From contig NZ_BMNZ01000005.1 in NCBI RefSeq assembly GCF_014646815.1, forward strand, positions 180,394-244,393: a stretch of 64,000 nt of DNA. Reading direction: 5' to 3'. How positions within the stretch are numbered: position 1 is the stretch's first letter; the number at the start of each line of letters is the position of its first letter. Positions 1 through 64,000 of the stretch are shown piece after piece. Origin of the DNA: Terrabacter tumescens (lineage in GTDB: Bacteria > Actinomycetota > Actinomycetes > Actinomycetales > Dermatophilaceae). The notes under the pieces are model-generated. The model did not search any database and had not been told where the DNA came from. It saw only the letters and a list, made by a program, of their open reading frames with translations. Both the position numbers and the translations under genes were made by a program.

Positions 1-463
1 CGGTTTCCTCGTTCCTTGAGGGCCCTCTGGCCATTGGCAGCGGACTGCGTTTTGTCCCTTTTGCGACCGGTTGATAGCAGGCGAGCCGCTCCCCCAGCAG
101 TTGGAGAGCCTTTCGCTTCTCGTCCAGCGATGTGTGCGCGTAGATCATCATCGTCACGTCGATGGCGCTGTGGCCCACGATCTCCTGGACGGTGTCGCTG
201 CGACTCGCTCGGTCAGTACAAGCGCACGCAGGTGTGCCTCAGGTCGTGAAACCGAGGCAGCGGCTCGGGCAGGACCGTGCGCACCCGATACCAGCTGCGG
301 CGCAGGTTGTCCGGCTCCATCGGGGTGCCCGCCTTTGAGGCGAACACCATGTCCGAGTCGTGCCATTCGGGACCGGCCGCCACCCGTTCCTTCCCTGGGA
401 GATCTTGTGCGCCTTGGCTGCATCCAACGGCTTCTTCGCCTCGTCAGGGTTCAGCCCATGGCC
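1..463 (-). pseudogene. Relic of a phage-type tyrosine recombinase (integrase), open at the left edge
   Basis: Decayed C-terminal part of an integrase, read on the minus strand. One frame gives MVFASKAGTPMEPDNL and then the box II motif RFHDLRHT at about 231-254, the signature of the catalytic domain. After a stop and frame change near 190-215, another frame gives VGHSAIDVTMMIYAHTS, which holds the last conserved His and the nucleophile Tyr (codon near 140). A short NPDEAKKPLDAAKAHKI piece at about 400-460 looks like the linker before the catalytic core, but the sequence between it and box II is shortened. The DNA-binding N-terminal half is absent and replaced by an IS fragment. The gene cannot make an active recombinase; I read it as the scar of an integrated element. 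The reading frame continues past the window edge. Confidence 0.75.
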
Positions 464-682
464 GACGACCCGCTTGTTCACCTCGCGCAGCGCCTCGGAC
501 TCGCTCGCGCTCTTTGCCGGGACCGACGCGCCGGCAGATCGGCGCTCGTCGATCGTCAGCCACCGCTTCAGGCACGAAGGCGAGATGCCGAAGTCCTTCG
601 CGACCTGGGCTACGGAGGCATCCGACTCCCTGCAGACCCGGATCACGTCCTCGCGGAACCCGTTGGGGAACGCCTCGGGCAT
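464..682 (-). pseudogene. Truncated IS3-type transposase OrfA
   Basis: The N-terminal part of an IS3-family OrfA begins at ATG 682 with MPEAFPNGFREDVIRV, followed by a helix-turn-helix (SVAQVAKDFGISPSCLKRW). The protein is cut at about residue 72 (EALREVNKRV), exactly where the leucine-zipper region of OrfA should continue, and runs straight into the integrase relic. No OrfB with the DDE catalytic domain is present. It is therefore an inactive fragment, and the junction suggests that the insertion sequence landed in or recombined with the integrase. Identification as IS3-type rests on the HTH and spacing; the exact IS subgroup cannot be told. Confidence 0.7.
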
Positions 683-947
683 GGTGCACATCCTTCCAGC
701 GCCGAGACACATCGACGCAGATCAGACGTCACCTATCCGTTCAGCAGACCCCAGATAACGGCCATTGGATGGCGCACCGCCATGGCCGAAAAGCGGCGTG
801 CATTGTGTCGATGTATCCCAACCAGCCGGTGAGGCTCCGTGCATCGCGGCCTGGCTCCCGACATGCTTCTCGTGTCCGGCCTGCGCGTTCTTGCGACGCG
901 AGGGTACGAGGAGCGCAGAACTTGGTGCGACGACATGGAGGATTCGA

Positions 948-1418
948 TTGTCTGACGAGGAGATTTGGTCCAGCGCCGACGCGCGGCCCAGAGCCACCAA
1001 CGATGCCCGCCGGGCCAGACGCCCCTTGCTCGGCCTCCTTCTGCTGCCGGTAGTCCTGCTTCTCGCCGGATGTTCCGGTCAGGGCGGTGCAGAGAGCCAG
1101 AACGCCGTGGACGCCGCACTGCGTTTCGCGACCGCAGTGCAAGGCGATGCGGGCACGGCGTGCGACCTCCTGGCGCCCGGGACGCGTCAGGAGCTTGAGG
1201 ACCAGGACGGCCCCTGTCCCACCGCGCTGCCGGACCAGAACCTGCCACGGGCGTCGGGCCCCGGCGAGGCAGAGGTGTACGGCAAGGACGCCATCGTCCG
1301 GCTGAGCGGCGACACCATCTTCCTCGCGCGATTCGACGAGGGCTGGCGGGTCACCGCTGCTGGCTGCGTGGATGCCGGCAAGGACAAGCCGTACAGCTGC
1401 AGCGTGAAGGGAAACTGA
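948..1418 (+). CDS. Small secreted lipoprotein of unknown function
   Basis: Predicted 156-residue lipoprotein. I chose the TTG at 948 because a GGAGG ribosome-binding site lies at 938-942 and no ATG or GTG in this frame fits better. The protein has a long basic N-region (RRARRP), a hydrophobic stretch and a lipobox ending L-A-G-C at Cys42, so it should be lipid-anchored to the outer face of the membrane. The mature part contains three further Cys residues and a compact alpha/beta-looking sequence; I do not recognise a named domain. It is followed two bases later by a 27-residue membrane micro-protein and then by a DUF6766 gene, so the three probably form one operon and act at the membrane. 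Confidence 0.8.
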   Translation: MSDEEIWSSADARPRATNDARRARRPLLGLLLLPVVLLLAGCSGQGGAESQNAVDAALRFATAVQGDAGTACDLLAPGTRQELEDQDGPCPTALPDQNLPRASGPGEAEVYGKDAIVRLSGDTIFLARFDEGWRVTAAGCVDAGKDKPYSCSVKGN

Positions 1419-1420
1419 CC

Positions 1421-1504
1421 GTGCGCACCGTCTTCGTCGGCCTGCTGCTCTTCGTCGCGGTGGGCCTGGCCTACTGCATCACCATCGGGGCGATGAGCCG
1501 ATGA
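1421..1504 (+). CDS. 27-residue membrane micro-protein
   Basis: A short gene starting at GTG 1421, two bases after the lipoprotein stop. It encodes 27 residues: a basic N-terminus (MRTVFVG), one hydrophobic helix that could span the membrane, and a short tail ending in MSR. Its stop codon overlaps the ATG of the following DUF6766 gene (ATGA at 1501-1504), the arrangement expected for translational coupling. It is too short for routine gene calling and I know no family name for it. The position between a lipoprotein and a membrane protein suggests a small subunit or stabiliser of the DUF6766 protein, which is inference only. Confidence 0.6.
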   Translation: MRTVFVGLLLFVAVGLAYCITIGAMSR

Positions 1505-2175
1505 CGCGCTTCGTCAAGGAGAGCTCGCTCACCCTCGTCTTCTTCGTGCTGCTCCTCGCCGCGCTGGTCGGGCAGGCCTTCACCGGGCAGGCGTTCTACA
1601 ACGAGTCCGCCACGGCCGCGAGCCTGCCCACCCTGAGCATCGGCGAGTACGTCACGTCGTCCCAGTTCACCGTCGACGTGGCCGAGAACTGGCAGTCCGA
1701 GTACCTGCAGTTCCTCCTGTTCATCCTGCTCACCGTCTGGCTGGTGCAGAAGGGATCGCCGGAGTCCAAGCCGCTGGATAGCGTCGGCCGTGAGAGCGAC
1801 GAGGACCAGAAGGTCGGGGCGCATGCCACCGACGCGTCGCCCGCGTGGGCCAAGGCCGGCGGTTGGCGCACACGCCTCTACTCTCGCTCGCTAGGGGTCG
1901 TCATGGGCGCGATCTTCGTCCTGTCGTGGCTGGCCCAGCTCATCGCCGGACGCAGCGCGTACGACGCAGACCAATTGCAGAACCTCCAGGAGCCGCTCAG
2001 CTTGGGCGAATACCTCGCCGCGCCGGACTTCTGGAACCGGACCTTCCAAAACTGGCAGTCCGAGCTCCTCGCGGTCGCCAGCATGGTTGTCCTCAGCATC
2101 TACCTGCGCGAGCGTGGCTCACCCGAGTCCAAGCCGGTGGGAGAGTCCCACATCTCGACGGGCGTCGAGAACTGA
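1501..2175 (+). CDS. DUF6766-family membrane protein with internal duplication
   Basis: A 224-residue integral membrane protein that resembles the DUF6766 family. It is built from two related halves. Each has an N-terminal membrane helix, a motif of the type S-[IL]-G-E-Y-[VL] followed by NWQSE, a second membrane helix and a GSPESKP end motif (near residues 83-89 and 207-213). The two halves are joined by a charged linker of about 35 residues. The repeated GSPESKP motif probably lies on the cytoplasmic side. The function of this family is not known. It is translationally coupled to the 27-residue micro-protein and sits in an operon with a lipoprotein. Upstream lie only mobile-element relics, so the operon may have arrived with them, but its base composition is not visibly different. 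Confidence 0.7.
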   Translation: MTRFVKESSLTLVFFVLLLAALVGQAFTGQAFYNESATAASLPTLSIGEYVTSSQFTVDVAENWQSEYLQFLLFILLTVWLVQKGSPESKPLDSVGRESDEDQKVGAHATDASPAWAKAGGWRTRLYSRSLGVVMGAIFVLSWLAQLIAGRSAYDADQLQNLQEPLSLGEYLAAPDFWNRTFQNWQSELLAVASMVVLSIYLRERGSPESKPVGESHISTGVEN

Positions 2176-2196
2176 GGCGCCGAGCCTGCTTTCACG

Positions 2197-3000
2197 TCAG
2201 GCACGCGGGGGGCCGAGCATCGTCCTTGAGTCCTCGAGCCGGCCCTTCGACGTGCGTCGTGCCACCGCAGCTCGTTGGCGACATTCACCGAGCGGGGTGT
2301 CGAATGCGCCCGTGTCAATGACGGTCTCGGACAGGGCGGCGACCTTGATGTTGCGGTTCTGGCTCTCCCTGACCAGGAGATCCCAAGCCGCGTCCAGCGA
2401 CAGTTGCCTGGTGGTCATGATGATCCCGAGCGCAACGCCGATGTGTCGGCTCGTCCGCAGCGCGGCCTTGAAGTTGTCGACATCGTCCTGACGACGCAGA
2501 GCCCGCACGGTGGCCGTTGCCGTGGCGCCGAAGAGCGTCATGAGCGACTCGTGCTCGGACGTGAACGCGTGGGGCCGCGCTGCAAACACGTTGAGTGACG
2601 CGTGGCCTCCGTCGTCGACCGGCATGATGTAGCTCAGAAGGCTGCGGATATCTGTTTCGGCCACCAGTCTCGGCCCCAGACGGGCCCAACGTGGGTCTCT
2701 GCCGAGGTCATCGACGCGTACGGTGACACCGCCGCGCAGCGCGTCGAGGATGGGCCCTTCCTGCTCCTGGTCCCGAATCATGTCCACCATGGCCGGGACG
2801 CCGCTGGTCGCGGCGATGGTGGTGATGCGTCCATGGTGGTCGCTGGCGATGGATGCATGGTCTGCACGCAAGAGCTTGGCGGCGAGGTCACAGATCAGTT
2901 CTGGGGTGTGGACGCCTTGCACGCTGTGTTCCTGCAGGACCCGGGCAGCGTCGGCGAACTCCTCGATGGTCTGCCAATTCTGATCCAGGGCGCTCGGCAT
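2197..3000 (-). CDS. GAF-ANTAR domain transcription antitermination regulator
   Basis: A 267-residue protein with an N-terminal GAF sensor domain (about residues 25-175) and a C-terminal ANTAR domain (about 180-235; SRHIGVALGIIMTTRQLSLD and the following conserved A/W residues). ANTAR domains bind paired hairpins in nascent RNA and prevent termination; in actinobacteria GAF-ANTAR proteins are common stress or redox responders. A GGGAGG ribosome-binding site precedes the ATG at 3000. After ANTAR there is a tail of about 30 basic, Arg-rich residues. The gene is convergent with the DUF6766 operon (21 bases between the stops). No target hairpin pair is evident nearby, so its RNA targets are unknown. 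Confidence 0.85.
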   Translation of the reverse strand: MPSALDQNWQTIEEFADAARVLQEHSVQGVHTPELICDLAAKLLRADHASIASDHHGRITTIAATSGVPAMVDMIRDQEQEGPILDALRGGVTVRVDDLGRDPRWARLGPRLVAETDIRSLLSYIMPVDDGGHASLNVFAARPHAFTSEHESLMTLFGATATATVRALRRQDDVDNFKAALRTSRHIGVALGIIMTTRQLSLDAAWDLLVRESQNRNIKVAALSETVIDTGAFDTPLGECRQRAAVARRTSKGRLEDSRTMLGPPRA

Positions 3001-3058
3001 GGGTGTTCACCTCCCAGCGTGTCCGGGCCGTCCTTCGACTTCGATCCTCTCGCTGCCA

Positions 3059-3539
3059 TTATCGCGAAAATCGTCCCCACATGACAGTCACAATGGCTCG
3101 CTGCGCGGAGCCGGCGACCACGAACCCGGGCCCTATGAGGTAGATCGTCTGCGCCGTGAACTGGGGGCGGGACTTCGGCACGAGGTACCCCGGCCGCGAG
3201 CCCTCCTATCGCGGAGGCCGCCATGAGCAGCTCGAACCAGGCCTCGGGCACGTGCAGTCGGTCACGCGCGAAGAGGACCTTGGTCGAAAAAGCGATGTTG
3301 CATACGAAGTTGAACACCGCCATGCCAACGGTGAGGCGCCGCAGTTCCGCGTGGCGGCCGAGATGGCTGAGCCCTTCTCGCACAGAGCGGAGCACGGGAG
3401 CGTGCGCGGCTGTGTCCACGGGGGGCGTCATCGGCCCGAGTCCAACCAGCAGCGCGGCGGAGATGAGGAACGCGAGAGCATGGCCGAAGCAGCCCAGCCG
3501 GGCGTGAGGGAGCAACGCTCCATCCGGGGCGAATGACAC
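3059..3539 (-). pseudogene. Frameshifted, truncated MFS transporter relic
   Basis: Fragment of a major facilitator superfamily exporter. The minus strand encodes a hydrophobic segment (FLISAALLVGLGPM), then SVREGLSHLGRHAELRRL and a following pair of membrane helices ending in LLMAASAIGGLAAG, the typical middle of an MFS drug-exporter-like protein. At a GGGG run near 3183 the frame changes by one base; beyond it the continuation YLVPKSRPQFTAQTIYLIGP is readable until a stop at 3059-3061. The first half of the transporter is absent. It is surely non-functional. It fills the space between the ANTAR gene and the conflict locus and adds to the impression of decayed, exchanged DNA here. Confidence 0.65.
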
Positions 3540-3646
3540 GGATTCCCACCTTCTCGACCACAGGCGGGGTGCACTCTGGACGTGAGGCCTGATTCAACGA
3601 GGCCCTTCGCCAGCTCGTACCGCGGGGGACCGAGGAGGCGAGTGCT

Positions 3647-5416
3647 GTGCTGCACCCCAACGGAGTCGACGCGACCACCGGCGAGCACCTGCTGCCACCG
3701 TTGGTGGAGCAGGACGTGGCTGACGCCTTCGGATCCGCCCCCCTCGACCACGCCTCCATGGCGGCGCTGACGGCCCACCACCGACGCACGACCGAGGACC
3801 ACCTCGCCCCCAAGCACGGCGTCGACGGCTCGGACCTGAGTCTTGCCGGGTGGGGCGTCATCGCGAGCGAGCACGCCGACCCCGCAGTCCTCGTCGCGCT
3901 CCGCCCGCTGCTCGAGCACCGACGCGAGCAGGCCGCGTCGGCTCGGGAGCACCGCTTCCGTGAGCTCACCGGTGCGGACGGCTACCGACAGGACGAGACG
4001 AAGCAGGAGTTCCAGACCCGCTTCGGCGCCGGGCCCGGGCCCGTCGACCCGGACGTCCTGCCCTACCACCTTCTCATCGTCGGTGGCCCGGACGAGGTGC
4101 CGTTCTCGTTCCAGTACCAGCTGGACGTCCAGCACTCCGTGGGCCGCGTCTCCTTCGCGACGACCTCGGAGTATGCCGTCTACGCGAGGAACGTCGTCGC
4201 CGCCGACCGTGCCGCCGGCCGTGACAGACACGACGGTCCCGTCGACGTCTGCCTCTTCGCCCCGCGCCACGACGACGACGCGGCCACCGGGCTGTCCGAG
4301 CAGCACCTCGCCCGGCCACTCGCGCACGCCCTGGACGAGGAGGCGCAGCTCTTCCGCGTGTCGCGGCTGCTCGGCGGCGATGCCACCAAGGTGGGGCTGG
4401 TGTCGGCCCTGTCGGGGACCCGTGCACCGGGGCTTCTCTTCACCGCGTCCCACGGCCTCGGCTTCCCCAGCGGTCACCCGCTGCAGACCGAGACCCAAGG
4501 CGCACTGGTCTGCCAGGAATGGGACGGACCCGGTCACGGGCCCCTCGCCGCGGGCGAGTGGTTCGGAGCGACGGACGTGAGGGCCCTGGACGCGGACCTG
4601 ACCGGGATGGTCGCCGTCGTCTTCGCCTGCTTCGGCGCCGGGACCCCCCGTGAGAACGACTTCGGACGCGCGCAGTTCAGTGCCGGCCCGCTGGCGCCCG
4701 CGCCCTTCGTGGCCGCCCTCCCCCGGGCCATGCTCGGACGTGAGGGGGGAGCGCTCGCCGTCGTGGGTCATGTGGACCGGGCGTGGGCGTACTCGTTCAT
4801 GTGGCCCGGCGTCGGCGCCCAGACCGAGGTGTTCCACAGCACCCTGCGTGCGCTCGCGTCCGGTGAGCTGCTGGGCACCGCCCTCGAGTTCATGGGCGAC
4901 CGCCCCGCGGAGGTCGCGACCGAGCTGGCCCAGACCATCGAGCTGCGCGACCTCGGCAAACGCATCGACCCGGCCACCCTCGCGGCGCTCTGGACAGCCT
5001 ACTCCGACACCCGCAACTACGTCGTCCTCGGCGACCCCGCCGTGCGCATACGGCAGCAGTCGCACACTCCCCCGGTCACCCGGCCGACGGTCGACATCGC
5101 TGCGAGCGCCATTTGCCCTCAACCTCGCCCGCCCTTCGCGAAGGAGACCGTCGAGGTCGCCACGTACGTCACCCACGACCCGGCGGCCGTCCACGTGGAC
5201 CCCGCGACGGGATGTATCACCGGGGCGCGGCTGGCCCTCTACTCCATGGTCCACACGAACGGCGACGCCCAGCACGTCGTCACGACGCCGCTTCCCGGAG
5301 CGACGGCCGACGACGACGAGGCGACCGCCCTGGCGGACCTGCACACTCGCCTGCTCGACGTCAGCCTCACCGCGCAGCGGGCGTCGACGGCTGGAGGTGG
5401 CGACCCCGATGACTGA
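3647..5416 (+). CDS. Caspase-fold (C25/gingipain-like) cysteine peptidase of a conflict operon
   Basis: A 589-residue protein starting at GTG 3647 behind a GAGGAGG ribosome-binding site (3632-3638). The core from about residue 135 to 470 looks like a clan CD, C25-like peptidase: YHLLIVGGPDEVPFSFQYQL is characteristic, followed by a candidate catalytic dyad, His269 in FTASHGLGF and Cys328 in VFACFGAGTP, each at the end of a hydrophobic beta strand. The last part of the core (NYVVLGDPAVRIR) also matches that group. The N-terminal 100 residues and the C-terminal 110 residues are of unknown type. There is no signal peptide, so it should act inside the cell, unlike secreted gingipains. The stop overlaps the start of the CHAT-SIR2 gene by eight bases. 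Role inferred: effector protease, or protease that activates a partner, controlled by the STAND protein. Confidence 0.75.
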   Translation: MLHPNGVDATTGEHLLPPLVEQDVADAFGSAPLDHASMAALTAHHRRTTEDHLAPKHGVDGSDLSLAGWGVIASEHADPAVLVALRPLLEHRREQAASAREHRFRELTGADGYRQDETKQEFQTRFGAGPGPVDPDVLPYHLLIVGGPDEVPFSFQYQLDVQHSVGRVSFATTSEYAVYARNVVAADRAAGRDRHDGPVDVCLFAPRHDDDAATGLSEQHLARPLAHALDEEAQLFRVSRLLGGDATKVGLVSALSGTRAPGLLFTASHGLGFPSGHPLQTETQGALVCQEWDGPGHGPLAAGEWFGATDVRALDADLTGMVAVVFACFGAGTPRENDFGRAQFSAGPLAPAPFVAALPRAMLGREGGALAVVGHVDRAWAYSFMWPGVGAQTEVFHSTLRALASGELLGTALEFMGDRPAEVATELAQTIELRDLGKRIDPATLAALWTAYSDTRNYVVLGDPAVRIRQQSHTPPVTRPTVDIAASAICPQPRPPFAKETVEVATYVTHDPAAVHVDPATGCITGARLALYSMVHTNGDAQHVVTTPLPGATADDDEATALADLHTRLLDVSLTAQRASTAGGGDPDD

Positions 5417-7583
5417 CTACGCCGACCTCGAGATCGGCCTGCATGCCCGTGACGGAGTCACCTGGCGCGTCGAGCTGCGCTACAGCCAGCCGCGCGCCGA
5501 CGTCGAGACCCGGCTCGACAGCCGTGGAGCCCAGTTCGCCACCATCGACCCCGATGCCCTCGAAGTCCTCGCTGACGACGAGGAGGCCTACGGGCGAGCG
5601 CTGGGCCAGGCGCTCTTCGGGGGGTCGGTCGGTGACGGCTACCGGCAGTGCAAGGCAGCCGCGCAGGCCCAAGGGATCACGATGCGGGTCCGGCTCTTCG
5701 TGGGTCCCAGCGCCCCACAGCTCCACGCGGTCCGCTGGGAGACGATCCGGGACGTCGACGACGGATCGCCACTGCTGACGGACGAGTCGGTCGTCTTCTC
5801 GCGCTACCTGTCGAGCAACGACTGGCGGCCGGTCGGGCTGCGGCCCCGGAGCCAGCTGCGAGCCCTGGCCCTCGTGGCGAACCCGTCGGACTCGGGGGAC
5901 TTCGGCCCGGCCGGACTGGCACAGCTCGACGTCGGTGCGGAGGTCAGTACGGCCAGGCAGGGCCTGTCGCCGTTGCCCACGCGCGTGCTCGCCGGGCGCA
6001 AGGACGCGACGCTGGACCAGCTCTTCGACGCGCTGCGCGACGGGTGCGACATCCTCTACCTCGTCTGCCACGGCTACCTCGTCGGCGACGCGCCGGTCCT
6101 GCTCCTCGAGGACGGCGAGGGCCACGGCGCGCCGATCCGCGGCGTCGAGCTCGTCGAGCGCCTGAGGGACCTCGTGCGCATGCCACGGCTCGTCGTGCTC
6201 GCGTCCTGCCAGAGCGCCGGAGCCGGCGACGAGTCCCGGAGCGACGACGGCGGCGCCCTCGCCGCCCTCGGCCCCCGACTGGCCGAGGCGGGCGTGCCCG
6301 CCGTCGTGGCCATGCAGGGCAACGTGTCGATGCAGACCGTCGGCCGCTTCATGCCCGTCCTCTTCCGGGAGCTGCAGCGCGACGGACAGGTCGACCGCGC
6401 GATGGCCGCCGCCAGAGGCACCGTGCGCGACCGGGCCGACTGGTGGGTGCCGTCGCTCTTCATGCGTCTGCGCAGCGGGCGCATCTGGTACCAGGCGGGA
6501 TTCGGCGGTTCCGGTGAGGCGTTCGAGAAGTTCCCGGCCCTGATCAACGAGATCCGCGACCAGAAGTGCACGCCCATCCTGGGGCCCGGTCTCAACGACC
6601 AGCTCCTCGGCCCGCGCCAGGAGATCGCCCAACGCTGGGCCAAGCACTTCCGCTTCCCGATGGCCCCGCAGTGGCGCGACGACCTCCCGCAGGTCGCCCA
6701 GTTCCTCTCCGTGAACCTCGGGCCCAACTTCCCGCGCGACGAGCTCGGGAACTACCTCCGCACGGCCCTGCTCGAGGGCTACGAGGAGCTCGCGACGGCA
6801 TACGAGGGCCAGAACCGCACCGACATCCCCCTCGGACCACTGATGTCCCAGGCCTGGCAGATCCGCTACCCCGAGGGCAGCGACGACCCGTACGCGTTCC
6901 TCGCCGAGCTGCCGTTACCGCTCTACGTCACCACCCAGCCGTGGAACCTGCTGGCCGACGCCCTCCGGCGCGCCGGCAAGGACCCGCAGATCGAGCTCTG
7001 CCGCTGGAAGCGGCTCGACAGCGACGACCCGTGGGGCTCCGACGAGGAGTTCGACACGCCTGACTGGGCGTTCGCGACGTTCGACGACGAGGACCGGCGC
7101 CGCGAGGCCGTCCTGTCGGGCTGGCCGACCTCGGTGTTCGACCGTGAGCCCGGCTACCGCCCGACCAAGGAACGACCCCTCGTCTTCCACCTCTTCGGGC
7201 ACCACGCGCGGCGCCGGACCCTCGTGCTGACCGAGGACGACTACTTCGGCTTCCTCATCGGGATCACGCGCGACAAGGACCTCGTCCCTCTCAAGGTGCG
7301 GCGCGCCTTCTCCGACACCTCCCTCATGCTGCTGGGCCAGCCAGAGCTCGGTTTCGACACCCGCGTCATCTACCAGAGCATCCTCAGCCAGGAAGGCAAC
7401 CGGCGAGGCGAGCACACCCACGTCGCCGTGCAGATCGACCCCGAGGAGAGCCGGTCGGTCGACCCGAACCGCGCGCGCAGGTACCTCGAGACCTACTTCC
7501 AGAGCAGCAACTTCACCATCTACTGGGGCAGCACCGAGGCCTTCATGAAGGAGCTCCGGGACGCGTGGCGGGCCGCGTCATGA
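5409..7583 (+). CDS. CHAT peptidase fused to a SIR2-like domain
   Basis: A 724-residue protein with ATG at 5409, overlapping the preceding gene by eight bases. Residues about 90-350 form a CHAT (caspase HetF associated with TPR) domain, with His221 in YLVCHGYL and Cys267 in VLASCQSAG as the dyad; MQGNVS (about 302-307) and a following Arg/Trp-rich strand are usual in CHAT proteins. Residues about 375-724 look like a SIR2-like domain: TPILGPGLND near 388, LYVTTQPWN near 505, VFHLFGHH near 592 and TLVLTEDDYFGFLIG near 604. Where classical sirtuins have Leu-His-Gly, this protein has Leu-Phe-Gly with a His two residues before. CHAT domains are proteases of bacterial conflict systems; SIR2-like domains often bind or destroy NAD+. 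I infer a cell-death or defence effector with two activities. Confidence 0.8.
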   Translation: MTDYADLEIGLHARDGVTWRVELRYSQPRADVETRLDSRGAQFATIDPDALEVLADDEEAYGRALGQALFGGSVGDGYRQCKAAAQAQGITMRVRLFVGPSAPQLHAVRWETIRDVDDGSPLLTDESVVFSRYLSSNDWRPVGLRPRSQLRALALVANPSDSGDFGPAGLAQLDVGAEVSTARQGLSPLPTRVLAGRKDATLDQLFDALRDGCDILYLVCHGYLVGDAPVLLLEDGEGHGAPIRGVELVERLRDLVRMPRLVVLASCQSAGAGDESRSDDGGALAALGPRLAEAGVPAVVAMQGNVSMQTVGRFMPVLFRELQRDGQVDRAMAAARGTVRDRADWWVPSLFMRLRSGRIWYQAGFGGSGEAFEKFPALINEIRDQKCTPILGPGLNDQLLGPRQEIAQRWAKHFRFPMAPQWRDDLPQVAQFLSVNLGPNFPRDELGNYLRTALLEGYEELATAYEGQNRTDIPLGPLMSQAWQIRYPEGSDDPYAFLAELPLPLYVTTQPWNLLADALRRAGKDPQIELCRWKRLDSDDPWGSDEEFDTPDWAFATFDDEDRRREAVLSGWPTSVFDREPGYRPTKERPLVFHLFGHHARRRTLVLTEDDYFGFLIGITRDKDLVPLKVRRAFSDTSLMLLGQPELGFDTRVIYQSILSQEGNRRGEHTHVAVQIDPEESRSVDPNRARRYLETYFQSSNFTIYWGSTEAFMKELRDAWRAAS

Positions 7584-10500
7584 GCACCGACGCGGCCCCG
7601 GCCGTCGCTCCCGCGCGCACGAACCCCTACGTCGGACCGCAGTCGTTCCGCCGGGGCGACCAGCTCTACGGACGCGACCGTGAGGCCGCAGACCTCGTCG
7701 ACCTGCTCGTCGCGGAGCGCATCGTGCTGCTGCACTCCCCCTCCGGTGCGGGCAAGACCTCCCTCATCCAGGCGCGTCTCGTCCCGATGCTCGAGGAGGA
7801 GGGCTTCGAGGTCCTGCCCATCGTGCGGGTCAACCGCGAGCCGGCGGACGTCCCCGGCGCACCTGCCGGCATCAACCGCTACGTGCTCAGCACCCTGCTG
7901 TCCCTCGAGGAGGGCCTGCCGGCGGCGATCCAGCACACGGTGACGGAGCTGGCCGGCATGACCCTGGCCCAGTACCTGGCGCAGCGCCCGGACATGGACG
8001 GCCGCCCGGGAAACGAGGTCCTTGTCTTCGACCAGTTCGAGGAGGTCATCACCGCCGACCCCGTCGACCAGGACGCCAAGGCGGCGTTCTTCACCGACCT
8101 GAGCACGATGCTGGCCGACCGGAAGCTCTGGGCCCTGTTCGCCGCACGCGAGGACTTCCTCGCCGAGTTCGCGCCCTACGTCCGCCCCCTGCCGACCCGC
8201 CTGTCCACCCGCTACCGCCTGGACCTGCTGACGGCCGACCAGGCGCTCGACGCGATGACGCTGCCGGCGCGGGCCGTCGGCGTCGAATTCGACCACGACG
8301 CGGCTCGGCGGCTCGTCGACGACCTCCGCAAGGTGCGGGTGCAGCATGCCGGCACCGTCACCGAGGAGGAGGGCCCGCACGTCGAGCCCGTCCAGCTGCA
8401 GGTCGTATGCCGTCTGATGTGGGACCGCCTGTCCCGCGAGGCCCGTCGTGTGGAGATCGCAGACGTCGAGGCGGTCGGCGACGTCGACAAGGCCCTGGCC
8501 GACTATTACGCCACCAGCGTTGCCGGGGTCTGCGGCGACACCGGGCTGCCGGAACGATCGCTCCGCGACTGGATCGAGACCGCCCTCGTCACCAACCAGG
8601 GCTTCCGCGCCCAGGTCATGCGAGGGCCTGCCGGCCCCGACGACGTCAGCGAGCGCGTGCTGCGCACCCTCACCGACCGGCACCTCCTGCGGGCGGAGTC
8701 TCGACGCGGGGCCGTCTGGTACGAGCTCGCGCACGACCGCCTCGTCGAGCCCATCCAGCACGACAACGAGCACTGGAGGCGTCGCCACCTCACCACCCTC
8801 GAGCACCGAGCCCGGGACTGGGAGGCACAGGCGCGTCCCGACCGACTGCTGCTGACAGGCCCCGACCTCGCTGCCGCCCACCGGTGGGCCGACTCCGGTT
8901 CGCAGCCCCTCACCGAGGTCGAGCTCGCCCTGCTCCACGCGTCCGACGCCGCGGAGCAGCAGCTCGAGCGGCTCACCCGGGCCAATGCCAGGACCCGACG
9001 CTGGCTCGTGGCCACCGTCATCGTCTGCGCCCTCGCCCTCGTCGCAGCCGGGCTGGCGCTCCGCTCGAGCACGCGCGCCCGGGAGGCCGCGCAGAGGGCC
9101 GCGCAGGCCGGCCTGGTCGGGCAGGCCATGGGTCGTCTCGACGTCGACAACCAGCTCGGGCTCCTGCTCGGCGAGCGGGCGACCAAGATGACCGTCCCGG
9201 GCCAGGACGGGAGCTCGTGGCAGACGGAGAACCTGCTGCAGCTGGCCCTGGACGAGACGCCCGTCATGCGCACCTTCCGCAGCAGCCACGGACCGGCGAT
9301 CGCCGTGACCTACAGCGACGACGGCGCGAGGGTCGGCACCGTCGCCTCCGACGGCACGATCGAGGTGTGGGACGCACAGGGCGGCAGCGTCGTGGCGTCC
9401 AGACCGGGCATCGGCACCGCCGATGCACTGTCCTTCAGCCCGGACGGCGACCGCATCGCCGTCGGTGGTGCGGACGGACGCGTCGCCATCTGGACCCCCT
9501 CGAAGGCGTCCTTCGTCGTCGTGGTCGCGCCCGCCACCAAGGCGGGCACGGCTACGCACGCCGTCTCCTTCAGCCCTGACGGCAGCCTTCTCGCCTGTGC
9601 GTACGACAACGGCACGCTGTCCGTGCTGCGGTCCGACACCGGGAGAGAAGTCCAGCACCTCGTGCGCTCCGGCGCCGTGCGCGACGTGGGCTGGGCCGGC
9701 CGGGGGAGCAAGCTCGTCGCCGTGGACGACTCGGGAGAGCTCGCGGCGTGGGACACGGGCAGGACCCAGAGCTCTGGCAGCTGGAAACCGGTCTTCACCT
9801 CGGCTGCGTCCCAGAAGATGCCCGGGTCCGCCGTCGCGGTGGCCCTCGACGTCAGCCCGGACGGGTCCCTCGTCGCCACCGGTGCGGGCAGCCAGGTCGT
9901 GATCTGGGACGTCACGGGAGGGCGCAAGGTCGTCGTCAAGGCGCTCCGGGCCGCTGCCCTCGACGTCTCGTTCACGTCCGACCCGCGGCGGGTGCTCGCC
10001 CTCGACGCCTACGGGAACCTCTCGATGGTCGACACGGGAACAGGCCAGGAGACCGGCTTCTCGTTCTGGGAGACCGGCACGCTGCCGCGAGGCATCGCCG
10101 CCGACCCGACCCGCACGGACCGGGCCGTCGTGCAGACCGGCACGGGGGACGCTGCCGTCTGGAACCTGCCCGAGACGCACTCGGACCTGGTGACCAGCCT
10201 CGACATGACCGGGGACGGCACCGTCGTGACGGGGGCGTGGGACGGGTCGGTGCGGCTGTGGTCGGTCACCGGCGCACAGGTCACGGCCGTCTCCGCGGCA
10301 TCGACGTCGGCGTCGGCAGAGGGCAGCACTCACAGCCGGCTCGTCGCACCGGTCAAGGGGCGGGGCGTCCGCATCGTCGACACGGCCGTGGACCCCGGCG
10401 GCCGCTTCGTCGTCACGGCCGACACCGCGGGCGCGGTCGTCGTGACCCCGCTCTCGCCGGACGAGACGCGGCCCCAGCTCGACGCCGCAGCGACGCCCAA

Positions 10501-11326
10501 GGAGGCCATCGGTGCAGCCGCCGTGGCGGTGAGCCCGGACGGCACGCTCATCGCCACGGGCGGCGCCCAGATCGACCACGTGGTGCGCCTCTGGGACGCG
10601 GCAACCGGCCTGCTGCTCAGCTCGATGGACGACCACTCGGAGGCCATCGTCGGGCTCGCCTTCGGAGCCGACGGCAAGCAGCTTGTCAGCATCTCCCGGG
10701 ACGGCACGGCGATCCTCTGGGACATCGCGAGCCACCACGCCATTCGGACCCTCAACGTTGCCGAGAACGTGACCGGTCTGCCGGCTGCGCGCGCCGCCCG
10801 GTCGCGCTCCGGCAGCTCGACGGACCCGGGTCTCCAGCTGGGGGACGTCGCGTGGAGCTCCGGGTCGCAGGGCTCCAGCCGGGTCGCCGTCGCGGTCGGT
10901 ACCGACGTGCAGCTGTGGGACCCCGGCACCGGGCAGCTCGAGAGGACGTTGCGCGGGCACCTGCAGCGGGTCGCCTCCGTGGCCTTCGACGCGACGGGAC
11001 GACGGCTCGTCAGCGCCAGCGACGACAACACGGCAGTCATCTGGGACGCCGCCGACGGGCACGTGGTGCGCCGCATCACGCATCGCGGCTGGATCGCCGG
11101 AGCGAGGTTCGTCCCGGGCGGGGACCGCGTCGTCCTGGCCGGCCGGACCTACCTGCCCACGGTTGCGTGGCTGGATGATGACGCGCTGCTCAAGGACGCG
11201 GAGCAGCGGACGACGCGTCGGCTGTCGACGGTCGAGTGCGACCAGTTCCAGCAGCTGGCCGGGGAGGACTGGCAGTGCTCGCTGCCGACGACGCCGGGCA
11301 CGCCGACCCCCGGCGTCACGCAGTGA
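7580..11326 (+). CDS. nSTAND1 NTPase with transmembrane helix and C-terminal WD40 propellers
   Basis: A 1248-residue sensor/switch protein. I chose ATG 7580 because it overlaps the preceding stop (ATGA) and leaves the NPYVGPQSF motif that begins nSTAND1 modules near the N-terminus. Walker A is SPSGAGKTS (about residues 53-61) and Walker B is LVFDQFEE (about 148-155). A winged-helix-like region follows and includes YELAHDRLVEPI. A single membrane helix lies near residues 475-495. From about residue 565 onward I count roughly fourteen WD40-like repeats (each ending in a form of VWD or LWD), enough for two seven-bladed propellers, then a Cys-containing tail (VECDQFQQL and DWQCS) common in such proteins. 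STAND proteins bind a trigger through their repeats and oligomerise with ATP. Here it most likely controls the two peptidases encoded just upstream. Confidence 0.88.
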   Translation: MSTDAAPAVAPARTNPYVGPQSFRRGDQLYGRDREAADLVDLLVAERIVLLHSPSGAGKTSLIQARLVPMLEEEGFEVLPIVRVNREPADVPGAPAGINRYVLSTLLSLEEGLPAAIQHTVTELAGMTLAQYLAQRPDMDGRPGNEVLVFDQFEEVITADPVDQDAKAAFFTDLSTMLADRKLWALFAAREDFLAEFAPYVRPLPTRLSTRYRLDLLTADQALDAMTLPARAVGVEFDHDAARRLVDDLRKVRVQHAGTVTEEEGPHVEPVQLQVVCRLMWDRLSREARRVEIADVEAVGDVDKALADYYATSVAGVCGDTGLPERSLRDWIETALVTNQGFRAQVMRGPAGPDDVSERVLRTLTDRHLLRAESRRGAVWYELAHDRLVEPIQHDNEHWRRRHLTTLEHRARDWEAQARPDRLLLTGPDLAAAHRWADSGSQPLTEVELALLHASDAAEQQLERLTRANARTRRWLVATVIVCALALVAAGLALRSSTRAREAAQRAAQAGLVGQAMGRLDVDNQLGLLLGERATKMTVPGQDGSSWQTENLLQLALDETPVMRTFRSSHGPAIAVTYSDDGARVGTVASDGTIEVWDAQGGSVVASRPGIGTADALSFSPDGDRIAVGGADGRVAIWTPSKASFVVVVAPATKAGTATHAVSFSPDGSLLACAYDNGTLSVLRSDTGREVQHLVRSGAVRDVGWAGRGSKLVAVDDSGELAAWDTGRTQSSGSWKPVFTSAASQKMPGSAVAVALDVSPDGSLVATGAGSQVVIWDVTGGRKVVVKALRAAALDVSFTSDPRRVLALDAYGNLSMVDTGTGQETGFSFWETGTLPRGIAADPTRTDRAVVQTGTGDAAVWNLPETHSDLVTSLDMTGDGTVVTGAWDGSVRLWSVTGAQVTAVSAASTSASAEGSTHSRLVAPVKGRGVRIVDTAVDPGGRFVVTADTAGAVVVTPLSPDETRPQLDAAATPKEAIGAAAVAVSPDGTLIATGGAQIDHVVRLWDAATGLLLSSMDDHSEAIVGLAFGADGKQLVSISRDGTAILWDIASHHAIRTLNVAENVTGLPAARAARSRSGSSTDPGLQLGDVAWSSGSQGSSRVAVAVGTDVQLWDPGTGQLERTLRGHLQRVASVAFDATGRRLVSASDDNTAVIWDAADGHVVRRITHRGWIAGARFVPGGDRVVLAGRTYLPTVAWLDDDALLKDAEQRTTRRLSTVECDQFQQLAGEDWQCSLPTTPGTPTPGVTQ

Positions 11327-12068
11327 GGTCGGTGCCGGACGGCCTGTCGACGGGACGTGGCTTCTCGTCGAACGCGGTGGCGGGCGGGGCCTTGTAGCGG
11401 GCCGGCACGACGCCGCCACGAGGGCCGTCCTCGATGTACTGGACCTTCATCCAGGCGATGTCCTCGCCACGGACGGAGACGAACGACCAGGTCGGCAGCA
11501 TGACGTTCTGGTCCTGCCCCGGACGGCGGTACTGCAGCCGCGGCTGCTCCAGGACGAGCTCACGGTTCTCGAGCTTCTGGTCGGGGGTGTAGTCCCCCAC
11601 GAAGCCCCACAGCTCCGTCCCGTCCTTGAGGCGCAGGTGGACCCACGGCGTCGCGCCGTCGGGCCGGTGCTGACGGAAGAGGGCGAACCAGACGCTCCCG
11701 GGCACGATCCGTCCCGGCGCCGAGCGGCGCAGCAGCCAGTCCGCCAGCAGCGACAGCCCGAGCGAGACGCCGACGAAGACGAGCACGCTCGCCGTCACCT
11801 GTCCCAGGTGGGCCGACACGTAGGCCTGTCCGTCGGTCAGCCACCGGCTGCTGTCGACCACCCACGTCGCGCCGAGCGCCTGCGCCACCGCGAGGACCGA
11901 GAGCCCTCCGAGGCTGAACAGCATGCTGGTCAGGGCGATCCGGCTCGCCTCGCGGAAGGCGGTCTCCTCGATGAAGGGACGCCGACGCTCGCGCAGCAGC
12001 TCGAAGGCGAGACCCGGAGCGATGAACGCCAGGAAGACGAGGATCGCGCCGAGCGTCTCGGGGACCAT
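11316..12068 (-). CDS. DUF6338-like membrane protein
   Basis: A 250-residue membrane protein that resembles the DUF6338 family. It has a first membrane helix at residues 4-22, two or three further helices to about residue 115, and then a soluble, SH3- or beta-barrel-like cytoplasmic part (WVHLRLKDGTELWGFVGDY), followed by WSFVSVRGEDIAWMKVQYIE and a basic Pro-rich tail. The family has no established function. Its stop overlaps the end of the STAND gene by eleven bases in convergent orientation, and it starts six bases after the stop of the acidic coiled-coil gene, so the two minus-strand genes form an operon. Tail-to-tail packing against the conflict operon suggests it moved with that locus; a membrane anchor or immunity role is inference. 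Confidence 0.65.
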   Translation of the reverse strand: MVPETLGAILVFLAFIAPGLAFELLRERRRPFIEETAFREASRIALTSMLFSLGGLSVLAVAQALGATWVVDSSRWLTDGQAYVSAHLGQVTASVLVFVGVSLGLSLLADWLLRRSAPGRIVPGSVWFALFRQHRPDGATPWVHLRLKDGTELWGFVGDYTPDQKLENRELVLEQPRLQYRRPGQDQNVMLPTWSFVSVRGEDIAWMKVQYIEDGPRGGVVPARYKAPPATAFDEKPRPVDRPSGTDLTA

Positions 12069-12074
12069 GTCGCG

Positions 12075-12359
12075 TCAGTCGTCGGTCGTGCCGCCGGCGG
12101 AGGAACCGCCCCCGCCGCCCGAGTCGATGCCCTCGACGTCCGGGCCGCGCGTGCCCCACGACGTCGAGAACTCGTCGAGGTCGCGGGACAGCTCGGCGTC
12201 GTCCTCGCCGGGCTCGTCGGCCACCTGCTGCTCCTGCTGCTCCTGCTGGGCGGCGGCCACCCGCTGCTCCGCCGTCTGCGCGGCCTCCACGGCGTCCTTC
12301 GTGGCCTCGCGGGCCTCACGAAGCGCGTCGCTCTCCGACCCCTGTTGCTGCTCGGTCAT
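12075..12359 (-). CDS. Small acidic coiled-coil protein
   Basis: A 94-residue protein starting at ATG 12359 behind a good AAGGGGGG ribosome-binding site. Residues 8-48 are rich in Ala, Glu and Gln (a QQEQQEQQ tract encoded by a short CTGCTGCTC-type repeat) and should form a helical coiled coil. Residues 50-75 are acidic, and the tail is Gly/Ser-rich (GGGGGSSAGG). I do not recognise a family. It lies six bases upstream of the DUF6338-like gene on the same strand and is probably co-translated with it. The low-complexity make-up fits a scaffolding or regulatory partner rather than an enzyme. The upstream 214-base region to the divergent glycosyltransferase gene should contain its promoter. Confidence 0.55.
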   Translation of the reverse strand: MTEQQQGSESDALREAREATKDAVEAAQTAEQRVAAAQQEQQEQQVADEPGEDDAELSRDLDEFSTSWGTRGPDVEGIDSGGGGGSSAGGTTDD

Positions 12360-12560
12360 CGGGTCCCCCCTTCTCGCGCTGCTCCTTCCACCATCGTCCT
12401 CCCGTCCCGTGGCGTCGGTGGCGAAATGCGGACGGATGCCACGAGACGGGTGCCGGGAGCTCACCGGGTCGGACGCGGGACCGGCTCGGGGCGCGCATCG
12501 CCGGCCGGCCGGCCGCTGCCAACGTTGGACAGCGCGCCGACGCGAAAGCCGACACCGACC

Positions 12561-12573
12561 TAGGGTTGTCCAC
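12561..12573 (+). promoter_or_regulatory. Probable leaderless promoter -10 element of the HEAT-glycosyltransferase gene
   Basis: TAGGGT at 12561-12566 matches the TANNNT -10 pattern and lies seven bases before the ATG at 12574. There is no ribosome-binding site upstream of that ATG. The spacing places the transcription start at or next to the start codon, the usual arrangement of leaderless mRNAs in actinobacteria. No convincing -35 element is visible. Confidence 0.5.
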
Positions 12574-14808
12574 ATGGACGTCGGCCCCGCGCTCGCCACG
12601 GTCAGCACCGTCCCGACGATCCTCGAGGGTCTGCGCGCTGGTCGCCTCCTGTCTGACGCGGCCGCTGCCGACTCTGACGAGACCACGGCTGCCCTGCTCG
12701 CGCGCGAGGCGCGCACGGGTGACCCGGTCACCGCCATCGCGGCCGTCCAGGCCCTGGGCGCCACCGGCGCCTGGTCAGCAGCGCGGGCCCTCACCGACCT
12801 GCTCACCGATGAGCGTCGCTTCGTCGCCGAGCACGCCATCGATGCGCTGCGGCACGTGCCGCTCGACGAAGCGGCTCTCCCCGCCCTCGTGGGCGCCTGC
12901 CACGACGGCGGCTTCACCGGGATGCTGGCCCAGCGCACCCTCGAACGGTGGGCCACCGCCGCTCCGGACCAGGTGCGCGCGGCCCTCATCGGCGCACTGC
13001 CAGGTGCCGTCGACGCAACAGCGCGCGCGCGCCTGGTCGAGACGCTCGGGCTGGTGCCCGGCGCGGCCTCGACGCAGGTGCTGCTCGACCTCGCCGGCAA
13101 CGACGCTGAACCCCTCGCCGTCCGCACGACGGCGCTCGCCGCCCTGGGCGACGGTCCGGCAGCCGACCGCAGCGCGGAGCAGCTTCTCATCGCCCTGACC
13201 CGCACCGTCGGCCCCCTGGCCCGCACCGCCAGACTCGCCCTCCACGACCTCTCCGTGGCGCCGAGAGGGCCGTCGCCGACGGCCTCGAGACCCGCGGCCG
13301 CTCCCCCGGCGGCACCCGGTCGCGCCGGCCTCACGATCGCCCAGCTCTTCCTGCACTCCGACATCGACGGTCAGCTCAACCACGCGGGCCAGGGCGACAC
13401 GGGCGGCATCGCCACGCTGCTCGTCCACCTCGGTGACGCGCTGCTGCGGCAGCCGGGCGTCGGGCGCGTCATCACCATCTCGAGTGGCACCCCCGACCCC
13501 GCGCACTTCCCCGTCGGGCGCGGTGCCGCGCCCCTCGCCGGCCAGACGCCCCCCTCCGGCCTGCTCACGCCCGGCCACCACTACGCCCACGTGCCGCGGT
13601 CGGGTGCACCTCTCGGCGTCGCGCAGGCCTGGCCGACGCGCGTGACGACACGACGCGGCATACGCAGGATCCTTCGAGCTGCAGGGCACGTCGACGCCAT
13701 CCACCTGCGGATGGCCGACGTCGGGTCGATGGCTGCGGCGGAGGCCGCGGCCGAGCTCGGCATCCCGGTCGTGCTGACCCTGGCCCCCGACCCCCACGCC
13801 CTCATCGAGGCGCGCGACACGGCGGGGACCCTGACGCGCGCCACGTTCGGCGAGGCCGACCTCGTCGAGCACCTGTGGTTCCGGGACCGCCTCCTGCTCG
13901 ACCTGGCCGACCGGGCCGACCACCTCGTGCTCTTCCCACGGCCCAACGTCGAGCGCGACCTGCACCGCTTCCTCGGACTCGACCTCACGACGCAGCAGGC
14001 GACCGTCGTCGGCGAGGGGATCGACGTCTCGGCGCTGGACCGCGTCGTTCGGGAAGTGCGCGACGAGACGGTGCGCGGGCCCGCCGTCTCGGCAGCCGTC
14101 GGGGAGCTCAGGCGCCTCCTCGCGACGTTGCCCGCCGAGCGTCGCGACCTGCCCGTCGTCGTGACGGTCGGCCGCCTCAACGCCGTCAAGGGGATGGCCA
14201 CCCTCGTGCGCGCCTGGCGGGAGGATCCCGACCTGGCCGCACACTGCAACGTGCTCGTCGTCGGTGGCGACCTGGACCAGCCGAACGACGACGAGGCAGC
14301 CGAGCTGGCCCGCATCCACGCCGTCGTCCCTGCCGACGACGCGACCTCGCAGGGGCTGCTGCTCGCGGGCCACCGACCCAACGCCACCGCGACCGCCTGG
14401 CTCGCGGCCCTCGGTAGTGCCGCCACCGCCGGCACGCCCCGCGGCGTCTACGTGAGCGCCAGCCTCAAGGAGGAGTTCGGCATCGCCATCCTCGAGGCCA
14501 TGGCGGCCGGACTCGTCGTCGTCGCGCCCGCGGGTGGCGGCCCGGCGACCTACGTCGCCCACGGCGAGACCGGCATCCTCACCGACACCTCCAGCGCGCA
14601 GTCCGTCGCCGCGGCCACCCGTGCGGCGCTCGGCCTGGCCACGTCGCCGGACGCCCCGGCGCGCGTGCGGCAGGCTCAGGACATGATCCACGCGAGGTTC
14701 GGCATCGACACGATGGCCGCAGAGCTCACTGCCGTCTACGCCCGACGCGGCTCCCGGGCCGCCCCGGGCGACCTCTCGTCGCCCGTCGCCGAGGAGGGGG
14801 CGTCGTGA
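12574..14808 (+). CDS. HEAT-repeat protein fused to a GT4-type glycosyltransferase
   Basis: A 744-residue fusion. Residues about 1-235 are Ala/Leu-rich helical repeats with the character of HEAT repeats (for example TAIAAVQALGATGAWSAARA and RTTALAALGDGP). A Pro/Ala linker leads to a GT-B glycosyltransferase from about residue 250: QGDTGGIATLLVHLG near the start, VVTVGRLNAVKGMATLVRAW in the C-terminal Rossmann domain, and the donor-binding EX7E motif around KEEFGIAILEAMAAG. It resembles sucrose-synthase or sucrose-phosphate-synthase-like GT4 enzymes, but the sugar and acceptor are unknown. HEAT repeats joined to a GT4 are unusual. The stop overlaps the start of the next glycosyltransferase (GTGA), so the two are coupled. 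The start at ATG 12574 is supported by a leaderless -10 element. Confidence 0.8.
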   Translation: MDVGPALATVSTVPTILEGLRAGRLLSDAAAADSDETTAALLAREARTGDPVTAIAAVQALGATGAWSAARALTDLLTDERRFVAEHAIDALRHVPLDEAALPALVGACHDGGFTGMLAQRTLERWATAAPDQVRAALIGALPGAVDATARARLVETLGLVPGAASTQVLLDLAGNDAEPLAVRTTALAALGDGPAADRSAEQLLIALTRTVGPLARTARLALHDLSVAPRGPSPTASRPAAAPPAAPGRAGLTIAQLFLHSDIDGQLNHAGQGDTGGIATLLVHLGDALLRQPGVGRVITISSGTPDPAHFPVGRGAAPLAGQTPPSGLLTPGHHYAHVPRSGAPLGVAQAWPTRVTTRRGIRRILRAAGHVDAIHLRMADVGSMAAAEAAAELGIPVVLTLAPDPHALIEARDTAGTLTRATFGEADLVEHLWFRDRLLLDLADRADHLVLFPRPNVERDLHRFLGLDLTTQQATVVGEGIDVSALDRVVREVRDETVRGPAVSAAVGELRRLLATLPAERRDLPVVVTVGRLNAVKGMATLVRAWREDPDLAAHCNVLVVGGDLDQPNDDEAAELARIHAVVPADDATSQGLLLAGHRPNATATAWLAALGSAATAGTPRGVYVSASLKEEFGIAILEAMAAGLVVVAPAGGGPATYVAHGETGILTDTSSAQSVAAATRAALGLATSPDAPARVRQAQDMIHARFGIDTMAAELTAVYARRGSRAAPGDLSSPVAEEGAS

Positions 14809-16133
14809 CGCTGCTCGTCATCAGTCCCGACTACGCCTCGCACCTCTACCCGCTCGCCACCCTTGCGACCGCGTGGCGGGACGCGGGTGAGCGCGTCGTC
14901 GTCGCCACCGGTCCCGCGACCGACGCCCTCGTGCGCGAGTTCGGCTTCGCCCGCGTGCATTTGCAGCTCGGCCGTGGCTCGAACCCCGGCGTCATCCGCG
15001 CCGAGGAGCAGCCAGAGGGTGAGGACGACTCTCTCCGTGGCTTCTTCGAGGCGACGAGGGTCGGCGCCGTCGAGACGCTCGCCTACCAGGCCCGTGCTCG
15101 CGGCGACGACCTGCTCTGGAACGCCGTGGGCGTCGCCCGCGCGGTCCACGACGTCGTCGAGCGGGTGCGCCCCGACACGATCATCGTCGACCACCTCGCC
15201 TTCGGGGCCCGGCTCGGACTCGCGAGCAGCGGCATCAGCCACGCCGACGTCGTCCTGGGCCACCCCTCGGCCCTGACGCTGGGTGACGAGGTCTACGGCT
15301 ACCCGCCCGCCTGGCCGCGCGCCATCGAGCCCGATCCCGCCGCGCTCGAGGAGCTGCGCCTGCTGTCCGAGCAGGTGCGTGACGACTTCACCTCGCAGTG
15401 GAACTCCGCTCTGGCACAGCTGAACCCGGGCGCGACGCCCAGCGTCGACGCGTTTGCCGAGACCGGCGACGTCCTGCTGCTCAACTACCCCGAGGAGCTG
15501 CACGAGCCGCACCGCACGGCGCTGCTGCCGCGCCACACCTTCCTCGGGTCTTCGGTCCGCGAGGAGGCGCCCGACGCGCAGGTCGAGGCCTGGCTGGCGG
15601 GCGGTGACGGGCCGGTCGTCTACGTCAGCCTCGGCAGCTTCCTCTCGGCGCGCTCCGACCTGCTGGCGCGGATCGTCGAGGCGCTGCACGGCCTCGACGT
15701 GCGCGTCGCCCTCGCCAACGGCTCGACGCCCCGGGCGCTGCTCGGACCCGTGCCGGACTCCTGGCTGGTGCGCGAGATGCTCCCGCAGGTCACTCTCCTG
15801 CGGCACGCGTCGCTCGCCGTCTCGCACGGCGGCAACAACAGCGTCACCGAGGCCCTGACCGCGGGCGTGCCCCTGCTCCTGCTCCCCCTGTCGACCGACC
15901 AGTTCGCGGGAGCCGCCGCCGTCGAGCGGCGCGGACTCGGTGAGGTGCTCGACCCCAACCGGGTGGGCGCCTCCGAGCTGCGTGCGGCCGCCGAACGACT
16001 GCTCGGGGCCGGACCGGACCACGCCGACCGAGCGGCCGGGCTCGCCCGCCTCAGTGCGTCCCTGCGCGCGCGTCCGGGTCCTCACCGTGCGCGGGATGCC
16101 TTGTCGGACAGGGCGGTCCGACCGCACGCCTGA
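14805..16133 (+). CDS. GT1-family (UGT/MGT-like) glycosyltransferase
   Basis: A 442-residue GT-B enzyme. The start GTG at 14805 overlaps the preceding stop by four bases. It begins MTLLVISPDYASHLYPL, as expected for an N-terminal acceptor domain with the His near the start. The C-terminal donor domain contains VVYVSLGSFLSAR and the nucleotide-sugar motif SLAVSHGGNNSVTEALTAG, followed by PLSTDQFAGA, where Asp/Gln contact the sugar. Such enzymes glycosylate lipids, macrolides or other small molecules. Coupling to the HEAT-GT4 gene suggests two sequential glycosylations of one product. It ends 82 bases before the convergent guanine deaminase gene. The last 35 residues are Arg-rich and probably disordered. 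Confidence 0.85.
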   Translation: MTLLVISPDYASHLYPLATLATAWRDAGERVVVATGPATDALVREFGFARVHLQLGRGSNPGVIRAEEQPEGEDDSLRGFFEATRVGAVETLAYQARARGDDLLWNAVGVARAVHDVVERVRPDTIIVDHLAFGARLGLASSGISHADVVLGHPSALTLGDEVYGYPPAWPRAIEPDPAALEELRLLSEQVRDDFTSQWNSALAQLNPGATPSVDAFAETGDVLLLNYPEELHEPHRTALLPRHTFLGSSVREEAPDAQVEAWLAGGDGPVVYVSLGSFLSARSDLLARIVEALHGLDVRVALANGSTPRALLGPVPDSWLVREMLPQVTLLRHASLAVSHGGNNSVTEALTAGVPLLLLPLSTDQFAGAAAVERRGLGEVLDPNRVGASELRAAAERLLGAGPDHADRAAGLARLSASLRARPGPHRARDALSDRAVRPHA

Positions 16134-16215
16134 TTCCGTATGCCGTGTGCCGCGGTCCGCGTCCGCGCGTCGGATCGCGGGGACAGCGGTTCAGACCAGC
16201 GGGGCGCGGTGGGTC

Positions 16216-17526
16216 TCAGCGGTCGCGGGGCCGGCGCCAGCGGCCGGCTGCGATCTGGTCGCCGCCGACCCACACGCCACCCACGTCGGAGGTGGTGCCG
16301 AGGGCGAAGACCTTGGACAGCGCATCGTTGGCGGACGCGGCATTGGCCAGGCCGACGGCGAGCGGGTCGCCGGGCTCGGGCAGCACCCAGATGGCGTCGA
16401 ACTGCCGGCCCACCGACAGCACGCCCACCTCGTCGGCCAGCCCCAGGGCGTCGGCGCCGGCGGCCGTGGACAGCCAGAGCAGGTGCGCCGAGGTGAGCGG
16501 CAGGCCCTGCTCGCCGAGCAGCTGCTGCGCGAAGTAGGCCTGGAGGCCCTCCTTGAAGAGGGAGAAGCCGGTGCCCGCACCGACGTCGGAGCCCAGGGCC
16601 ACCCGCACCCCGGCCTCGACGTGCCGACGCAGGGGGAACAGGCCGCTGCCGAGCGCTGCGTTGCTCGTGGGGCAGTGCGCGACCGCCGTCCCACGGCCCG
16701 CGAGGGTGGCCAGCTCCCGGTCGGTCGGGTGCACGTCGTGGGCCAGCACCGACCGCGGGGTGAGCAGGCCGTGCCGGTCGTAGGTGTCGACGTAGGCCGC
16801 ACCGTCGAAAAGGCTTGCGACCTCGCGGATCTCGTGGACGTTCTCGTTGACGTGCGAGGTGAAGAACGCGCCCGGCACCTCGGCGACGGTCTGCGCGCAG
16901 GACTCGAGGAGAGCGTCGCTCGCCGACAGGGAGAAACGCGGCGTCACGGCATACCTCAGGCGTCCCTTGCCGTGCCAGCGGTCGGCGAGCTCGCGTGACT
17001 CCGCCCGGGCGCGCTCCGGTGTGGTGAGGAGGGGTTCGGGCAGGAGGCGGTCGGACGTGACGAGCCCGGTCGTCACGCGCAGGCCCCACTGGTCGGCCGC
17101 CTCGAACATCGTGTCGACCGCCCCGGCGAAGTGCGCCCCGAAGACGAGGGCGGTCGTCGTCCCGGCGTCGACGAGCCCGGACACGAAGTCGTGCGCGACG
17201 CCGCGCGCGTGGTCGACGTCCGCCAGACGCATCTCCTCCGGCAGCGCGCACTGGTCGAGCCAGTCGAGCAGCGGCAGACCGAGTCCACCGATGATGCGCA
17301 CCTGCGGGAAGTGGACGTGGGTGTCGACCATCCCCGGCAGCAGGATCCCCTCGCGCAGGTTGAGGACCGGCTCGTCGGGATGCGTTGACCGGAGGGTCTC
17401 GAACGGTCCACGCGCGGTGATGACGCCCTGCTCGACGAGGAGCCCGCAGTCGTCGTCCGAGCGCAGCCGGCCCCCGGTGAAGGGGTTGGCCGGAGTGTCG
17501 AGGACGGACGCCCTGAAGAGCGTCAC
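16216..17526 (-). CDS. guaD: Guanine deaminase
   Basis: A 436-residue amidohydrolase that converts guanine to xanthine and ammonia in the cytoplasm. Metal-binding and active-site motifs are complete and in order: DTHVHFPQV (HxH), FTSHVNENVHEI, VLAHDVHPTD, CPTSNAALGSG and LGSDVGAGTGFSLF with the metal Asp. The pattern matches guanine deaminase rather than other cytosine- or adenosine-type deaminases. The GTG start at 17526 overlaps the xdhC stop (GTGA), so it is the last gene of the xanthine dehydrogenase operon; xanthine produced here is the substrate of the enzyme encoded just upstream. The C-terminus (WRRPRDR) is basic and the motif set shows no damage. Confidence 0.92.
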   Translation of the reverse strand: MTLFRASVLDTPANPFTGGRLRSDDDCGLLVEQGVITARGPFETLRSTHPDEPVLNLREGILLPGMVDTHVHFPQVRIIGGLGLPLLDWLDQCALPEEMRLADVDHARGVAHDFVSGLVDAGTTTALVFGAHFAGAVDTMFEAADQWGLRVTTGLVTSDRLLPEPLLTTPERARAESRELADRWHGKGRLRYAVTPRFSLSASDALLESCAQTVAEVPGAFFTSHVNENVHEIREVASLFDGAAYVDTYDRHGLLTPRSVLAHDVHPTDRELATLAGRGTAVAHCPTSNAALGSGLFPLRRHVEAGVRVALGSDVGAGTGFSLFKEGLQAYFAQQLLGEQGLPLTSAHLLWLSTAAGADALGLADEVGVLSVGRQFDAIWVLPEPGDPLAVGLANAASANDALSKVFALGTTSDVGGVWVGGDQIAAGRWRRPRDR

Positions 17527-18402
17527 GACCGTGCGTCCTGGGCGGCCCGCTCGCGGTCGATGGTGGCGAGCAGGTCGGCGGCGACGGCGACGGCGATCAC
17601 GGCCGGGCTCTTGCCCGCGAGACCGGGGAGGCCGATGGGCGACTGGATCCGACGCAGCGCATCCGCTGAATGGCCTTCTGCCGCAAGGCGTTGCTCGAAG
17701 CGCCGCCACTTGGCCGACGACCCGATCAAGCCTGTCGACCCGAGATGGGAGCACCTCAGGGCGGCGTCGCACAGGGCGACGTCCTCGGCGTGGTCGTGGG
17801 TCATGACGAGCACGTGGGTGCCCCGCGGGACCTGCCCGAGCACCAGCTCGGGGACCGGCGCGTGATGGAGGTGGATGCGCGCCACGGCGTCGCCCAGACC
17901 CGCGAGGCGGTCCGGCTCGAAACGGTCCTTGCGACCGTCGACGAGGTGCAGCTCGAGGTCGTGGCGGCTGAGGATGCGCGCGAGCTCGGTCCCGACGTGG
18001 CCGAGGCCGAAGACGGCGACCGAGGGGACGACGGCGAGCGGCTCGAGCAGGACGGACACCTCACCGCCGCAGCACTGCTGGCCGTGCTCGACAAGGGCGT
18101 GCTCGTTGAGGGAGAGCGACAGCTGGGTCGGCGCGGCATCAGCGGCGCCACTCCCGGCGCCACCCCCGGCGCCACCCCCGGCGCCACCCCCGGCGCCGAG
18201 CGTCCCGAGCAGCTCCCGCGCGCGATCGACGGCGGTGGCCTCGAGGTTGCCGCCCCCGATGCTGCCCCAGGTGCGCTCGGCGGAGACGACCATCTTGGCG
18301 CCGGCCTCCCGGGGCGCGTGCCCCCGCACCGACACGAGGGTGACGAGGACGCCGGGCACCCGATCCACCCGGAGCTGCTCGACCGCTGCGAGCCAGTGCA
18401 CG

Positions 18403-18410
<8 letters not shown>
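17523..18410 (-). CDS. xdhC: Xanthine dehydrogenase accessory protein XdhC
   Basis: A 295-residue maturation factor that inserts the sulfurated molybdenum cofactor into xanthine dehydrogenase. The N-terminal XdhC/CoxI domain contains GSIGGGNLEA and the Cys pair in QCCGGEV; the C-terminal Rossmann domain begins VAVFGLGHVGTELARIL. I place the start at GTG 18410 (MADVHWLAAVEQLRV), which overlaps the end of xdhB by eight bases. Between the two halves lies a Gly-Ala tract (GAGGGAGGGAGGGAG) encoded by four direct repeats of CCCGGCGCCAC at about 18150-18200, a likely slippage-prone linker. The downstream gene overlaps as GTGA. All four genes of the operon are tightly coupled. Confidence 0.9.
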
Positions 18411-22354
<3,944 letters not shown>

Positions 22355-22468
22355 CCGCAAGTCCCGTCGTCCACGGACCCATGATGCACCGCCGGGTGCC
22401 GCAGTCGATCAGGGTTGGACACGCAGGTGGACCGAAGAAGCCTGCCCCACTCGGCCCGGATGGACTAG

Positions 22469-23095
22469 TCAAGGACGGATCATGCCCTGCCGGCAGCCAT
22501 CGTCACGCTCGACCAGACCATCGCACGGGTGGGCGCACCGAGACTGCTCGACGATGCCGAGGCGGTCGAGCAGAAAGAGGACCGCCTCGGCGAAGGGGTT
22601 CCCGGACGTCTCGCGGGCCGTGCGCTCCCAGTCCACCTGTTCCCGCAAGGCACGCAGGACCGGCAGCACCGCGCTGACGTCGCAGTAGTGCTCGTCGAGC
22701 GAGGCCAGCTTGTGGATCACCAGCTCGGTGGCGTCGAGCACCGGCATCTCGACGGCAAGCACCTGCATCGTCGTGGCACGCTCGACCTCCGAGCGGTCGG
22801 TCACACGTCCCACGGGCCCGTGGATGACGTCGACCATCGCGCCGTTGGCGAAGACCTTGAAGAGCCAGTCCTCCGGTGGTTGCACCACGTCGAAACCCTG
22901 GTCTGCCAGGAACTGCGCCACCTCGTCCGCATCCTGCGCGGCGATGAGGAAATCGACGTCGTGGTCAGGCTCGGGCCCACCTCGGGCCCATGCGGCATAC
23001 CCGCCCATCAGCGCGAACGGGGCACCGCTCTGCTTCAGGGCCACGGCGACCGTCTTCAGTGCGTCACGCAGGTCCGGCGCGTCCTCCAGGTCCAT
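22469..23095 (-). CDS. Nucleotidyltransferase-fold protein
   Basis: A 208-residue protein with a DNA polymerase beta-like nucleotidyltransferase core: LMGGYAAWARGG followed by DHDVDFLI provides the G-G and D-x-D metal-binding signature at about residues 30-50. The rest (QVLAVEMPVLDATELVIHKL) resembles the AbiEii/DUF6036-type group, in which the family includes antitoxin-toxin partners and tRNA- or protein-modifying enzymes. No partner gene (AbiEi-like antitoxin) is adjacent, so a toxin role is not supported here. The last 20 residues are Cys/Gly/Arg-rich and look loosely structured. The gene is divergent from an EEP phosphoesterase gene, with 107 bases between their starts. Confidence 0.7.
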   Translation of the reverse strand: MDLEDAPDLRDALKTVAVALKQSGAPFALMGGYAAWARGGPEPDHDVDFLIAAQDADEVAQFLADQGFDVVQPPEDWLFKVFANGAMVDVIHGPVGRVTDRSEVERATTMQVLAVEMPVLDATELVIHKLASLDEHYCDVSAVLPVLRALREQVDWERTARETSGNPFAEAVLFLLDRLGIVEQSRCAHPCDGLVERDDGCRQGMIRP

Positions 23096-23202
23096 GCGGT
23101 CCCAGTACCCAGACGGCGTCGGCCTGTGCAGCCCGACGTCAGCCGTGAAGACATCAGGGCTCGGTGGCGTGGACGCCGTCGCGAGACGGGTACGAGCCAG
23201 CC

Positions 23203-23985
23203 ATGCGAGTGGCGACCTTCAACATCCTCAACGGACGGGTGCCGACCGACCAGCACGTCGACCTCCAGGGGTTCCGTAGATCGGTCCGCCAGCTCGACGC
23301 AGACGTCCTGGCGATGCAGGAGGTGGACCACAACCAGCACCGGTCGGACCATGCCGACCTCACCGCCATCGCGGCCGAGGAGATGGGGGCTCGTGAGCAC
23401 CGCTTCGTGGCCGCGCTGGCCGGCGGCCCCGGCGCGACATGGGTCGCCGCCACGGGCGAGGAACAACCCGACGCGGCCGCCTATGGGATCGCGCTGCTCA
23501 GCAGGTTCCCCGTCCGAGGCTGGCGTATCGTCCGACTCCCACCGGTGCCGATACCCGTACCGATGCGGTTCTCGGGCCGCCTGCGGCCCGAGCTCGTGCG
23601 TGACGAGCCGCGGGTCGCGGTCGTGGCCGACATCGAGTCGCCCGATGGCCCCGTCACCGTGGCCAACACCCACCTCTCGTTCATCGACTGGTGGAACGGC
23701 AGGCAGCTGCGTCGACTCATGGCTGACGTCGTCGACGAGACCCACCCCCTCGTGGTCATGGGCGACCTGAACATGGAGCCGAACCGCACACGTCACATCA
23801 CCGGCATGCGGTCCGCCGTCGAGGCGACCACGTATCCCACGGAGGCCCCACGCCAGCAGATCGACCACATCCTCCTGCGCGGGCCGGTGCGGTCGCGGCA
23901 CGGCGCGGCCATGGCGCTCCCCGTGTCGGACCACCGCGCGCTCACGGCCGAGCTGATCCTGCAAGACGTGTCGGACCACGTCTGA
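23203..23985 (+). CDS. Endonuclease/exonuclease/phosphatase (EEP) family protein
   Basis: A 260-residue cytosolic metal-dependent phosphoesterase. The start ATG 23203 puts the first family motif (VATFNILNG) at residue 3. The Glu of MQEVDHNQH, the GDLNMEP motif and the terminal SDHRAL motif form the usual active site for Mg2+-dependent cleavage of phosphodiesters or phosphomonoesters. No signal peptide is visible. The substrate cannot be told: members act on DNA, phospholipids, inositol phosphates or RNA. It ends 15 bases before the convergent ribA stop. Nothing in its neighbours points to a pathway. Confidence 0.8.
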   Translation: MRVATFNILNGRVPTDQHVDLQGFRRSVRQLDADVLAMQEVDHNQHRSDHADLTAIAAEEMGAREHRFVAALAGGPGATWVAATGEEQPDAAAYGIALLSRFPVRGWRIVRLPPVPIPVPMRFSGRLRPELVRDEPRVAVVADIESPDGPVTVANTHLSFIDWWNGRQLRRLMADVVDETHPLVVMGDLNMEPNRTRHITGMRSAVEATTYPTEAPRQQIDHILLRGPVRSRHGAAMALPVSDHRALTAELILQDVSDHV

Positions 23986-23999
23986 GCCGGACGCGCGCC

Positions 24000-24734
24000 T
24001 CAGACCGTTCCGCGGCGGGTCGCGACCGACTGCGAGCCCGGAGAGGTCCCGAGGTCCATCGTGTGCGCGTGACGCACGACCTTCGTGGCGAGGTAGTGCG
24101 CGTTCGCGTCGGACAGGTGCACGCCCGTGGGCACCCGGTGCGCGACGGTGACTCCGAGCCGGCGCAGCTGCTCGGCCTTGTCGGGGTTGTTGCTGAGCAG
24201 CGCGACGCGGTCGACGCCGAGCGCGCCGAGCATCTGGGCGGCCACGGTGTAGTCCCGCTCGTCCTCCCCGTAGCCGAGGGCGACGTTGGCCTCGTAGGTG
24301 TCGAGCCCGCGGTCCTGGAGCACGTATGCGTCGAGCTTGGGATACAGCCCGATGCCGCGGCCCTCCTGCCGGAGGTAGAGGAGGAAACCTCCCGACGCGT
24401 CGAGCCGTTCGACGGACTCGCGCAGCTGGGCACCGCAGTCGCAGCGCTGGCTGCCGAAGACGTCACCGGTCAGGCACTCGCTGTGCAGCCGGGTCGGTGT
24501 CGCGCCGGCGTCGCACACCGTCGGTCCGGGTGGCGCTGCCCGCTCGCCGAGCCCGAGCGCGAGGTGCTCGCGACCGTCGGCGAGGCCCTCGAAGGTGAAG
24601 ACGCGCGCCGTCGTCGTGAAGCCGTCCGCGAAGGCCAGCGGCACGAGCACGTGGGTGCGGATCCGGGCCGGCGCGGGACCTGCACCCAGCGGGGCCCTCT
24701 CCCCGGCAACGTCCTTCCTCATCCCGCTGCTCAT
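24000..24734 (-). CDS. ribA: GTP cyclohydrolase II
   Basis: A 244-residue stand-alone GTP cyclohydrolase II without a fused RibB domain. It opens the imidazole ring of GTP to give the pyrimidine precursor of riboflavin or of pterin-like products. Zinc ligands lie in GDVFGSQRCDCGAQL, the catalytic loop is LRQEGRGIGL, and the Tyr equivalent to E. coli RibA Tyr105 is kept (KLDAYVLQD); replacement of that Tyr is known to change the product in a Streptomyces paralogue. The ATG at 24734 overlaps the upstream reductase stop (ATGA). Because it is the last gene of a cluster with a 6-pyruvoyl-tetrahydropterin-synthase homologue, lipid genes and a RibD-like reductase, I infer a dedicated paralogue rather than the housekeeping riboflavin enzyme. 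Confidence 0.88.
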   Translation of the reverse strand: MSSGMRKDVAGERAPLGAGPAPARIRTHVLVPLAFADGFTTTARVFTFEGLADGREHLALGLGERAAPPGPTVCDAGATPTRLHSECLTGDVFGSQRCDCGAQLRESVERLDASGGFLLYLRQEGRGIGLYPKLDAYVLQDRGLDTYEANVALGYGEDERDYTVAAQMLGALGVDRVALLSNNPDKAEQLRRLGVTVAHRVPTGVHLSDANAHYLATKVVRHAHTMDLGTSPGSQSVATRRGTV

Positions 24735-25426
24735 GGCGCCTCCCGGAAGCGGGGCGACAGGGCATAGCGCAGGAGCACGACGTCCCCGATCTGGCGCACC
24801 TCGGCGAGAGTCGCTCGCCTCCCCGGGTGCCACGGGTAGCGACCGTCGCCCACGAAGCGGCAGGCGGCCGAGTCCCCGACGAAGAAGGGCGCCACGACGA
24901 GTTGCAGCTCGTCGGCGAGGTCGTCGGTCAGCATCTGCGTGTGCACCGAGCCGCCGCCCTCCACCATGAGCCGCCCCACGCCGCGCTCGCCGAGGTCCTC
25001 GCACACGCGGCGCATCGTCGCGGGGTGCTCCACACCGACGACCGTGGCCACCGCGCCGAGCCGCGCACGCAGGGTGGGCACAGCGCTGCTGGGCGCATAG
25101 ACCATCTTGTCGGCGCCGTCGGGCGCGAAGAACGCTGCGCCACAGTCGAGCCCGGCCTCGCGGGTCACCGTCACCTTGAGCGGCGACGGCGCCAGACCGC
25201 GTGCGACCCGTGCTGCCCGCCGCTCCGCCGACCGGACCAGCAACCGCGGGTCGTCGCGGCGGATCGTCGTGGCACCGACGAGGATCGCGTCGCTCGCGGC
25301 GCGCTCCTCGTCGACGCGGTCGAAGTCGGCGTCGTTGGACAGCAGGAGCCGCGTCGGGGTCGCCGCACTGAGGTAGCCGTCGATCGACATGCCGCAGCTG
25401 AGCAGGGTGTAGGGGCGGTCAGCCAC
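24731..25426 (-). CDS. RibD C-terminal/dihydrofolate-reductase-like reductase
   Basis: A 231-residue NADPH-dependent reductase of the RibD C-terminal family. It starts at GTG 25426 behind GGAGGGGG. Motifs are SCGMSIDGYLSA at the N-terminus, DAILVGATTIRRDDPRLLVR, and GVGRLMVEGGGSVHTQML, the substrate/NADPH loop of this fold. It lacks the deaminase domain of RibD. Such proteins reduce ribosylamino-pyrimidines, and homologues work with GTP cyclohydrolase II. It overlaps ribA by four bases and the upstream membrane gene by eight bases, so the three are coupled. Likely job: reduction of the product formed by the adjacent RibA. Confidence 0.85.
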   Translation of the reverse strand: MADRPYTLLSCGMSIDGYLSAATPTRLLLSNDADFDRVDEERAASDAILVGATTIRRDDPRLLVRSAERRAARVARGLAPSPLKVTVTREAGLDCGAAFFAPDGADKMVYAPSSAVPTLRARLGAVATVVGVEHPATMRRVCEDLGERGVGRLMVEGGGSVHTQMLTDDLADELQLVVAPFFVGDSAACRFVGDGRYPWHPGRRATLAEVRQIGDVVLLRYALSPRFREAP

Positions 25427-26384
25427 GTGCGACCCCCTCCGCGCAGGCGAGGTCTGCCGACCTCGTCCGGTCACGCCGACCCAGCGTCAGCACCAGCGCT
25501 CCCGGCAAGCTGGAGACGAGCGCCATCACGCCGTAGACGACAGCCGTGCCGACCCCGGCAGCGGCGCCGAGCCCTGCTGCACCGAAGGCCCAGGCCGCCG
25601 CACCTTCGCGCGGCCCCCACCCGGCGACGTTGAGGGGCAGGCTCATCGCCACGAGCACGACGAGCGCCAGTGGCAACAGGCGGGTGACGGGTGCGGTCAC
25701 TCCCGCGGCGCGTGCCGCCACGACGAAGGTCGCTGCGTGCCCGACCACGACGGCCGCGGAGCTCCCGATCACACCCGGCCACGTGCGCCGTCCCAGCACG
25801 CCACTGCGGAGGTCTGCCGACACGGCCCGCACCATGCGTACGACCCGAGAGTCCGGGCCGTGGGTCCGCCGGCCGACCACAAAGGCTCCGATTGTGACGC
25901 TGGCGAGCCCTGCCACGACGCAGACGACGAGGACGCCTGTGCCGGAACGCATCTCGGGCGTGACGGGCACGAGGAGCAGCACGGTGCCGGTCACAGCGGC
26001 GAGGACGACCTGGCCGGCCGAGCGCTCCCACACGACCGAGCGCAGCCCACGTCCCAGGTCTCCGCCGTCCCGGCCGTGCCGGACGCCGCGGTGCACGTCA
26101 CCGAGCACCCCGCCGGGCAGGGTCACGTTGAGGAACTGGGACCGGTACGACTCCGACACGGCCGTGCGCAGCGTCAGCTCGGCACCGAGCCCGCGCGCCA
26201 CGAGCACCCAGCGCCACGCCCCGCAGACGGTCGTCACCAGGGCGATGGCCGCCGCGACCGCGACCGAACCCGCATCGAGGTGGCGCACGGCGTCGACGAA
26301 GGGGCCGGCCCCGACGCGCCAGACGAGGAACGCGACGATGCAGAGCCCCCCGACGGGGCTCAGCCACGACCGGTCGCGGTGCAT
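25419..26384 (-). CDS. LPG-synthase-type (UPF0104) integral membrane protein
   Basis: A 321-residue protein with seven or eight predicted membrane helices, matching the lysylphosphatidylglycerol synthase/UPF0104 membrane domain but without the cytosolic aminoacyl-transfer domain. Conserved segments are RWVLVARGLG, YRSQFLNVTLPGGVLGDVHR and LPLNVAGWGPREGAAAW. Members act as lipid flippases or lipid-handling proteins. I start at ATG 26384, which has GGAG just upstream, rather than a GTG 51 bases earlier. It overlaps the RibD-like gene by eight bases and follows the GT4 gene by 60 bases. Its company suggests that it moves or modifies the lipid-linked product of the cluster. Confidence 0.8.
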   Translation of the reverse strand: MHRDRSWLSPVGGLCIVAFLVWRVGAGPFVDAVRHLDAGSVAVAAAIALVTTVCGAWRWVLVARGLGAELTLRTAVSESYRSQFLNVTLPGGVLGDVHRGVRHGRDGGDLGRGLRSVVWERSAGQVVLAAVTGTVLLLVPVTPEMRSGTGVLVVCVVAGLASVTIGAFVVGRRTHGPDSRVVRMVRAVSADLRSGVLGRRTWPGVIGSSAAVVVGHAATFVVAARAAGVTAPVTRLLPLALVVLVAMSLPLNVAGWGPREGAAAWAFGAAGLGAAAGVGTAVVYGVMALVSSLPGALVLTLGRRDRTRSADLACAEGVARG

Positions 26385-26444
26385 CTGCTCCGACCTTTCT
26401 GCCAGGACCCCCGATGGTGAGGACGTCGGGGGCACGCATCGGGT

Positions 26445-27500
26445 TCAGGCGTCCCGTACCCCGACGAGCACGGCCGAGACCTGCTCCACGGTGCGCGCCC
26501 ACGACGACAGGTCCTGCCGGCGCCGTCGGGCCCGCCGCCGCAGCCGGTCCCGCTCGTCCGGGTCGGTCAGCCAGGACCGGAGCGCTGCCGCCAGGACGTC
26601 GGGCCGCCCGACCGGCACGAGAAGGCCGGCAGGCCCGTCTCCGGTGTGGCCGAGCGCCTCCGGCACCCCGCCGACATTGCTCGCGACCACCGGGACGCCG
26701 TGGGCCAGGGCCTCGGTGACGACCATCCCGAAGGTCTCGACGTGGGAGGGCAGCACGAGGAGGTCGGCGGCGGCATACGCCTCCTCGAGGGCGCTGCCGC
26801 GCAGCGCCCCGACGAGCGCCACCCGGTCGGCCAGGCCGGACCGGGCGAGGCGCTGGCGGAGGTCGGCGACCACGGCCGGTTCACGGTCCAGCGCCCCGGC
26901 CACGACGCACGACCACGACAGGTCGGCGACGAGCCCGAGCGCGGCAGCGAGGTCGGCGTGCCCCTTGTGCGCGGTGACGGCGGCGACGCAGAGCAGCCGA
27001 CCACCCTCGTGCGTGCCCTCCGACGCGGCGCCGCGCTCGGCACCCGGCTGGGCCACGTGCACGGCGTCGACGGCGAGGGCGTAGGTGTCGAGGAGCACCC
27101 CGCGCGTCCACTCGCTCGTCGTGACCACGGCCGAGGCGGCCAGGAGCACGTCCCGTTCGCCCTGCGCTGCAACGGGATCCGACAGACCCAGCGGGAGGTG
27201 GACGAGCACGACGAGGCGCACCCGCCCTACCTCCGGCACGAGCACCGGGGCAGCACAGGACGCGACGAGCCCGTCGACGAGGAGCAGACCACCCTCGGGC
27301 ACGGCGGCGACGACGCCCGCGAGCCGCTCGAGGGCCGCCGCGTCGGGTCGGGGCCACCCACCCGTCACCGGGCGCTCGGTCACCACCCACCCGGCGGCGC
27401 GGAGCCCGTCGAGGACCCGGCGGTCGTACGCGTTGCCACCGCTCACGCGGTCCGGGTCATCGATGTCGGCGGGCACGACGGCGTGGAGCTCCGGGAGCAC
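26445..27500 (-). CDS. GT4-family glycosyltransferase of the pterin/lipid cluster
   Basis: A GT-B glycosyltransferase of about 351 residues. The N-terminal part has HAVVPADIDDPDRVSGGNAY, the donor domain has AAVTAHKGHADLAAALG, and the EX7E motif is in SHVETFGMVVTEALAHG followed by GVPVVASNVGGVPE. The start is uncertain: GTG 27500 (MLPELHAVVPADIDD) agrees best with the usual N-terminus, but GTG 27560 or 27575 would give 20-25 more residues and overlap the preceding gene. It sits between the 6-pyruvoyl-tetrahydropterin-synthase homologue and the membrane protein on the same strand. The sugar donor and acceptor are unknown; a membrane lipid or a pterin are the obvious candidates from context. 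Confidence 0.82.
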   Translation of the reverse strand: MLPELHAVVPADIDDPDRVSGGNAYDRRVLDGLRAAGWVVTERPVTGGWPRPDAAALERLAGVVAAVPEGGLLLVDGLVASCAAPVLVPEVGRVRLVVLVHLPLGLSDPVAAQGERDVLLAASAVVTTSEWTRGVLLDTYALAVDAVHVAQPGAERGAASEGTHEGGRLLCVAAVTAHKGHADLAAALGLVADLSWSCVVAGALDREPAVVADLRQRLARSGLADRVALVGALRGSALEEAYAAADLLVLPSHVETFGMVVTEALAHGVPVVASNVGGVPEALGHTGDGPAGLLVPVGRPDVLAAALRSWLTDPDERDRLRRRARRRRQDLSSWARTVEQVSAVLVGVRDA

Positions 27501-27547
27501 CTCCCGACGCGCCTTCCCCGGCCCCTCCCCCTGCGCAGGCGCGTCCG

Positions 27548-27946
27548 TCAGAGGTCGCACTCGTAGGTCGCCCACGCGACGTGCGACTCGTGGAGCGTGA
27601 CGGCGAGAGCGGTCACCTGGCCCCGCGCCGAGCCGAGGTCTCCGGCCCGCACCCGCTCGGCCACCCGGTCCGCGACGTGGCGGGCCAGCACCTCCGTCGT
27701 GGTGTTGACCCCGGCGAAGGCCGGCTCGTCGTCGAGGTTGCGGTAGCCGAGGGCGCCGACGACCGCGTGGACGTGCTCCGTGGCGAGGCCGATGTCCACG
27801 AGGATGCCGTCGGCGTCGAGCTCGGGGCCCCGGAAGGTCACGTCGACGACGAAGGTGGCGCCGTGGAGCCGCTGGGCCGGTCCGAAGACCTCCCCCCGGA
27901 AGCTGTGGGCGACCATCATGTGGTCCCGGACGGTGACGCTGAACAT
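27548..27946 (-). CDS. 6-pyruvoyl-tetrahydropterin synthase homologue with altered active site
   Basis: A 132-residue T-fold protein of the PTPS/QueD superfamily, recognisable by [32 protein letters not shown] and [17 protein letters not shown]. The active site differs from QueD and PTPS: the usual His-Gly-His zinc pair reads His-Gly-Ala, the catalytic Cys a few residues before it is missing (GPAQRLHG), and the Asp-His-His segment reads GYRNLDD. The first zinc His and the terminal Glu are kept. It may therefore bind a pterin but is unlikely to do the classical reaction. The gene begins 11 bases after the alcohol dehydrogenase stop. From memory, actinobacteria share closely similar proteins in the same gene order, so the changes appear fixed rather than decay. 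Confidence 0.8.
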
Positions 27947-27957
27947 GGGCTCCCCGC

Positions 27958-28950
27958 TCAGTCGGTGGCTCGGTAGGTGATCGTGTGGCAGACGGCGGGC
28001 AGCGACCCGTCGGCGAGGCGCTGCATCACCTCGGGCAGCTCGTCGAACGGCGAGTCGCCGGTGAGCAGCGCGTCGAAGGCCTCGTCGCGCAGCAGGTCGA
28101 GCGCCAGGGCCAGACGCTGGGCATACGTGTAGCGCGAGCGCCGCGCTGCGGCAACGGAACCCACCTGGCTGGCCCTGATGCGCAGCCGGGACGAGTGGAA
28201 CGACCCACCGAGCGACAGCTCGATTCGGCTGTCGCCGTACCAGCTGAGCTCGGTCACGGTGGCCTCGGGCGCGAGCAGGTCCAGCGAGAGCTGCAGACCG
28301 GCGCCCGTCGCGCTCGTGTGGACGACGAGGTCGTGGTCGCCGCGTGACGCCGCGAGGTCCTCCGGCCGCGCGAAGGCGACACCGAGCCGGGCGGCGATGT
28401 CGGCGCGGGTCGGGTCCACGTCGACGAGCGTCACGTGGCACCCGGGGATCCCGGCGAGCAGGCGGGCCACGCAGCAGCCCACCATCCCGGCACCGACCAC
28501 GGCGGCCCGGTCGCCGACCCGCGGCGCCGCATCCCACAGCGCGTTGACGGCCGTCTCGACGGTCCCCGCCAGCACGGCCCGGCGGGCGGGCACACCGTCG
28601 GGCACCACGACGACCGACTCGGCCGGCACGACGTAGGCCGTCTGGTGCGGGTGCAGGCAGAAGACGGTCCGCCCGACGAGCTCGGTCGGCCCCTGCTCCA
28701 CCGTGCCGACGCCGAGGTAGCCGTACTTCACCGGCGCGGGGAAGTTGCCCTCCTGGTGCGGCGCCCGCATGACCGAGTACTGGTCCTCTGGCACGGCCCC
28801 GCGGAAGACGAGCGTCTCCGTGCCCCGGCTGACGCCCGAGTGGAGGGCGCGCACCAGCACCTCACCATCCGCGGGGGCGGGCACGGCGACCGGGCGGATC
28901 TCGCCCCTGCCGGGCTCGACCACCCAGAACGCCCGCGCATCGGTGGACAC
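27958..28950 (-). CDS. Zinc-binding alcohol dehydrogenase family oxidoreductase
   Basis: A 330-residue medium-chain dehydrogenase and first gene of the minus-strand pterin/lipid operon. It begins at GTG 28950 ([14 protein letters not shown]). The N-terminal catalytic domain has [15 protein letters not shown] and [12 protein letters not shown]; the NAD(P) Rossmann domain has [17 protein letters not shown] and [12 protein letters not shown]. The classical Cys/His catalytic zinc residues are not all present, as in the sorbose/2-deoxy-scyllo-inosose-like and bacteriochlorophyllide-like subgroup. A TACTCT -10-like hexamer ends six bases before the start codon, so the transcript may be leaderless. 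Substrate unknown; context suggests oxidation of a sugar or side chain of the pterin/lipid product. Confidence 0.82.
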
Positions 28951-29034
28951 GCGACCAGAGTAGATCGGTGTCCGTGAACTGTGAGGGCAACGACGGCGTC
29001 CTTGGTTCGAACCCCAATCGGTGAGGTGGAGCAG

Positions 29035-29862
29035 GTGCGTCAGGTGATCCCTCCCGGCCCCCTCGTCGGGCCCGTGGCCGTGCTGACGCTGCTCGCCGTG
29101 CTGCAGGAATCGTCCACCGAAGGCCTCGGGGTCGAGGGATGGGCCGTCGGACTCGCCTGCGCCGCCGCGCTGGGCGGGCTCCTCGGGATCGGCCTGCAGC
29201 GCGCCGGGCGCCGGCACCTGACGCCGGCCGACCGGGTGACCCTGACGCGCGCCGTCCTCGCCTGTGGGGTCGCCGCGCTCGTCGCCGCGGGAGTCTCGGG
29301 CACGACGGTCTCGACGGCGGTGCTCGTCATCCTCGCCTCGGTCGCGCTCGTGCTCGACGCCGTGGACGGCCGGGTCGCGCGACGCACCGGGACCGTGCAC
29401 CCCTTCGGCGCCCGCTTCGACATGGAGACCGACGCCTTCCTCATCCTCGTGCTCGGCGTCCACGTCTCAGGCAGCCTCGGCTGGTGGGTTCTCGTCACCG
29501 GGGCCGCGCGCTACCTCCTCCTGCTCGTGACGGCCGCGGCCCGCTGGGCGCCGTGGTTGCGGGGTCAGGTGCCGGCCCGCCTGTGGCGCAAGGTGGTCGC
29601 GGCCTACCAGGGCATCGCGCTGACGGCCGTGACGTCCGGGGTCCTGCCGCAAGCGCTTGCCACCGTCGCCGTCGCCGCCGGCCTCGGACTGCTGGTCGTC
29701 TCGTTCGGGACCGAGGTCTCCACGCTCCGTCGTGGCTCCGTGACGCAGAGGACGTATGCCGTTCGCCCCCTGCCGAGCCCGCCTGCCCTGCCGTCGGGGG
29801 TGGTCACGGACCTGGCGTCCGCCCCCGTCGCGACCGCCCTCGACGTGCGTGCGCTCCCATGA
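29035..29862 (+). CDS. CDP-alcohol phosphatidyltransferase family membrane protein
   Basis: A membrane enzyme of about 275 residues that joins a diacylglycerol-phosphate moiety from a CDP-alcohol to a second alcohol. The full signature DGx2ARx8Gx3Dx3D is present (DAVDGRVARRTG, then G, ARF and the two metal Asp residues in RFDMETDAF). Six or so membrane helices are predicted. I start at GTG 29035 because GAGGTGGAG lies just upstream; GTG 28981 is an alternative adding 18 residues. The stop overlaps the start of the sulfatase-like gene (ATGA). It is divergent from the alcohol dehydrogenase gene and, with its partner, forms the lipid half of the cluster. Confidence 0.88.
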   Translation: MRQVIPPGPLVGPVAVLTLLAVLQESSTEGLGVEGWAVGLACAAALGGLLGIGLQRAGRRHLTPADRVTLTRAVLACGVAALVAAGVSGTTVSTAVLVILASVALVLDAVDGRVARRTGTVHPFGARFDMETDAFLILVLGVHVSGSLGWWVLVTGAARYLLLLVTAAARWAPWLRGQVPARLWRKVVAAYQGIALTAVTSGVLPQALATVAVAAGLGLLVVSFGTEVSTLRRGSVTQRTYAVRPLPSPPALPSGVVTDLASAPVATALDVRALP

Positions 29863-31628
29863 CGACAGAGCCAAAGGCCCCGTCGCAGACCTCGTCGCAG
29901 GCCTCGACGCAGGCCTCGACACAGACCTCGAGGCCGCGCCCCTCCCGGCGCTCGACGCGGCGCCGCGTCCTCGGTCACGTCCTCACCGCCGCAGCGGCAC
30001 TCCTCGTGTGGGTCGCCCTGACCGCGCCGATGCCGACGCTCGGCTGGTCGCCGACACCGCTGTCGCTGCTGCGCATCCCCGTCGAAGGGATCGTCGTCGT
30101 CGCTCTGCTCCTCGCCCTGCCCGGCGCCGTCGCCCGTTGGCTCGCGCTCTCGGTCGGGCTCGTGCTCGGGATCCTCCTCGTCGTGCGGGTCCTCGACACG
30201 GCCTTCCTCGACACGCTCTACCGCCCGTTCAACCCGCTGACGGACTGGCGCTACGCGGGGTCCGCCACGGAGCTGCTCGGCGACTCCGCCGGACCGGTCA
30301 CGGCGGTGCTGGCCGTCGTGGCCGCGGGCCTGCTCGTGGTCGGCATCCTCACGCTGACGCCCCTCGCCGCACAGCGGGTCGGGCGTCTCGTCCGCCGTCA
30401 CCGGCGAGCCGGGCTGCGCACCGTCGTGGCTGCGGCTGCGGTCTGGGCGGTCTGCGCGGTCCTCGGGATCCGCACGGCCCCGGACCTGCCCGTGGCCGCG
30501 TCGAGCGCGGGGTCGCTCGCAGCGCACGAGGTGACCTCGTTCCGGGACGGGGTCCGGGACCGGGAGGCCTTCGCCGCCCAGGTCCCCGTCGACGCCTACC
30601 GCGACTCCCCGCCCGGCGACCTCCTCACCGCCCTCCGGGGCAAGGACGTCGTCATCGTCTACGTCGAGAGCTACGGCCGCGTCGCGGTCGACGGGAGCCC
30701 TGACGTGGCAAGGGCGCTGACGGCCGGCACGAGCGCACTGGGCGCCTCGGGGTGGACCGCCCGCAGCGCCTGGCTGACGTCCCCGACCTTCGGTGGGGTG
30801 AGCTGGCTCGCGCACTCGACGCTCCAGTCCGGGCTCTGGGTGAGCAGCCAGCAGCGATATGACCAGCTGCTCGACACCGCATCGCCGGCGAGCAGCCCCG
30901 GCGAGTCGTCAGGCAGCACAGCGAGGTTCACCCTCGCGCGCGCCTTCTCCCGGGCCGGGTGGCGCACCGTCGACGTCATCCCGGCCAACCGTCGCGACTG
31001 GCCCGAAGGGAAGGCGTTCTACGGCTACGACGAGGTCTACGACGCCCGGACGCTCGGTTACGCCGGACCGGGCTTCGGCTACGCGCCGATGCCCGACCAG
31101 TTCACGCTCGCCGCCTTCGCCCGGCTCGAGCTCCAGCGCCACGTGCCGGGCGGCCGCCCGCCGGTCATGGCCGAGATCGACCTCGTCTCGAGCCACGTCC
31201 CTTGGGCGCCACTGCCACGACTCGTCGACTGGGGCAGCATCGGCAACGGCTCGGTCTTCCTCGAGCAGGCCGGGCAGGCGACGCCACGCGACGTCGTCTG
31301 GGCCACCACGCAGGGGGTGCGGACGGCATACGGCCAGACCGTGGCGTACTCCCTCGACAGCGTCGTGTCGTTCCTGCGGGCGACCCACGACGACAACCTC
31401 GTCGCCGTCGTGCTCGGTGACCACCAGCCGATCAGTCTCGTCTCCGGCGACCACGCGAGCCACGACGTGCCCGTCAGCGTCGTGACGCGCGACGCCGCCG
31501 TCCTCGACCGCATCGCCGGGTGGGGCTGGCAGGACGGCCTGCGTCCCGGGCCGGCCTCGTCGGTCTGGCCGATGGACCGCTTCCGCGACCGCTTCCTCAC
31601 GGCCTTCGGGAGCCGGCCCGGCGGCTGA
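29859..31628 (+). CDS. Membrane-anchored sulfatase/LtaS-like phosphotransferase
   Basis: A 589-residue membrane protein with a Ser/Thr/Gln-rich repeated N-terminal tail (SSQASTQASTQTS, from a short DNA repeat), four or five membrane helices to about residue 200, and an extracytoplasmic alkaline-phosphatase-superfamily domain. That domain has VVIVYVESYGR, a candidate nucleophile region LTSPTFGGVSWLAHS, DLVSSHVPWAPLP and the metal motif VVLGDHQPISLVSGDHA, the pattern seen in LtaS-type glycerol-phosphate or phosphoethanolamine transferases. Start ATG 29859 overlaps the preceding stop by four bases. Coupling to the CDP-alcohol phosphatidyltransferase suggests that it uses the head group of the lipid made by that enzyme. 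Confidence 0.82.
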   Translation: MTTEPKAPSQTSSQASTQASTQTSRPRPSRRSTRRRVLGHVLTAAAALLVWVALTAPMPTLGWSPTPLSLLRIPVEGIVVVALLLALPGAVARWLALSVGLVLGILLVVRVLDTAFLDTLYRPFNPLTDWRYAGSATELLGDSAGPVTAVLAVVAAGLLVVGILTLTPLAAQRVGRLVRRHRRAGLRTVVAAAAVWAVCAVLGIRTAPDLPVAASSAGSLAAHEVTSFRDGVRDREAFAAQVPVDAYRDSPPGDLLTALRGKDVVIVYVESYGRVAVDGSPDVARALTAGTSALGASGWTARSAWLTSPTFGGVSWLAHSTLQSGLWVSSQQRYDQLLDTASPASSPGESSGSTARFTLARAFSRAGWRTVDVIPANRRDWPEGKAFYGYDEVYDARTLGYAGPGFGYAPMPDQFTLAAFARLELQRHVPGGRPPVMAEIDLVSSHVPWAPLPRLVDWGSIGNGSVFLEQAGQATPRDVVWATTQGVRTAYGQTVAYSLDSVVSFLRATHDDNLVAVVLGDHQPISLVSGDHASHDVPVSVVTRDAAVLDRIAGWGWQDGLRPGPASSVWPMDRFRDRFLTAFGSRPGG

Positions 31629-31714
31629 ACCCCCACTCGCCGCAGGTCGTCTTCAGGGAGAGAGTCCGACACCGCGACGCCATCCGGACGGCGCGGCGCG
31701 ACCCGGACAGGAGC

Positions 31715-32110
31715 ATGACCATGAGACTCCGAGTCGTGGGAGCGGCAGCACTGCTCGTCTCCGCGGGAGTGCACCTCTACCTGTGGTTCGACGGGGTGCG
31801 GAACCAGAGCGTGGGACCGATGTTCCTCGTCAACGTCGTCGCCGGCGTCGTCATCGCCGGCCTGCTGCTCCGTTGGCAGCACTGGGTGCCGGCGTTCCTC
31901 ACCGCCGGCTTCGGCGCGGCGACGCTGGGTGCCTTCGTCATCGCCTCCACCGTCGGGCTGCTCGGCGTGCACACGGTCTGGGCCGGCGGGTCGGTCTGGG
32001 CGGCGGCCGTCTCCGAGGTCGTGTGCATCGTCGTCGGCGGCCTCCTGCTGCTGCGCGCGCGCCCCGTGACACCGCAGCTGGCCCTTCCCGGCCGGCGGCA
32101 CGCCTCCTGA
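31715..32110 (+). CDS. Small four-helix membrane protein
   Basis: A 131-residue protein starting at ATG 31715 behind ACAGGAG. It is almost entirely made of four hydrophobic helices (first: VVGAAALLVSAGVHLYLWF), with a short C-terminal tail. The motif HLYLW in the first helix and the size resemble a widespread group of small actinobacterial membrane proteins of unknown function. It follows the sulfatase-like gene by 86 bases and could be read from the same or its own promoter. A perfect 11-bp inverted repeat lies 50 bases after its stop. I cannot propose a function. Confidence 0.6.
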   Translation: MTMRLRVVGAAALLVSAGVHLYLWFDGVRNQSVGPMFLVNVVAGVVIAGLLLRWQHWVPAFLTAGFGAATLGAFVIASTVGLLGVHTVWAGGSVWAAAVSEVVCIVVGGLLLLRARPVTPQLALPGRRHAS

Positions 32111-32159
32111 GGCTCACCCGGTCCGGGCGATGCGAGCGCGCGGCGAGCGCGGCACGGTG

Positions 32160-32186
32160 GGGACACAGGCAGCACGCCTGTGTCCC
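32160..32186. terminator. Perfect 11-bp inverted repeat, possible terminator or operator
   Basis: GGGACACAGGC (32160-32170) and GCCTGTGTCCC (32176-32186) are perfect inverted copies around a five-base loop. No T-run follows, so it would be a non-canonical terminator for the 31715-32110 gene. Alternatively it is a dyad operator in the 5' region of the gene at 32207, whose ribosome-binding site follows closely. Confidence 0.45.
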
Positions 32187-32206
32187 AGAGGCTCCCGGAG
32201 GTCGAC

Positions 32207-33523
32207 ATGCCCGCACGGCTGCGCTCGGTCCTGGCGGCCGTGCTCCTCGTCCTCGGGGTCGTGCTCGTGCCGGTCGGGGCGACCGCGACGTGGCTGCGCA
32301 CCACGGTGACGGACACCGACAGCTGGGTCGAGACGGTCTCGCCGCTCGCGACCGACCCTGCCGTGGCGGCCCTCGTCGAGGACCGCGCCACCGCGCGCGT
32401 CATGACCGCGATCACCGACCAACAGCTCGTGCAGCGCGCGCTCGACGCCTTCGAGAGCCGTGGCCTGCCCGGAGCGGCCACCCGGGCGCTCGGGCTGCTG
32501 GCCGCGCCGCTCGCCGGACAGGTCGAGCAGGTCGTGCGGCGGGTCGTCACGGCCGTCGTGCAGAGCGAGCAGTTCGCCACCGCGTGGGTCGCGGCGAACC
32601 GCGTGGCCCACACCCAGCTCGTCAACGTCCTGTCGGGGTCGACCGAGGGCGCGCTCGTCGACACCGGCACCAGCGTCTCCATCGACATCGGCAACCTCGT
32701 CGCGCCCATCGAGGAGCGTCTGGTGGCCGCCGGCGTGCCTCTCGTCGACAAGCTGCCGCCCGTCACCGTGTCGGTGCCGCTGCTCGACAGCGCGGACGTC
32801 GCCGGCGCCCGCACCGCCTGGAACGCCCTGCGCGTCGGCGGCATCGCCCTGCCGGTCGCGGCACTCGTGCTCCTCGCCGCCGGGGTCGCGATGGCGCGGG
32901 ACCGGCGACGAGCGGTCGTACGCGTGGGGCTCGGGGTCGCTCTCGCCTGCATCGTGCTCGTCATGGGGCTGTCGTTCGCCCGCTCGCACGTGACGAGCGG
33001 TATGCCGTCCGGCACGTCCGCGGCCGTCGTGTCCGTCGTCGACTCGGTGACCGGCGACCTGCGCCGGCTCGTGCGCCTCGTCGTGGTCGTCGCCCTCGTG
33101 GTCGTGCTCGTCGCCCTCGTCGTGGGCCCGTCGCAGGGGGCGCGCCGGGTGCGTGCGCTCGCCGCCGCGGGCTGGGCCGGCGCCCGCGGAGGTGCCGGCC
33201 GGGCCGCCGGAGCTCCCCTCGCCCTGCCGGTCGCGGTCGCGATCGCCGTCGTGTGCGTGCTCGTCGTCGTGCTGGCCGGCGACCTCGGCACCGGCTGGAC
33301 CGTGCTGCTCGTCGTCGTGGCCGCCCTGGCCCTGCTCGTCGCCGCCCTCGCCGCCCGGGCAAAGACGGCGAACACGGCGAACTCGGCGAACTCGGCGAAC
33401 TCGGCCGACGCGGCAGTCGGAGCCCACGGTCCGGAAGGGCAGGACGAGGCCGGAGGGTCCGACGGGCCGGACCCTTCGCCTCAGGGCGCGGCCGAGGTCA
33501 GAGGGCCGGCAGCAGGAGCCTGA
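32207..33523 (+). CDS. Membrane protein with large extracytoplasmic loop
   Basis: A 438-residue protein starting at ATG 32207 behind CGGAGG. The first helix (VLAAVLLVLGVVLVPVGATA) is followed by a long extracytoplasmic region to about residue 200, beginning WLRTTVTDTDSWVETVSPL, then four or more membrane helices separated by basic loops, and a charged disordered tail. The tail contains a repeat of Ala-Asn-Ser (TANTANSANSANSA) encoded by about four copies of a nine-base GGCGAACTC/ACGGCGAAC unit near 33365. This arrangement is common in actinobacteria, but no function is known to me. The gene overlaps the end of the convergent kinase gene by 26 bases. Confidence 0.65.
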   Translation: MPARLRSVLAAVLLVLGVVLVPVGATATWLRTTVTDTDSWVETVSPLATDPAVAALVEDRATARVMTAITDQQLVQRALDAFESRGLPGAATRALGLLAAPLAGQVEQVVRRVVTAVVQSEQFATAWVAANRVAHTQLVNVLSGSTEGALVDTGTSVSIDIGNLVAPIEERLVAAGVPLVDKLPPVTVSVPLLDSADVAGARTAWNALRVGGIALPVAALVLLAAGVAMARDRRRAVVRVGLGVALACIVLVMGLSFARSHVTSGMPSGTSAAVVSVVDSVTGDLRRLVRLVVVVALVVVLVALVVGPSQGARRVRALAAAGWAGARGGAGRAAGAPLALPVAVAIAVVCVLVVVLAGDLGTGWTVLLVVVAALALLVAALAARAKTANTANSANSANSADAAVGAHGPEGQDEAGGSDGPDPSPQGAAEVRGPAAGA

Positions 33524-35321
33524 CGCTGGTGCCGCGGCCCAGCTCGGAGTCGAGGTCGATGCGTCCGCCGTGCCTGTCCACGACGCGCCGCGCGATGCTG
33601 AGCCCCAGGCCGGTGCCCGGCACCTGCAGGCTCTGCGGGTTGGTGCCGCGGAAGAACTCGGTGAACAGCCGCTCCTGGTCCTCCTCCGAGATGCCGAGGC
33701 CGTCGTCGGTGCACTCGAGCACCACCCGGTCGCGGCGGCTCTCGACCCTGACGGCCACCTGCCCGCCCGCGGGGGTGAACTTCACCGCGTTGCTCACGAG
33801 GTTCTGCACCACCCGCTCTAGGTCGTCCGCGCTGCCCCGCACGAGCGGCAGCCGCTCCTGCAGGTCGAAGGTGAGGCGCACCTGCTGGGTGTCGGCCCGC
33901 GGCCGGAACATGTCGACGACGTCCCGCGAGACCTCGCCGAGGTCGACGTCGGCCTCGGGCATGGCCCGGTCGGGGTCGCTGACGCGCGACAGCGTCAGGA
34001 GGTCGTCGACGAGGCTCTGCAACCGCTCGGTGTTGCGCTCGATGACGCCGAGCGACCAGTCGGGGTTGCCGTCGGGCTCCTGGCGCAGCAGCTCGACGTG
34101 ACCGACGATCGAGGCGAGCGGGTTCTTCAGCTCGTGCGAGACCGTCGAGAACAGCTGGGTCTTGCTGCGGTCCGCCTCCCGCAGCTCGGCACCCACGCGT
34201 CGCTCCACGGCATACAACCTCGCGTTGCGGATGGCGCGCCCGAGGTCACGGCCCATCTCGAGCGCGGCCACGGCCTCGGCCTCGGTCCAGTCCGGGTCGT
34301 CGGGACCGCGCGTGCATGCGATGTAGCCGAAGCAGCTCGAGCCCGAGCCCATCGGCGCGACGAGCAGCGAACGCGCCCCCGCGTCGTTGAGGAAGGTACG
34401 CACCTGCGAGACGTCGTCGTCGGCCCACAGCGCCGGCGGCTCGGCGTGCTCGGTGCCGACGACCGCCACGACGCCGGCGCGCCAGCAGCTCGCAGCCATC
34501 CGTCGCGCGATCGCGACGAGGGACACGGGGGTGCGCACCGGGGCGCCGCTGCGGGCCGAGACGCTCTCGCGCTCGTCGTCGTCCTCACCGGCGAAAGCCC
34601 TGAGCCACAGGCCTGCCGAGGCGAGGCCGGCCGAGATGGGCACCGCCGCGACGTCGACGACCTTGGCGGGGTCGAGGTCCTCCTGGGCGATGCGCGCCAC
34701 CGTCTGGACCGCCTCAACCAGGCGCACCCGCTCGGCCAGCCCATGCCGCTGCCGGGCACCCGAGATCGCGATTCCGGTCTGGTTGGCGAACAGCTCGAGC
34801 ACGGCGCGCTGCGTCACGTCGGGACGCCGCCCCGTGAGCGGGAGGTCGACGGAGAGGATGCCGAGCAGCTCGCCCACCGCGTCGAAGAACGGCGCGATGA
34901 GCGTGTCCTCGGGGTGCCACGCGTCGGGGTCGCCGTCGGGGGTCGGGGCCGTCCAGTCGGGCGACACCCAGCCCTCGGCCGACCCGTCGGGCAGCTCGCC
35001 GGCCGGGACGAAGCGCAGGCTCCCCCAGCGCTCGGCCACGGCGAACTCGGCCTCGAGGTTGGCGCGCGGGGTGCGTCGCCCGAGCAGCTCGGCGCGCGCG
35101 TCGTCGTCGCCGGCGACGGCCACGACCTCGACGTCACCCGAGGGCACGACGAGGCTGATCGCGGCCACCTTGAAGCCGACGACGTCGGCGGCACCGTCGA
35201 CGACCATGTCGAAGAGGCTCGAGAGGTCGTCCTGGGCACTGACCCGGTTCATCAGGTCGGTGAGTCGCCGGAGCGCCAGCACCTCCCACATCACGCCGTC
35301 GCGCAACCCATGTCCCCTCAC
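33498..35321 (-). CDS. GAF-domain sensor histidine kinase
   Basis: A histidine kinase of about 607 residues with two GAF-like sensor regions (about residues 15-175 and 200-350), a HisKA dimerisation domain with the phospho-acceptor His in STVSHELKNPLASI, and an HATPase_c domain with NLVSNAVKFTPAGG (N box), TDDGLGISEEDQ (G1) and GTGLGLSIARR (G2). There are no membrane helices, so it is cytosolic. The start is uncertain: GTG 35321 has AGGGG nine bases upstream, while GTG 35378 would overlap the upstream kinase and ATG 35291 would shorten it. It follows the MASE1 kinase gene on the same strand. No response regulator lies next to either. Confidence 0.88.
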   Translation of the reverse strand: MRGHGLRDGVMWEVLALRRLTDLMNRVSAQDDLSSLFDMVVDGAADVVGFKVAAISLVVPSGDVEVVAVAGDDDARAELLGRRTPRANLEAEFAVAERWGSLRFVPAGELPDGSAEGWVSPDWTAPTPDGDPDAWHPEDTLIAPFFDAVGELLGILSVDLPLTGRRPDVTQRAVLELFANQTGIAISGARQRHGLAERVRLVEAVQTVARIAQEDLDPAKVVDVAAVPISAGLASAGLWLRAFAGEDDDERESVSARSGAPVRTPVSLVAIARRMAASCWRAGVVAVVGTEHAEPPALWADDDVSQVRTFLNDAGARSLLVAPMGSGSSCFGYIACTRGPDDPDWTEAEAVAALEMGRDLGRAIRNARLYAVERRVGAELREADRSKTQLFSTVSHELKNPLASIVGHVELLRQEPDGNPDWSLGVIERNTERLQSLVDDLLTLSRVSDPDRAMPEADVDLGEVSRDVVDMFRPRADTQQVRLTFDLQERLPLVRGSADDLERVVQNLVSNAVKFTPAGGQVAVRVESRRDRVVLECTDDGLGISEEDQERLFTEFFRGTNPQSLQVPGTGLGLSIARRVVDRHGGRIDLDSELGRGTSVRLLLPAL

Positions 35322-35355
35322 GTTGCCTACCCCTGGAGCGCGGCCCCCACCGCCG

Positions 35356-37833
35356 CTAGGAATCGTCCTGATGGTCACGATATGTCCCAGGCGCGCTCGC
35401 GGGGGCCGGTCCGGCAGAACCCGAGACCGGAAGACTGACCGTGAAGGTCGAACCGACGTCGGGGGCCGAGTCGACCGACACCGAGCCGCCGTGCCCCTCG
35501 GCGATGGCGCGCACGATCGACAGGCCGAGGCCCGAGCCCTGGATCGCGCGCTCGTTGGCCGCGTTCGACCGGAAGAAGCGGGCGAAGACCCGCTCGTGGT
35601 CGGCCTGCGGGATGCCCATGCCGGTGTCGGAGACGACGACGCGGACGGCGTCGGGGCACCGGTCGTCCGGGTGGGCGACGAGCGTGACCCGGCCTCCGTC
35701 GGGAGTGAACTTCACGGCATTCGACAGCAGGTTGGTGACCATCCGTTCGAGCGCGGCGGGATCGCCCTCGATCCACAGCGGGCGCGGCGACACGTCGACC
35801 TCGCGCACGAGCTCACGCTGGCTCGTGACCGTCTCGACCGAGGTCCACGCGCTGGCGACGACGTCCGAGAGGTCGCACCGGCGCGGGTGCAGCTCGAGGC
35901 GACCGGCCTCGATGCGTGAGTGGAGCAGCAGGTCCTCGATGAGCGAGAGCAGCCGGCGACCGTTGCGGTCCACCCGGGCGACGAGCTCGAGCTGGCGCTC
36001 GGTGAGCGGCCCGGCGGCGCCGTCCTCGAGCATCTCGGCATAGCCGAGGACGCTCGCGAGGGGCGTGCGCAGCTCGTGGCTGACCGACGAGACGAAGTCG
36101 GACTTGGTGCGGTCGAGTGCGGTGAGCTCCTCGACCGCCTGCCGCTCCCGGTCGAGCGCGACCTGGAGGGCCACCTCGGCCTGTCGGCGCCGGGTCACGT
36201 CCTCGGCGACGCCGAGGTAGCCGGTGAGCGCGCCGCTCTCGTCGCGGATGCCGCTCATCGTCAGCGACACGGTGCGGCGCGCGCCGTCCTGGCGCACGAA
36301 CGTCCAGTCGCGCGTCTCGGTCGCGGCGCCGCCGCGCACCCGGTGCACGAGGACCTCGAAGCCGGGCTCGATCCCGAGCTCGTCGGCACGACGCTCGATC
36401 TCGGCCGCGTCGTGCACCAGCGACCAGTCGCGCGTGCCGACGACCTCCGCGGCCCGCCAGCCGAGCACGGTCTCGGCGCCGCGGTTGAAGAGCGTGATGA
36501 CCCCGTCGAGGTCGGTGCCGATGATGGCGGTCGCCGTGGCCGCCTCGAGGACGGCCTCGACGAAGGTGCGGGCCGCCCGCTCGTCGGTGACGTCGGCGCC
36601 GGTCCTGACGAGGTGCGTGCGGCGTCCGTCGTCGTCGGTGAGGTAGGCGTTCGTCCAGACGAGGTGTCGCACGCCGAGCCCCTCGATGTGCCAGTCCTGC
36701 TCCTCGTGGAGGGGCACCGTGCCGTCCGCGATGCTGCCCCCGCCCGGGCTTGCGGCGTGGCGCACGTCGACCGGGAAGACGTCGGCGGCCCGTCGCCCGA
36801 CGAGCTGGTCCTCCGGCGCGCCGAACAGGCGCGCCGCGGTGGCGTTGAGGCGGGCGATGGTCCCTGCAACGTCGACGACGATGATGGCGCTGGCCGCCGT
36901 GTCGAGCACGACTCCGGACAGCTCGACCTCGCTGCGCAGCTCGGCGAGCGCGGCGCGGCGCTGGGTCGAGGCGACCGCGAGCGCGAGGGCCGTGACGGCC
37001 GCGGTCGCGAGGAACGCCTGCGTCAGGGCCCCGACGGTCTCGGGACGGATGGTGCCGACCTCGCGCGCGGCCGCGAAGGGTCCGCCGCCGAGGCCGGTCA
37101 TCGTCACGGACACGATGCCGACGACGAGCAGCTGCATCGCCACGGTGCGCAGGCCGAGGCGCAGCGCGCCCCAGACGAGCCCCGGGATGGGCAGGAAGGC
37201 GAGGGGCAGCGGCTGGTCCTGGTGGAACACCCACAGCGTCACGCCGACGACGGCAACCCACTGGACGAGGTCCTCGGGTGCCGGCCGGCGGACGCGTCGG
37301 ATGCCGACGGCGATGCCGAGCGGGGCGATGACGAGCACGGCCGCGCCGTGCGAGGAGGCCGCTGCCGACGCGGAGTCGAGGAAGCTCCCGTCGAGGACGA
37401 GGTGCGCGGTCAGACCGGCGAGCAGCCCGATGACCGCGGCCCCGGCCAGCGTCGCGGCGATGAGCCGCCAGAGGTCGTCCATCGAGGCGAGCCGGGGAAG
37501 GCGGCCTCGGGCGGTCATGAGGCCGTGCACGACCGCGACCTCGGCGGCGTTGGCCACGCCGTAGAGCACGCTGACGAGCCCGGGACGGCCGCCGAAGGCG
37601 TTGGCGGCGGCGCTCGAGACGAGGACCCCGATCACGAAGGCGGCCGAGCGTCGCGGGCCCGGGTCCGTGGCGAGCAGGAACGCCACGGCCAGTCCCGCGG
37701 CCGGCCACCAGAGCGCCACCGTCGAGCCCGGCAGCGCGAAGTGCACCGAGGTCACACCGAGCACGAAGACCCCGGCCAGGGTCAGGGCCGCCGCGGTCCA
37801 CCACCGCAGCCGAGGACTCGTGACGCGGCTCAT
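35356..37833 (-). CDS. MASE1-PAS-PAS membrane sensor histidine kinase
   Basis: An 825-residue kinase. The N-terminal 300 residues form a MASE1-type membrane sensor with about eight helices (ALWWPAAGLAVAFLLATDPG is characteristic). Two PAS domains follow (about 310-420, DTAASAIIVVDVAG; and 425-550, TAIIGTDLDGVITLFNRGAE), then HisKA with SSVSHELRTPLASVLGYAEM and HATPase_c with NLLSNAVKFTPDGG, SDTGMGIPQADHE and GSGLGLSIVRAIAEGHGG. The start ATG at 37833 is clear. The signal sensed is unknown. It is followed directly by a second, cytosolic kinase gene, and the pair may share a distant response regulator. Confidence 0.9.
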   Translation of the reverse strand: MSRVTSPRLRWWTAAALTLAGVFVLGVTSVHFALPGSTVALWWPAAGLAVAFLLATDPGPRRSAAFVIGVLVSSAAANAFGGRPGLVSVLYGVANAAEVAVVHGLMTARGRLPRLASMDDLWRLIAATLAGAAVIGLLAGLTAHLVLDGSFLDSASAAASSHGAAVLVIAPLGIAVGIRRVRRPAPEDLVQWVAVVGVTLWVFHQDQPLPLAFLPIPGLVWGALRLGLRTVAMQLLVVGIVSVTMTGLGGGPFAAAREVGTIRPETVGALTQAFLATAAVTALALAVASTQRRAALAELRSEVELSGVVLDTAASAIIVVDVAGTIARLNATAARLFGAPEDQLVGRRAADVFPVDVRHAASPGGGSIADGTVPLHEEQDWHIEGLGVRHLVWTNAYLTDDDGRRTHLVRTGADVTDERAARTFVEAVLEAATATAIIGTDLDGVITLFNRGAETVLGWRAAEVVGTRDWSLVHDAAEIERRADELGIEPGFEVLVHRVRGGAATETRDWTFVRQDGARRTVSLTMSGIRDESGALTGYLGVAEDVTRRRQAEVALQVALDRERQAVEELTALDRTKSDFVSSVSHELRTPLASVLGYAEMLEDGAAGPLTERQLELVARVDRNGRRLLSLIEDLLLHSRIEAGRLELHPRRCDLSDVVASAWTSVETVTSQRELVREVDVSPRPLWIEGDPAALERMVTNLLSNAVKFTPDGGRVTLVAHPDDRCPDAVRVVVSDTGMGIPQADHERVFARFFRSNAANERAIQGSGLGLSIVRAIAEGHGGSVSVDSAPDVGSTFTVSLPVSGSAGPAPASAPGTYRDHQDDS

Positions 37834-37981
37834 GCGTCCCCGTCGTCGACGCCCGGTCGACGGGCGGCAGCTGTCGCCTGGGGCGTGGACCTCATGCGCT
37901 CATGATGGCGCAGCGACCGGCCCAATCCGGCAAAAAGGACTTTTCAGGCGTCGTGTCGCGACAGGCGCCAGGACGAGCGGG

Positions 37982-38395
37982 TCACCAGCCGGACTGCATG
38001 GCGGAGCGCTCCGGGGCGGGTGCGCGGGTCAGCTGGAGGAAGCCGCCGGCCATCTCGCGTGACCGGATCATTCGCCGGGTGAGACCGTGCGCGGCCTCGA
38101 CGGCCACGCCCTGGTCGACGAACGTCGGCTCGGTGCAGAGGAACTCATGTCCCTTCCACCGGATCGTGCAGCCACCAGCGGCACGCACGTTGCGCACCCA
38201 GTCCGTCCGGCGTCCCCACGGCAGCCCGATGAGGAACGTCGACGGGGTCGCGATGACGGCGACGGGCGTCGCGTAGTCCTTGCCGCTCGACCGGCCGCGA
38301 TGGCGCACCACCGCCCAGATCGGCGGGAAGCGGTGGCCTGCCAGCCGCACGGCGACCTTGTTGAACTGCTTGGCTCCTGCGGGTGGACCTGCCAT
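37982..38395 (-). CDS. Deazaflavin (F420)-dependent nitroreductase family protein
   Basis: A 137-residue split-barrel protein of the Ddn/AOC family. It contains GRSSGKDYATPVAVIATPST and LPWGRRTDWVRNVRAAGGC, the conserved region that contacts the F420 deazaflavin. Family members reduce nitro-compounds or quinones with F420H2. The ATG at 38395 (MAGPPAGAKQFNKV) fits the usual N-terminus. It is followed on the same strand by the MASE1 kinase gene after 148 bases. A copy of a 37-bp repeat lies upstream, between it and the GH31 gene. F420 use supports the actinobacterial assignment. Confidence 0.8.
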   Translation of the reverse strand: MAGPPAGAKQFNKVAVRLAGHRFPPIWAVVRHRGRSSGKDYATPVAVIATPSTFLIGLPWGRRTDWVRNVRAAGGCTIRWKGHEFLCTEPTFVDQGVAVEAAHGLTRRMIRSREMAGGFLQLTRAPAPERSAMQSGW

Positions 38396-38442
38396 CCCTC
38401 CAGTGTCCTCGCCGGCGCGCGCGGATGGGCCGTTTCGGCGCC

Positions 38443-38479
38443 CGAGGACGTATGCCGTGTGGCCTGGTCGCGGACGTCG
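38443..38479. repeat. 37-bp direct repeat, copy 1
   Basis: This 37-base stretch begins CGAGGACGTATGCCGTGTGG and matches 41937-41973 at 35 of 37 positions. It lies ten bases downstream of the GH31 stop codon. The other copy lies three bases beyond the stop of the acyl-CoA dehydrogenase gene at 41976, so both sit just behind minus-strand stop codons. It contains the GTATGCC heptamer that is frequent across the window. Confidence 0.75.
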
Positions 38480-38488
38480 GGCCCGCCG

Positions 38489-41400
38489 TCACCGGTAGCT
38501 GACCACCACCTTCTTCGCGAGTGGGCGCACCGGCGCCTTCACCTTCAGCGTCCGCGTCGCACTGTCGTAGGTCCACGAGCTGGATGAGAGCCGGTGCCCG
38601 TCGACCTGGACCACCGCCGGCGCGTCGGCGCCGAGGAAGGTCGCGGTCCACGTGCGGCTCGGCGGCTGGCCGACGTACGTGCCCTCGGTGCGACCGATGG
38701 TGAGCCGGTGGTTCGGTCCGTTCTCGGCATAGTCGATCACGGTCGTGGCGCTCCTGCCGAGGTCGGCCGACTCGCCGTCGTCCTCGTAGAGCGACGCTCG
38801 CCCCTCGGCTCCCGTCGCGACGGTCACCGTGGCAGTGTCGAGAGGCTTCGCGGCGTCGTTGGCGACGTCGTCGGTGCGTGTCGTCACGATGCCACCGGAC
38901 CGGACGAAGACGGGCATCGTCGACAGGTCGGTCGTGATCTTCGCGGTCGTGCCGCCCTGGTAGGTCTTGCCCGTGAACCAGTCGGTCCACGTGCTGCCGG
39001 TCGGGAACCACACGCTCGTGGTCGCGGTCTCCCCCGGCGAGCTCACCGGTGCGACGAGGACGTCCGGACCGTAGAGGTACTCGCTCCCGGCGAGGGCATA
39101 GGACTCCTGCTCTGCCGGGTACTGCAGGTAGAGCGGCCGCACGATGGGCGTCCCGGTCGCCGTCGCCTCGCGGGCGAGCGTGTAGGTGTAGGGCACGAGC
39201 CGCTCACGCAGGTTGAGGAACTTCGTCGCCGACGCTCCCGCGACTGCCGGATACTGCCAGGGCAGCCGGTCACTGTGGTTGGAGTGCAGTCTCTGGAACG
39301 GCTGGAACGTGCCGAGCTGGACCCAGCGTGCGTACAGCGCTGGGGAGAGCTGCGTCGAGCCCGGCTCGGCACCCGGCAGGCGCTCGCCCCCGGTGTGCCC
39401 ACCGATGTCGTGCGTCACCGAGGCGTTGCCGGTGGCGACCGACTCCCCTGGGGTGTAACCGATCTCGTAGTGCAGCGTCTGCCAGTCCGAGATCGTGTCG
39501 CCGGTGAAGTGCATCGTCGTGCGCTTGTCGGCCCACGGCCCGGTCGGCACCGCTGTCGGGTTACCGTAGCCACCTGCCTGGAGCGAGCCGTAGGCCCGCG
39601 AGAAGGCGAAACCGCGCTCCGTGCTCGGAGCGGTCCTCGTGGCGTACTGCTGGTTGATCCACGCGTCCGGGGTGACGCCGGCGAGGCTGCTCGCCGACGA
39701 GCTGTCGCAGCACCAGTCGAGCCACCAGAAGTCGAGGTCGGCGTCGAGCGGCTGGTGCAGGTCCAGGTAGGACGTCAGCTGCTTCGGGTCACCCCAGTCG
39801 AAGACGTGGCAGTCGCGGGCTCCGCCTCCGCAGTACCCGGGCTTCAGGGCCCCACCGGCGGTCTGCTGTGCCGCGGCGTACCTCGGGTCGTTCCCGCTGA
39901 TGCTCGGGTGGATGTTGAACGAGGTGTGCACACCCTGGCTGTGCAGGGTGTCGATGAAACCGTCGACGTCGGGCAGCTTCGCGGTGTCGACCTCCCACCC
40001 GTTCCAGGGGTTGCCGGCCTTCCAGTCCGTGTCGACGACCATGACGTCGAGCGGCATGCTCTCCTTGCGTGCCCGGTCGAGGATCGCGAGGAACTCGCTC
40101 TGGGTCCGGTCGAAGTACTCGGAGTACCAGACCCCGTAGGTCCAGCGCGGCATGAGCTTCGTGGAACCGGTGAGCGTCGAGAGGTCCTGCAACGCGGCGG
40201 GGTAGCCCTGCCCGTAGGCGAAGACGTACCCGTCCTGGTAGCCCTCGGCGCCGTGCACGGGTCGCTGGGTCACCTTCTGGGTGCCGGGGTCCCAGAGGGC
40301 CGACGCGGTGTCGTCGAGCAGTGACCACCCGTCCTGGTAGAGCAGCCCGGGGGCCGTGCGGGTCTCGCCGTCGACGTTGTCGAGCCCGCGACGATAGCCG
40401 CCGAGCGGTGCGTGCGGGGCAAGGAGAGGCGCCGACGTCGGGGTGACCGCCACGGTGTCGAGGTTGACGTTGCAGCTCGTCGTCGGGCAGCCGAGAGCGA
40501 TGGTGTTGTCACCCGCGACGAGGGACACCTTGGTGCTCACGGTCCGCCAGTTGCGCCAGCTGCTCGTCGCCGGCAGCTCGACCGTCGTCGACTCGCCTCC
40601 GTCGGCGGTCACCGACATCGAGCGAGTCTGCAGGGGTGCGCTGCCGGCGAGGTAGTTCGCGTAGCGCAGCTGGAGCGAGTAGGTACCGGCAGCCGGCACT
40701 CCCTTCACCGTCAGGGTGTCCGACGACCCGACGCGCTCGAGCCCGGCGACGAACCCGTCACCCGAGTAGCCGTCGTGGTCCGTCGCCGTGCGAGCTCCTC
40801 CGGCCAAGATCCCCGAGTCGGCCTCGCAGAGCGCGCCGAAGGAGCAGTCGACCGGAGCCGGGGGCGGTGCTGCGGCCGGGTAGGCGGCTCCTCTCGGCAG
40901 CACCGCGACGTTGTCGACGTTGACGTTGCCCGAGTCCGATGACTCGCGGCTGATGCTCAGCGTGTGACGTCCTGCCGTCAGGTGCACGGGGACGCGGGCG
41001 ACCGCCCACGTGTCCCAGGACGCGGTCGCCGGGAGCGAGATGCTCTGCCCGACGGCGTCGTCGACGGTGGCCGTCAGAGAGCGCGTCACGAGCTGGCCGT
41101 CACCGCCACGGTTGTTGGCGTAGCGGAGCGCGACGTCGTAGTCCCCTTCGGCCGCAGCGACGACGGTGAGGTCGAGGGCATCGCCCGTGCCGGAGAATCC
41201 GGCAGCGAACCCTGTGCCGGAGTAGCCGGTGTGGTCGGTGGCGAGACCAGGGCCGTCGAGACGCTGGTCCTCGGCCTCGCACCGCACCCCCGTCCGGCAC
41301 AGCACCTCCGCGGGCCAGGGCGACGCAGTGACCGCCTGCCGCCCCGCTTCGAGGGCGATGTCGAGGTTCGCGTCGTTGAAGGGCCCGGAGTCGAGCCGGT

Positions 41401-41767
41401 AGCGCAACGTCACCTTCGACGTGGCGATCGTCAGCCAGCCGTCGGCCCGGGTCGTCGTGTAGGCCGTGGGGGCAAAGGCCTCGCGGCCGACCACGTTGAA
41501 GGTGCCGGCGTCCTCGAAGCGGCCGTCACCGGCGTACTCCGTACGGATCAGGGTGGGCGAGAGGACCTCGAAGCGGGCCTTGCCGGCCGTGACCGTCGCC
41601 GTCCTGCCGTCCCGCACGACCGTCGCCGAGTCGCCGCTCGACGGTGCGCCCACAGCTGCTCCCGCGCCGCCGGTCACGCTGGTCGCGACCACGGCCAGGG
41701 CGCTCAGGGCAACCCCCAGACCGGTCGCCCGCACTGCGGCTCCGGGCCTGCGTCTCGCTGCGAACAT
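38489..41767 (-). CDS. Secreted GH31 glycoside hydrolase with two CBM35-like modules
   Basis: A 1092-residue secreted alpha-glycosidase. ATG 41767 follows AGGAGG, and residues 1-40 form a signal peptide (RATGLGVALSALAVVATSV, then Ala-rich). The N-terminal beta-sandwich of GH31 (from about 45) is interrupted by two CBM35/CBM6-like modules, each opening with a Cys pair and CEA (CRTGVRCEAEDQRL and CSFGALCEADSG) and containing DHTGYSG or DHDGYSG. The GH31 barrel then follows (WTYGVWYSEYFDR; MPLDVMVVDTDWKAGNPWNG). The nucleophile Asp is in DLDFWWLDW (about residue 680), and the acid/base Asp is in FTGDTISDWQTL (about residue 755). GH31 enzymes cleave alpha-glucosides, alpha-xylosides or alpha-galactosides; the substrate is open. 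It stands alone, flanked by 37-bp repeats. Confidence 0.9.
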   Translation of the reverse strand: MFAARRRPGAAVRATGLGVALSALAVVATSVTGGAGAAVGAPSSGDSATVVRDGRTATVTAGKARFEVLSPTLIRTEYAGDGRFEDAGTFNVVGREAFAPTAYTTTRADGWLTIATSKVTLRYRLDSGPFNDANLDIALEAGRQAVTASPWPAEVLCRTGVRCEAEDQRLDGPGLATDHTGYSGTGFAAGFSGTGDALDLTVVAAAEGDYDVALRYANNRGGDGQLVTRSLTATVDDAVGQSISLPATASWDTWAVARVPVHLTAGRHTLSISRESSDSGNVNVDNVAVLPRGAAYPAAAPPPAPVDCSFGALCEADSGILAGGARTATDHDGYSGDGFVAGLERVGSSDTLTVKGVPAAGTYSLQLRYANYLAGSAPLQTRSMSVTADGGESTTVELPATSSWRNWRTVSTKVSLVAGDNTIALGCPTTSCNVNLDTVAVTPTSAPLLAPHAPLGGYRRGLDNVDGETRTAPGLLYQDGWSLLDDTASALWDPGTQKVTQRPVHGAEGYQDGYVFAYGQGYPAALQDLSTLTGSTKLMPRWTYGVWYSEYFDRTQSEFLAILDRARKESMPLDVMVVDTDWKAGNPWNGWEVDTAKLPDVDGFIDTLHSQGVHTSFNIHPSISGNDPRYAAAQQTAGGALKPGYCGGGARDCHVFDWGDPKQLTSYLDLHQPLDADLDFWWLDWCCDSSSASSLAGVTPDAWINQQYATRTAPSTERGFAFSRAYGSLQAGGYGNPTAVPTGPWADKRTTMHFTGDTISDWQTLHYEIGYTPGESVATGNASVTHDIGGHTGGERLPGAEPGSTQLSPALYARWVQLGTFQPFQRLHSNHSDRLPWQYPAVAGASATKFLNLRERLVPYTYTLAREATATGTPIVRPLYLQYPAEQESYALAGSEYLYGPDVLVAPVSSPGETATTSVWFPTGSTWTDWFTGKTYQGGTTAKITTDLSTMPVFVRSGGIVTTRTDDVANDAAKPLDTATVTVATGAEGRASLYEDDGESADLGRSATTVIDYAENGPNHRLTIGRTEGTYVGQPPSRTWTATFLGADAPAVVQVDGHRLSSSSWTYDSATRTLKVKAPVRPLAKKVVVSYR

Positions 41768-41936
41768 CGTCGTCCTCCTGCTCCACGACGCGCCCCAGCG
41801 CGCGCCGCCCGATCGCCATCGGAGCACGCCACAGCGTCCTCGGCCACGCCGGAACCGTTTGTGTCCGGTTGGCCTGTCCGGTGGTCAGGGCGGGAGAGCG
41901 CCGACACGCCGGCCCGGCCCGAACCGGCCGGCGTCG

Positions 41937-41973
41937 CGAGGACGTATGCCGTGTGGCCGGGTCGAGGACGTCG
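41937..41973. repeat. 37-bp direct repeat, copy 2
   Basis: Second copy of the repeat at 38443-38479, differing at two positions. It lies three bases beyond the stop codon of the downstream-read acyl-CoA dehydrogenase gene and in the 208-base region upstream of the GH31 gene. A shorter relative (CGTATGCCGTGTGCCGCGGTC) follows the stop codon of the GT1 gene at 16137-16157. Confidence 0.75.
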
Positions 41974-41975
41974 CG

Positions 41976-43145
41976 TCAGCCGAGGTGCCCGCGCACCGAC
42001 ACGTGTCCCTTGAGCAGGTTGCGGGCGATGGTGCGGCGCTGGATCTCGTCGGTGCCCTCGTAGATGCGCAGCAGCCGCAGCTCGCGGTACCACCGCTCGA
42101 CGGGCAGCTCTCTGGTGTAGCCCATTCCGCCGTGCATCTGCAGCACGCGGTCGACGATCTCGTTGGCCTTGACGCCGCCGTAGAGCTTGGCCATCGACTG
42201 GGACTGGCGCGAGTCGAGGCCACGGTCGACCTGCCAGGCGGCGGTGAGGACGAGCCAGCGCAGCGCCTCGATCTCGACGGCCGAGTCGGCGACCATCCAC
42301 TGGATCGCCTGGCGCTCGGCGATGGGCTGGCCGAAGGTGACGCGGTTGCGGGCCCACTCCATGCCCATCTCGACGAGGCGCTCGCACGAGCCGAGCGCGC
42401 GGGCCGGCAGCATGTAGCGGCCCTTGCCGATCCACCGCATGGCGAGCTCGAAGCCCTTGCCCTCCTCGCCGAGGATCGCCGAGTGCGGCACGCGGACGTC
42501 GTCGAACACCAGCGCTGCCGGCCCCCACTCGCCCATCGTGTCGATGGGCGTGCTCGTCCAGCCGCGGTCGCGGTCGACGAGGAAGCACGTGACGCCGCCG
42601 TCGGCGCCCTTCTCCTTGTCGGTCACCGCGAAGACCATGACGAAGTCCGCCTCGTGGCCGCCGGTGATGAAGGTCTTCTCGCCGTTGATGACCCACTCGT
42701 CACCCTCGCGGCGGGCGCTCGTGCGGATGGCTCGCGCGTCGGAGCCGGCGCCGGGCTCGGTGATGGCGAAGCACGACTTGCGCGTGCCCTCGATCGTCGG
42801 CCGGAGGTAGGTCTCCTGCTGCTCCTCGGTCGCCGAGAAGAGGATGTTGTCGGCCTCGCCGGCGAAGCGGAACGGCACGAATGACCGGCCCAGCTCGATC
42901 TCGATGAGCGCCGCGACGACGGCGCCCTGCCCCATGCCGCCGTGGCTCTCCGGCGTCTGGATGCCGAAGAAGCCGGACGAGCGCGCCTTGTCCTGAAGGC
43001 TTTTCAGCTCCTCGGCCGTCAGGCCACGCTCGCCCCGCCGCTCACGCTCGAGCACCTGCGGCTCGAGCGGCACGATCTCCTTGCGCACGAAGGTGCGCAC
43101 CCAGTCACGGATCTCGCGCTCCTCGGCGCTGAGGTCGAAGTCCAT
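41976..43145 (-). CDS. Acyl-CoA dehydrogenase (last gene of catabolic operon)
   Basis: A 389-residue flavoprotein that forms an alpha,beta double bond in acyl-CoA. It has the usual three parts: N-terminal helices, the FAD/substrate region with CFAITEPGAGSD and WVINGEKTFITGG, and a C-terminal helical domain with NRVTFGQPIAERQ, QMHGGMGYTRELP and RIYEGTDEIQRRTIARNLLK. The EGTDEIQ motif near the C-terminus places it in the common short/medium-chain group. ATG 43145 follows AAGGGA. It is separated from the upstream acyl-CoA dehydrogenase gene by a strong hairpin at 43200-43246, which may lower its expression relative to that gene. Confidence 0.92.
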   Translation of the reverse strand: MDFDLSAEEREIRDWVRTFVRKEIVPLEPQVLERERRGERGLTAEELKSLQDKARSSGFFGIQTPESHGGMGQGAVVAALIEIELGRSFVPFRFAGEADNILFSATEEQQETYLRPTIEGTRKSCFAITEPGAGSDARAIRTSARREGDEWVINGEKTFITGGHEADFVMVFAVTDKEKGADGGVTCFLVDRDRGWTSTPIDTMGEWGPAALVFDDVRVPHSAILGEEGKGFELAMRWIGKGRYMLPARALGSCERLVEMGMEWARNRVTFGQPIAERQAIQWMVADSAVEIEALRWLVLTAAWQVDRGLDSRQSQSMAKLYGGVKANEIVDRVLQMHGGMGYTRELPVERWYRELRLLRIYEGTDEIQRRTIARNLLKGHVSVRGHLG

Positions 43146-43199
43146 CGTCGGTCCCTTCGTCGTGCGGTCGGCTGGAGTGGTCGTGCGGTCGGTGGACGA

Positions 43200-43246
43200 G
43201 CGGAGGTATGCCGTCCCGCGGAGGTCAGCGGGCGGCATACCTCCGC
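43200..43246. terminator. Long hairpin overlapping a stop codon, possible attenuator/terminator
   Basis: GCGGAGGTATGCCG (43200-43213) pairs perfectly with CGGCATACCTCCGC (43233-43246); inside, CCCGC (43215-43219) pairs with GCGGG (43228-43232), leaving one bulged T and an eight-base loop. The stop codon of the acyl-CoA dehydrogenase gene (43225-43227) lies in that loop. The stem therefore uses the last codons of the gene. There is no T-run. It could partly terminate or process the operon mRNA between two dehydrogenase genes. Confidence 0.65.
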
Positions 43247-44445
43247 AGCTCGGCCTTGGCGAGAGCGTTCTTGTGCACCTCGTCGGGACCGTCGGCGAAG
43301 CGGAGGGTGCGGATGCCGGCGAAGGCGGCGGCGAGCTCGGTGTCCTGGCTGAGCCCGGCGGCGCCGTGGGTCTGGATGGCCTTGTCGAGGATCCACTCGA
43401 CGGTCTTGGGCGTCGCGATCTTGATGGCCTGGATCTCGGTGTGGGCGCCCTTGTTGCCGACGGTGTCCATGAGCCAGGCGGTCTTGAGCACGAGCAGGCG
43501 CAGCTGCTCGATGCGCACGCGGGACTCGGCGATCCAGTCGCGCACGACACCCTGCTCGGCGATCGGGCGGCCGAAGGCGACCCGCTCGGACGCGCGCCGG
43601 CACATGGCCTCGATGGCGACCTCGGCGAGGCCGATCGAGCGCATGCAGTGGTGGATCCGGCCGGGGCCGAGGCGGGCCTGGGCGATGGCGAAGCCGGTGC
43701 CCTCCTCGCCGATGAGGTTGCTCACCGGCACGCGGACGTCGGTGAAGCGCAGCTCGGCGTGGCCGCCGTGGTCGTGGTCGTCGTAGCCGAAGACCTCCAT
43801 GCCGCGAACGACCTCGACGCCCGGGGCATCGCGCGGGACGAGGACCATCGACTGCTGACGGTGCCGCTCGGCCGACGGGTCGGTCTTGCCCATGACGATG
43901 AAGATCTCGCACTCGGGGTTCATCGCCCCGGTGATCCACCACTTGCGGCCGTTGATGACGTAGTCGTCGCCGTCCCTGCGGATCGACAGCTCGATGTTGG
44001 TCGCGTCGCTGCTGGCGACGTCGGGCTCGGTCATGGCGAACGCCGAGCGGATCTCACCGCGCAGCAAGGGTTTCAGCCATCGCTCCTGCTGCTCGGCGTT
44101 GCCGAACTGCGCGAGCACCTCCATGTTGCCGGTGTCGGGAGCGGCGCAGTTGAGGACGGCCGGGGCGAGGCGGATGGAGCGGCCGGTGATCTCGGCGAGC
44201 GGGGCGTACTGCAGGTTGGTCAGGCCCGCGCCGTGCTCGCCGGGGAGGAAGACGTTCCACAGCCCGAGGTCGCGAGCCTCCTGCCGCAGCTCCTGCAGCA
44301 CGGGCGCGGTGCTCCACGCCCACCGGTCGGGCAGCGCCGAGACCTGCTCGTCGAAGACGGGCAGCGACGGCACGATGCGCTCGTCCATGAAGGTGAGCAG
44401 CGACCGGCGCAGCTCCTCGGTGCGAGTGTCGAATCCGAAGTCCAT
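43225..44445 (-). CDS. Acyl-CoA dehydrogenase, ACAD10/11-like group
   Basis: A 406-residue flavoprotein. Motifs are [20 protein letters not shown] (the T-E-P-D-V-A-S-S variant typical of ACAD10/11-like enzymes), [25 protein letters not shown] and [13 protein letters not shown]. This group often acts next to a phosphotransferase on 4-hydroxyacyl-CoA intermediates, eliminating phosphate to give an enoyl-CoA. The stop of the adjacent phosphotransferase gene lies one base before its ATG at 44445, so the two are coupled. Its own last codons form the stem of a long hairpin. The role in hydroxy-acid or levulinate-type catabolism is inferred from this pairing. Confidence 0.9.
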
Positions 44446-44446
44446 G

Positions 44447-45481
44447 TCAGCTCTCCTTGAGGGCGGCGAGGCCGGCCGTGACGAGGGGGACGGTGGCCTC
44501 GCCGATCGTGGCGAAGCCGCCGCCGACGGTCTGGCCCTGCGTGTAGCGGTAGTGGATGCCCTCGAGGATCACGGCGAGCTTGAAGTAGGCGAGCCCGAGG
44601 TGGAACGAGAGGTGCCCGAGGTCGCGGCCGCTCGCTGCGGCATACCGCTGGCGCAGCTCGGGTCCGCTGATGAAGCCCGGCGCCCGCGAGACGTCGGAGA
44701 CCGCGACGGAGTCCATGAGGAGCGGCAGCCGCTGGTAGGCCTCGAGCAGCGCGACGTCGGTCAGCGGGTCGCCGATCGTCGCCATCTCCCAGTCGAGCAC
44801 CGCCGACACCTCGTCGTCGGTCGTGACGAGGAGGTTGTCGAGACGGAAGTCGCCGTGGACGATGGTCGGATCGCCTTGCGCCGGAACGGAACCCGCGAGC
44901 TGCTCGTGCAGCTCGTCGATGCCGGGCAGGTCGCGGCTGCGGGAGGCGTCGAGCTGCTGCTTCCAGCGCCGGACCTGCCGCTCGAGGAAGCCCTCGGGAC
45001 GCCCGAAGTCGGCGAGACCGACCTCGGCGGGGTCGACGGCGTGCAGGGCGACGAGCGTGTCGACCATGCGCTCGCTGATGGCGCGCACCCGCTCCCCGCC
45101 GAGCGGCTGGAGCTGCGCCTCGAAGCGGTACGGCGTGCCCGCGACGCGCTCCATGACGTAGAACGGGGCGCCGATGACGTCGGGGTCCTCGCACACGGCA
45201 TACGTGATCGGGACGGGGACGGCGGTGTCGCGCAGCGCGGCGATGACGCGGTGCTCGCGCACCATATCGTGCGCGGTGGCGAGCACGTGGCCCAGGGGCG
45301 GGCGACGCACGATGACGGTGCTCGTGCCGTCGCCCACCTCGTAGGTGAGGTTGGACTTGCCGCCCGCCACGACCCGCCCGGTCAGCGGCCCGTCGAGCAG
45401 GCCGGGGGCCTCACGGTCGAGGAAGCCCCGGAGCGCGTCGAGCGGCAGTCCCGGCGGGTCGGTGCGGTCGGCGTCCGTCAC
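44447..45481 (-). CDS. Aminoglycoside-phosphotransferase-fold kinase, LvaA/ACAD10-type
   Basis: A 344-residue kinase-fold protein starting at GTG 45481, one base after the stop of the preceding gene. Motifs are [11 protein letters not shown] and [13 protein letters not shown] in the N-lobe, the catalytic [10 protein letters not shown], and [19 protein letters not shown] with the metal Asp. Proteins of this subfamily phosphorylate the hydroxyl of 4-hydroxyacyl-CoA (LvaA in Pseudomonas; the kinase domain of ACAD10/11 in animals) rather than antibiotics. The gene lies directly before the ACAD10/11-like dehydrogenase, which supports that role. The usual small partner LvaB is not seen. Confidence 0.88.
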
Positions 45482-45482
45482 G

Positions 45483-46265
45483 TCAGTCCTTCGGTCCGCC
45501 GGCGACGTAGATGACCTGGCCCGAGACGAACCCGGCCTCCTCACGCACGAGGAAGGAAGCAGTCGCAGCGATGTCCTCGGGCTGCCCGACGCGCGCGACG
45601 GGGATCTCCTTGGCGGCGCCCTCGAGGAACTGCTCGAAGGTGATGCCCATGCGCTCGGCGGTCTGGCGCGTCATGTCGGTGGCGATGAAGCCCGGGGCGA
45701 TGGCGTTGGCCGTGACGCCGAACTTGCCGAGCTCGATGGCGAGCGTCTTGGTGAAGCCCTGCAGGCCGGCCTTGGCGGCGGAGTAGTTGGCCTGGCCGCG
45801 GTTGCCGAGCGCCGAGGTGGAGCTGAGGTTGACGATGCGGCCGAACTTCGCGTCGATCATGTGCTTCTGCGTCACGCGGGTCATGAGGAACGAGCCGCGG
45901 AGGTGGACGTTCATGACGGCGTCCCAGTCGTCTGCGGTCATCTTGAAGAGCATGTTGTCGCGGATGATGCCGGCGTTGTTGACGAGCACGGTCGGGGCGC
46001 CGAGCTCGGTGGCGACGCGCTCGACCGCGGCTGCGACGGCGGCCTCGTCGGACACGTCGACACCCACGGCGAGACCCTTGCCGCCCGCAGACTCGATCTC
46101 GGAGACGACTGCGGCGCAAGCCGACTCGTCGAGGTCGAGGACTGCCACGGCATACCCGTCGGAGGCAAGTCGCTTGGCGACGGCGGCGCCGATGCCGCGT
46201 GCGGCGCCCGTGACGATGGCGGTGCGCTGGGTGGTCGTGGCGGCGGTGGTCGGCTGGTCGGTCAT
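45483..46265 (-). CDS. SDR-family 3-oxoacyl reductase (FabG-like)
   Basis: A 260-residue short-chain dehydrogenase. It has the NAD(P) motif VTGAARGIGAAVA, NNAGIIRDNM, the catalytic Ser in NLSSTSALG and YSAAKAG (Tyr-x-x-x-Lys), and an intact C-terminus (GFVSGQVIYVAGGP), which matches beta-ketoacyl reductases. It starts at ATG 46265, overlapping the end of the upstream SDR gene by four bases (ATGA). In this operon it more likely interconverts hydroxyacyl- and ketoacyl-CoA during catabolism than serves fatty acid synthesis. The stop lies one base before the kinase gene start. Confidence 0.9.
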   Translation of the reverse strand: MTDQPTTAATTTQRTAIVTGAARGIGAAVAKRLASDGYAVAVLDLDESACAAVVSEIESAGGKGLAVGVDVSDEAAVAAAVERVATELGAPTVLVNNAGIIRDNMLFKMTADDWDAVMNVHLRGSFLMTRVTQKHMIDAKFGRIVNLSSTSALGNRGQANYSAAKAGLQGFTKTLAIELGKFGVTANAIAPGFIATDMTRQTAERMGITFEQFLEGAAKEIPVARVGQPEDIAATASFLVREEAGFVSGQVIYVAGGPKD

Positions 46266-47083
46266 GCGTTCTCCTGGGTCGGGGTGGAGGTCGGGGTGGA
46301 GGTCGGGGTGGTGGAGGTCTGGGCCTGGTGGTCGAGCTTCTGCTGGAGCCGGTTCATGCCGGCGAGCCAGGCGTCGGGGTGGGCGGCTCGCTGCTCGTAG
46401 TAGCCGCTCACCTCGGGGTGCGGGAGCACGTAGAAGGCGTCGGTCGCGAGCGCCTGCCACGCGGCGTCCGCGACCTCGTCGGCCGTGAGCGTCGCGTCCA
46501 GGGTGAGGAGGTCCTTGAGCGGGCCGGAGCCGTCGAGCATCCGGGTCTGCACGCCCTGGGGGCAGATCGCCTGGACAACGATGCCGCGGTGCCGGTAGGT
46601 CGCGCTCAACCACTCGGCGAACGAGACCGCCGCGTGCTTGCTCACGGAGTAGGGCGCATCACCGAGCATCGTGAGCAACCCTGCGGCAGAAGCGGTCACG
46701 ACGAGACGACCACCACCGGCGTCGAGCCAGCGCGGCACGAGGTGTCGGGCGGCGCGCACGTGGGCGAGCACGTTGGTCTCGAGCGTGCGGGCCCACTCGT
46801 CGTCGGAGGCGTCGAGCCCCTTGAGGGTGCCGATGCCCGCGTTGGCGAAGAAGACGTCGACGTGACCAAGGTGGTCGTATGCCGTGTCGACGAGGTGGCG
46901 CACGCCGGCGTCGGTCGACGTGTCGCCGGGGACGGCGAGCGCCCCCGTCTCGTCGGCCACGGACTGCAGCTCCGCGGCGTCGAGGTCGGCGACGACGACC
47001 TGCCAGCCCTCGCGCGTGAGTCGGGTCGCGATGGCGCGACCGATCCCCCGGGCGGCTCCGGTGACGACGGCGGTGTCGGGCAT
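46262..47083 (-). CDS. SDR-family oxidoreductase, first gene of catabolic operon
   Basis: A 273-residue short-chain dehydrogenase with VVTGAARGIGRAIA, FFANAGIG, TASAAGLL and YSVSKHA as the cofactor and catalytic motifs, and a C-terminal extension not needed for the fold. The extension ends in a Ser-Thr-Pro repeat (TSTTPTSTPTSTPT) encoded by a GGTGGAGGTCGG tandem repeat at about 46278-46312, which may vary in length. ATG 47083 follows GAGGAG. A dyad operator and a -35-like TTGACG lie upstream, so this gene probably leads the five-gene unit down to 41976. The substrate is likely a hydroxy- or keto-acyl intermediate. Confidence 0.85.
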   Translation of the reverse strand: MPDTAVVTGAARGIGRAIATRLTREGWQVVVADLDAAELQSVADETGALAVPGDTSTDAGVRHLVDTAYDHLGHVDVFFANAGIGTLKGLDASDDEWARTLETNVLAHVRAARHLVPRWLDAGGGRLVVTASAAGLLTMLGDAPYSVSKHAAVSFAEWLSATYRHRGIVVQAICPQGVQTRMLDGSGPLKDLLTLDATLTADEVADAAWQALATDAFYVLPHPEVSGYYEQRAAHPDAWLAGMNRLQQKLDHQAQTSTTPTSTPTSTPTQENA

Positions 47084-47103
47084 GCTGCTCCTCGCAAGGG
47101 GAC

Positions 47104-47146
47104 TAAGCGCTTGCTTACCTTGACGACAGTAGCCCCTCCCCGTCAA
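47104..47146 (-). promoter_or_regulatory. Putative promoter and TetR-type operator of the acyl-CoA operon
   Basis: On the minus strand a TTGACG (47146-47141) could be a -35 element. Nearer the gene lies the dyad TAAGC-N4-GCTTA (47104-47117), read as TAAGCAAGCGCTTA on the coding strand. Dyads of this type are bound by TetR-family regulators that control acyl-CoA operons in actinobacteria. No regulator gene is adjacent, and the -10 element is unclear. Confidence 0.5.
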
Positions 47147-47165
47147 GAGCCGCTCCCCCCTCAAC

Positions 47166-47448
47166 CGTCGAGAGGCCACAGTTTGCGGGTCCCGCCCCGT
47201 CGAGAGGCCACAGTTTGTGGGTTCCGGCCCGTCGAGAGGCCACAGTTTGCGCGTTCGGGCCCGTCGAGAGGCCACAGTTTGCGGGTTTCGGCCCGTCGAG
47301 AGGCCACAGTTTGCGGGTTCCGGCCCGTCGAGAGGCCACAGTTTGCGGGTTCCGGCCCGTCGAGAGGCCACAGTTTGCGGGTTCCGGCCCGTCGAGAGGC
47401 CACAGTTTGCGGGTTCCGGCCCGTCTAGAGGCCAGGCTTGCGGGTCCC
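47166..47448. repeat. 32-bp tandem repeat array (nine units)
   Basis: Nine head-to-tail copies with an exact 32-bp period start at 47166, 47198, 47230, 47262, 47294, 47326, 47358, 47390 and 47422. The core of the unit is CGTCGAGAGGCCACAGTTTG followed by CGGGTTCCGGCC. The last unit is degenerate and ends right at the stop codon of the esterase gene. Together with the upstream operator it makes up the 365-base gene-free stretch 47084-47448. Because 32 is not a multiple of three, it does not code. The units are contiguous without spacers, so this is not a CRISPR array. Confidence 0.9.
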
Positions 47449-48459
47449 TCAGCCGGTGACGCGGTGGACGAACGCGACGGCCCGGTCGAGCGCCTCCCGC
47501 CCGTCCGCACTGTCGAGGTCGAACTGGAACTCGTGGCCGAGCCGCGGCTCGTGGTCGTCGGCGTAGAGCAGGGCGTCGTGGTCGACGCCGTGCCGGTCGA
47601 GAGCCTCGACGAGCGCGTGGGTGTGCGGGAGCAGCGGGTCGCCGTTGCCGGCGGAGACGAAGGTCGGAGGGAACGACGGCGTGACGTGCCCCGGGACGGA
47701 GCCCTGGCGGGTGGTGCGCTCGTCGTGGCGCCGACTCGAGCCGAGGTAGGACCAGATGGCCGTGTCGATCAGCCAGCTGCCGAGCCGGGTCGACCCTTGC
47801 GCGAGGGTGAACTCGTAGGCGCCGCAGAACAGTACGAGGCCCTTGAGCGCCTCAGCCGGCAGGTCCACGTCGATGCCGACGTCCCTTGCATATGCCGTGT
47901 CGCTGACGAGCAGCCCGACCTGCGCGGCGATCTGGGCGCCGGCCGAGTCACCGGCGAGGACGATCCGCGAGGGGTCGATGCCCAGCCGGTCGGCGTGGTC
48001 GACGAGGTGGTCCAGGGCGGCCGCCACCTGCTTGACGGGGGTGGGATAGCGCGAGCCGGGGGCGATCGAGTAGTCGACCCCCACCGTCGTGAACCCCCGG
48101 CCGGCGAGCACCCGCAGGTAGTTGGCGACGTCGGTCTTGGACCCCGACACGAATGCCCCTCCGTGGACCCAGACGACCGTGGGCAGGGCCTCGTCACGGG
48201 CCGGGCGGAAGACGTCGAGCCTCCCGTCGGGGGACGCGATGTCGTAGGCCTCGTCGACGACCTCGACGAGGTCGCCCGGGACGTGCTTCTCCAGGGCGGA
48301 GCTCGCCCGTGCCGCTCCGCGGTCGAAGACGGCCCGGATGAGCAGCGCCGACGGCCAGGGCGTCGTCCGGGCGGTCACGAGCAGCGCGCCGGCCGCTGTC
48401 GCCGTGCCCAGTCCGACCCTGCGTGCGAGACCGCGGGATCGGTCGACGATGCCTACCAT
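47449..48459 (-). CDS. Alpha/beta hydrolase (HSL-type esterase)
   Basis: A 336-residue esterase of the hormone-sensitive-lipase family. The oxyanion-hole motif is VVWVHGGAF, the nucleophile Ser is in LAGDSAGAQIA, the acid residue lies near SAGNGDPLLP and the catalytic His in RLGHEFQFDL. An N-terminal hydrophobic stretch (LGTATAAGALLVTARTT) may anchor it to the membrane. ATG 48459. The gene is tightly bracketed by two arrays of the same 32-bp repeat in opposite orientation: one touches its stop codon, the other begins 20 bases before its start. Substrate unknown. Confidence 0.88.
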   Translation of the reverse strand: MVGIVDRSRGLARRVGLGTATAAGALLVTARTTPWPSALLIRAVFDRGAARASSALEKHVPGDLVEVVDEAYDIASPDGRLDVFRPARDEALPTVVWVHGGAFVSGSKTDVANYLRVLAGRGFTTVGVDYSIAPGSRYPTPVKQVAAALDHLVDHADRLGIDPSRIVLAGDSAGAQIAAQVGLLVSDTAYARDVGIDVDLPAEALKGLVLFCGAYEFTLAQGSTRLGSWLIDTAIWSYLGSSRRHDERTTRQGSVPGHVTPSFPPTFVSAGNGDPLLPHTHALVEALDRHGVDHDALLYADDHEPRLGHEFQFDLDSADGREALDRAVAFVHRVTG

Positions 48460-48479
48460 GTCGCGAATCTAGTCCGGTG

Positions 48480-48575
48480 ACCCGCAAACGTCGGCCTCTC
48501 GACGGTGGGGCACCCGCAAAGTCTGGCCTCTCGACGGTGGGGCACCCGCAAACGTTGGCCTTTCGACGGTGATGC
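48480..48575. repeat. 32-bp tandem repeat array, three units, inverted relative to 47166-47448
   Basis: Three contiguous 32-bp units start at 48480, 48512 and 48544. They read CCCGCAAACGTCGGCCTCTC followed by GACGGTGGGGCA, the reverse complement of the unit in the 47166 array with a few changes (GGGCAC instead of CGGAAC near the joint). The array lies between the divergent esterase and ligase genes and must include or neighbour their promoters. Confidence 0.88.
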
Positions 48576-48613
48576 AGGGGTTGGATGTGGGTGGGAGCGG
48601 GCAGGATCAGGTC

Positions 48614-50170
48614 ATGCAGCTCTCGGACGTCGTCGCCACCTCGCACACCGTCGCCGCCACGTCGTCGCGCACGGCCAAGGTCGAGGCGCTGGCCACCTGC
48701 CTGAAGCGCGCCGCGGAGGACGGGCCCGAGGTGGTCGAGGTCGTCACGGCGCACCTGTCGGGCACGCTCCCCCAGCGGCGCATCGGCGTGAGCTGGCGCG
48801 GCCTGCAGGGCCTGCCCGACCCGGCCGAGACCTCGACCCTCACGGTCGAGGAGGTCGACGCGGCTGCCTCGGCGATCGCCGGCATCGGCGGCTCGGGCTC
48901 GGCGGACGCGCGCTCGGCTGCCGTCCGCGACCTCTTCGCGCGCGCCACCGCCGACGAGCAGGCGTGGCTGCGCGGCCTCATCACCGGCGAGACCCGTCAG
49001 GGCGCCGGGGACGGGGTCATGCTGCAGGCCGTCGCCAAGGCGGCCGAGGTGCCAGACGCCGCCGTCCGCCGTGCCGTGATGCTGGCCGGTTTCGCCGGTC
49101 CCGTCGCGAGCGCCGCGCTCAGCGGGGGCGCCCCGGCCCTCGAGGCGCTGACCTTGGAGGTCGGCCGCCCGCTGCGGCCGATGCTGGCAGGCTCAGCGCC
49201 CGACGTCGCCGCGGCCCTCGCCACGCTGGGAGGCGAGGTCGTCGTCGAGACCAAGCTGGACGGCATACGCCTGCAGGCCCACGTCGACAACCGCACGAGC
49301 CCCGGCACGGTGCGCCTCTTCACACGCATGCTCGACGAGGTCACCGACCGGATGCCCGAGATCACCGAGGCGCTCGCGGCGCTCGACGTGGAGACGCTCG
49401 TGCTCGACGGCGAGGTCATCGCGCTCGGTGAGGGTGGTCGCCCCCAGCCGTTCCAGGTCACGGGCGCGCGCACGGCCAGCAGCGCCGACGTCGAGCGGCT
49501 GCGCGAGGAGGTGCCGCTGACGCCCTTCTTCTTCGACGTGCTCCACCTCGACGGCGCGGACCTGCTCGACGAGCCGGCCCACGTGCGCTGGGGCCACCTC
49601 GGACGCACCGTGCCGCCCGCGTGGCTCGTGCCGCGCGAGAGCACCGACGACCCCGAGCGGGCCCAGCAGTTCTTCAGCGACCTCGTCGCCGCGGGTCACG
49701 AGGGCGTGGTCGTCAAGGACCCCGCCCTGCCGTACGCCGCCGGCCGGCGCGGTCCGGGCTGGGTCAAGGTCAAGCCCCGGCACACCCTCGACCTCGTCGT
49801 GCTCGCCGTCGAGTGGGGCAGCGGCCGACGCAAGGGGTGGCTGTCCAACATCCACCTCGGGGCGCGCGACGCCGAGACGGGCGAGCTCGTCATGCTCGGC
49901 AAGACCTTCAAAGGGATGACCGACGAGATGCTCGCGTGGCAGACGGAGCGCTTCCGGGAGCTCGCCGTCGACCCGGCCGACGAGAGCGGCTGGGTCGTCA
50001 CCCTGCGGCCCGAGCAGGTCGTCGAGATCGCCTTCGACGGCGTGCAGAGGTCGACGCGCTACCCCGGCGGCATGGCGCTGCGCTTCGCCCCGGTGCTGCG
50101 CTACCGCGACGACAAGCCCGTCTCGGAGATCGACACCGTGCAGACCGTGAGGTCCCTCGCCGGCTGGTGA
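48614..50170 (+). CDS. ligB: ATP-dependent DNA ligase (LigB type)
   Basis: A 518-residue DNA ligase, the length expected for the mycobacterial LigB group. An N-terminal helical DNA-binding domain (1-200) is followed by the adenylation domain with the active-site Lys in VVETKLDGIRLQAH, then LFTRMLDEVTDR, LDGEVIAL, FFFDVLHLDG, GHEGVVVKDP and WVKVKP, the nucleotidyl-transferase motifs I to V. A C-terminal OB-fold carries VVEIAFDGVQRSTRYPGG. It seals nicks in DNA with ATP and is a second ligase beside the NAD-dependent LigA expected elsewhere; its role is likely repair. ATG 48614; a longer in-frame start at 48569 lies inside the repeat region and is unlikely. Confidence 0.92.
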   Translation: MQLSDVVATSHTVAATSSRTAKVEALATCLKRAAEDGPEVVEVVTAHLSGTLPQRRIGVSWRGLQGLPDPAETSTLTVEEVDAAASAIAGIGGSGSADARSAAVRDLFARATADEQAWLRGLITGETRQGAGDGVMLQAVAKAAEVPDAAVRRAVMLAGFAGPVASAALSGGAPALEALTLEVGRPLRPMLAGSAPDVAAALATLGGEVVVETKLDGIRLQAHVDNRTSPGTVRLFTRMLDEVTDRMPEITEALAALDVETLVLDGEVIALGEGGRPQPFQVTGARTASSADVERLREEVPLTPFFFDVLHLDGADLLDEPAHVRWGHLGRTVPPAWLVPRESTDDPERAQQFFSDLVAAGHEGVVVKDPALPYAAGRRGPGWVKVKPRHTLDLVVLAVEWGSGRRKGWLSNIHLGARDAETGELVMLGKTFKGMTDEMLAWQTERFRELAVDPADESGWVVTLRPEQVVEIAFDGVQRSTRYPGGMALRFAPVLRYRDDKPVSEIDTVQTVRSLAGW

Positions 50171-50253
50171 CGCTCGGGCGGAAGTCGCCCTGAGGAGTCG
50201 CGCTGAGGAGTCGTCCGGAGCGCGCTGTCCACCGGACCGGTCCTGGCTATCTG

Positions 50254-50282
50254 TTGCCTACGCCTTGGTACGTAGGTAAGTT
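50254..50282 (+). promoter_or_regulatory. nagZ-operon promoter overlapped by a probable MurR operator
   Basis: TTGCCT (50254-50259), a 17-base spacer and TAAGTT (50277-50282) form a plausible promoter. The inverted repeat TTGCCTACG (50254-50262) / CGTAGGTAA (50271-50279) overlaps it. ACGCCTTGGTACGTAGGTAA (50260-50279) recurs in the murQ promoter with two changes and one missing base. A repressor bound here would block RNA polymerase. GGAGG precedes the nagZ start at 50332. Confidence 0.65.
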
Positions 50283-50331
50283 CCGCCCAGAAGGCAGAAT
50301 GCGTCATTTCTTCACATCTTCTGGAGGCACC

Positions 50332-52150
50332 ATGACCATGTCCGATCTCTCACGTCGCTCCGTCATCGCCGGCGGTCTCGCCGCGGCGGCGGCCGGTGCC
50401 GCGGCGAGCAGCGCCCGCGCCGCCTCGACCTCCTCCCCGGCGGCGCTCGCCGGGGAGCACGGCTGGGTCACCTCGACGATCGCCCGCATGACGTTGGAGG
50501 AGAAGGTCGGCCAGCTCTTCATCCAGAACGTCTACGGCAAGGACGCCACGTCGCCCGACAGCCGCAACCTGCCGCTCTACGGCGTGGCGAGCCCGGCCGA
50601 GGTCGTGCAGAAGTACCACCTCGGCGGCGTCATCTACTTCGCCTGGACCGACAGCGTGCAGAACCCCCGACCAGATCGTCGGCCTCTCCAACGGCCTGCA
50701 GAAGGCGGCCCTGACGCAGTCGAGCAAGGTGCGCATCCCCCTGCAGGTCGCCATCGACCAGGAGCAGGGCGTCGTCACCCGCATCGGCCCGCCGGCCACC
50801 CAGTTCCCCGGGTCGATGGCCCTCGGTGCGGGCCGCAGCGCGCCCGACGCGCGCACCGCCGCCGCCATCACCGGCCGCGAGCTGCTCGCGATGGGCGTCA
50901 ACACCAACTTCGCCCCCGTGTGCGACGTCAACGTCAACCCGCTCAACCCGGTCATCGGCACCCGGTCCTTCTCCTCGCACCCCGACCTCGCCGCCGAGCT
51001 CGTCGCGGCGCAGGTCGCGGGCTACCAGCGCGACGGCGGGGTGTCCTCCTCGGCCAAGCACTTCCCCGGCCACGGCGACACCGCGACCGACAGCCACGTT
51101 GCGTTCCCCGTCATCACCCATACGCGCGAGCAGTGGGAGTCGATCGACGCGCCGCCCTTCAAGGCCGCGATCAACGAGCAGATCGACATGATCATGACGG
51201 CCCACCTGGCCTTCCCGGCGCTCGACGACTCGGGCAACCCGGCCACCCTGAGCAAGCCGATCATGACGGGCGTCCTGCGCGGCGAGCTCGGCTACGAGGG
51301 CGTCATCGTCACCGACTCGCTTGCCATGCAGGGCGTCCGTGATCTCTACGGCGACGCCGAGGTCGCCGTGCGCGCCCTCCTCGCCGGCGTCGACCAGCTG
51401 CTCATGACGCCGGCCATGGACGACGCCTTCGCCGCCGTCCTCGACGCCGTCCGCAGCGGCCGCATCCCGCGGGAGGACGTCGACGCCAAGGTCCGCCGCG
51501 TCCTGAGCCTGAAGTACCGCCGCGGCATCGTGGCGCGGCCCTACGCCGACCCGAGCGCCGTCTCGTCCGTCGTCGGCACCCCGTCCCACCTCGCCGCCGC
51601 CGACTCCGTGTCGGACCGCACGACGACGCTCGTCAAGAACGACGCCGAGGCGCTGCCGATCGCCCCCAAGGGCAAGAAGGTGCTCGTCACCGGCTACGGC
51701 GTCTCGACGACGGCCACCCTGGCTGCGGCGCTGACCGCCAAGGGCGCCACCGTCCAGACGGTCCAGACCGGCACGTCCCCCACCGATGCCCAGGTCGCAG
51801 CCGCCGTGGCCGCTGCCGCCGACAAGGACGTCGTCGTCGTCACCACGATGAAGGCGTGGGACACCAGCGTCACCGACAAGCGCGGCGGCCAGCAGAAGCT
51901 CGTCAAGCAGCTGCTCGCCACCGGGACGACGGTCGTCGTCGTCGCCGTGCGCGACCCCTACGACATCGCCTACTTCACGAGCGCTCCGACCTACGTCGCG
52001 ACCTACTCCTACAGCCCCGTCGCCATCGAGGCCGCAGCACGCGTCATCGTCGGCGACGTCGCCCCGACCGCGTCGCTGCCCGTCGACATCCCCGTCGCCG
52101 GAGACCCGGACACCGTCCTCTACCCCTTCGGCCACGGCCTCACCTACTGA
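50332..52150 (+). pseudogene. nagZ: nagZ: secreted GH3 beta-N-acetylhexosaminidase, frameshifted at a C run
   Basis: Encodes a secreted NagZ that removes GlcNAc from muropeptides or wall sugars. It starts at ATG 50332 behind GGAGG with a Tat-like signal (SDLSRRSVIAGGL). Reading frame 1 is normal to YFAWTDSVQNP; at a run of five C (50664-50668) the frame must shift by one base to continue as DQIVGLSNGLQKAAL and then VAIDQEQGVVTRI. After that the GH3 domain is complete: KHFPGHGDTATDSH with the catalytic His, VIVTDSLAMQGV with the nucleophile Asp, and a C-terminal domain as in Bacillus NagZ ending FPGHGLTY-like (PFGHGLTY). With four C the protein would be 605 residues. Either the gene is newly broken or switchable, or the base is a sequencing error. 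Everything downstream appears intact. Confidence 0.85.
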
Positions 52151-52151
52151 G

Positions 52152-53084
52152 ATGAGCGCCCTGAAGCGGATGGCCGTGGCGACGGCACTCGTCGTCGCCA
52201 CGGCCACGGCCACGGCCACCGCGGCGCTGCCCGCCAGCGCCGAGCTCGGCGGAGCGAACCCGGCGACCGGCCAGAGCATTCCGTCCGTTCGCGCGGTCGT
52301 CGCGACGTACAACATCCACGCCGGGGCGGGCAGCGACAACCTCTACGATCTCGATCGGACGGCCGCCGCCATCCGTGCGCTCGACGCCGACGTCGTCGGC
52401 CTCGAGGAGGCGGACGTCCGCTGGGGCGACCGCAGCCAATGGGAGGACACCGTCGCCGAGCTCGGTCGCCGGCTCGGCATGCGGACCGCCTTCGCCCCGA
52501 TCTACAGCCTCGCCCCTCCGACACCGGGCGCCCCCCGTCGGGAGTTCGGCGTCGCCCTGCTCTCGCGGCACCCGATCGTCGCCGTCGAGAACCACGACCT
52601 GACGCGCCTGTCGACACAGGACCCGAACCCGCTGCCCGCGCCGGCGCCGGGCTTCCTCGAGGCGACCATCCAGATCGGCGGCGCCCGCACCCACGTCTAC
52701 GTCACCCACCTCGACTACCGGGGGGACCCCACAGTTCGGCGGCTCCAGGTCGCCGACACCGTCGCCGTCCTGGGCGAGGACCCGGTAGGCGCCAACCAGG
52801 TGCTCCTCGGCGACCTCAACGCCGACGCAGGCGCCCCCGAGCTCGCAGGGCTCTGGACCCGCCTGCGTGACGCCTGGGCCGTGGCGCCGACCCGTGACGG
52901 CGAGCCGGGCCTCAGCTACCCCGCCATCAACCCCACCAAGCGCATCGACCTCGTCGCGGTCTCCCCCGGCATCGACGTCGTCGACGCGACCACCGCCCAC
53001 GACCCCACCCTCGTCGGCGCGAGCGACCACCGAGCAGTCGCCGCGACCGTCCTGCTCGACCAAGGATCGGAGAGCTCCAGATGA
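52152..53084 (+). CDS. Secreted EEP-family phosphoesterase in the MurNAc operon
   Basis: A 310-residue protein of the endonuclease/exonuclease/phosphatase superfamily with an Ala/Thr-rich signal peptide (MAVATALVVATATATATA). Active-site motifs are VATYNIHAG, GLEEADVRWG, LLGDLNADAG and GASDHRAVAAT. It begins one base after the nagZ stop and overlaps namZ by four bases (ATGA), so it is co-translated with peptidoglycan-sugar enzymes. The Bacillus cluster has no such gene. A secreted phosphodiesterase might free wall sugars from teichoic-acid-like phosphodiesters or extracellular DNA, but this is inference; the substrate is not shown by the sequence. Confidence 0.8.
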   Translation: MSALKRMAVATALVVATATATATAALPASAELGGANPATGQSIPSVRAVVATYNIHAGAGSDNLYDLDRTAAAIRALDADVVGLEEADVRWGDRSQWEDTVAELGRRLGMRTAFAPIYSLAPPTPGAPRREFGVALLSRHPIVAVENHDLTRLSTQDPNPLPAPAPGFLEATIQIGGARTHVYVTHLDYRGDPTVRRLQVADTVAVLGEDPVGANQVLLGDLNADAGAPELAGLWTRLRDAWAVAPTRDGEPGLSYPAINPTKRIDLVAVSPGIDVVDATTAHDPTLVGASDHRAVAATVLLDQGSESSR

Positions 53085-54403
53085 CCAACCTCAACCGCAG
53101 GCAGCTGCTCACCGCCGGCGCCCTCGGCGCCGTCGCCATCCCCGCCACCGCCGCGGGTTCCATTGCAGCGCAGACCGGCCCGACGGCATACGCCAGCAAC
53201 TACCCCAACAACCCGGTGACGACGGGTGCCCAGAGCGCGGCCGCCGCGAAGTGGTCGGCCCTGTCGGGACAGAAGGTCGGGGTCATCACCAACCCGACCG
53301 GCATCCTCACCAACCTGCGCACCATCGTCGACGAGATGCACGAGTCCGGCGCCGTCGACATCGTCGGCGTCTTCGGCCCCGAGCACGGCTTCCGCGGCAC
53401 GGCGCAGGCGGGCGACTCCGAGGGCAACCACACCGACCCGCGCACCGGGCTCATGGTCTACGACGCCTACGGCGCCAACGCGGCCAAGATGACGACGCTC
53501 TTCCGCACGGCCGGTGTCGAGACCGTCGTCTTCGACATCCAGGACGTCGGCGCGCGCTTCTACACCTACATCTGGACGATGTACACGGCCATGCGTGCGG
53601 CCGTCGCCGTCGGCGCCCGCTTCGTCGTGCTCGACCGCCCGAACCCCATCGGCGGCAAGGCGATCGGCCCGATGATGACGACGCCGTGGACCTCGGGCGT
53701 CGGCGCCAAGGAGATCGTCCAGGCGCACGGCATGACGGTCGGCGAGCTCGCCCGCTACTTCGACGGCGAGTTCCTCACCGCCGACGCGGGTGGCCGGCTC
53801 ACCGAGCTGTCCGTCATCGAGGTCAAGGGCTGGCGACGGGACGTGCCGTATGCCGTCACGGGCCTCCCGTGGGTCATGCCAAGTCCCAACATGCCGACTC
53901 CCGACACCGCGCTGGTCTACCCGGGCACCGGGATGTTCGAGGGCACCAACCTCTCGGAGGGTCGTGGCACGACGCGGCCGTTCGAGCTCGTCGGAGCACC
54001 GTTCGTCGACTACAAGTGGGCTGAACGTCTCGCAGCGCTCGACCTCCCGGGCGTCGGCTTCCGCGAGGCCTACTTCTCCCCGACCTTCAGCAAGCACACG
54101 GGCAAGGTCTGCGGCGGCGTGCAGGTCCACGTGACCGACCCCGCGGCGTTCGACCCGATCCGTTCCACCGTCGAGATGCTCGTCGCGGCCAAGGCGCTCT
54201 ACAGCGGCTTCGAGTGGCGCTACGACTCCTACGACCCGGCCCGGCCGTACTGGATCGACAAGCTGACCGGGTCGCAGCGGCTGCGCACCCAGATCTCAGC
54301 CGGCGCCCCCGCCGACGAGGTCGTCGGCGCCTGGCAGGACGAGCTGGCGGCGTTCGACGCCCGCCGCCGCCAGTACCTCATCTACCGCGGCCCGGAGGCC
54401 TGA
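53081..54403 (+). CDS. namZ: Exo-beta-N-acetylmuramidase NamZ (DUF1343, GH171)
   Basis: A 440-residue secreted enzyme that removes terminal MurNAc from peptidoglycan chains, complementing NagZ. It has a Tat-type signal (NRRQLLTAGALGAVAI). Family motifs are GVFGPEHGFRGTAQAGD, FDIQDVGARFYTYIWTM, VLDRPNPIGG and GTNLSEGRGTTRPFE, the conserved block of DUF1343 proteins such as B. subtilis NamZ (YbbC). The ATG at 53081 overlaps the preceding stop. Together with NagZ it would release free GlcNAc and MurNAc outside the cell for uptake by the ABC importer encoded downstream. Confidence 0.92.
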   Translation: MTNLNRRQLLTAGALGAVAIPATAAGSIAAQTGPTAYASNYPNNPVTTGAQSAAAAKWSALSGQKVGVITNPTGILTNLRTIVDEMHESGAVDIVGVFGPEHGFRGTAQAGDSEGNHTDPRTGLMVYDAYGANAAKMTTLFRTAGVETVVFDIQDVGARFYTYIWTMYTAMRAAVAVGARFVVLDRPNPIGGKAIGPMMTTPWTSGVGAKEIVQAHGMTVGELARYFDGEFLTADAGGRLTELSVIEVKGWRRDVPYAVTGLPWVMPSPNMPTPDTALVYPGTGMFEGTNLSEGRGTTRPFELVGAPFVDYKWAERLAALDLPGVGFREAYFSPTFSKHTGKVCGGVQVHVTDPAAFDPIRSTVEMLVAAKALYSGFEWRYDSYDPARPYWIDKLTGSQRLRTQISAGAPADEVVGAWQDELAAFDARRRQYLIYRGPEA

Positions 54404-54441
54404 GCGCGCACCCCACGCGTCCCCGACAATCCAGGAGTGAC

Positions 54442-56184
54442 ATGCGACTGCGCACCCTCGTCCCGGCCGCCCTCGGCAGCCTCGCCCTCGCGGGCAGCCT
54501 CGTGACGGCCGGCCCCGCCGGCCGCGCCGCGGCCGACGACTTCAGCAAGCCCGACCGTGGTTTCGCCCCGCCCAACACCGTCCTGTCCGACGCGAGCCCC
54601 GCGTCGGTCGGCCTCGGCCCGGCACCCATCGCCGAGGCCGTGGCGCAGATCCACGGCCACGAGCAGGTCGACCCGAGCGGGCACCCCCTCTTCGCCGGCG
54701 CCGTGGGGATCATGGGCCACGAGGGCCGCATCGTCGAGCGCGACGCGAGCGGCTGGGCGCTGCGCTACGCCGACGCGACCACCGAGCTCCCCCGCGACCA
54801 GTGGGAGCCGATGCGCACCGACACGATCTTCGACCTCGCCTCGGTCTCGAAGCTCTTCACCTCGATAGCCGTCGTCCAGCTCATCGAGGAAGGCCGCGTC
54901 TCCCTCGAGAGCCCGGTCGCGGCATACCTCCCCGAGTTCGCGGCGAACGGCAAGGAGTCCGTCACCGTGCGCCAGCTGCTGACGCACACGTCGGGCTTCA
55001 CGTCGTGGCTCCCGCTGTGGAGCAAGTGGCCCGACAAGGCCTCGCGCATCAAGGCCGTCATGGACCGGCCGCTCACCAACGCGCCGGGCTCGACCTACCT
55101 CTACAGCGACCTCAACCTCATCACCCTCGGCGTCATGGTCGAGAAGCTGCGGGGCGAGCCGCTCGACGCCGTCGTGCACGACCGCATCACCGCGCCGCTC
55201 GGCATCAAGGACACGGGCTACAACCCGACCGACAAGGCCCGCACGGCCGCCACGGAGTACCAGACGGCCCCGCCGCGCGGCATGGTGCGCGGCGAGGTCC
55301 ACGACGAGAACGCCTGGTCGCTCGGCGGCGTCGCCGGTCACGCCGGCGTCTTCTCCACCGTCGACGACCTCGCGGTCCTGTCGCAGGCCCTGCTCAACGG
55401 CGGCGCCTACCGCGGCGAGCGCATCCTCAGCCGCAAGAGCGTCGAGGCCCTCATCACCAACTTCAACGAGGCCTTCCCCGGCGACTCCCACGGTCTCGGC
55501 TTCGAGCTCGACCAGCGCTGGTACATGGACGCCCTGAGCGGCCCGCGCACCGCCGGCCACACCGGCTACACCGGCACCTCGATCGTCATCGACTTCACGT
55601 CGCGCTCGTTCGCCATCCTGCTCACCAACCGCGTGCACCCGTCCCGCAACTGGGGATCGATCAACCTCGCGCGGCGTGAGTGGGCGCACGGGCTCGCCGC
55701 GGCGATGGCCATCCGCCCCCGACACGGCGACACCGCCTGGTTCACCGGCGGCGAGAACGCGACGACGACCACGCTCACGACACCGGCCCTGCCGGTGGGC
55801 CCACGCGGCGGCCGGCTCGGCTTCGACCTCTTCCTCGACACCGAGGAGACCGACCTGCTCCACCTCGAGCGCTCGACCGACGGTGGCGCCACGTGGACGG
55901 GGCTGCCCTTCGACGTCGTCGACCGCGGCACGACCGAGACCGCCGACGGCGTCGTCTCCGGCTCCGGCACCAGGCGCTGGGTGCAGGTCCGGGCCGACCT
56001 GCCCGCCGGCTCGCAGCAGCTGCGCTGGCGGCACACGACCGACGGCGGCTACCTCGGCCGCGGCGTCGCCGTCGACGACGTCGTCGTCCAGGGCCCGGGC
56101 GGCGTCCTGCTCGACGGAGAGAAGACACCGGACGCCTTCACCGCAGACGGATGGCGCCTGTCCGGTCGCGACGCCGTAGCGTAG
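54442..56184 (+). CDS. Secreted beta-lactamase-fold serine hydrolase (AmiE-like) with extra C-terminal domain
   Basis: A 580-residue exported protein. A signal peptide (PAALGSLALAGSLVTAG) is followed by a class C beta-lactamase/PBP-fold domain: the S-x-x-K motif is in DLASVSKLFTSIAV, the Tyr motif in STYLYSDLNLITLG and the third motif in HTGYTGTSIVID. In the Bacillus cluster the homologue AmiE is a MurNAc-L-Ala amidase, so this enzyme may strip stem peptides from muropeptides. It is about 140 residues longer than that: from about residue 400 a beta-sandwich-like domain follows (GGRLGFDLFLDTEETD, RWVQVRADLPAGSQQLRWRH, VAVDDVVVQGPGG), perhaps for wall binding. ATG 54442 has CAGGAG upstream. Confidence 0.85.
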   Translation: MRLRTLVPAALGSLALAGSLVTAGPAGRAAADDFSKPDRGFAPPNTVLSDASPASVGLGPAPIAEAVAQIHGHEQVDPSGHPLFAGAVGIMGHEGRIVERDASGWALRYADATTELPRDQWEPMRTDTIFDLASVSKLFTSIAVVQLIEEGRVSLESPVAAYLPEFAANGKESVTVRQLLTHTSGFTSWLPLWSKWPDKASRIKAVMDRPLTNAPGSTYLYSDLNLITLGVMVEKLRGEPLDAVVHDRITAPLGIKDTGYNPTDKARTAATEYQTAPPRGMVRGEVHDENAWSLGGVAGHAGVFSTVDDLAVLSQALLNGGAYRGERILSRKSVEALITNFNEAFPGDSHGLGFELDQRWYMDALSGPRTAGHTGYTGTSIVIDFTSRSFAILLTNRVHPSRNWGSINLARREWAHGLAAAMAIRPRHGDTAWFTGGENATTTTLTTPALPVGPRGGRLGFDLFLDTEETDLLHLERSTDGGATWTGLPFDVVDRGTTETADGVVSGSGTRRWVQVRADLPAGSQQLRWRHTTDGGYLGRGVAVDDVVVQGPGGVLLDGEKTPDAFTADGWRLSGRDAVA

Positions 56185-56188
56185 GCCC

Positions 56189-57088
56189 ATGCCCAGGACC
56201 GAGGACGGGGCCTCGTCCCCCGCAGGCGCCGCGAGCGCATCGCTGCTCATCCGCCTGCGGGGGATCAAGCCCTCGCTGTCACCAGCCGAGGACCGTGTCG
56301 CCGACATCGTCCTCGCCGACGCGCGCCGCGCGGCCGGGCTCACCATCAGCGAGCTCGCCACCGCGGCGCGCACGTCCGAGACGACGGTGCTGCGCTTCTG
56401 CCGCCGGCTCGGGCTCCCGGGCTACCCCCAGCTGCGGCTCGCCCTCGCCGAGGAGTCGGCGCACCCGCGCACGATGAGCCGCAGCGGCACCGACATCAGC
56501 GCGAGCGACACCATCGACGACATCATCGCCAAGGTCGCCTTCACCGACGCGAGCGCCGTGGAGGAGACCGCCCAGCAGCTCGACCGCGAGGCCCTCGCAT
56601 CCGCCGCCGCCGCCATCGCCAAGGCCGGCCGCGTCGACATCTACGGCATCGGCGCGAGCGCCATCGTCGGCACCGACCTGCAGCAGAAGCTGCACCGCAT
56701 CGGCATCGTCGCCTTCGCCTGGAACGACCCCCACATCGCCCTGACGAGCGCCACCCTGCTCGGCCCGGGCGACATCGCCGTCGGGATCTCCCACTCCGGC
56801 ACGACGACGGAGACCATCGAGGCGCTGGCGGCCGCGCGCTCCACCGGCGCACGCACCGTCGCGATCACGAACTTCCCGCTCTCGCGGCTCGCGTCGGGCG
56901 TCGACTTCCTGCTCACCACCGCCGCGCGCGAGACGAGCCTGCGCTCGGGCGCGACGGCCAGCCGCATCGCCGCGCTCACGGTCATCGACTGCCTCTACAT
57001 CGCCGTCGCCCAGCGCAACCTGCGCCGGGCCCGCAAGGCCGTCGCCGACACGCGCGAGGCCGTCGCCGGCCACCACGTCACCGACTGA
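56189..57088 (+). CDS. murR: MurR/RpiR-family transcriptional regulator
   Basis: A 299-residue regulator with an N-terminal RpiR helix-turn-helix (ISELATAARTSETTVLRFC, about residues 53-71) and a C-terminal SIS sugar-phosphate isomerase domain (YGIGASAIVGTDLQQKLHRI and GISHSGTTTETIEALAAAR). MurR in E. coli represses MurNAc genes and responds to MurNAc-6-phosphate. The gene begins five bases after the serine hydrolase and lies directly upstream of murQ, so self-control through the nagZ operon promoter is likely. Two promoters in the cluster share a 19-20 bp box that could be its operator. Start ATG 56189. Confidence 0.88.
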   Translation: MPRTEDGASSPAGAASASLLIRLRGIKPSLSPAEDRVADIVLADARRAAGLTISELATAARTSETTVLRFCRRLGLPGYPQLRLALAEESAHPRTMSRSGTDISASDTIDDIIAKVAFTDASAVEETAQQLDREALASAAAAIAKAGRVDIYGIGASAIVGTDLQQKLHRIGIVAFAWNDPHIALTSATLLGPGDIAVGISHSGTTTETIEALAAARSTGARTVAITNFPLSRLASGVDFLLTTAARETSLRSGATASRIAALTVIDCLYIAVAQRNLRRARKAVADTREAVAGHHVTD

Positions 57089-57095
57089 CCCTCCC

Positions 57096-57181
57096 CGTCG
57101 AGTGCCCAGTTCCTCACGTCGGAAAATGCGCACTCGAGCGTCGAGTGCCCAGATCGTCACGTCGGGAAGTGGGCACTCGAG
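57096..57181. repeat. Two tandem 43-bp palindromic units
   Basis: Units at 57096-57138 and 57139-57181 both begin CGTCGAGTGCCCAG and end in a near or perfect inverted copy (TGGGCACTCGAG in unit 2). In unit 2 the ten-base arms CGAGTGCCCA/TGGGCACTCG are perfect; in unit 1 two or three positions differ. The pair starts eight bases after the murR stop and ends 54 bases before the murQ promoter, so it may act as terminator or mRNA stabiliser. Confidence 0.75.
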
Positions 57182-57234
57182 TGGGGTGGAACAGCACGGC
57201 GCGACCGTGACCGGAATGTTACTCATTTACAGCA

Positions 57235-57270
57235 TTGACGCCTTAGTCGTAGGAAACTAACCTCGCTCGG
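57235..57270 (+). promoter_or_regulatory. murQ promoter with overlapping operator, probably leaderless
   Basis: TTGACG (57235-57240), a 17-base spacer and TAACCT (57258-57263) form a strong promoter. The box ACGCCTTAGTCGTAGGAAA (57238-57256) in the spacer matches the nagZ promoter box. TTAGT/ACTAA (57243-57260) is an additional dyad. The -10 element ends seven bases before the GTG at 57271 and no ribosome-binding site is present, so transcription should start at the start codon. Confidence 0.7.
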
Positions 57271-58209
57271 GTGAGCAGCGAGGTGACCGTGGACGCCCCC
57301 ACCGAGGAGCGCCATCCGGGGACGACGTCCATCGACACCCACACCTCCCTCGACATCCTCCGGGCGCTCAACGCCGAGGACGCGACTGTCGCCCGGGCCG
57401 TCAGCGAGGTCCTGCCCGACCTGGCCCGCCTCGTCGACCTGGCCGTCGAGTCGCTCCGCGCCGGCGGCACCGTCCACTACTTCGGCGCCGGCACGTCCGG
57501 CCGCCTCGCGGTGCTCGACGCGGCCGAGCTGCGCCCCACCTTCAACGCCCCCGCCGGTCTCGTCGTCGCCCACCACGCCGGCGGGCCCGAGGCACTCCTC
57601 CAGGCGATCGAGAACGTCGAGGACGACTTCGACCTCGGCCGGTCCGAGGCGGACGCCCTGCGACCCGGAGACATCGCCATCGGGCTCACGGCCTCAGGGC
57701 GTACGCCGTTCGTGGCCGGCGCTCTCGCGCGGGCCCGCGAGGTGGGCGCCGTGACCGCCCTGGTCACGGCCAACCCGGCCGCCGAGCTCGCCGTCCACGC
57801 CGACATCCTGCTCGCCGTGCGCACCGGCCCCGAGGCCCTGACCGGCTCGACCCGCCTCAAGGCCGGCACCGCCCAGAAGCTCGTCCTCAACTCCTTCTCG
57901 ACCGCGGTGATGATCCGGCTCGGCCGCACGTGGAGCAATCTCATGGTCGACGTCGTCGCGACGAATGCCAAGCTCCGCGGCCGGGTCCTGCGCATCCTCC
58001 GGGAGGCCACGGGCGCCGACGCCGACCAGGCTCGCGACGCGCTGGACGCAGCGGACGGCGAGCTCAAGCCCGCGCTGCTGTCCATGCTCGCCGGCGTCGA
58101 CGCCACCACGGCCCGCGACGCCATCTCCGCCCACGACGGCTCGGTCGCCCGTGCCCTGGCCTCTCTGGGCGGCCAGGTCTCGCAGGCCGCCGCCGAGCCC
58201 ACCGCCTGA
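57271..58209 (+). CDS. murQ: N-acetylmuramic acid 6-phosphate etherase
   Basis: A 312-residue SIS-fold lyase that cleaves the lactyl ether of MurNAc-6-phosphate to GlcNAc-6-phosphate and D-lactate in the cytoplasm. The family signature VHYFGAGTSGRLAVLDAAEL is present, then AIENVEDDFDLG, IGLTASGRTPFV and GSTRLKAGTAQKLVLNSFST, followed by the C-terminal helical bundle. The start GTG 57271 fits the usual N-terminus and the leaderless promoter. MurQ is the committed intracellular step for MurNAc use, so its presence confirms that the cluster feeds on or recycles peptidoglycan sugars. Confidence 0.95.
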   Translation: MSSEVTVDAPTEERHPGTTSIDTHTSLDILRALNAEDATVARAVSEVLPDLARLVDLAVESLRAGGTVHYFGAGTSGRLAVLDAAELRPTFNAPAGLVVAHHAGGPEALLQAIENVEDDFDLGRSEADALRPGDIAIGLTASGRTPFVAGALARAREVGAVTALVTANPAAELAVHADILLAVRTGPEALTGSTRLKAGTAQKLVLNSFSTAVMIRLGRTWSNLMVDVVATNAKLRGRVLRILREATGADADQARDALDAADGELKPALLSMLAGVDATTARDAISAHDGSVARALASLGGQVSQAAAEPTA

Positions 58210-58334
58210 CGCCGCACCCGCCCACACGACCCGACACGACACGACACGAAGCCTCGAGCGCGACCCCGTTACCCCACACCCCCCACCCACGTGCCCGCCC
58301 AGGCACCTCGCAAGAACCCGACAGGAGCACCACC

Positions 58335-59663
58335 ATGACGTTCGCCTCACGCCCTCCCGGCTCGTCGCGGCGCGCACGCCGCACGGTCCTCACGATCGCC
58401 GCGCTCTCCGGAGCCCTGCTCGTGACCGCCTGCTCGCCCTCCTCGTCGGGCTCCTCGGACTCCACCGGCGCAGGTGGTGACGGCAAGGTCACCCTCACGG
58501 TGTGGTCGTGGCGCGTGGAGGACGAGGCGGCATACAACAAGATCTTCGACGCCTACGAGAAGGCCCACCCCAACGTCAACGTCGACTTCAAGGCGTTCAA
58601 GGCGACGGAGTACAACAAGATCCTCGCCACCGGCCTGGCCGGCTCGAGCGGCCCCGACGTGCCGCAGGTGCGCTCCTACGGCCAGCTGCAGGGCACCGTC
58701 GCGAGCAAGTCGCTGCTGCCCCTCGACGGCAAGGTCGACCTGACCGGCTGGGACGAGAACGTCGTCGCGAGCGCCAAGGGCAAGGAGGACGGCAAGACCT
58801 ACTCCGTGCCGCTCGCCCGCCAGACGGTCCAGATGTTCTACAACCAGGGCCTCTTCGAGAAGAATGGCCTCAAGGCCCCGACGACGTGGGACGAGTTCCT
58901 CGCCGCCAACGACAAGCTCATGGGGGCCGGCGTCACGCCGATCGCCGTCGGCGCCAAGGACGACTGGACGCTGCCGATCGTGCACGAGGTGCTCGCCGGC
59001 TCGCGCTTCGGCGGCAAGGCCTTCCAGAGCGAGGTCCTGTCGGGCAAGAAGTCCTTCACCGACCCCGACTGGGTCGCGTCGGTCAAGGTCGTCGGAGACC
59101 TCGAGAAGTACATGCCCAAGAACGTCACCGGTGTCGCTCAGACCGACGCCCAGACGCTCTTCTCGGCCGAGAAGGCCGCGATGATCCCGGGCGGCAGCTT
59201 CGACCTGTCGGTCCTGCAGAAAGCCAACCCCGGCATGAAGATCGGCATCTTCCAGGTGCCGCCGGCCCCGGGCTCGCCGAGCGGCTCGAGCGCGACGACG
59301 GCAGGATGGGCCGATGGCAACTTCGCCGTCTCCGCCAAGTCGAAGCACCCCAACGAGGCCACGGAGCTCGTCACGTGGATGACCTCCAAGGAGTTCGGCC
59401 AGATGGTCAACGACGACATCAAGCAGATCTCTGCCGTGCCGGGCGTCGAGCCGACCGACCCGCTGCTCAAGCAGATGAGCGACAACTACAACAACTCCGG
59501 GTCGCCGTACCTGCTGCTCACCGACTTCCGCTACGGCGCGCCGTCGGGCACCGACCTGCTGGGCAAGGGCCTCCAGCAGATGCTGCTCGGCTCCAAGGAC
59601 GCCGCCGGCGTGAGCCAGGACCTCGACACGGGTGTCAAGACCTGGTTCAAGCCGAGCGCGTGA
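58335..59663 (+). CDS. ABC sugar-importer substrate-binding lipoprotein
   Basis: A 442-residue family-1 extracellular solute-binding protein. Signal and lipobox end in LLVTACSPSSSGSS, so it is anchored by a lipid to the membrane. The binding-protein fold is clear (VTLTVWSWRVEDEAAYNKIF, SGPDVPQVRSYGQL, NNSGSPYLLLTDFRYG). In this cluster the ligand should be MurNAc, GlcNAc or a small muropeptide sugar. A GACAGGAG ribosome-binding site precedes ATG 58335. The 125-base gap after murQ contains a short ACACG microsatellite (about 58232-58248) but no clear terminator. Two permease genes follow; no ATPase gene is present, as usual for this type, which shares an MsiK-like ATPase. Confidence 0.88.
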   Translation: MTFASRPPGSSRRARRTVLTIAALSGALLVTACSPSSSGSSDSTGAGGDGKVTLTVWSWRVEDEAAYNKIFDAYEKAHPNVNVDFKAFKATEYNKILATGLAGSSGPDVPQVRSYGQLQGTVASKSLLPLDGKVDLTGWDENVVASAKGKEDGKTYSVPLARQTVQMFYNQGLFEKNGLKAPTTWDEFLAANDKLMGAGVTPIAVGAKDDWTLPIVHEVLAGSRFGGKAFQSEVLSGKKSFTDPDWVASVKVVGDLEKYMPKNVTGVAQTDAQTLFSAEKAAMIPGGSFDLSVLQKANPGMKIGIFQVPPAPGSPSGSSATTAGWADGNFAVSAKSKHPNEATELVTWMTSKEFGQMVNDDIKQISAVPGVEPTDPLLKQMSDNYNNSGSPYLLLTDFRYGAPSGTDLLGKGLQQMLLGSKDAAGVSQDLDTGVKTWFKPSA

Positions 59664-59673
59664 CGGATCCCGC

Positions 59674-60573
59674 ATGAGGCGCCGCACCGGCCTGGTCTTC
59701 GTCGCGCCGGCGCTCGCGCTCTTCGCGGTGTTCGTGCTCTACCCGATGGTGACGGCGTTCTCCTACGCCTTCTTCCAGTGGCAGGGCACGACCCGCGGAG
59801 AGTTCGCGGGGGCCCAGAACTTCGTGACGCTCTTCACCCGGGCCCCCTTCACGACCGACCTGCCGCAGGCCCTGCTGCACAACGTGCTCTTCTTCCTCGG
59901 CACGATGCTCATCCAGAACACCTTCGGCCTGACGATCGCCTACCTGCTCTACAGCCGACCGCGCAGTCGGCGGATGCTGCAGACGCTCTACGCGATGCCC
60001 TACCTCGTCAGCCCGATCGTCATCGGCTACCTCTGGACCCTGCTGCTGTCGCCGACCTTCGGGCCCGTCAACACGCTGCTGACCAAGGTCGGCCTCGAGT
60101 CGTGGGCCCTCCCGTGGCTCGGCGACCCGAAGACCGCGATCTGGGTCGTCATCCTCGTCAGCGTGTGGCAGTGGATCGGCTTCCCGGTGCTGCTCTACGG
60201 CGCGGCGCTGGGTGGCGTCCCCGAGGAGCTGACCGAGGCCGCCCGCGTCGACGGCGCGACCAACCGGCAGGCGTTCTTCAAGATCACCCTGCCGCTCCTC
60301 GTGCCCGCCATCGGCACGGTCTCGGTGCTGACGTTCATCTTCGCGATGGAGGCCTTCGCCCTGCCGTACGCCTTCGGCGGTTCGACCGGAAACCCCGCGG
60401 GCGCAACGGACTTCGTGTCACTGCTCTTCTACCGCACGGCGTTCGACTCCGGCGCGACCGATGCCATCGGCAGCTCGTCGGCCCTCGCGACGCTGCTCTT
60501 CCTCATCATCTTCGGCGGCGCCTACGCCGCCACGGCCGTGCTGCGCCGTCACGAGCGGAGGATCACCGCATGA
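59674..60573 (+). CDS. ABC sugar-importer permease, MalF-type
   Basis: A 299-residue inner-membrane permease with six membrane helices (first: LVFVAPALALFAVFVLYPMV). The conserved cytoplasmic EAA loop that contacts the ATPase reads EELTEAARVDGATNRQAFFK, close to the EAAxxDGA consensus. It lies ten bases after the binding-protein gene and overlaps the next permease by four bases (ATGA). It forms the first half of the transmembrane pore for the amino-sugar taken up in the MurNAc pathway. ATG 59674. Confidence 0.9.
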   Translation: MRRRTGLVFVAPALALFAVFVLYPMVTAFSYAFFQWQGTTRGEFAGAQNFVTLFTRAPFTTDLPQALLHNVLFFLGTMLIQNTFGLTIAYLLYSRPRSRRMLQTLYAMPYLVSPIVIGYLWTLLLSPTFGPVNTLLTKVGLESWALPWLGDPKTAIWVVILVSVWQWIGFPVLLYGAALGGVPEELTEAARVDGATNRQAFFKITLPLLVPAIGTVSVLTFIFAMEAFALPYAFGGSTGNPAGATDFVSLLFYRTAFDSGATDAIGSSSALATLLFLIIFGGAYAATAVLRRHERRITA

Positions 60574-61481
60574 CCACCGCCGTCGTCACCACCGAGGCCC
60601 CGTCGGAGCAGGCGGTCGTCCCGACGACCCAGGCCCGTCGGGGCCGGCGTCCCTCGCGGGCCAACCGTCCCGTCGGCGGCGCGGGCGCCGGCGTGCTCCT
60701 GTGGGGGTATGCCGCCCTGGCGCTCGTGCCGCTGCTGCTCATGGTGAGCAACAGCTTCCGCACGAACGCCGACCTCATCACCGACCCGCTCGGGCTGCCC
60801 ACTCCCCCGACGGTGGACAGCTACGTCGAGGCGTGGACGACCGGCAACTTCGCGACGTACTTCGGCAACTCGCTCGCGGTGACCGTGGGCGCCGTCGCCA
60901 TCTCGACGGCGGTCGCGACGATGGCGGCCTACGCCCTCGCGCGCGGTCGCTCGCGGATCTTCCGGTGGCTCGAGTCGCTCTTCCTGTCCGGCCTCATGCT
61001 GCCGATCCACCTCGCGATCCTGCCGATCTTCTACCTCTTCGACGGGCTCGGCCTCATCGACTCCCGCCTCGGCCTGATGCTGATGTATGCCGCGTCGGGC
61101 ATCCCGTTCTCGATCTTCGTCCTCACGACGTTCTTCCGGCAGCTGCCCGAGGAGCTCGAGGAGGCAGCGGCCCTCGACGGCGCGAGCAGCTGGCAGACGT
61201 TCTGGCGGATCATGGTGCCGCTCGTGCGACCCGCACTGGCGACCGTCGCGGTCTTCCGCTTCGTGCCGATCTGGAACGACTTCCTCTTCCCCCTCGTGCT
61301 GCTGCGCCGCGAGGAGAAGTACACCCTGCCTGTGGGGCTGACGAACTTCTTCGGCGAGAACGCAACCAACTACTCGGCCGTGTTCGCCGGCCTGGTCATC
61401 ACGACCATCCCGCTCATCCTGCTCTTCCTCGTCGCGACCAAGCAGATCGTCGCGGGCCTCACCGCCGGCATGGCGAAGTGA
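60570..61481 (+). CDS. ABC sugar-importer permease, MalG-type
   Basis: A 303-residue permease with a basic N-terminal tail and six membrane helices. The EAA loop is ELEEAAALDGASSWQTFWRI, and PLVRPALATVAVFRFVPIWN follows as in MalG-like proteins. The ATG at 60570 overlaps the stop of the MalF-type gene. It completes the importer. Thirteen bases separate it from the kinase gene, so import and phosphorylation of the sugar are expressed together. As for the partner genes, the ligand is inferred from context only. Confidence 0.9.
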   Translation: MTTAVVTTEAPSEQAVVPTTQARRGRRPSRANRPVGGAGAGVLLWGYAALALVPLLLMVSNSFRTNADLITDPLGLPTPPTVDSYVEAWTTGNFATYFGNSLAVTVGAVAISTAVATMAAYALARGRSRIFRWLESLFLSGLMLPIHLAILPIFYLFDGLGLIDSRLGLMLMYAASGIPFSIFVLTTFFRQLPEELEEAAALDGASSWQTFWRIMVPLVRPALATVAVFRFVPIWNDFLFPLVLLRREEKYTLPVGLTNFFGENATNYSAVFAGLVITTIPLILLFLVATKQIVAGLTAGMAK

Positions 61482-61494
61482 CCGGGTCGCCCGC

Positions 61495-62457
61495 GTGAGC
61501 GAGCCGAGCACGTCCGCGACCGGCAGGGTCGTCGCCGTCGACGTCGGCGGTTCGGGACTCCGCCTGCAGTCGTATGCCGTGGGGCCGGGTCCGGTGCTCG
61601 CCGCTCCCGGCGCTCGCGTCGGGGCGGGCGGGATCGACGTGGCCGCCCTCGTGGCCGACGCCCGTTCGCTGCTGGACGCTGGTGACGGCGAGATCGCCTC
61701 AGGCGCAAGGGCGCCCGAGGTGCTCGCGTGGTCCATGCGTGGGCTGCTCTTCCTCGCCGACCGCAGCGACGTGCTGCGCACCGTCGCCGAGGGCCTGGGC
61801 GCCCGGCGCACGATCGTCGTCAGCGACGCGGTCGCGGGCCTCGTCGGCGCGACCGGCCGCGTCGGGCCCGGGGCCGTCGTCGCCGCGGGCACCGGCGCCG
61901 TCGCCTTCGGCACCGACTTCGACCGGCAGTGGCGCCGTGTCGACGGGTGGGGGCACGTGCTCGGCGACGCCGGGTCGGCCGCCGCGCTCGGCATAGCCGG
62001 CCTGCGGGCGGCCCTGCGCGCCCATGACGGGCTGCCCGACGGATCGGCCACCCTGCTGTCCGCTGCCGTCGACCTTCTCGGTCCGCCCGAGGGGTGGCCG
62101 CGACTCGTCATGACCACCGCCGACGCACCCGAGCGCCTCGCGTCGGTCGCTCCGCTCGTGACGGAGGCAGCAGGCTCCGACCCCGTCGCGCAGACCCTGT
62201 GCGTGCGGGCCGGGTCCGACCTCGCCGACTCGCTGCTCCGCGCCGCCGACGGGCTCGAGAGCCCGCACCTCGCCGCGACCGGCGGCCTGCTCGCCGCCAC
62301 CCCCGTCGCGGACGCGCTCGACCGGCGCCTCGCCGAATGCGGCGCCCGACGCTCCCCCACCCACGGTGGGGCGCTCGACGGCGCCCTGCTCCTCGCCCGG
62401 CAGCTGCGCGACACGGGGCACGTGCCCGAGCACCCGGCATACCTCCTGACGCGGTGA
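61495..62457 (+). CDS. murK: BadF/BadG-type sugar kinase, probable MurNAc/GlcNAc kinase
   Basis: A 320-residue ASKHA-fold kinase starting at GTG 61495. The phosphate-1 motif is VVAVDVGGSGLRLQSY, the second is AVVAAGTGAVAFG and WGHVLGDAGSAAALG contains the Gly-rich adenosine/metal region typical of N-acetylglucosamine kinases of the BadF group. A MurNAc/GlcNAc kinase of this type (MurK) is known in Clostridium acetobutylicum. Because this cluster imports sugars by an ABC transporter and not by a phosphotransferase system, MurQ would lack its phosphorylated substrate without such a kinase. The gene symbol is therefore by analogy. It is the last gene of the unit. Confidence 0.75.
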   Translation: MSEPSTSATGRVVAVDVGGSGLRLQSYAVGPGPVLAAPGARVGAGGIDVAALVADARSLLDAGDGEIASGARAPEVLAWSMRGLLFLADRSDVLRTVAEGLGARRTIVVSDAVAGLVGATGRVGPGAVVAAGTGAVAFGTDFDRQWRRVDGWGHVLGDAGSAAALGIAGLRAALRAHDGLPDGSATLLSAAVDLLGPPEGWPRLVMTTADAPERLASVAPLVTEAAGSDPVAQTLCVRAGSDLADSLLRAADGLESPHLAATGGLLAATPVADALDRRLAECGARRSPTHGGALDGALLLARQLRDTGHVPEHPAYLLTR

Positions 62458-62617
62458 ACCACGGCCAGCTCGCGCGTGGGACGGGTGGGGCGATAGGGGC
62501 CCGTGGGGCCGCTGAGCGCGATACCGTCGCAGAGGTGGCGTAATGGGTGTTTTGTGCCGCGGCGACAGGGACCGCGGCTGGACCGTACGACTGCCGTGAC
62601 GTTCGAGAGGTTCTGAC

Positions 62618-64000
62618 ATGACCGCTGCATGGTGCCGACTCACGGCTCTCGCCGGTGCTGCCGCACTGGCCCTCGGTGGCGCGACCACCGCGACGGCCGA
62701 GCCGGTCACGGCCTCGGCGCCGGCCTCGGCCTCGGCCGTGCAGGCAGCGACGGCTGCTGCCCCGGCCCTCCCCGTCGGCACGCGAGCAGTGGACTACCGC
62801 GGCGTCCGCGTCTCCGTCCCCGCCGACTGGCCGGTCATCGACCTCGACGCGGACCCCACGCGGTGCCTGCGGCTCGACGTCAAGGCCGTCTACCTCGGCC
62901 GGCCCCGCAGCCAGCAGGACTGCCCCGCGCACAAGGTCGGGCGCACCGAGACCGTCTGGCTGCACCCCGGGACCGACCTGGCGACGGCCGCCACGACGTC
63001 GGGGACCACTTCGCTCGGCAGGCTCCGGGCGCACACCGGGTCCGACCCCGTGGCCCGCACCAAGACCGCGCGGTTCGCCGCGCAGGACGTGCAGGTCGAC
63101 GCCACGTGGGGCACCGCCGAGTCGGCCGTCGACGACGTCCTCGCCACCGCGACGACGAGCTCGACCACCAGCTCGACCGCGACCTCGCCCACGACCTCCT
63201 CCACCACCTCGTCCACGCCGGGCTCGCGCGCCGGCGCCTCCCTGACGACCGCGTCCACCGGGACCGCTGTCACGACCGCCACCACCGTCGCTGCGTCCGG
63301 CCCCCGCACCTTCACCGGCATGGGGTTCGACGCGTGCGCCGCCCCCAGCGTCTCCACCATGCAGTCCTGGCTGTCCTCCCCCTACCGCGCCGCCGGCATC
63401 TACATCGGCGGCTCGATGCGTGCCTGCCCCGACGGCAACCTGTCGTCGAGCTGGGTCAGCCAGGTCAGCACGATGGGCTGGGGCCTCATCCCGATCTACG
63501 TGGGCGTCCAGGCCCCCTGCGTCAACCAGACCGGGCTGGCCACCATCGACCCGAAGCAGGCTGCGGCCCAGGGCAAGGCGGCCGCTGCGGACGCGGCCGG
63601 CCGCGCGGCGTTCTTCGGCCTCGGCGCCGGGTCGCCGATCTACTACGACATGGAGGCCTACGCTCCGAGCGCCTCCTGCACCTCCACGGTCCTGACGTTC
63701 CTCACGGCCTGGACCCAGGAGCTGCACGCCCGCGGCTACACCTCCGGCGCGTACGGCAGCACCGGGTCGCTCATGGTCGACCTGTCCAAGGCCGTCGGCA
63801 CGACGGGCTTCACGGCGCCCGACAACGTGTGGTTCGCCAACTGGAACGGCCTGCAGACCCTGTCCGACTCGGCGAAGTACCCCGCTTTCCGGGACAACTA
63901 CTGGGCCAACGGCCAGCGGATCCACCAGTACAGCACCGGCAGCGAGACGTGGGGCGGCGTCAACATCAACATCGACGCCAACTGGGTGGGCGGCCGCGTC
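62618..64000 (+). CDS. Secreted DUF1906 (glycoside-hydrolase-like) protein, cut by the window edge
   Basis: The first 461 codons of a secreted protein, open at the right edge. ATG 62618 has GAGAGG upstream. A signal peptide (LTALAGAAALALGGATTATA) leads to a region of about 160 residues with three Cys, then a long Ser/Thr linker (residues about 178-230). From about 235 a DUF1906, Rv2525c-like TIM-barrel domain begins (FTGMGFDACAAPSVSTMQSW, AGIYIGGSMRACPDG, LIPIYVGVQAPC, YYDMEAYAPS). The DME motif contains the acidic residues expected for a lysozyme-like site. It may bind or cut cell-wall polymers, which fits the neighbouring wall-sugar cluster. The 160-base gap before it shows no clear riboswitch. 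Confidence 0.85.
   Translation, partial: MTAAWCRLTALAGAAALALGGATTATAEPVTASAPASASAVQAATAAAPALPVGTRAVDYRGVRVSVPADWPVIDLDADPTRCLRLDVKAVYLGRPRSQQDCPAHKVGRTETVWLHPGTDLATAATTSGTTSLGRLRAHTGSDPVARTKTARFAAQDVQVDATWGTAESAVDDVLATATTSSTTSSTATSPTTSSTTSSTPGSRAGASLTTASTGTAVTTATTVAASGPRTFTGMGFDACAAPSVSTMQSWLSSPYRAAGIYIGGSMRACPDGNLSSSWVSQVSTMGWGLIPIYVGVQAPCVNQTGLATIDPKQAAAQGKAAAADAAGRAAFFGLGAGSPIYYDMEAYAPSASCTSTVLTFLTAWTQELHARGYTSGAYGSTGSLMVDLSKAVGTTGFTAPDNVWFANWNGLQTLSDSAKYPAFRDNYWANGQRIHQYSTGSETWGGVNINIDANWVGGRV

Follow-up and report, generated by a model that had tools for sequence, protein, structure and literature searches.

A conserved actinobacterial gene cluster that may build a GTP-derived, glycosylated head group on a membrane phospholipid

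Gene content of the locus

The window analyzed here, a stretch of 64,000 nucleotides from Terrabacter tumescens, contains between positions 24000 and 31628 six minus-strand genes opposite two plus-strand genes (Table 1), and all eight frames are open without internal stops. A sequence-only reading of the window had claimed eight genes in two divergent operons, all of which were found inside this interval, and Pfam agrees with the enzyme families it had named (GTP cyclohydrolase II, RibD-like protein, pterin-synthase homologue, GT4, LPG-synthase and CDP-alcohol enzyme). The eighth gene, left nameless there, encodes an MDR dehydrogenase. The further claim that most starts overlap holds for three of the six within-operon junctions (-4, -8 and -4 bases), but the LPG_synthase_TM (LPG_TM) and GT4 genes are 60 bases apart and the PTPS and dehydrogenase genes 11 bases; a fourth overlap requires a GT4 start at 27575 or 27560 instead of 27500. 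The family of the small protein next to the LtaS-like gene is present at 9 loci, window included. No Rfam element (e.g., an FMN riboswitch) was detected in the window at gathering scores.

Table 1. Features of the locus, by position in the window
Feature	Position	Strand	Support
RibA-type GTP cyclohydrolase II, 244 aa	24000..24734	-	Pfam PF00925, 1.8e-51
RibD_C-family reductase, 231 aa, without deaminase domain	24731..25426	-	RibD_C, 3.4e-33
LPG_synthase_TM / flippase-like membrane protein, 321 aa	25419..26384	-	PF03706, 8.2e-32
GT4 glycosyltransferase, 351 aa from GTG 27500, frame open to 27575	26445..27500	-	PF00534 (Glycos_transf_1), 3.5e-31
PTPS-IV type T-fold protein, 132 aa	27548..27946	-	Pfam PTPS, 6.2e-25; FGPAQ motif
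MDR-superfamily dehydrogenase, 330 aa	27958..28950	-	ADH_zinc_N, 1.1e-5, below its cut-off
Gap between divergent operons, 75 bases	28951..29025		Presumed shared promoter region
CDP-alcohol phosphotransferase (CDP-OH), 278 aa from GTG 29026, frame open to 28981	29026..29862	+	PF01066, 6.4e-12
Membrane protein with C-terminal LtaS/LtaP/GacH-like phosphotransferase domain, 589 aa	29859..31628	+	Fold match and invariant residues
Small protein, possible accessory	31715..32110	+	Adjoins LtaS-like gene; no Pfam match

Residues and folds of the encoded proteins

The PTPS homologue is an orthologue of SCO6650 (3d7j; 195.9 bits). The PTPS-IV signature FGPAQ is present in the window protein and in 86 of 88 near sequences, and in 0 of 13 distant ones. 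In the window protein the catalytic Cys of PTPS/QueD, one zinc His and the Asp-His pair are replaced and Glu120 is retained. The same holds among the near sequences, where Ala occupies the catalytic Cys and third His positions in 87/88 (one gap), the Asp-His pair has Tyr in place of its His in 88/88 and Glu120 is conserved in 88/88. In the MDR dehydrogenase, inspection by eye of 19 aligned sequences did not show the Cys and His that usually bind zinc, but an invariant residue, Glu132, may correspond to the third ligand in polyol dehydrogenases. Its fold search returned generic matches to many MDR enzymes, so no single substrate is supported.

The motif DGxxAR(x7-9)GxxxDxxxD of CDP-alcohol phosphotransferases is found in 63/63 aligned members, window included. 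For the last gene no Pfam or NCBIfam match was obtained at 0.001, and the guess that it is LtaS-like was upheld by its predicted structure (pLDDT 86), for which LtaP was the best Foldseek match (2.7e-10) and LtaS, LtaP and GacH gave Z up to 21.6 by VIA-align; EptA, EptC and MCR nearly equal these three in fold score. Glu270, Ser315, Trp381, His446, Asp521 and His522 are invariant in 28 aligned sequences, and the protein combines an alkaline-phosphatase-type fold with the metal-site Glu and Asp-His. CDP-OH and LtaS-like proteins are fused in a single frame at 9 loci, and RibA and RibD_C at three (Pfam was run on the fused frames of L174, L176, L115 and L178).

Conservation and co-occurrence of the genes

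Conservation was assessed on the best 80 of at least 594 stretches (of which at least 581 contained some relative, counting distant PTPS); 22 of the 80 are shorter than 20 kb, and because the best were kept, the counts lean to close relatives. In the best 80 of these at least 581 loci, PTPS (80, by selection) is accompanied by GT4 (80), dehydrogenase (78), LPG_TM (77), CDP-OH (68), RibA (67), RibD_C (60), LtaS-like (31) and creatininase (21) genes. A methyltransferase gene occurs in 67 of the same 80 loci, the window being without one. Clusters occur in at least nine named families, and the arrangement is not due to chance, since it recurs among relatives.

We also profiled 148 genomes of the class, with thresholds of 1e-10 for PTPS and LtaS-like, 1e-20 for CDP-OH, 1e-30 for RibD_C and 1e-40 for the dehydrogenase; Fisher values on this profile ignore relatedness. 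PTPS was found in 21 genomes, the dehydrogenase in 22 (21 shared with PTPS), RibD_C in 34 (20 shared), CDP-OH in 21 (20 shared) and LtaS-like in 18 (17 shared). The association of lipid-type with pterin-type genes on which the sequence-only reading depended is thus borne out, with CDP-OH in 20/21 and LtaS-like in 17/21 PTPS genomes, vs. 1/127 each elsewhere. In that exception (G240) the rest of the cluster lies on a contig beginning inside GT4. RibD_C is also present in 14 of the 127 genomes without a PTPS match, of which one (G240) holds the cluster. All six PTPS-bearing genomes of genus g6 (Streptomyces, as inferred) have the LtaS-like gene, which is unlinked in all 8 copies examined (of 9).

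LtaS-like is missing from four of the 21 PTPS genomes and CDP-OH from one. Genome G258 has RibA, creatininase, methyltransferase, GT4, PTPS and dehydrogenase and gave no LPG_TM, CDP-OH or LtaS-like match, which indicates that the front half can stand alone, with the lipid genes absent. An outgroup family carries a RibD_C-dehydrogenase-PTPS-GT4 cluster, which in 9/9 genomes examined (9 of the 12 with a PTPS match) adjoins a FolB (dihydroneopterin aldolase) gene. At these nine loci the stretch read showed homologues of neither LPG_TM nor CDP-OH nor LtaS-like; an acyltransferase-family gene is near one outgroup cluster (L040).

RibA types and the creatininase-family gene

The three zinc cysteines are present in 115/115 and the active-site Arg in 114/115 RibA sequences, window included, as in GTP cyclohydrolase II. 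By alignment and tree, the window RibA belongs to lineage I and retains the zinc cysteines and the Tyr at the position of Escherichia coli Tyr105. Tyr at this position gives 2,5-diamino-6-ribosylamino-4(3H)-pyrimidinone 5'-phosphate (APy) and Met gives FAPy. Because it keeps both features, the window enzyme is predicted to form APy; the non-Tyr residue that marks the FAPy-forming, SCO6655-type enzymes is not what it has. The best NCBIfam model for the RibD_C protein is archaeal APy reductase, below its cut-off, and the protein is predicted to reduce the ribosyl to a ribityl chain.

A creatininase-family gene is present in 30/30 clusters with a Met, His or Leu RibA vs. 0/53 with a Tyr RibA; it is found in 0/54 locus rows other than the Met/His/Leu clusters, some creatininase-less loci stopping at contig edges. 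No published account of this link was found in a search that lay outside most subscription journals. The pattern is compatible with two routes to one diaminopyrimidine, one direct and one through FAPy and a deformylase. Since the Met/His/Leu RibAs form a single clade (support 96/88), the link counts as one event, and repeated independent covariation of creatininase and RibA residue, which we had considered, was dropped. The RibA tree holds 114 of the 115 sequences (one of <150 aa was removed), namely 84 locus rows, including L048 (not a PTPS-IV cluster), and 30 further rows, all Tyr, one of which, L161, repeats the cluster copy of L062. On a tree of PTPS, dehydrogenase and GT4, which omits L039-L050 and any locus lacking one of the three, the front-end type needs four changes where the minimum is two; this count comes from a single FastTree tree in which long branches were flagged, and the well-supported branches require fewer changes. 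Both a Met-type cluster RibA and a Tyr-type RibA beside a distant RibD_C are present in 5/6 Streptomyces, so the two-route picture is blurred. Where the cluster lacks RibD_C, the gene was found elsewhere in 12/12 such genomes tested (the G258 match has one in-frame stop).

A possible pathway and its alternatives

We tentatively favor, at slightly less than even confidence, a conserved actinobacterial pathway in which a GTP-derived 2-amino-4-oxo-pyrimidine or pterin head is glycosylated and mounted on a membrane phospholipid. From the computed gene content, conservation, co-occurrence, residues and folds we infer each of its reactions, step 3 and the lipid of step 5 being the most conditional. 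In step 1, RibA would open GTP to APy; in relatives with a Met/His/Leu RibA the product would instead be FAPy, which the creatininase-family hydrolase would deformylate. In step 2, the RibD_C protein would turn the ribosyl into a ribityl chain, and the 2-amino group would stay because the cluster has no deaminase. As predictions, these early steps have good support from homology. In step 3, the MDR dehydrogenase and the PTPS-IV protein would remodel the intermediate; one idea is that the ribityl C2' hydroxyl is oxidized, which together with step 2 would amount to an Amadori shift, and that the T-fold protein then closes the ring to a 7,8-dihydropterin. GT4 would add a sugar (step 4). In step 5, the CDP-alcohol transferase would join a phosphatidyl group to a side-chain or sugar hydroxyl, LPG_TM would bring the lipid to the outer face of the membrane, and there the LtaS/LtaP-like enzyme would add phosphoglycerol or a similar group. 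The lipid anchor is probable, on the evidence of gene co-occurrence. The sequence-only reading had proposed a membrane lipid with a pterin or deaminated pyrimidine head; the pterin part is compatible with our results, the lipid carrier is our inference as well, and a deaminated head is the less likely option because the window cluster showed no deaminase domain of the RibD type.

The strongest alternative, which we judge unlikely, is a soluble glycosylated pterin or pyrimidine (a cofactor, pigment or secreted metabolite), with LPG_TM and the CDP-OH/LtaS-like pair working in export or on a parallel lipid. Other bacteria are known to make pterin glycosides with family-4 glycosyltransferases, and the outgroup core, the front half in G258 and the four PTPS genomes without LtaS-like all suit such a product. 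The near-restriction of CDP-OH to PTPS genomes argues against it, as does the co-occurrence of LtaS-like even where it is unlinked. A glycolipid pathway resembling that of lipoteichoic acid, with the pterin-type genes riding along or supplying a regulator, would account for the LtaS/LtaP/GacH fold, GT4, CDP-OH and LPG_TM; it is improbable, because among the best 80 of at least 581 loci CDP-OH and LtaS-like are kept less regularly than dehydrogenase and GT4, and the outgroup carries pterin-type genes without lipid-type ones. Equally improbable is a nucleoside-type secondary metabolite (a deazapurine or pteridine antibiotic): deazapurine clusters, too, contain homologues of PTPS/QueD, but no QueE-like radical SAM or FolE domain was found among the eight window proteins, and nine or more families is a broader spread than is usual for an antibiotic.

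Redundant riboflavin supply by duplicated ribA and ribD genes, suggested by the RibA and RibD_C homology, is very improbable. Pfam found no deaminase, DHBP synthase, lumazine synthase or riboflavin synthase domain in the eight proteins, whose GT4, LPG_TM and CDP-OH are constant companions. The second, housekeeping ribA that the sequence-only reading presupposed exists as a RibBA elsewhere in the genome, together with lumazine synthase and riboflavin synthase, and this set led us to reject the riboflavin role; in Intrasporangium flavum the cluster copy is the sole PF00925 seen, which favors that role and counts against the sequence-only reading. F420 synthesis also begins from a ribityl-pyrimidine. 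A role of PTPS-IV in making this deazaflavin cofactor, asserted for archaea from unpublished work in a passage of PMC5041015, is scarcely credible here and was rejected for the window genome (G000, 99.98% complete), which it misfits because FO synthase is lacking there (best TIGR03551 match 35.7 bits vs. a cut-off of 374.1); CofH exceeds the cut-off in 15/22 cluster-bearing and 6/6 outgroup genomes searched, but six more of the 22 (G008, G225, G240, G246, G260 and G301) fall below it, and 8/15 genomes without PTPS-IV have the enzyme.

The glycophospholipid pathway favored above may go further, to a new class of membrane lipid, pterin- or ribityl-pyrimidine-headed and widespread in Actinomycetota, made independently of GTP cyclohydrolase I, with RibD_C reduction and polyol-type oxidation replacing the Amadori step and a remodeled T-fold protein closing the ring; this stronger form we regard as unlikely. 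If the pathway is real, common soil actinobacteria and antibiotic producers (Micromonospora, Streptomyces, Nocardioides, Terrabacter) turn GTP into an undescribed membrane molecule, Streptomyces would have a reason to retain a FAPy-making cyclohydrolase II with a likely deformylase adjoining, SCO6650, a solved structure that is "uncharacterized" in the PDB, would gain a pathway, and the F420 label of PTPS-IV would be corrected for bacteria like the window genome.

Comparison with known systems

The sequence-only reading held the product to be undescribed. We found no product in print, yet the gene neighborhood is partly known: the passages of PMC5445326 (2017) place PTPS-IV, a COG0720 subfamily with the same FGPAQ signature, beside PF00925 (labeled GTP cyclohydrolase I) and PF01872 in a network, giving no product. 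Neither these passages nor those of PMC5041015 mention an actinobacterial product, a membrane module or a creatininase.

Streptomyces clusters share Met at the same position with the SCO6655-type GTP cyclohydrolase II, whereas the window RibA is of another lineage and has Tyr. The SCO6655-type enzyme of Streptomyces coelicolor reportedly has Met and forms FAPy, in work from 2006 by Spoonamore and colleagues. A passage of PMC2853524 lists SCO6655 under riboflavin metabolism, and one in PMC3509567 cites the Streptomyces cyclohydrolase II paper.

LtaS, LtaP and GacH have their fold in common with the window protein, in whose family the Glu, His and Asp-His positions are invariant; it differs in its 12-17% identity, lack of a Pfam match and CDP-alcohol transferase partner. 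At the proposed nucleophile position it has Ser where those enzymes have Thr. Bacterial pterin glucosides (tetrahydrobiopterin glucosyltransferase) pair a pterin with GT4 as the cluster does, and arise from GTP cyclohydrolase I and an active PTPS; we know of no lipid genes in those systems.

ArfB is a creatininase-family protein. According to the relevant part of PMC13028884, archaeal riboflavin synthesis starts with GTP cyclohydrolase III and a formamide hydrolase. The cluster differs in its cyclohydrolase II-type enzyme and in having no later riboflavin genes; what the two would share is FAPy followed by deformylation, and reduction ahead of any deamination.

Organization and conservation of the cluster

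The source genome of the window has a size of 4.7 Mb and a completeness of 99.98%. With the chosen starts, overlaps of 4 to 8 bases occur at three gene junctions, and a methyltransferase gene is absent from the window version of the cluster.

Coordinates of the cluster and other features (window positions unless a contig is named; G000, window genome; C numbers, contigs)
Feature	Position	Strand	Content or remark
Cluster	24000-31628		Eight genes
Intergenic gap	28951-29025		75 bases, between two divergent gene groups
First group, outward from gap		minus	MDR dehydrogenase, PTPS homologue, GT4, LPG_synthase_TM protein (LPG_TM), RibD_C reductase, RibA-type GTP cyclohydrolase II
Second group, outward from gap		plus	CDP-alcohol phosphotransferase (CDP-OH), large membrane enzyme (LtaS-like)
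Xanthine-dehydrogenase-type operon	16216-22360		Just downstream of cluster; XdhC and amidohydrolase named by Pfam, remaining subunits by eye
Single gene	20879		Family also found near cluster in 5 relatives
Second GTP cyclohydrolase I (FolE) match	G000:C6:138191-138697		Apart from FolE and FolB on C4
L178, second, divergent cluster of genome G240	G240:C170, 1-5308		RibA-RibD_C fusion opposite dehydrogenase, distant PTPS, GT4, HAD-family hydrolase

GTDB genomes were scanned with a PTPS (6-pyruvoyl-tetrahydropterin synthase) alignment. Among the best 80 of at least 581 stretches encoding some relative, retained with their flanks, we detected GT4 in 80, the dehydrogenase in 78, LPG_TM in 77, CDP-OH in 68, RibA and a SAM methyltransferase in 67 each, RibD_C in 60, the LtaS-like enzyme in 31 and a creatininase-family gene in 21. 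When the neighbour genes of 101 loci were clustered, nine families occurred in at least 32 loci, every one a cluster gene; the next family, an ABC-type ATPase by eye, was found in 25 loci and the remaining ones in 11 or fewer. Single frames span CDP-OH and the LtaS-like enzyme in nine loci and RibA and RibD_C in three (gene calling of this analysis, with Pfam run on four of them). Four actinobacterial loci (L176, L177, L181 and L182) carry an extra SAM methyltransferase and some an acyltransferase-3 membrane protein. A dehydrogenase-PTPS-GT4 set (PTPS identity 70%) lies on a 3 kb contig of the alphaproteobacterial record Inquilinus limosus MP06 (L120), which could be transfer or contamination.

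Co-occurrence of lipid-type and pterin-type genes

The sequence-only reading had joined lipid genes and pterin genes in one pathway, and their distribution among 148 genomes drawn from the class is consistent with this: CDP-OH is present in 20 and the LtaS-like enzyme in 17 of the 21 PTPS genomes, while one other genome, G240, has both (totals 21 and 18). In G240 these two genes lie with RibD_C, LPG_TM and a methyltransferase on a contig starting inside GT4 (locus L179). The dehydrogenase was found in 22 genomes (21 shared with PTPS) and RibD_C in 34 (20 shared), the latter including 14 of the 127 genomes without a PTPS hit, G240 among them. One-sided Fisher values with PTPS range from 1e-24 to 1e-14, relatedness being ignored. 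All 12 tested genomes lacking RibD_C in the cluster have the cluster type elsewhere, at 48-65% identity, although one copy contains an in-frame stop; in the same test none of five PTPS-less genomes had a match better than 1e-9. All six PTPS-bearing genomes of one genus have the LtaS-like enzyme; eight of its nine copies were looked at, all without another cluster gene nearby. This genus is presumably Streptomyces, because genome G161 and S. fructofermentans have identical clusters. Against a lipid module count four PTPS genomes without the LtaS-like enzyme (G008, G229, G258 and G282), of which G258 also lacks CDP-OH and LPG_TM.

RibA types and the creatininase-family gene

RibA proteins were typed by the residue at the E. 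coli Tyr105 position. In the RibA tree the window protein is nearest those of Terrabacter, Terracoccus and Humibacillus (Intrasporangiaceae). Lineage I (Tyr) contains the window, Micromonospora, Nocardioides and Actinoplanes, and lineage II (Met/His/Leu) Streptomyces, Actinomadura, Pseudonocardia and one further family, both apart from housekeeping copies; a third group, the RibA-RibD_C fusions, joins some housekeeping copies via long branches flagged unsure by the program. The creatininase-family gene is present in all 30 lineage II clusters and in none of the 54 other locus rows, of which 53 have Tyr and one, a degenerate fusion, has Ser; some of these loci are cut short by contig ends. Tyr is also present in all 30 rows that the genome search supplied, almost all of which are housekeeping copies. 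Because lineage II is one clade, the creatininase link represents one evolutionary event, not thirty; front-end type requires four changes on the single core-gene tree built. SCO6655, the Met-variant GTP cyclohydrolase of S. coelicolor, takes the reaction only as far as FAPy, which in archaea is deformylated by the creatininase-family protein ArfB. On the natural reading, both front ends would deliver APy (2,5-diamino-6-ribosylamino-4(3H)-pyrimidinone 5'-phosphate). The archaeal route using FAPy deformylation is described in PMC13028884. At a long distance from the cluster, five of six Streptomyces (L195-L199) carry a cluster-type RibD_C divergently paired with a Tyr-type RibA.

A check for a housekeeping RibA had also been proposed, and the window genome has one: the second PF00925 protein, a RibBA that includes DHBP synthase, adjoins lumazine synthase and riboflavin synthase. 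Such a copy is not universal, however. Two or more PF00925 matches occur in 24 of 29 other genomes and one in five, namely four outgroup genomes (cluster without RibA) and Intrasporangium flavum, which has the cluster copy alone.

The PTPS homologue and coenzyme F420

By its sequence, the PTPS homologue, orthologous to SCO6650 (PDB 3d7j, E 2.4e-57), is not a PTPS. Ala replaces the catalytic Cys and one zinc His, and the Asp-His pair is lost. The Glu which holds the 2-amino-4-oxo ring in PTPS is retained in all 88 near rows, window included. FGPAQ, the signature of PTPS-IV according to PMC5445326, is present in the window and in 86 of these 88 rows, the two misses being one truncated row and one FGPAR.

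Archaeal PTPS-IV is said, from unpublished data, to serve F420 (PMC5041015). FO synthase (CofH) exceeds the family cut-off in 15 of 22 cluster-bearing genomes searched, yet seven have no match above it, including the window genome (best 35.7 bits vs cut-off 374.1), and it is present in 8 of 15 genomes without PTPS-IV; thus F420 does not account for the cluster here.

A distantly related family of the same phylum, the outgroup (nine of 12 PTPS-match genomes examined, L039-L047), has a smaller set of RibD_C, dehydrogenase, PTPS and GT4, with no homologue of LPG_TM, CDP-OH or the LtaS-like enzyme in the sequence read. Its PTPS contains FGPA and retains HGH, and it lacks the Cys. A FolB gene lies within 3 kb in all nine (the sole copy in eight, the stronger of two in one), which hints at dihydropterin chemistry; FolE is elsewhere in all nine genomes. 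In L040 an acyltransferase-family gene follows FolB.

The large membrane enzyme and the proposed pathway

For the large membrane enzyme, searches of Pfam and NCBIfam at 0.001 and of PDB sequences at E 1 gave no match. Its AlphaFold model (input alignment 28 sequences, pLDDT 86) gave LtaP as top Foldseek match (E 2.7e-10, TM 0.51 on target). By VIA-align, LtaS, LtaP and GacH scored Z 21.6 to 20.2 (rmsd 3.2-4.7, 262-286 residues); a Vibrio member of the alkaline-phosphatase superfamily falls within this range at Z 20.6. EptA, EptC and MCR enzymes follow below but near (from Z 19.7), so the fold does not fix the transferred group. Glu270, Ser315, Trp381, His446, Asp521 and His522 are invariant in all 28 aligned sequences, and Ser315 is the putative nucleophile from its spacing relative to the LtaS Thr.

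From homology and replacement by unrelated lineages, GTP would very probably be converted to APy, and APy would then, with nearly the same assurance, be reduced to its ribityl form. Glycosylation of the head group is likely, given the constancy of GT4, and co-occurrence and gene fusion slightly favour its attachment to a lipid. Ring closure by the dehydrogenase and PTPS-IV is a doubtful chemical guess. Taken whole, the cluster may make a GTP-derived, glycosylated pterin-type head group carried on a membrane phospholipid, our preferred reading, to which we give a little less than even weight. The sequence-only reading had called the product undescribed, and no description of the product, the membrane module or the creatininase link was found in the literature searched; the neighbourhood of PTPS-IV with PF00925 and PF01872, by contrast, is already in print, in PMC5445326.
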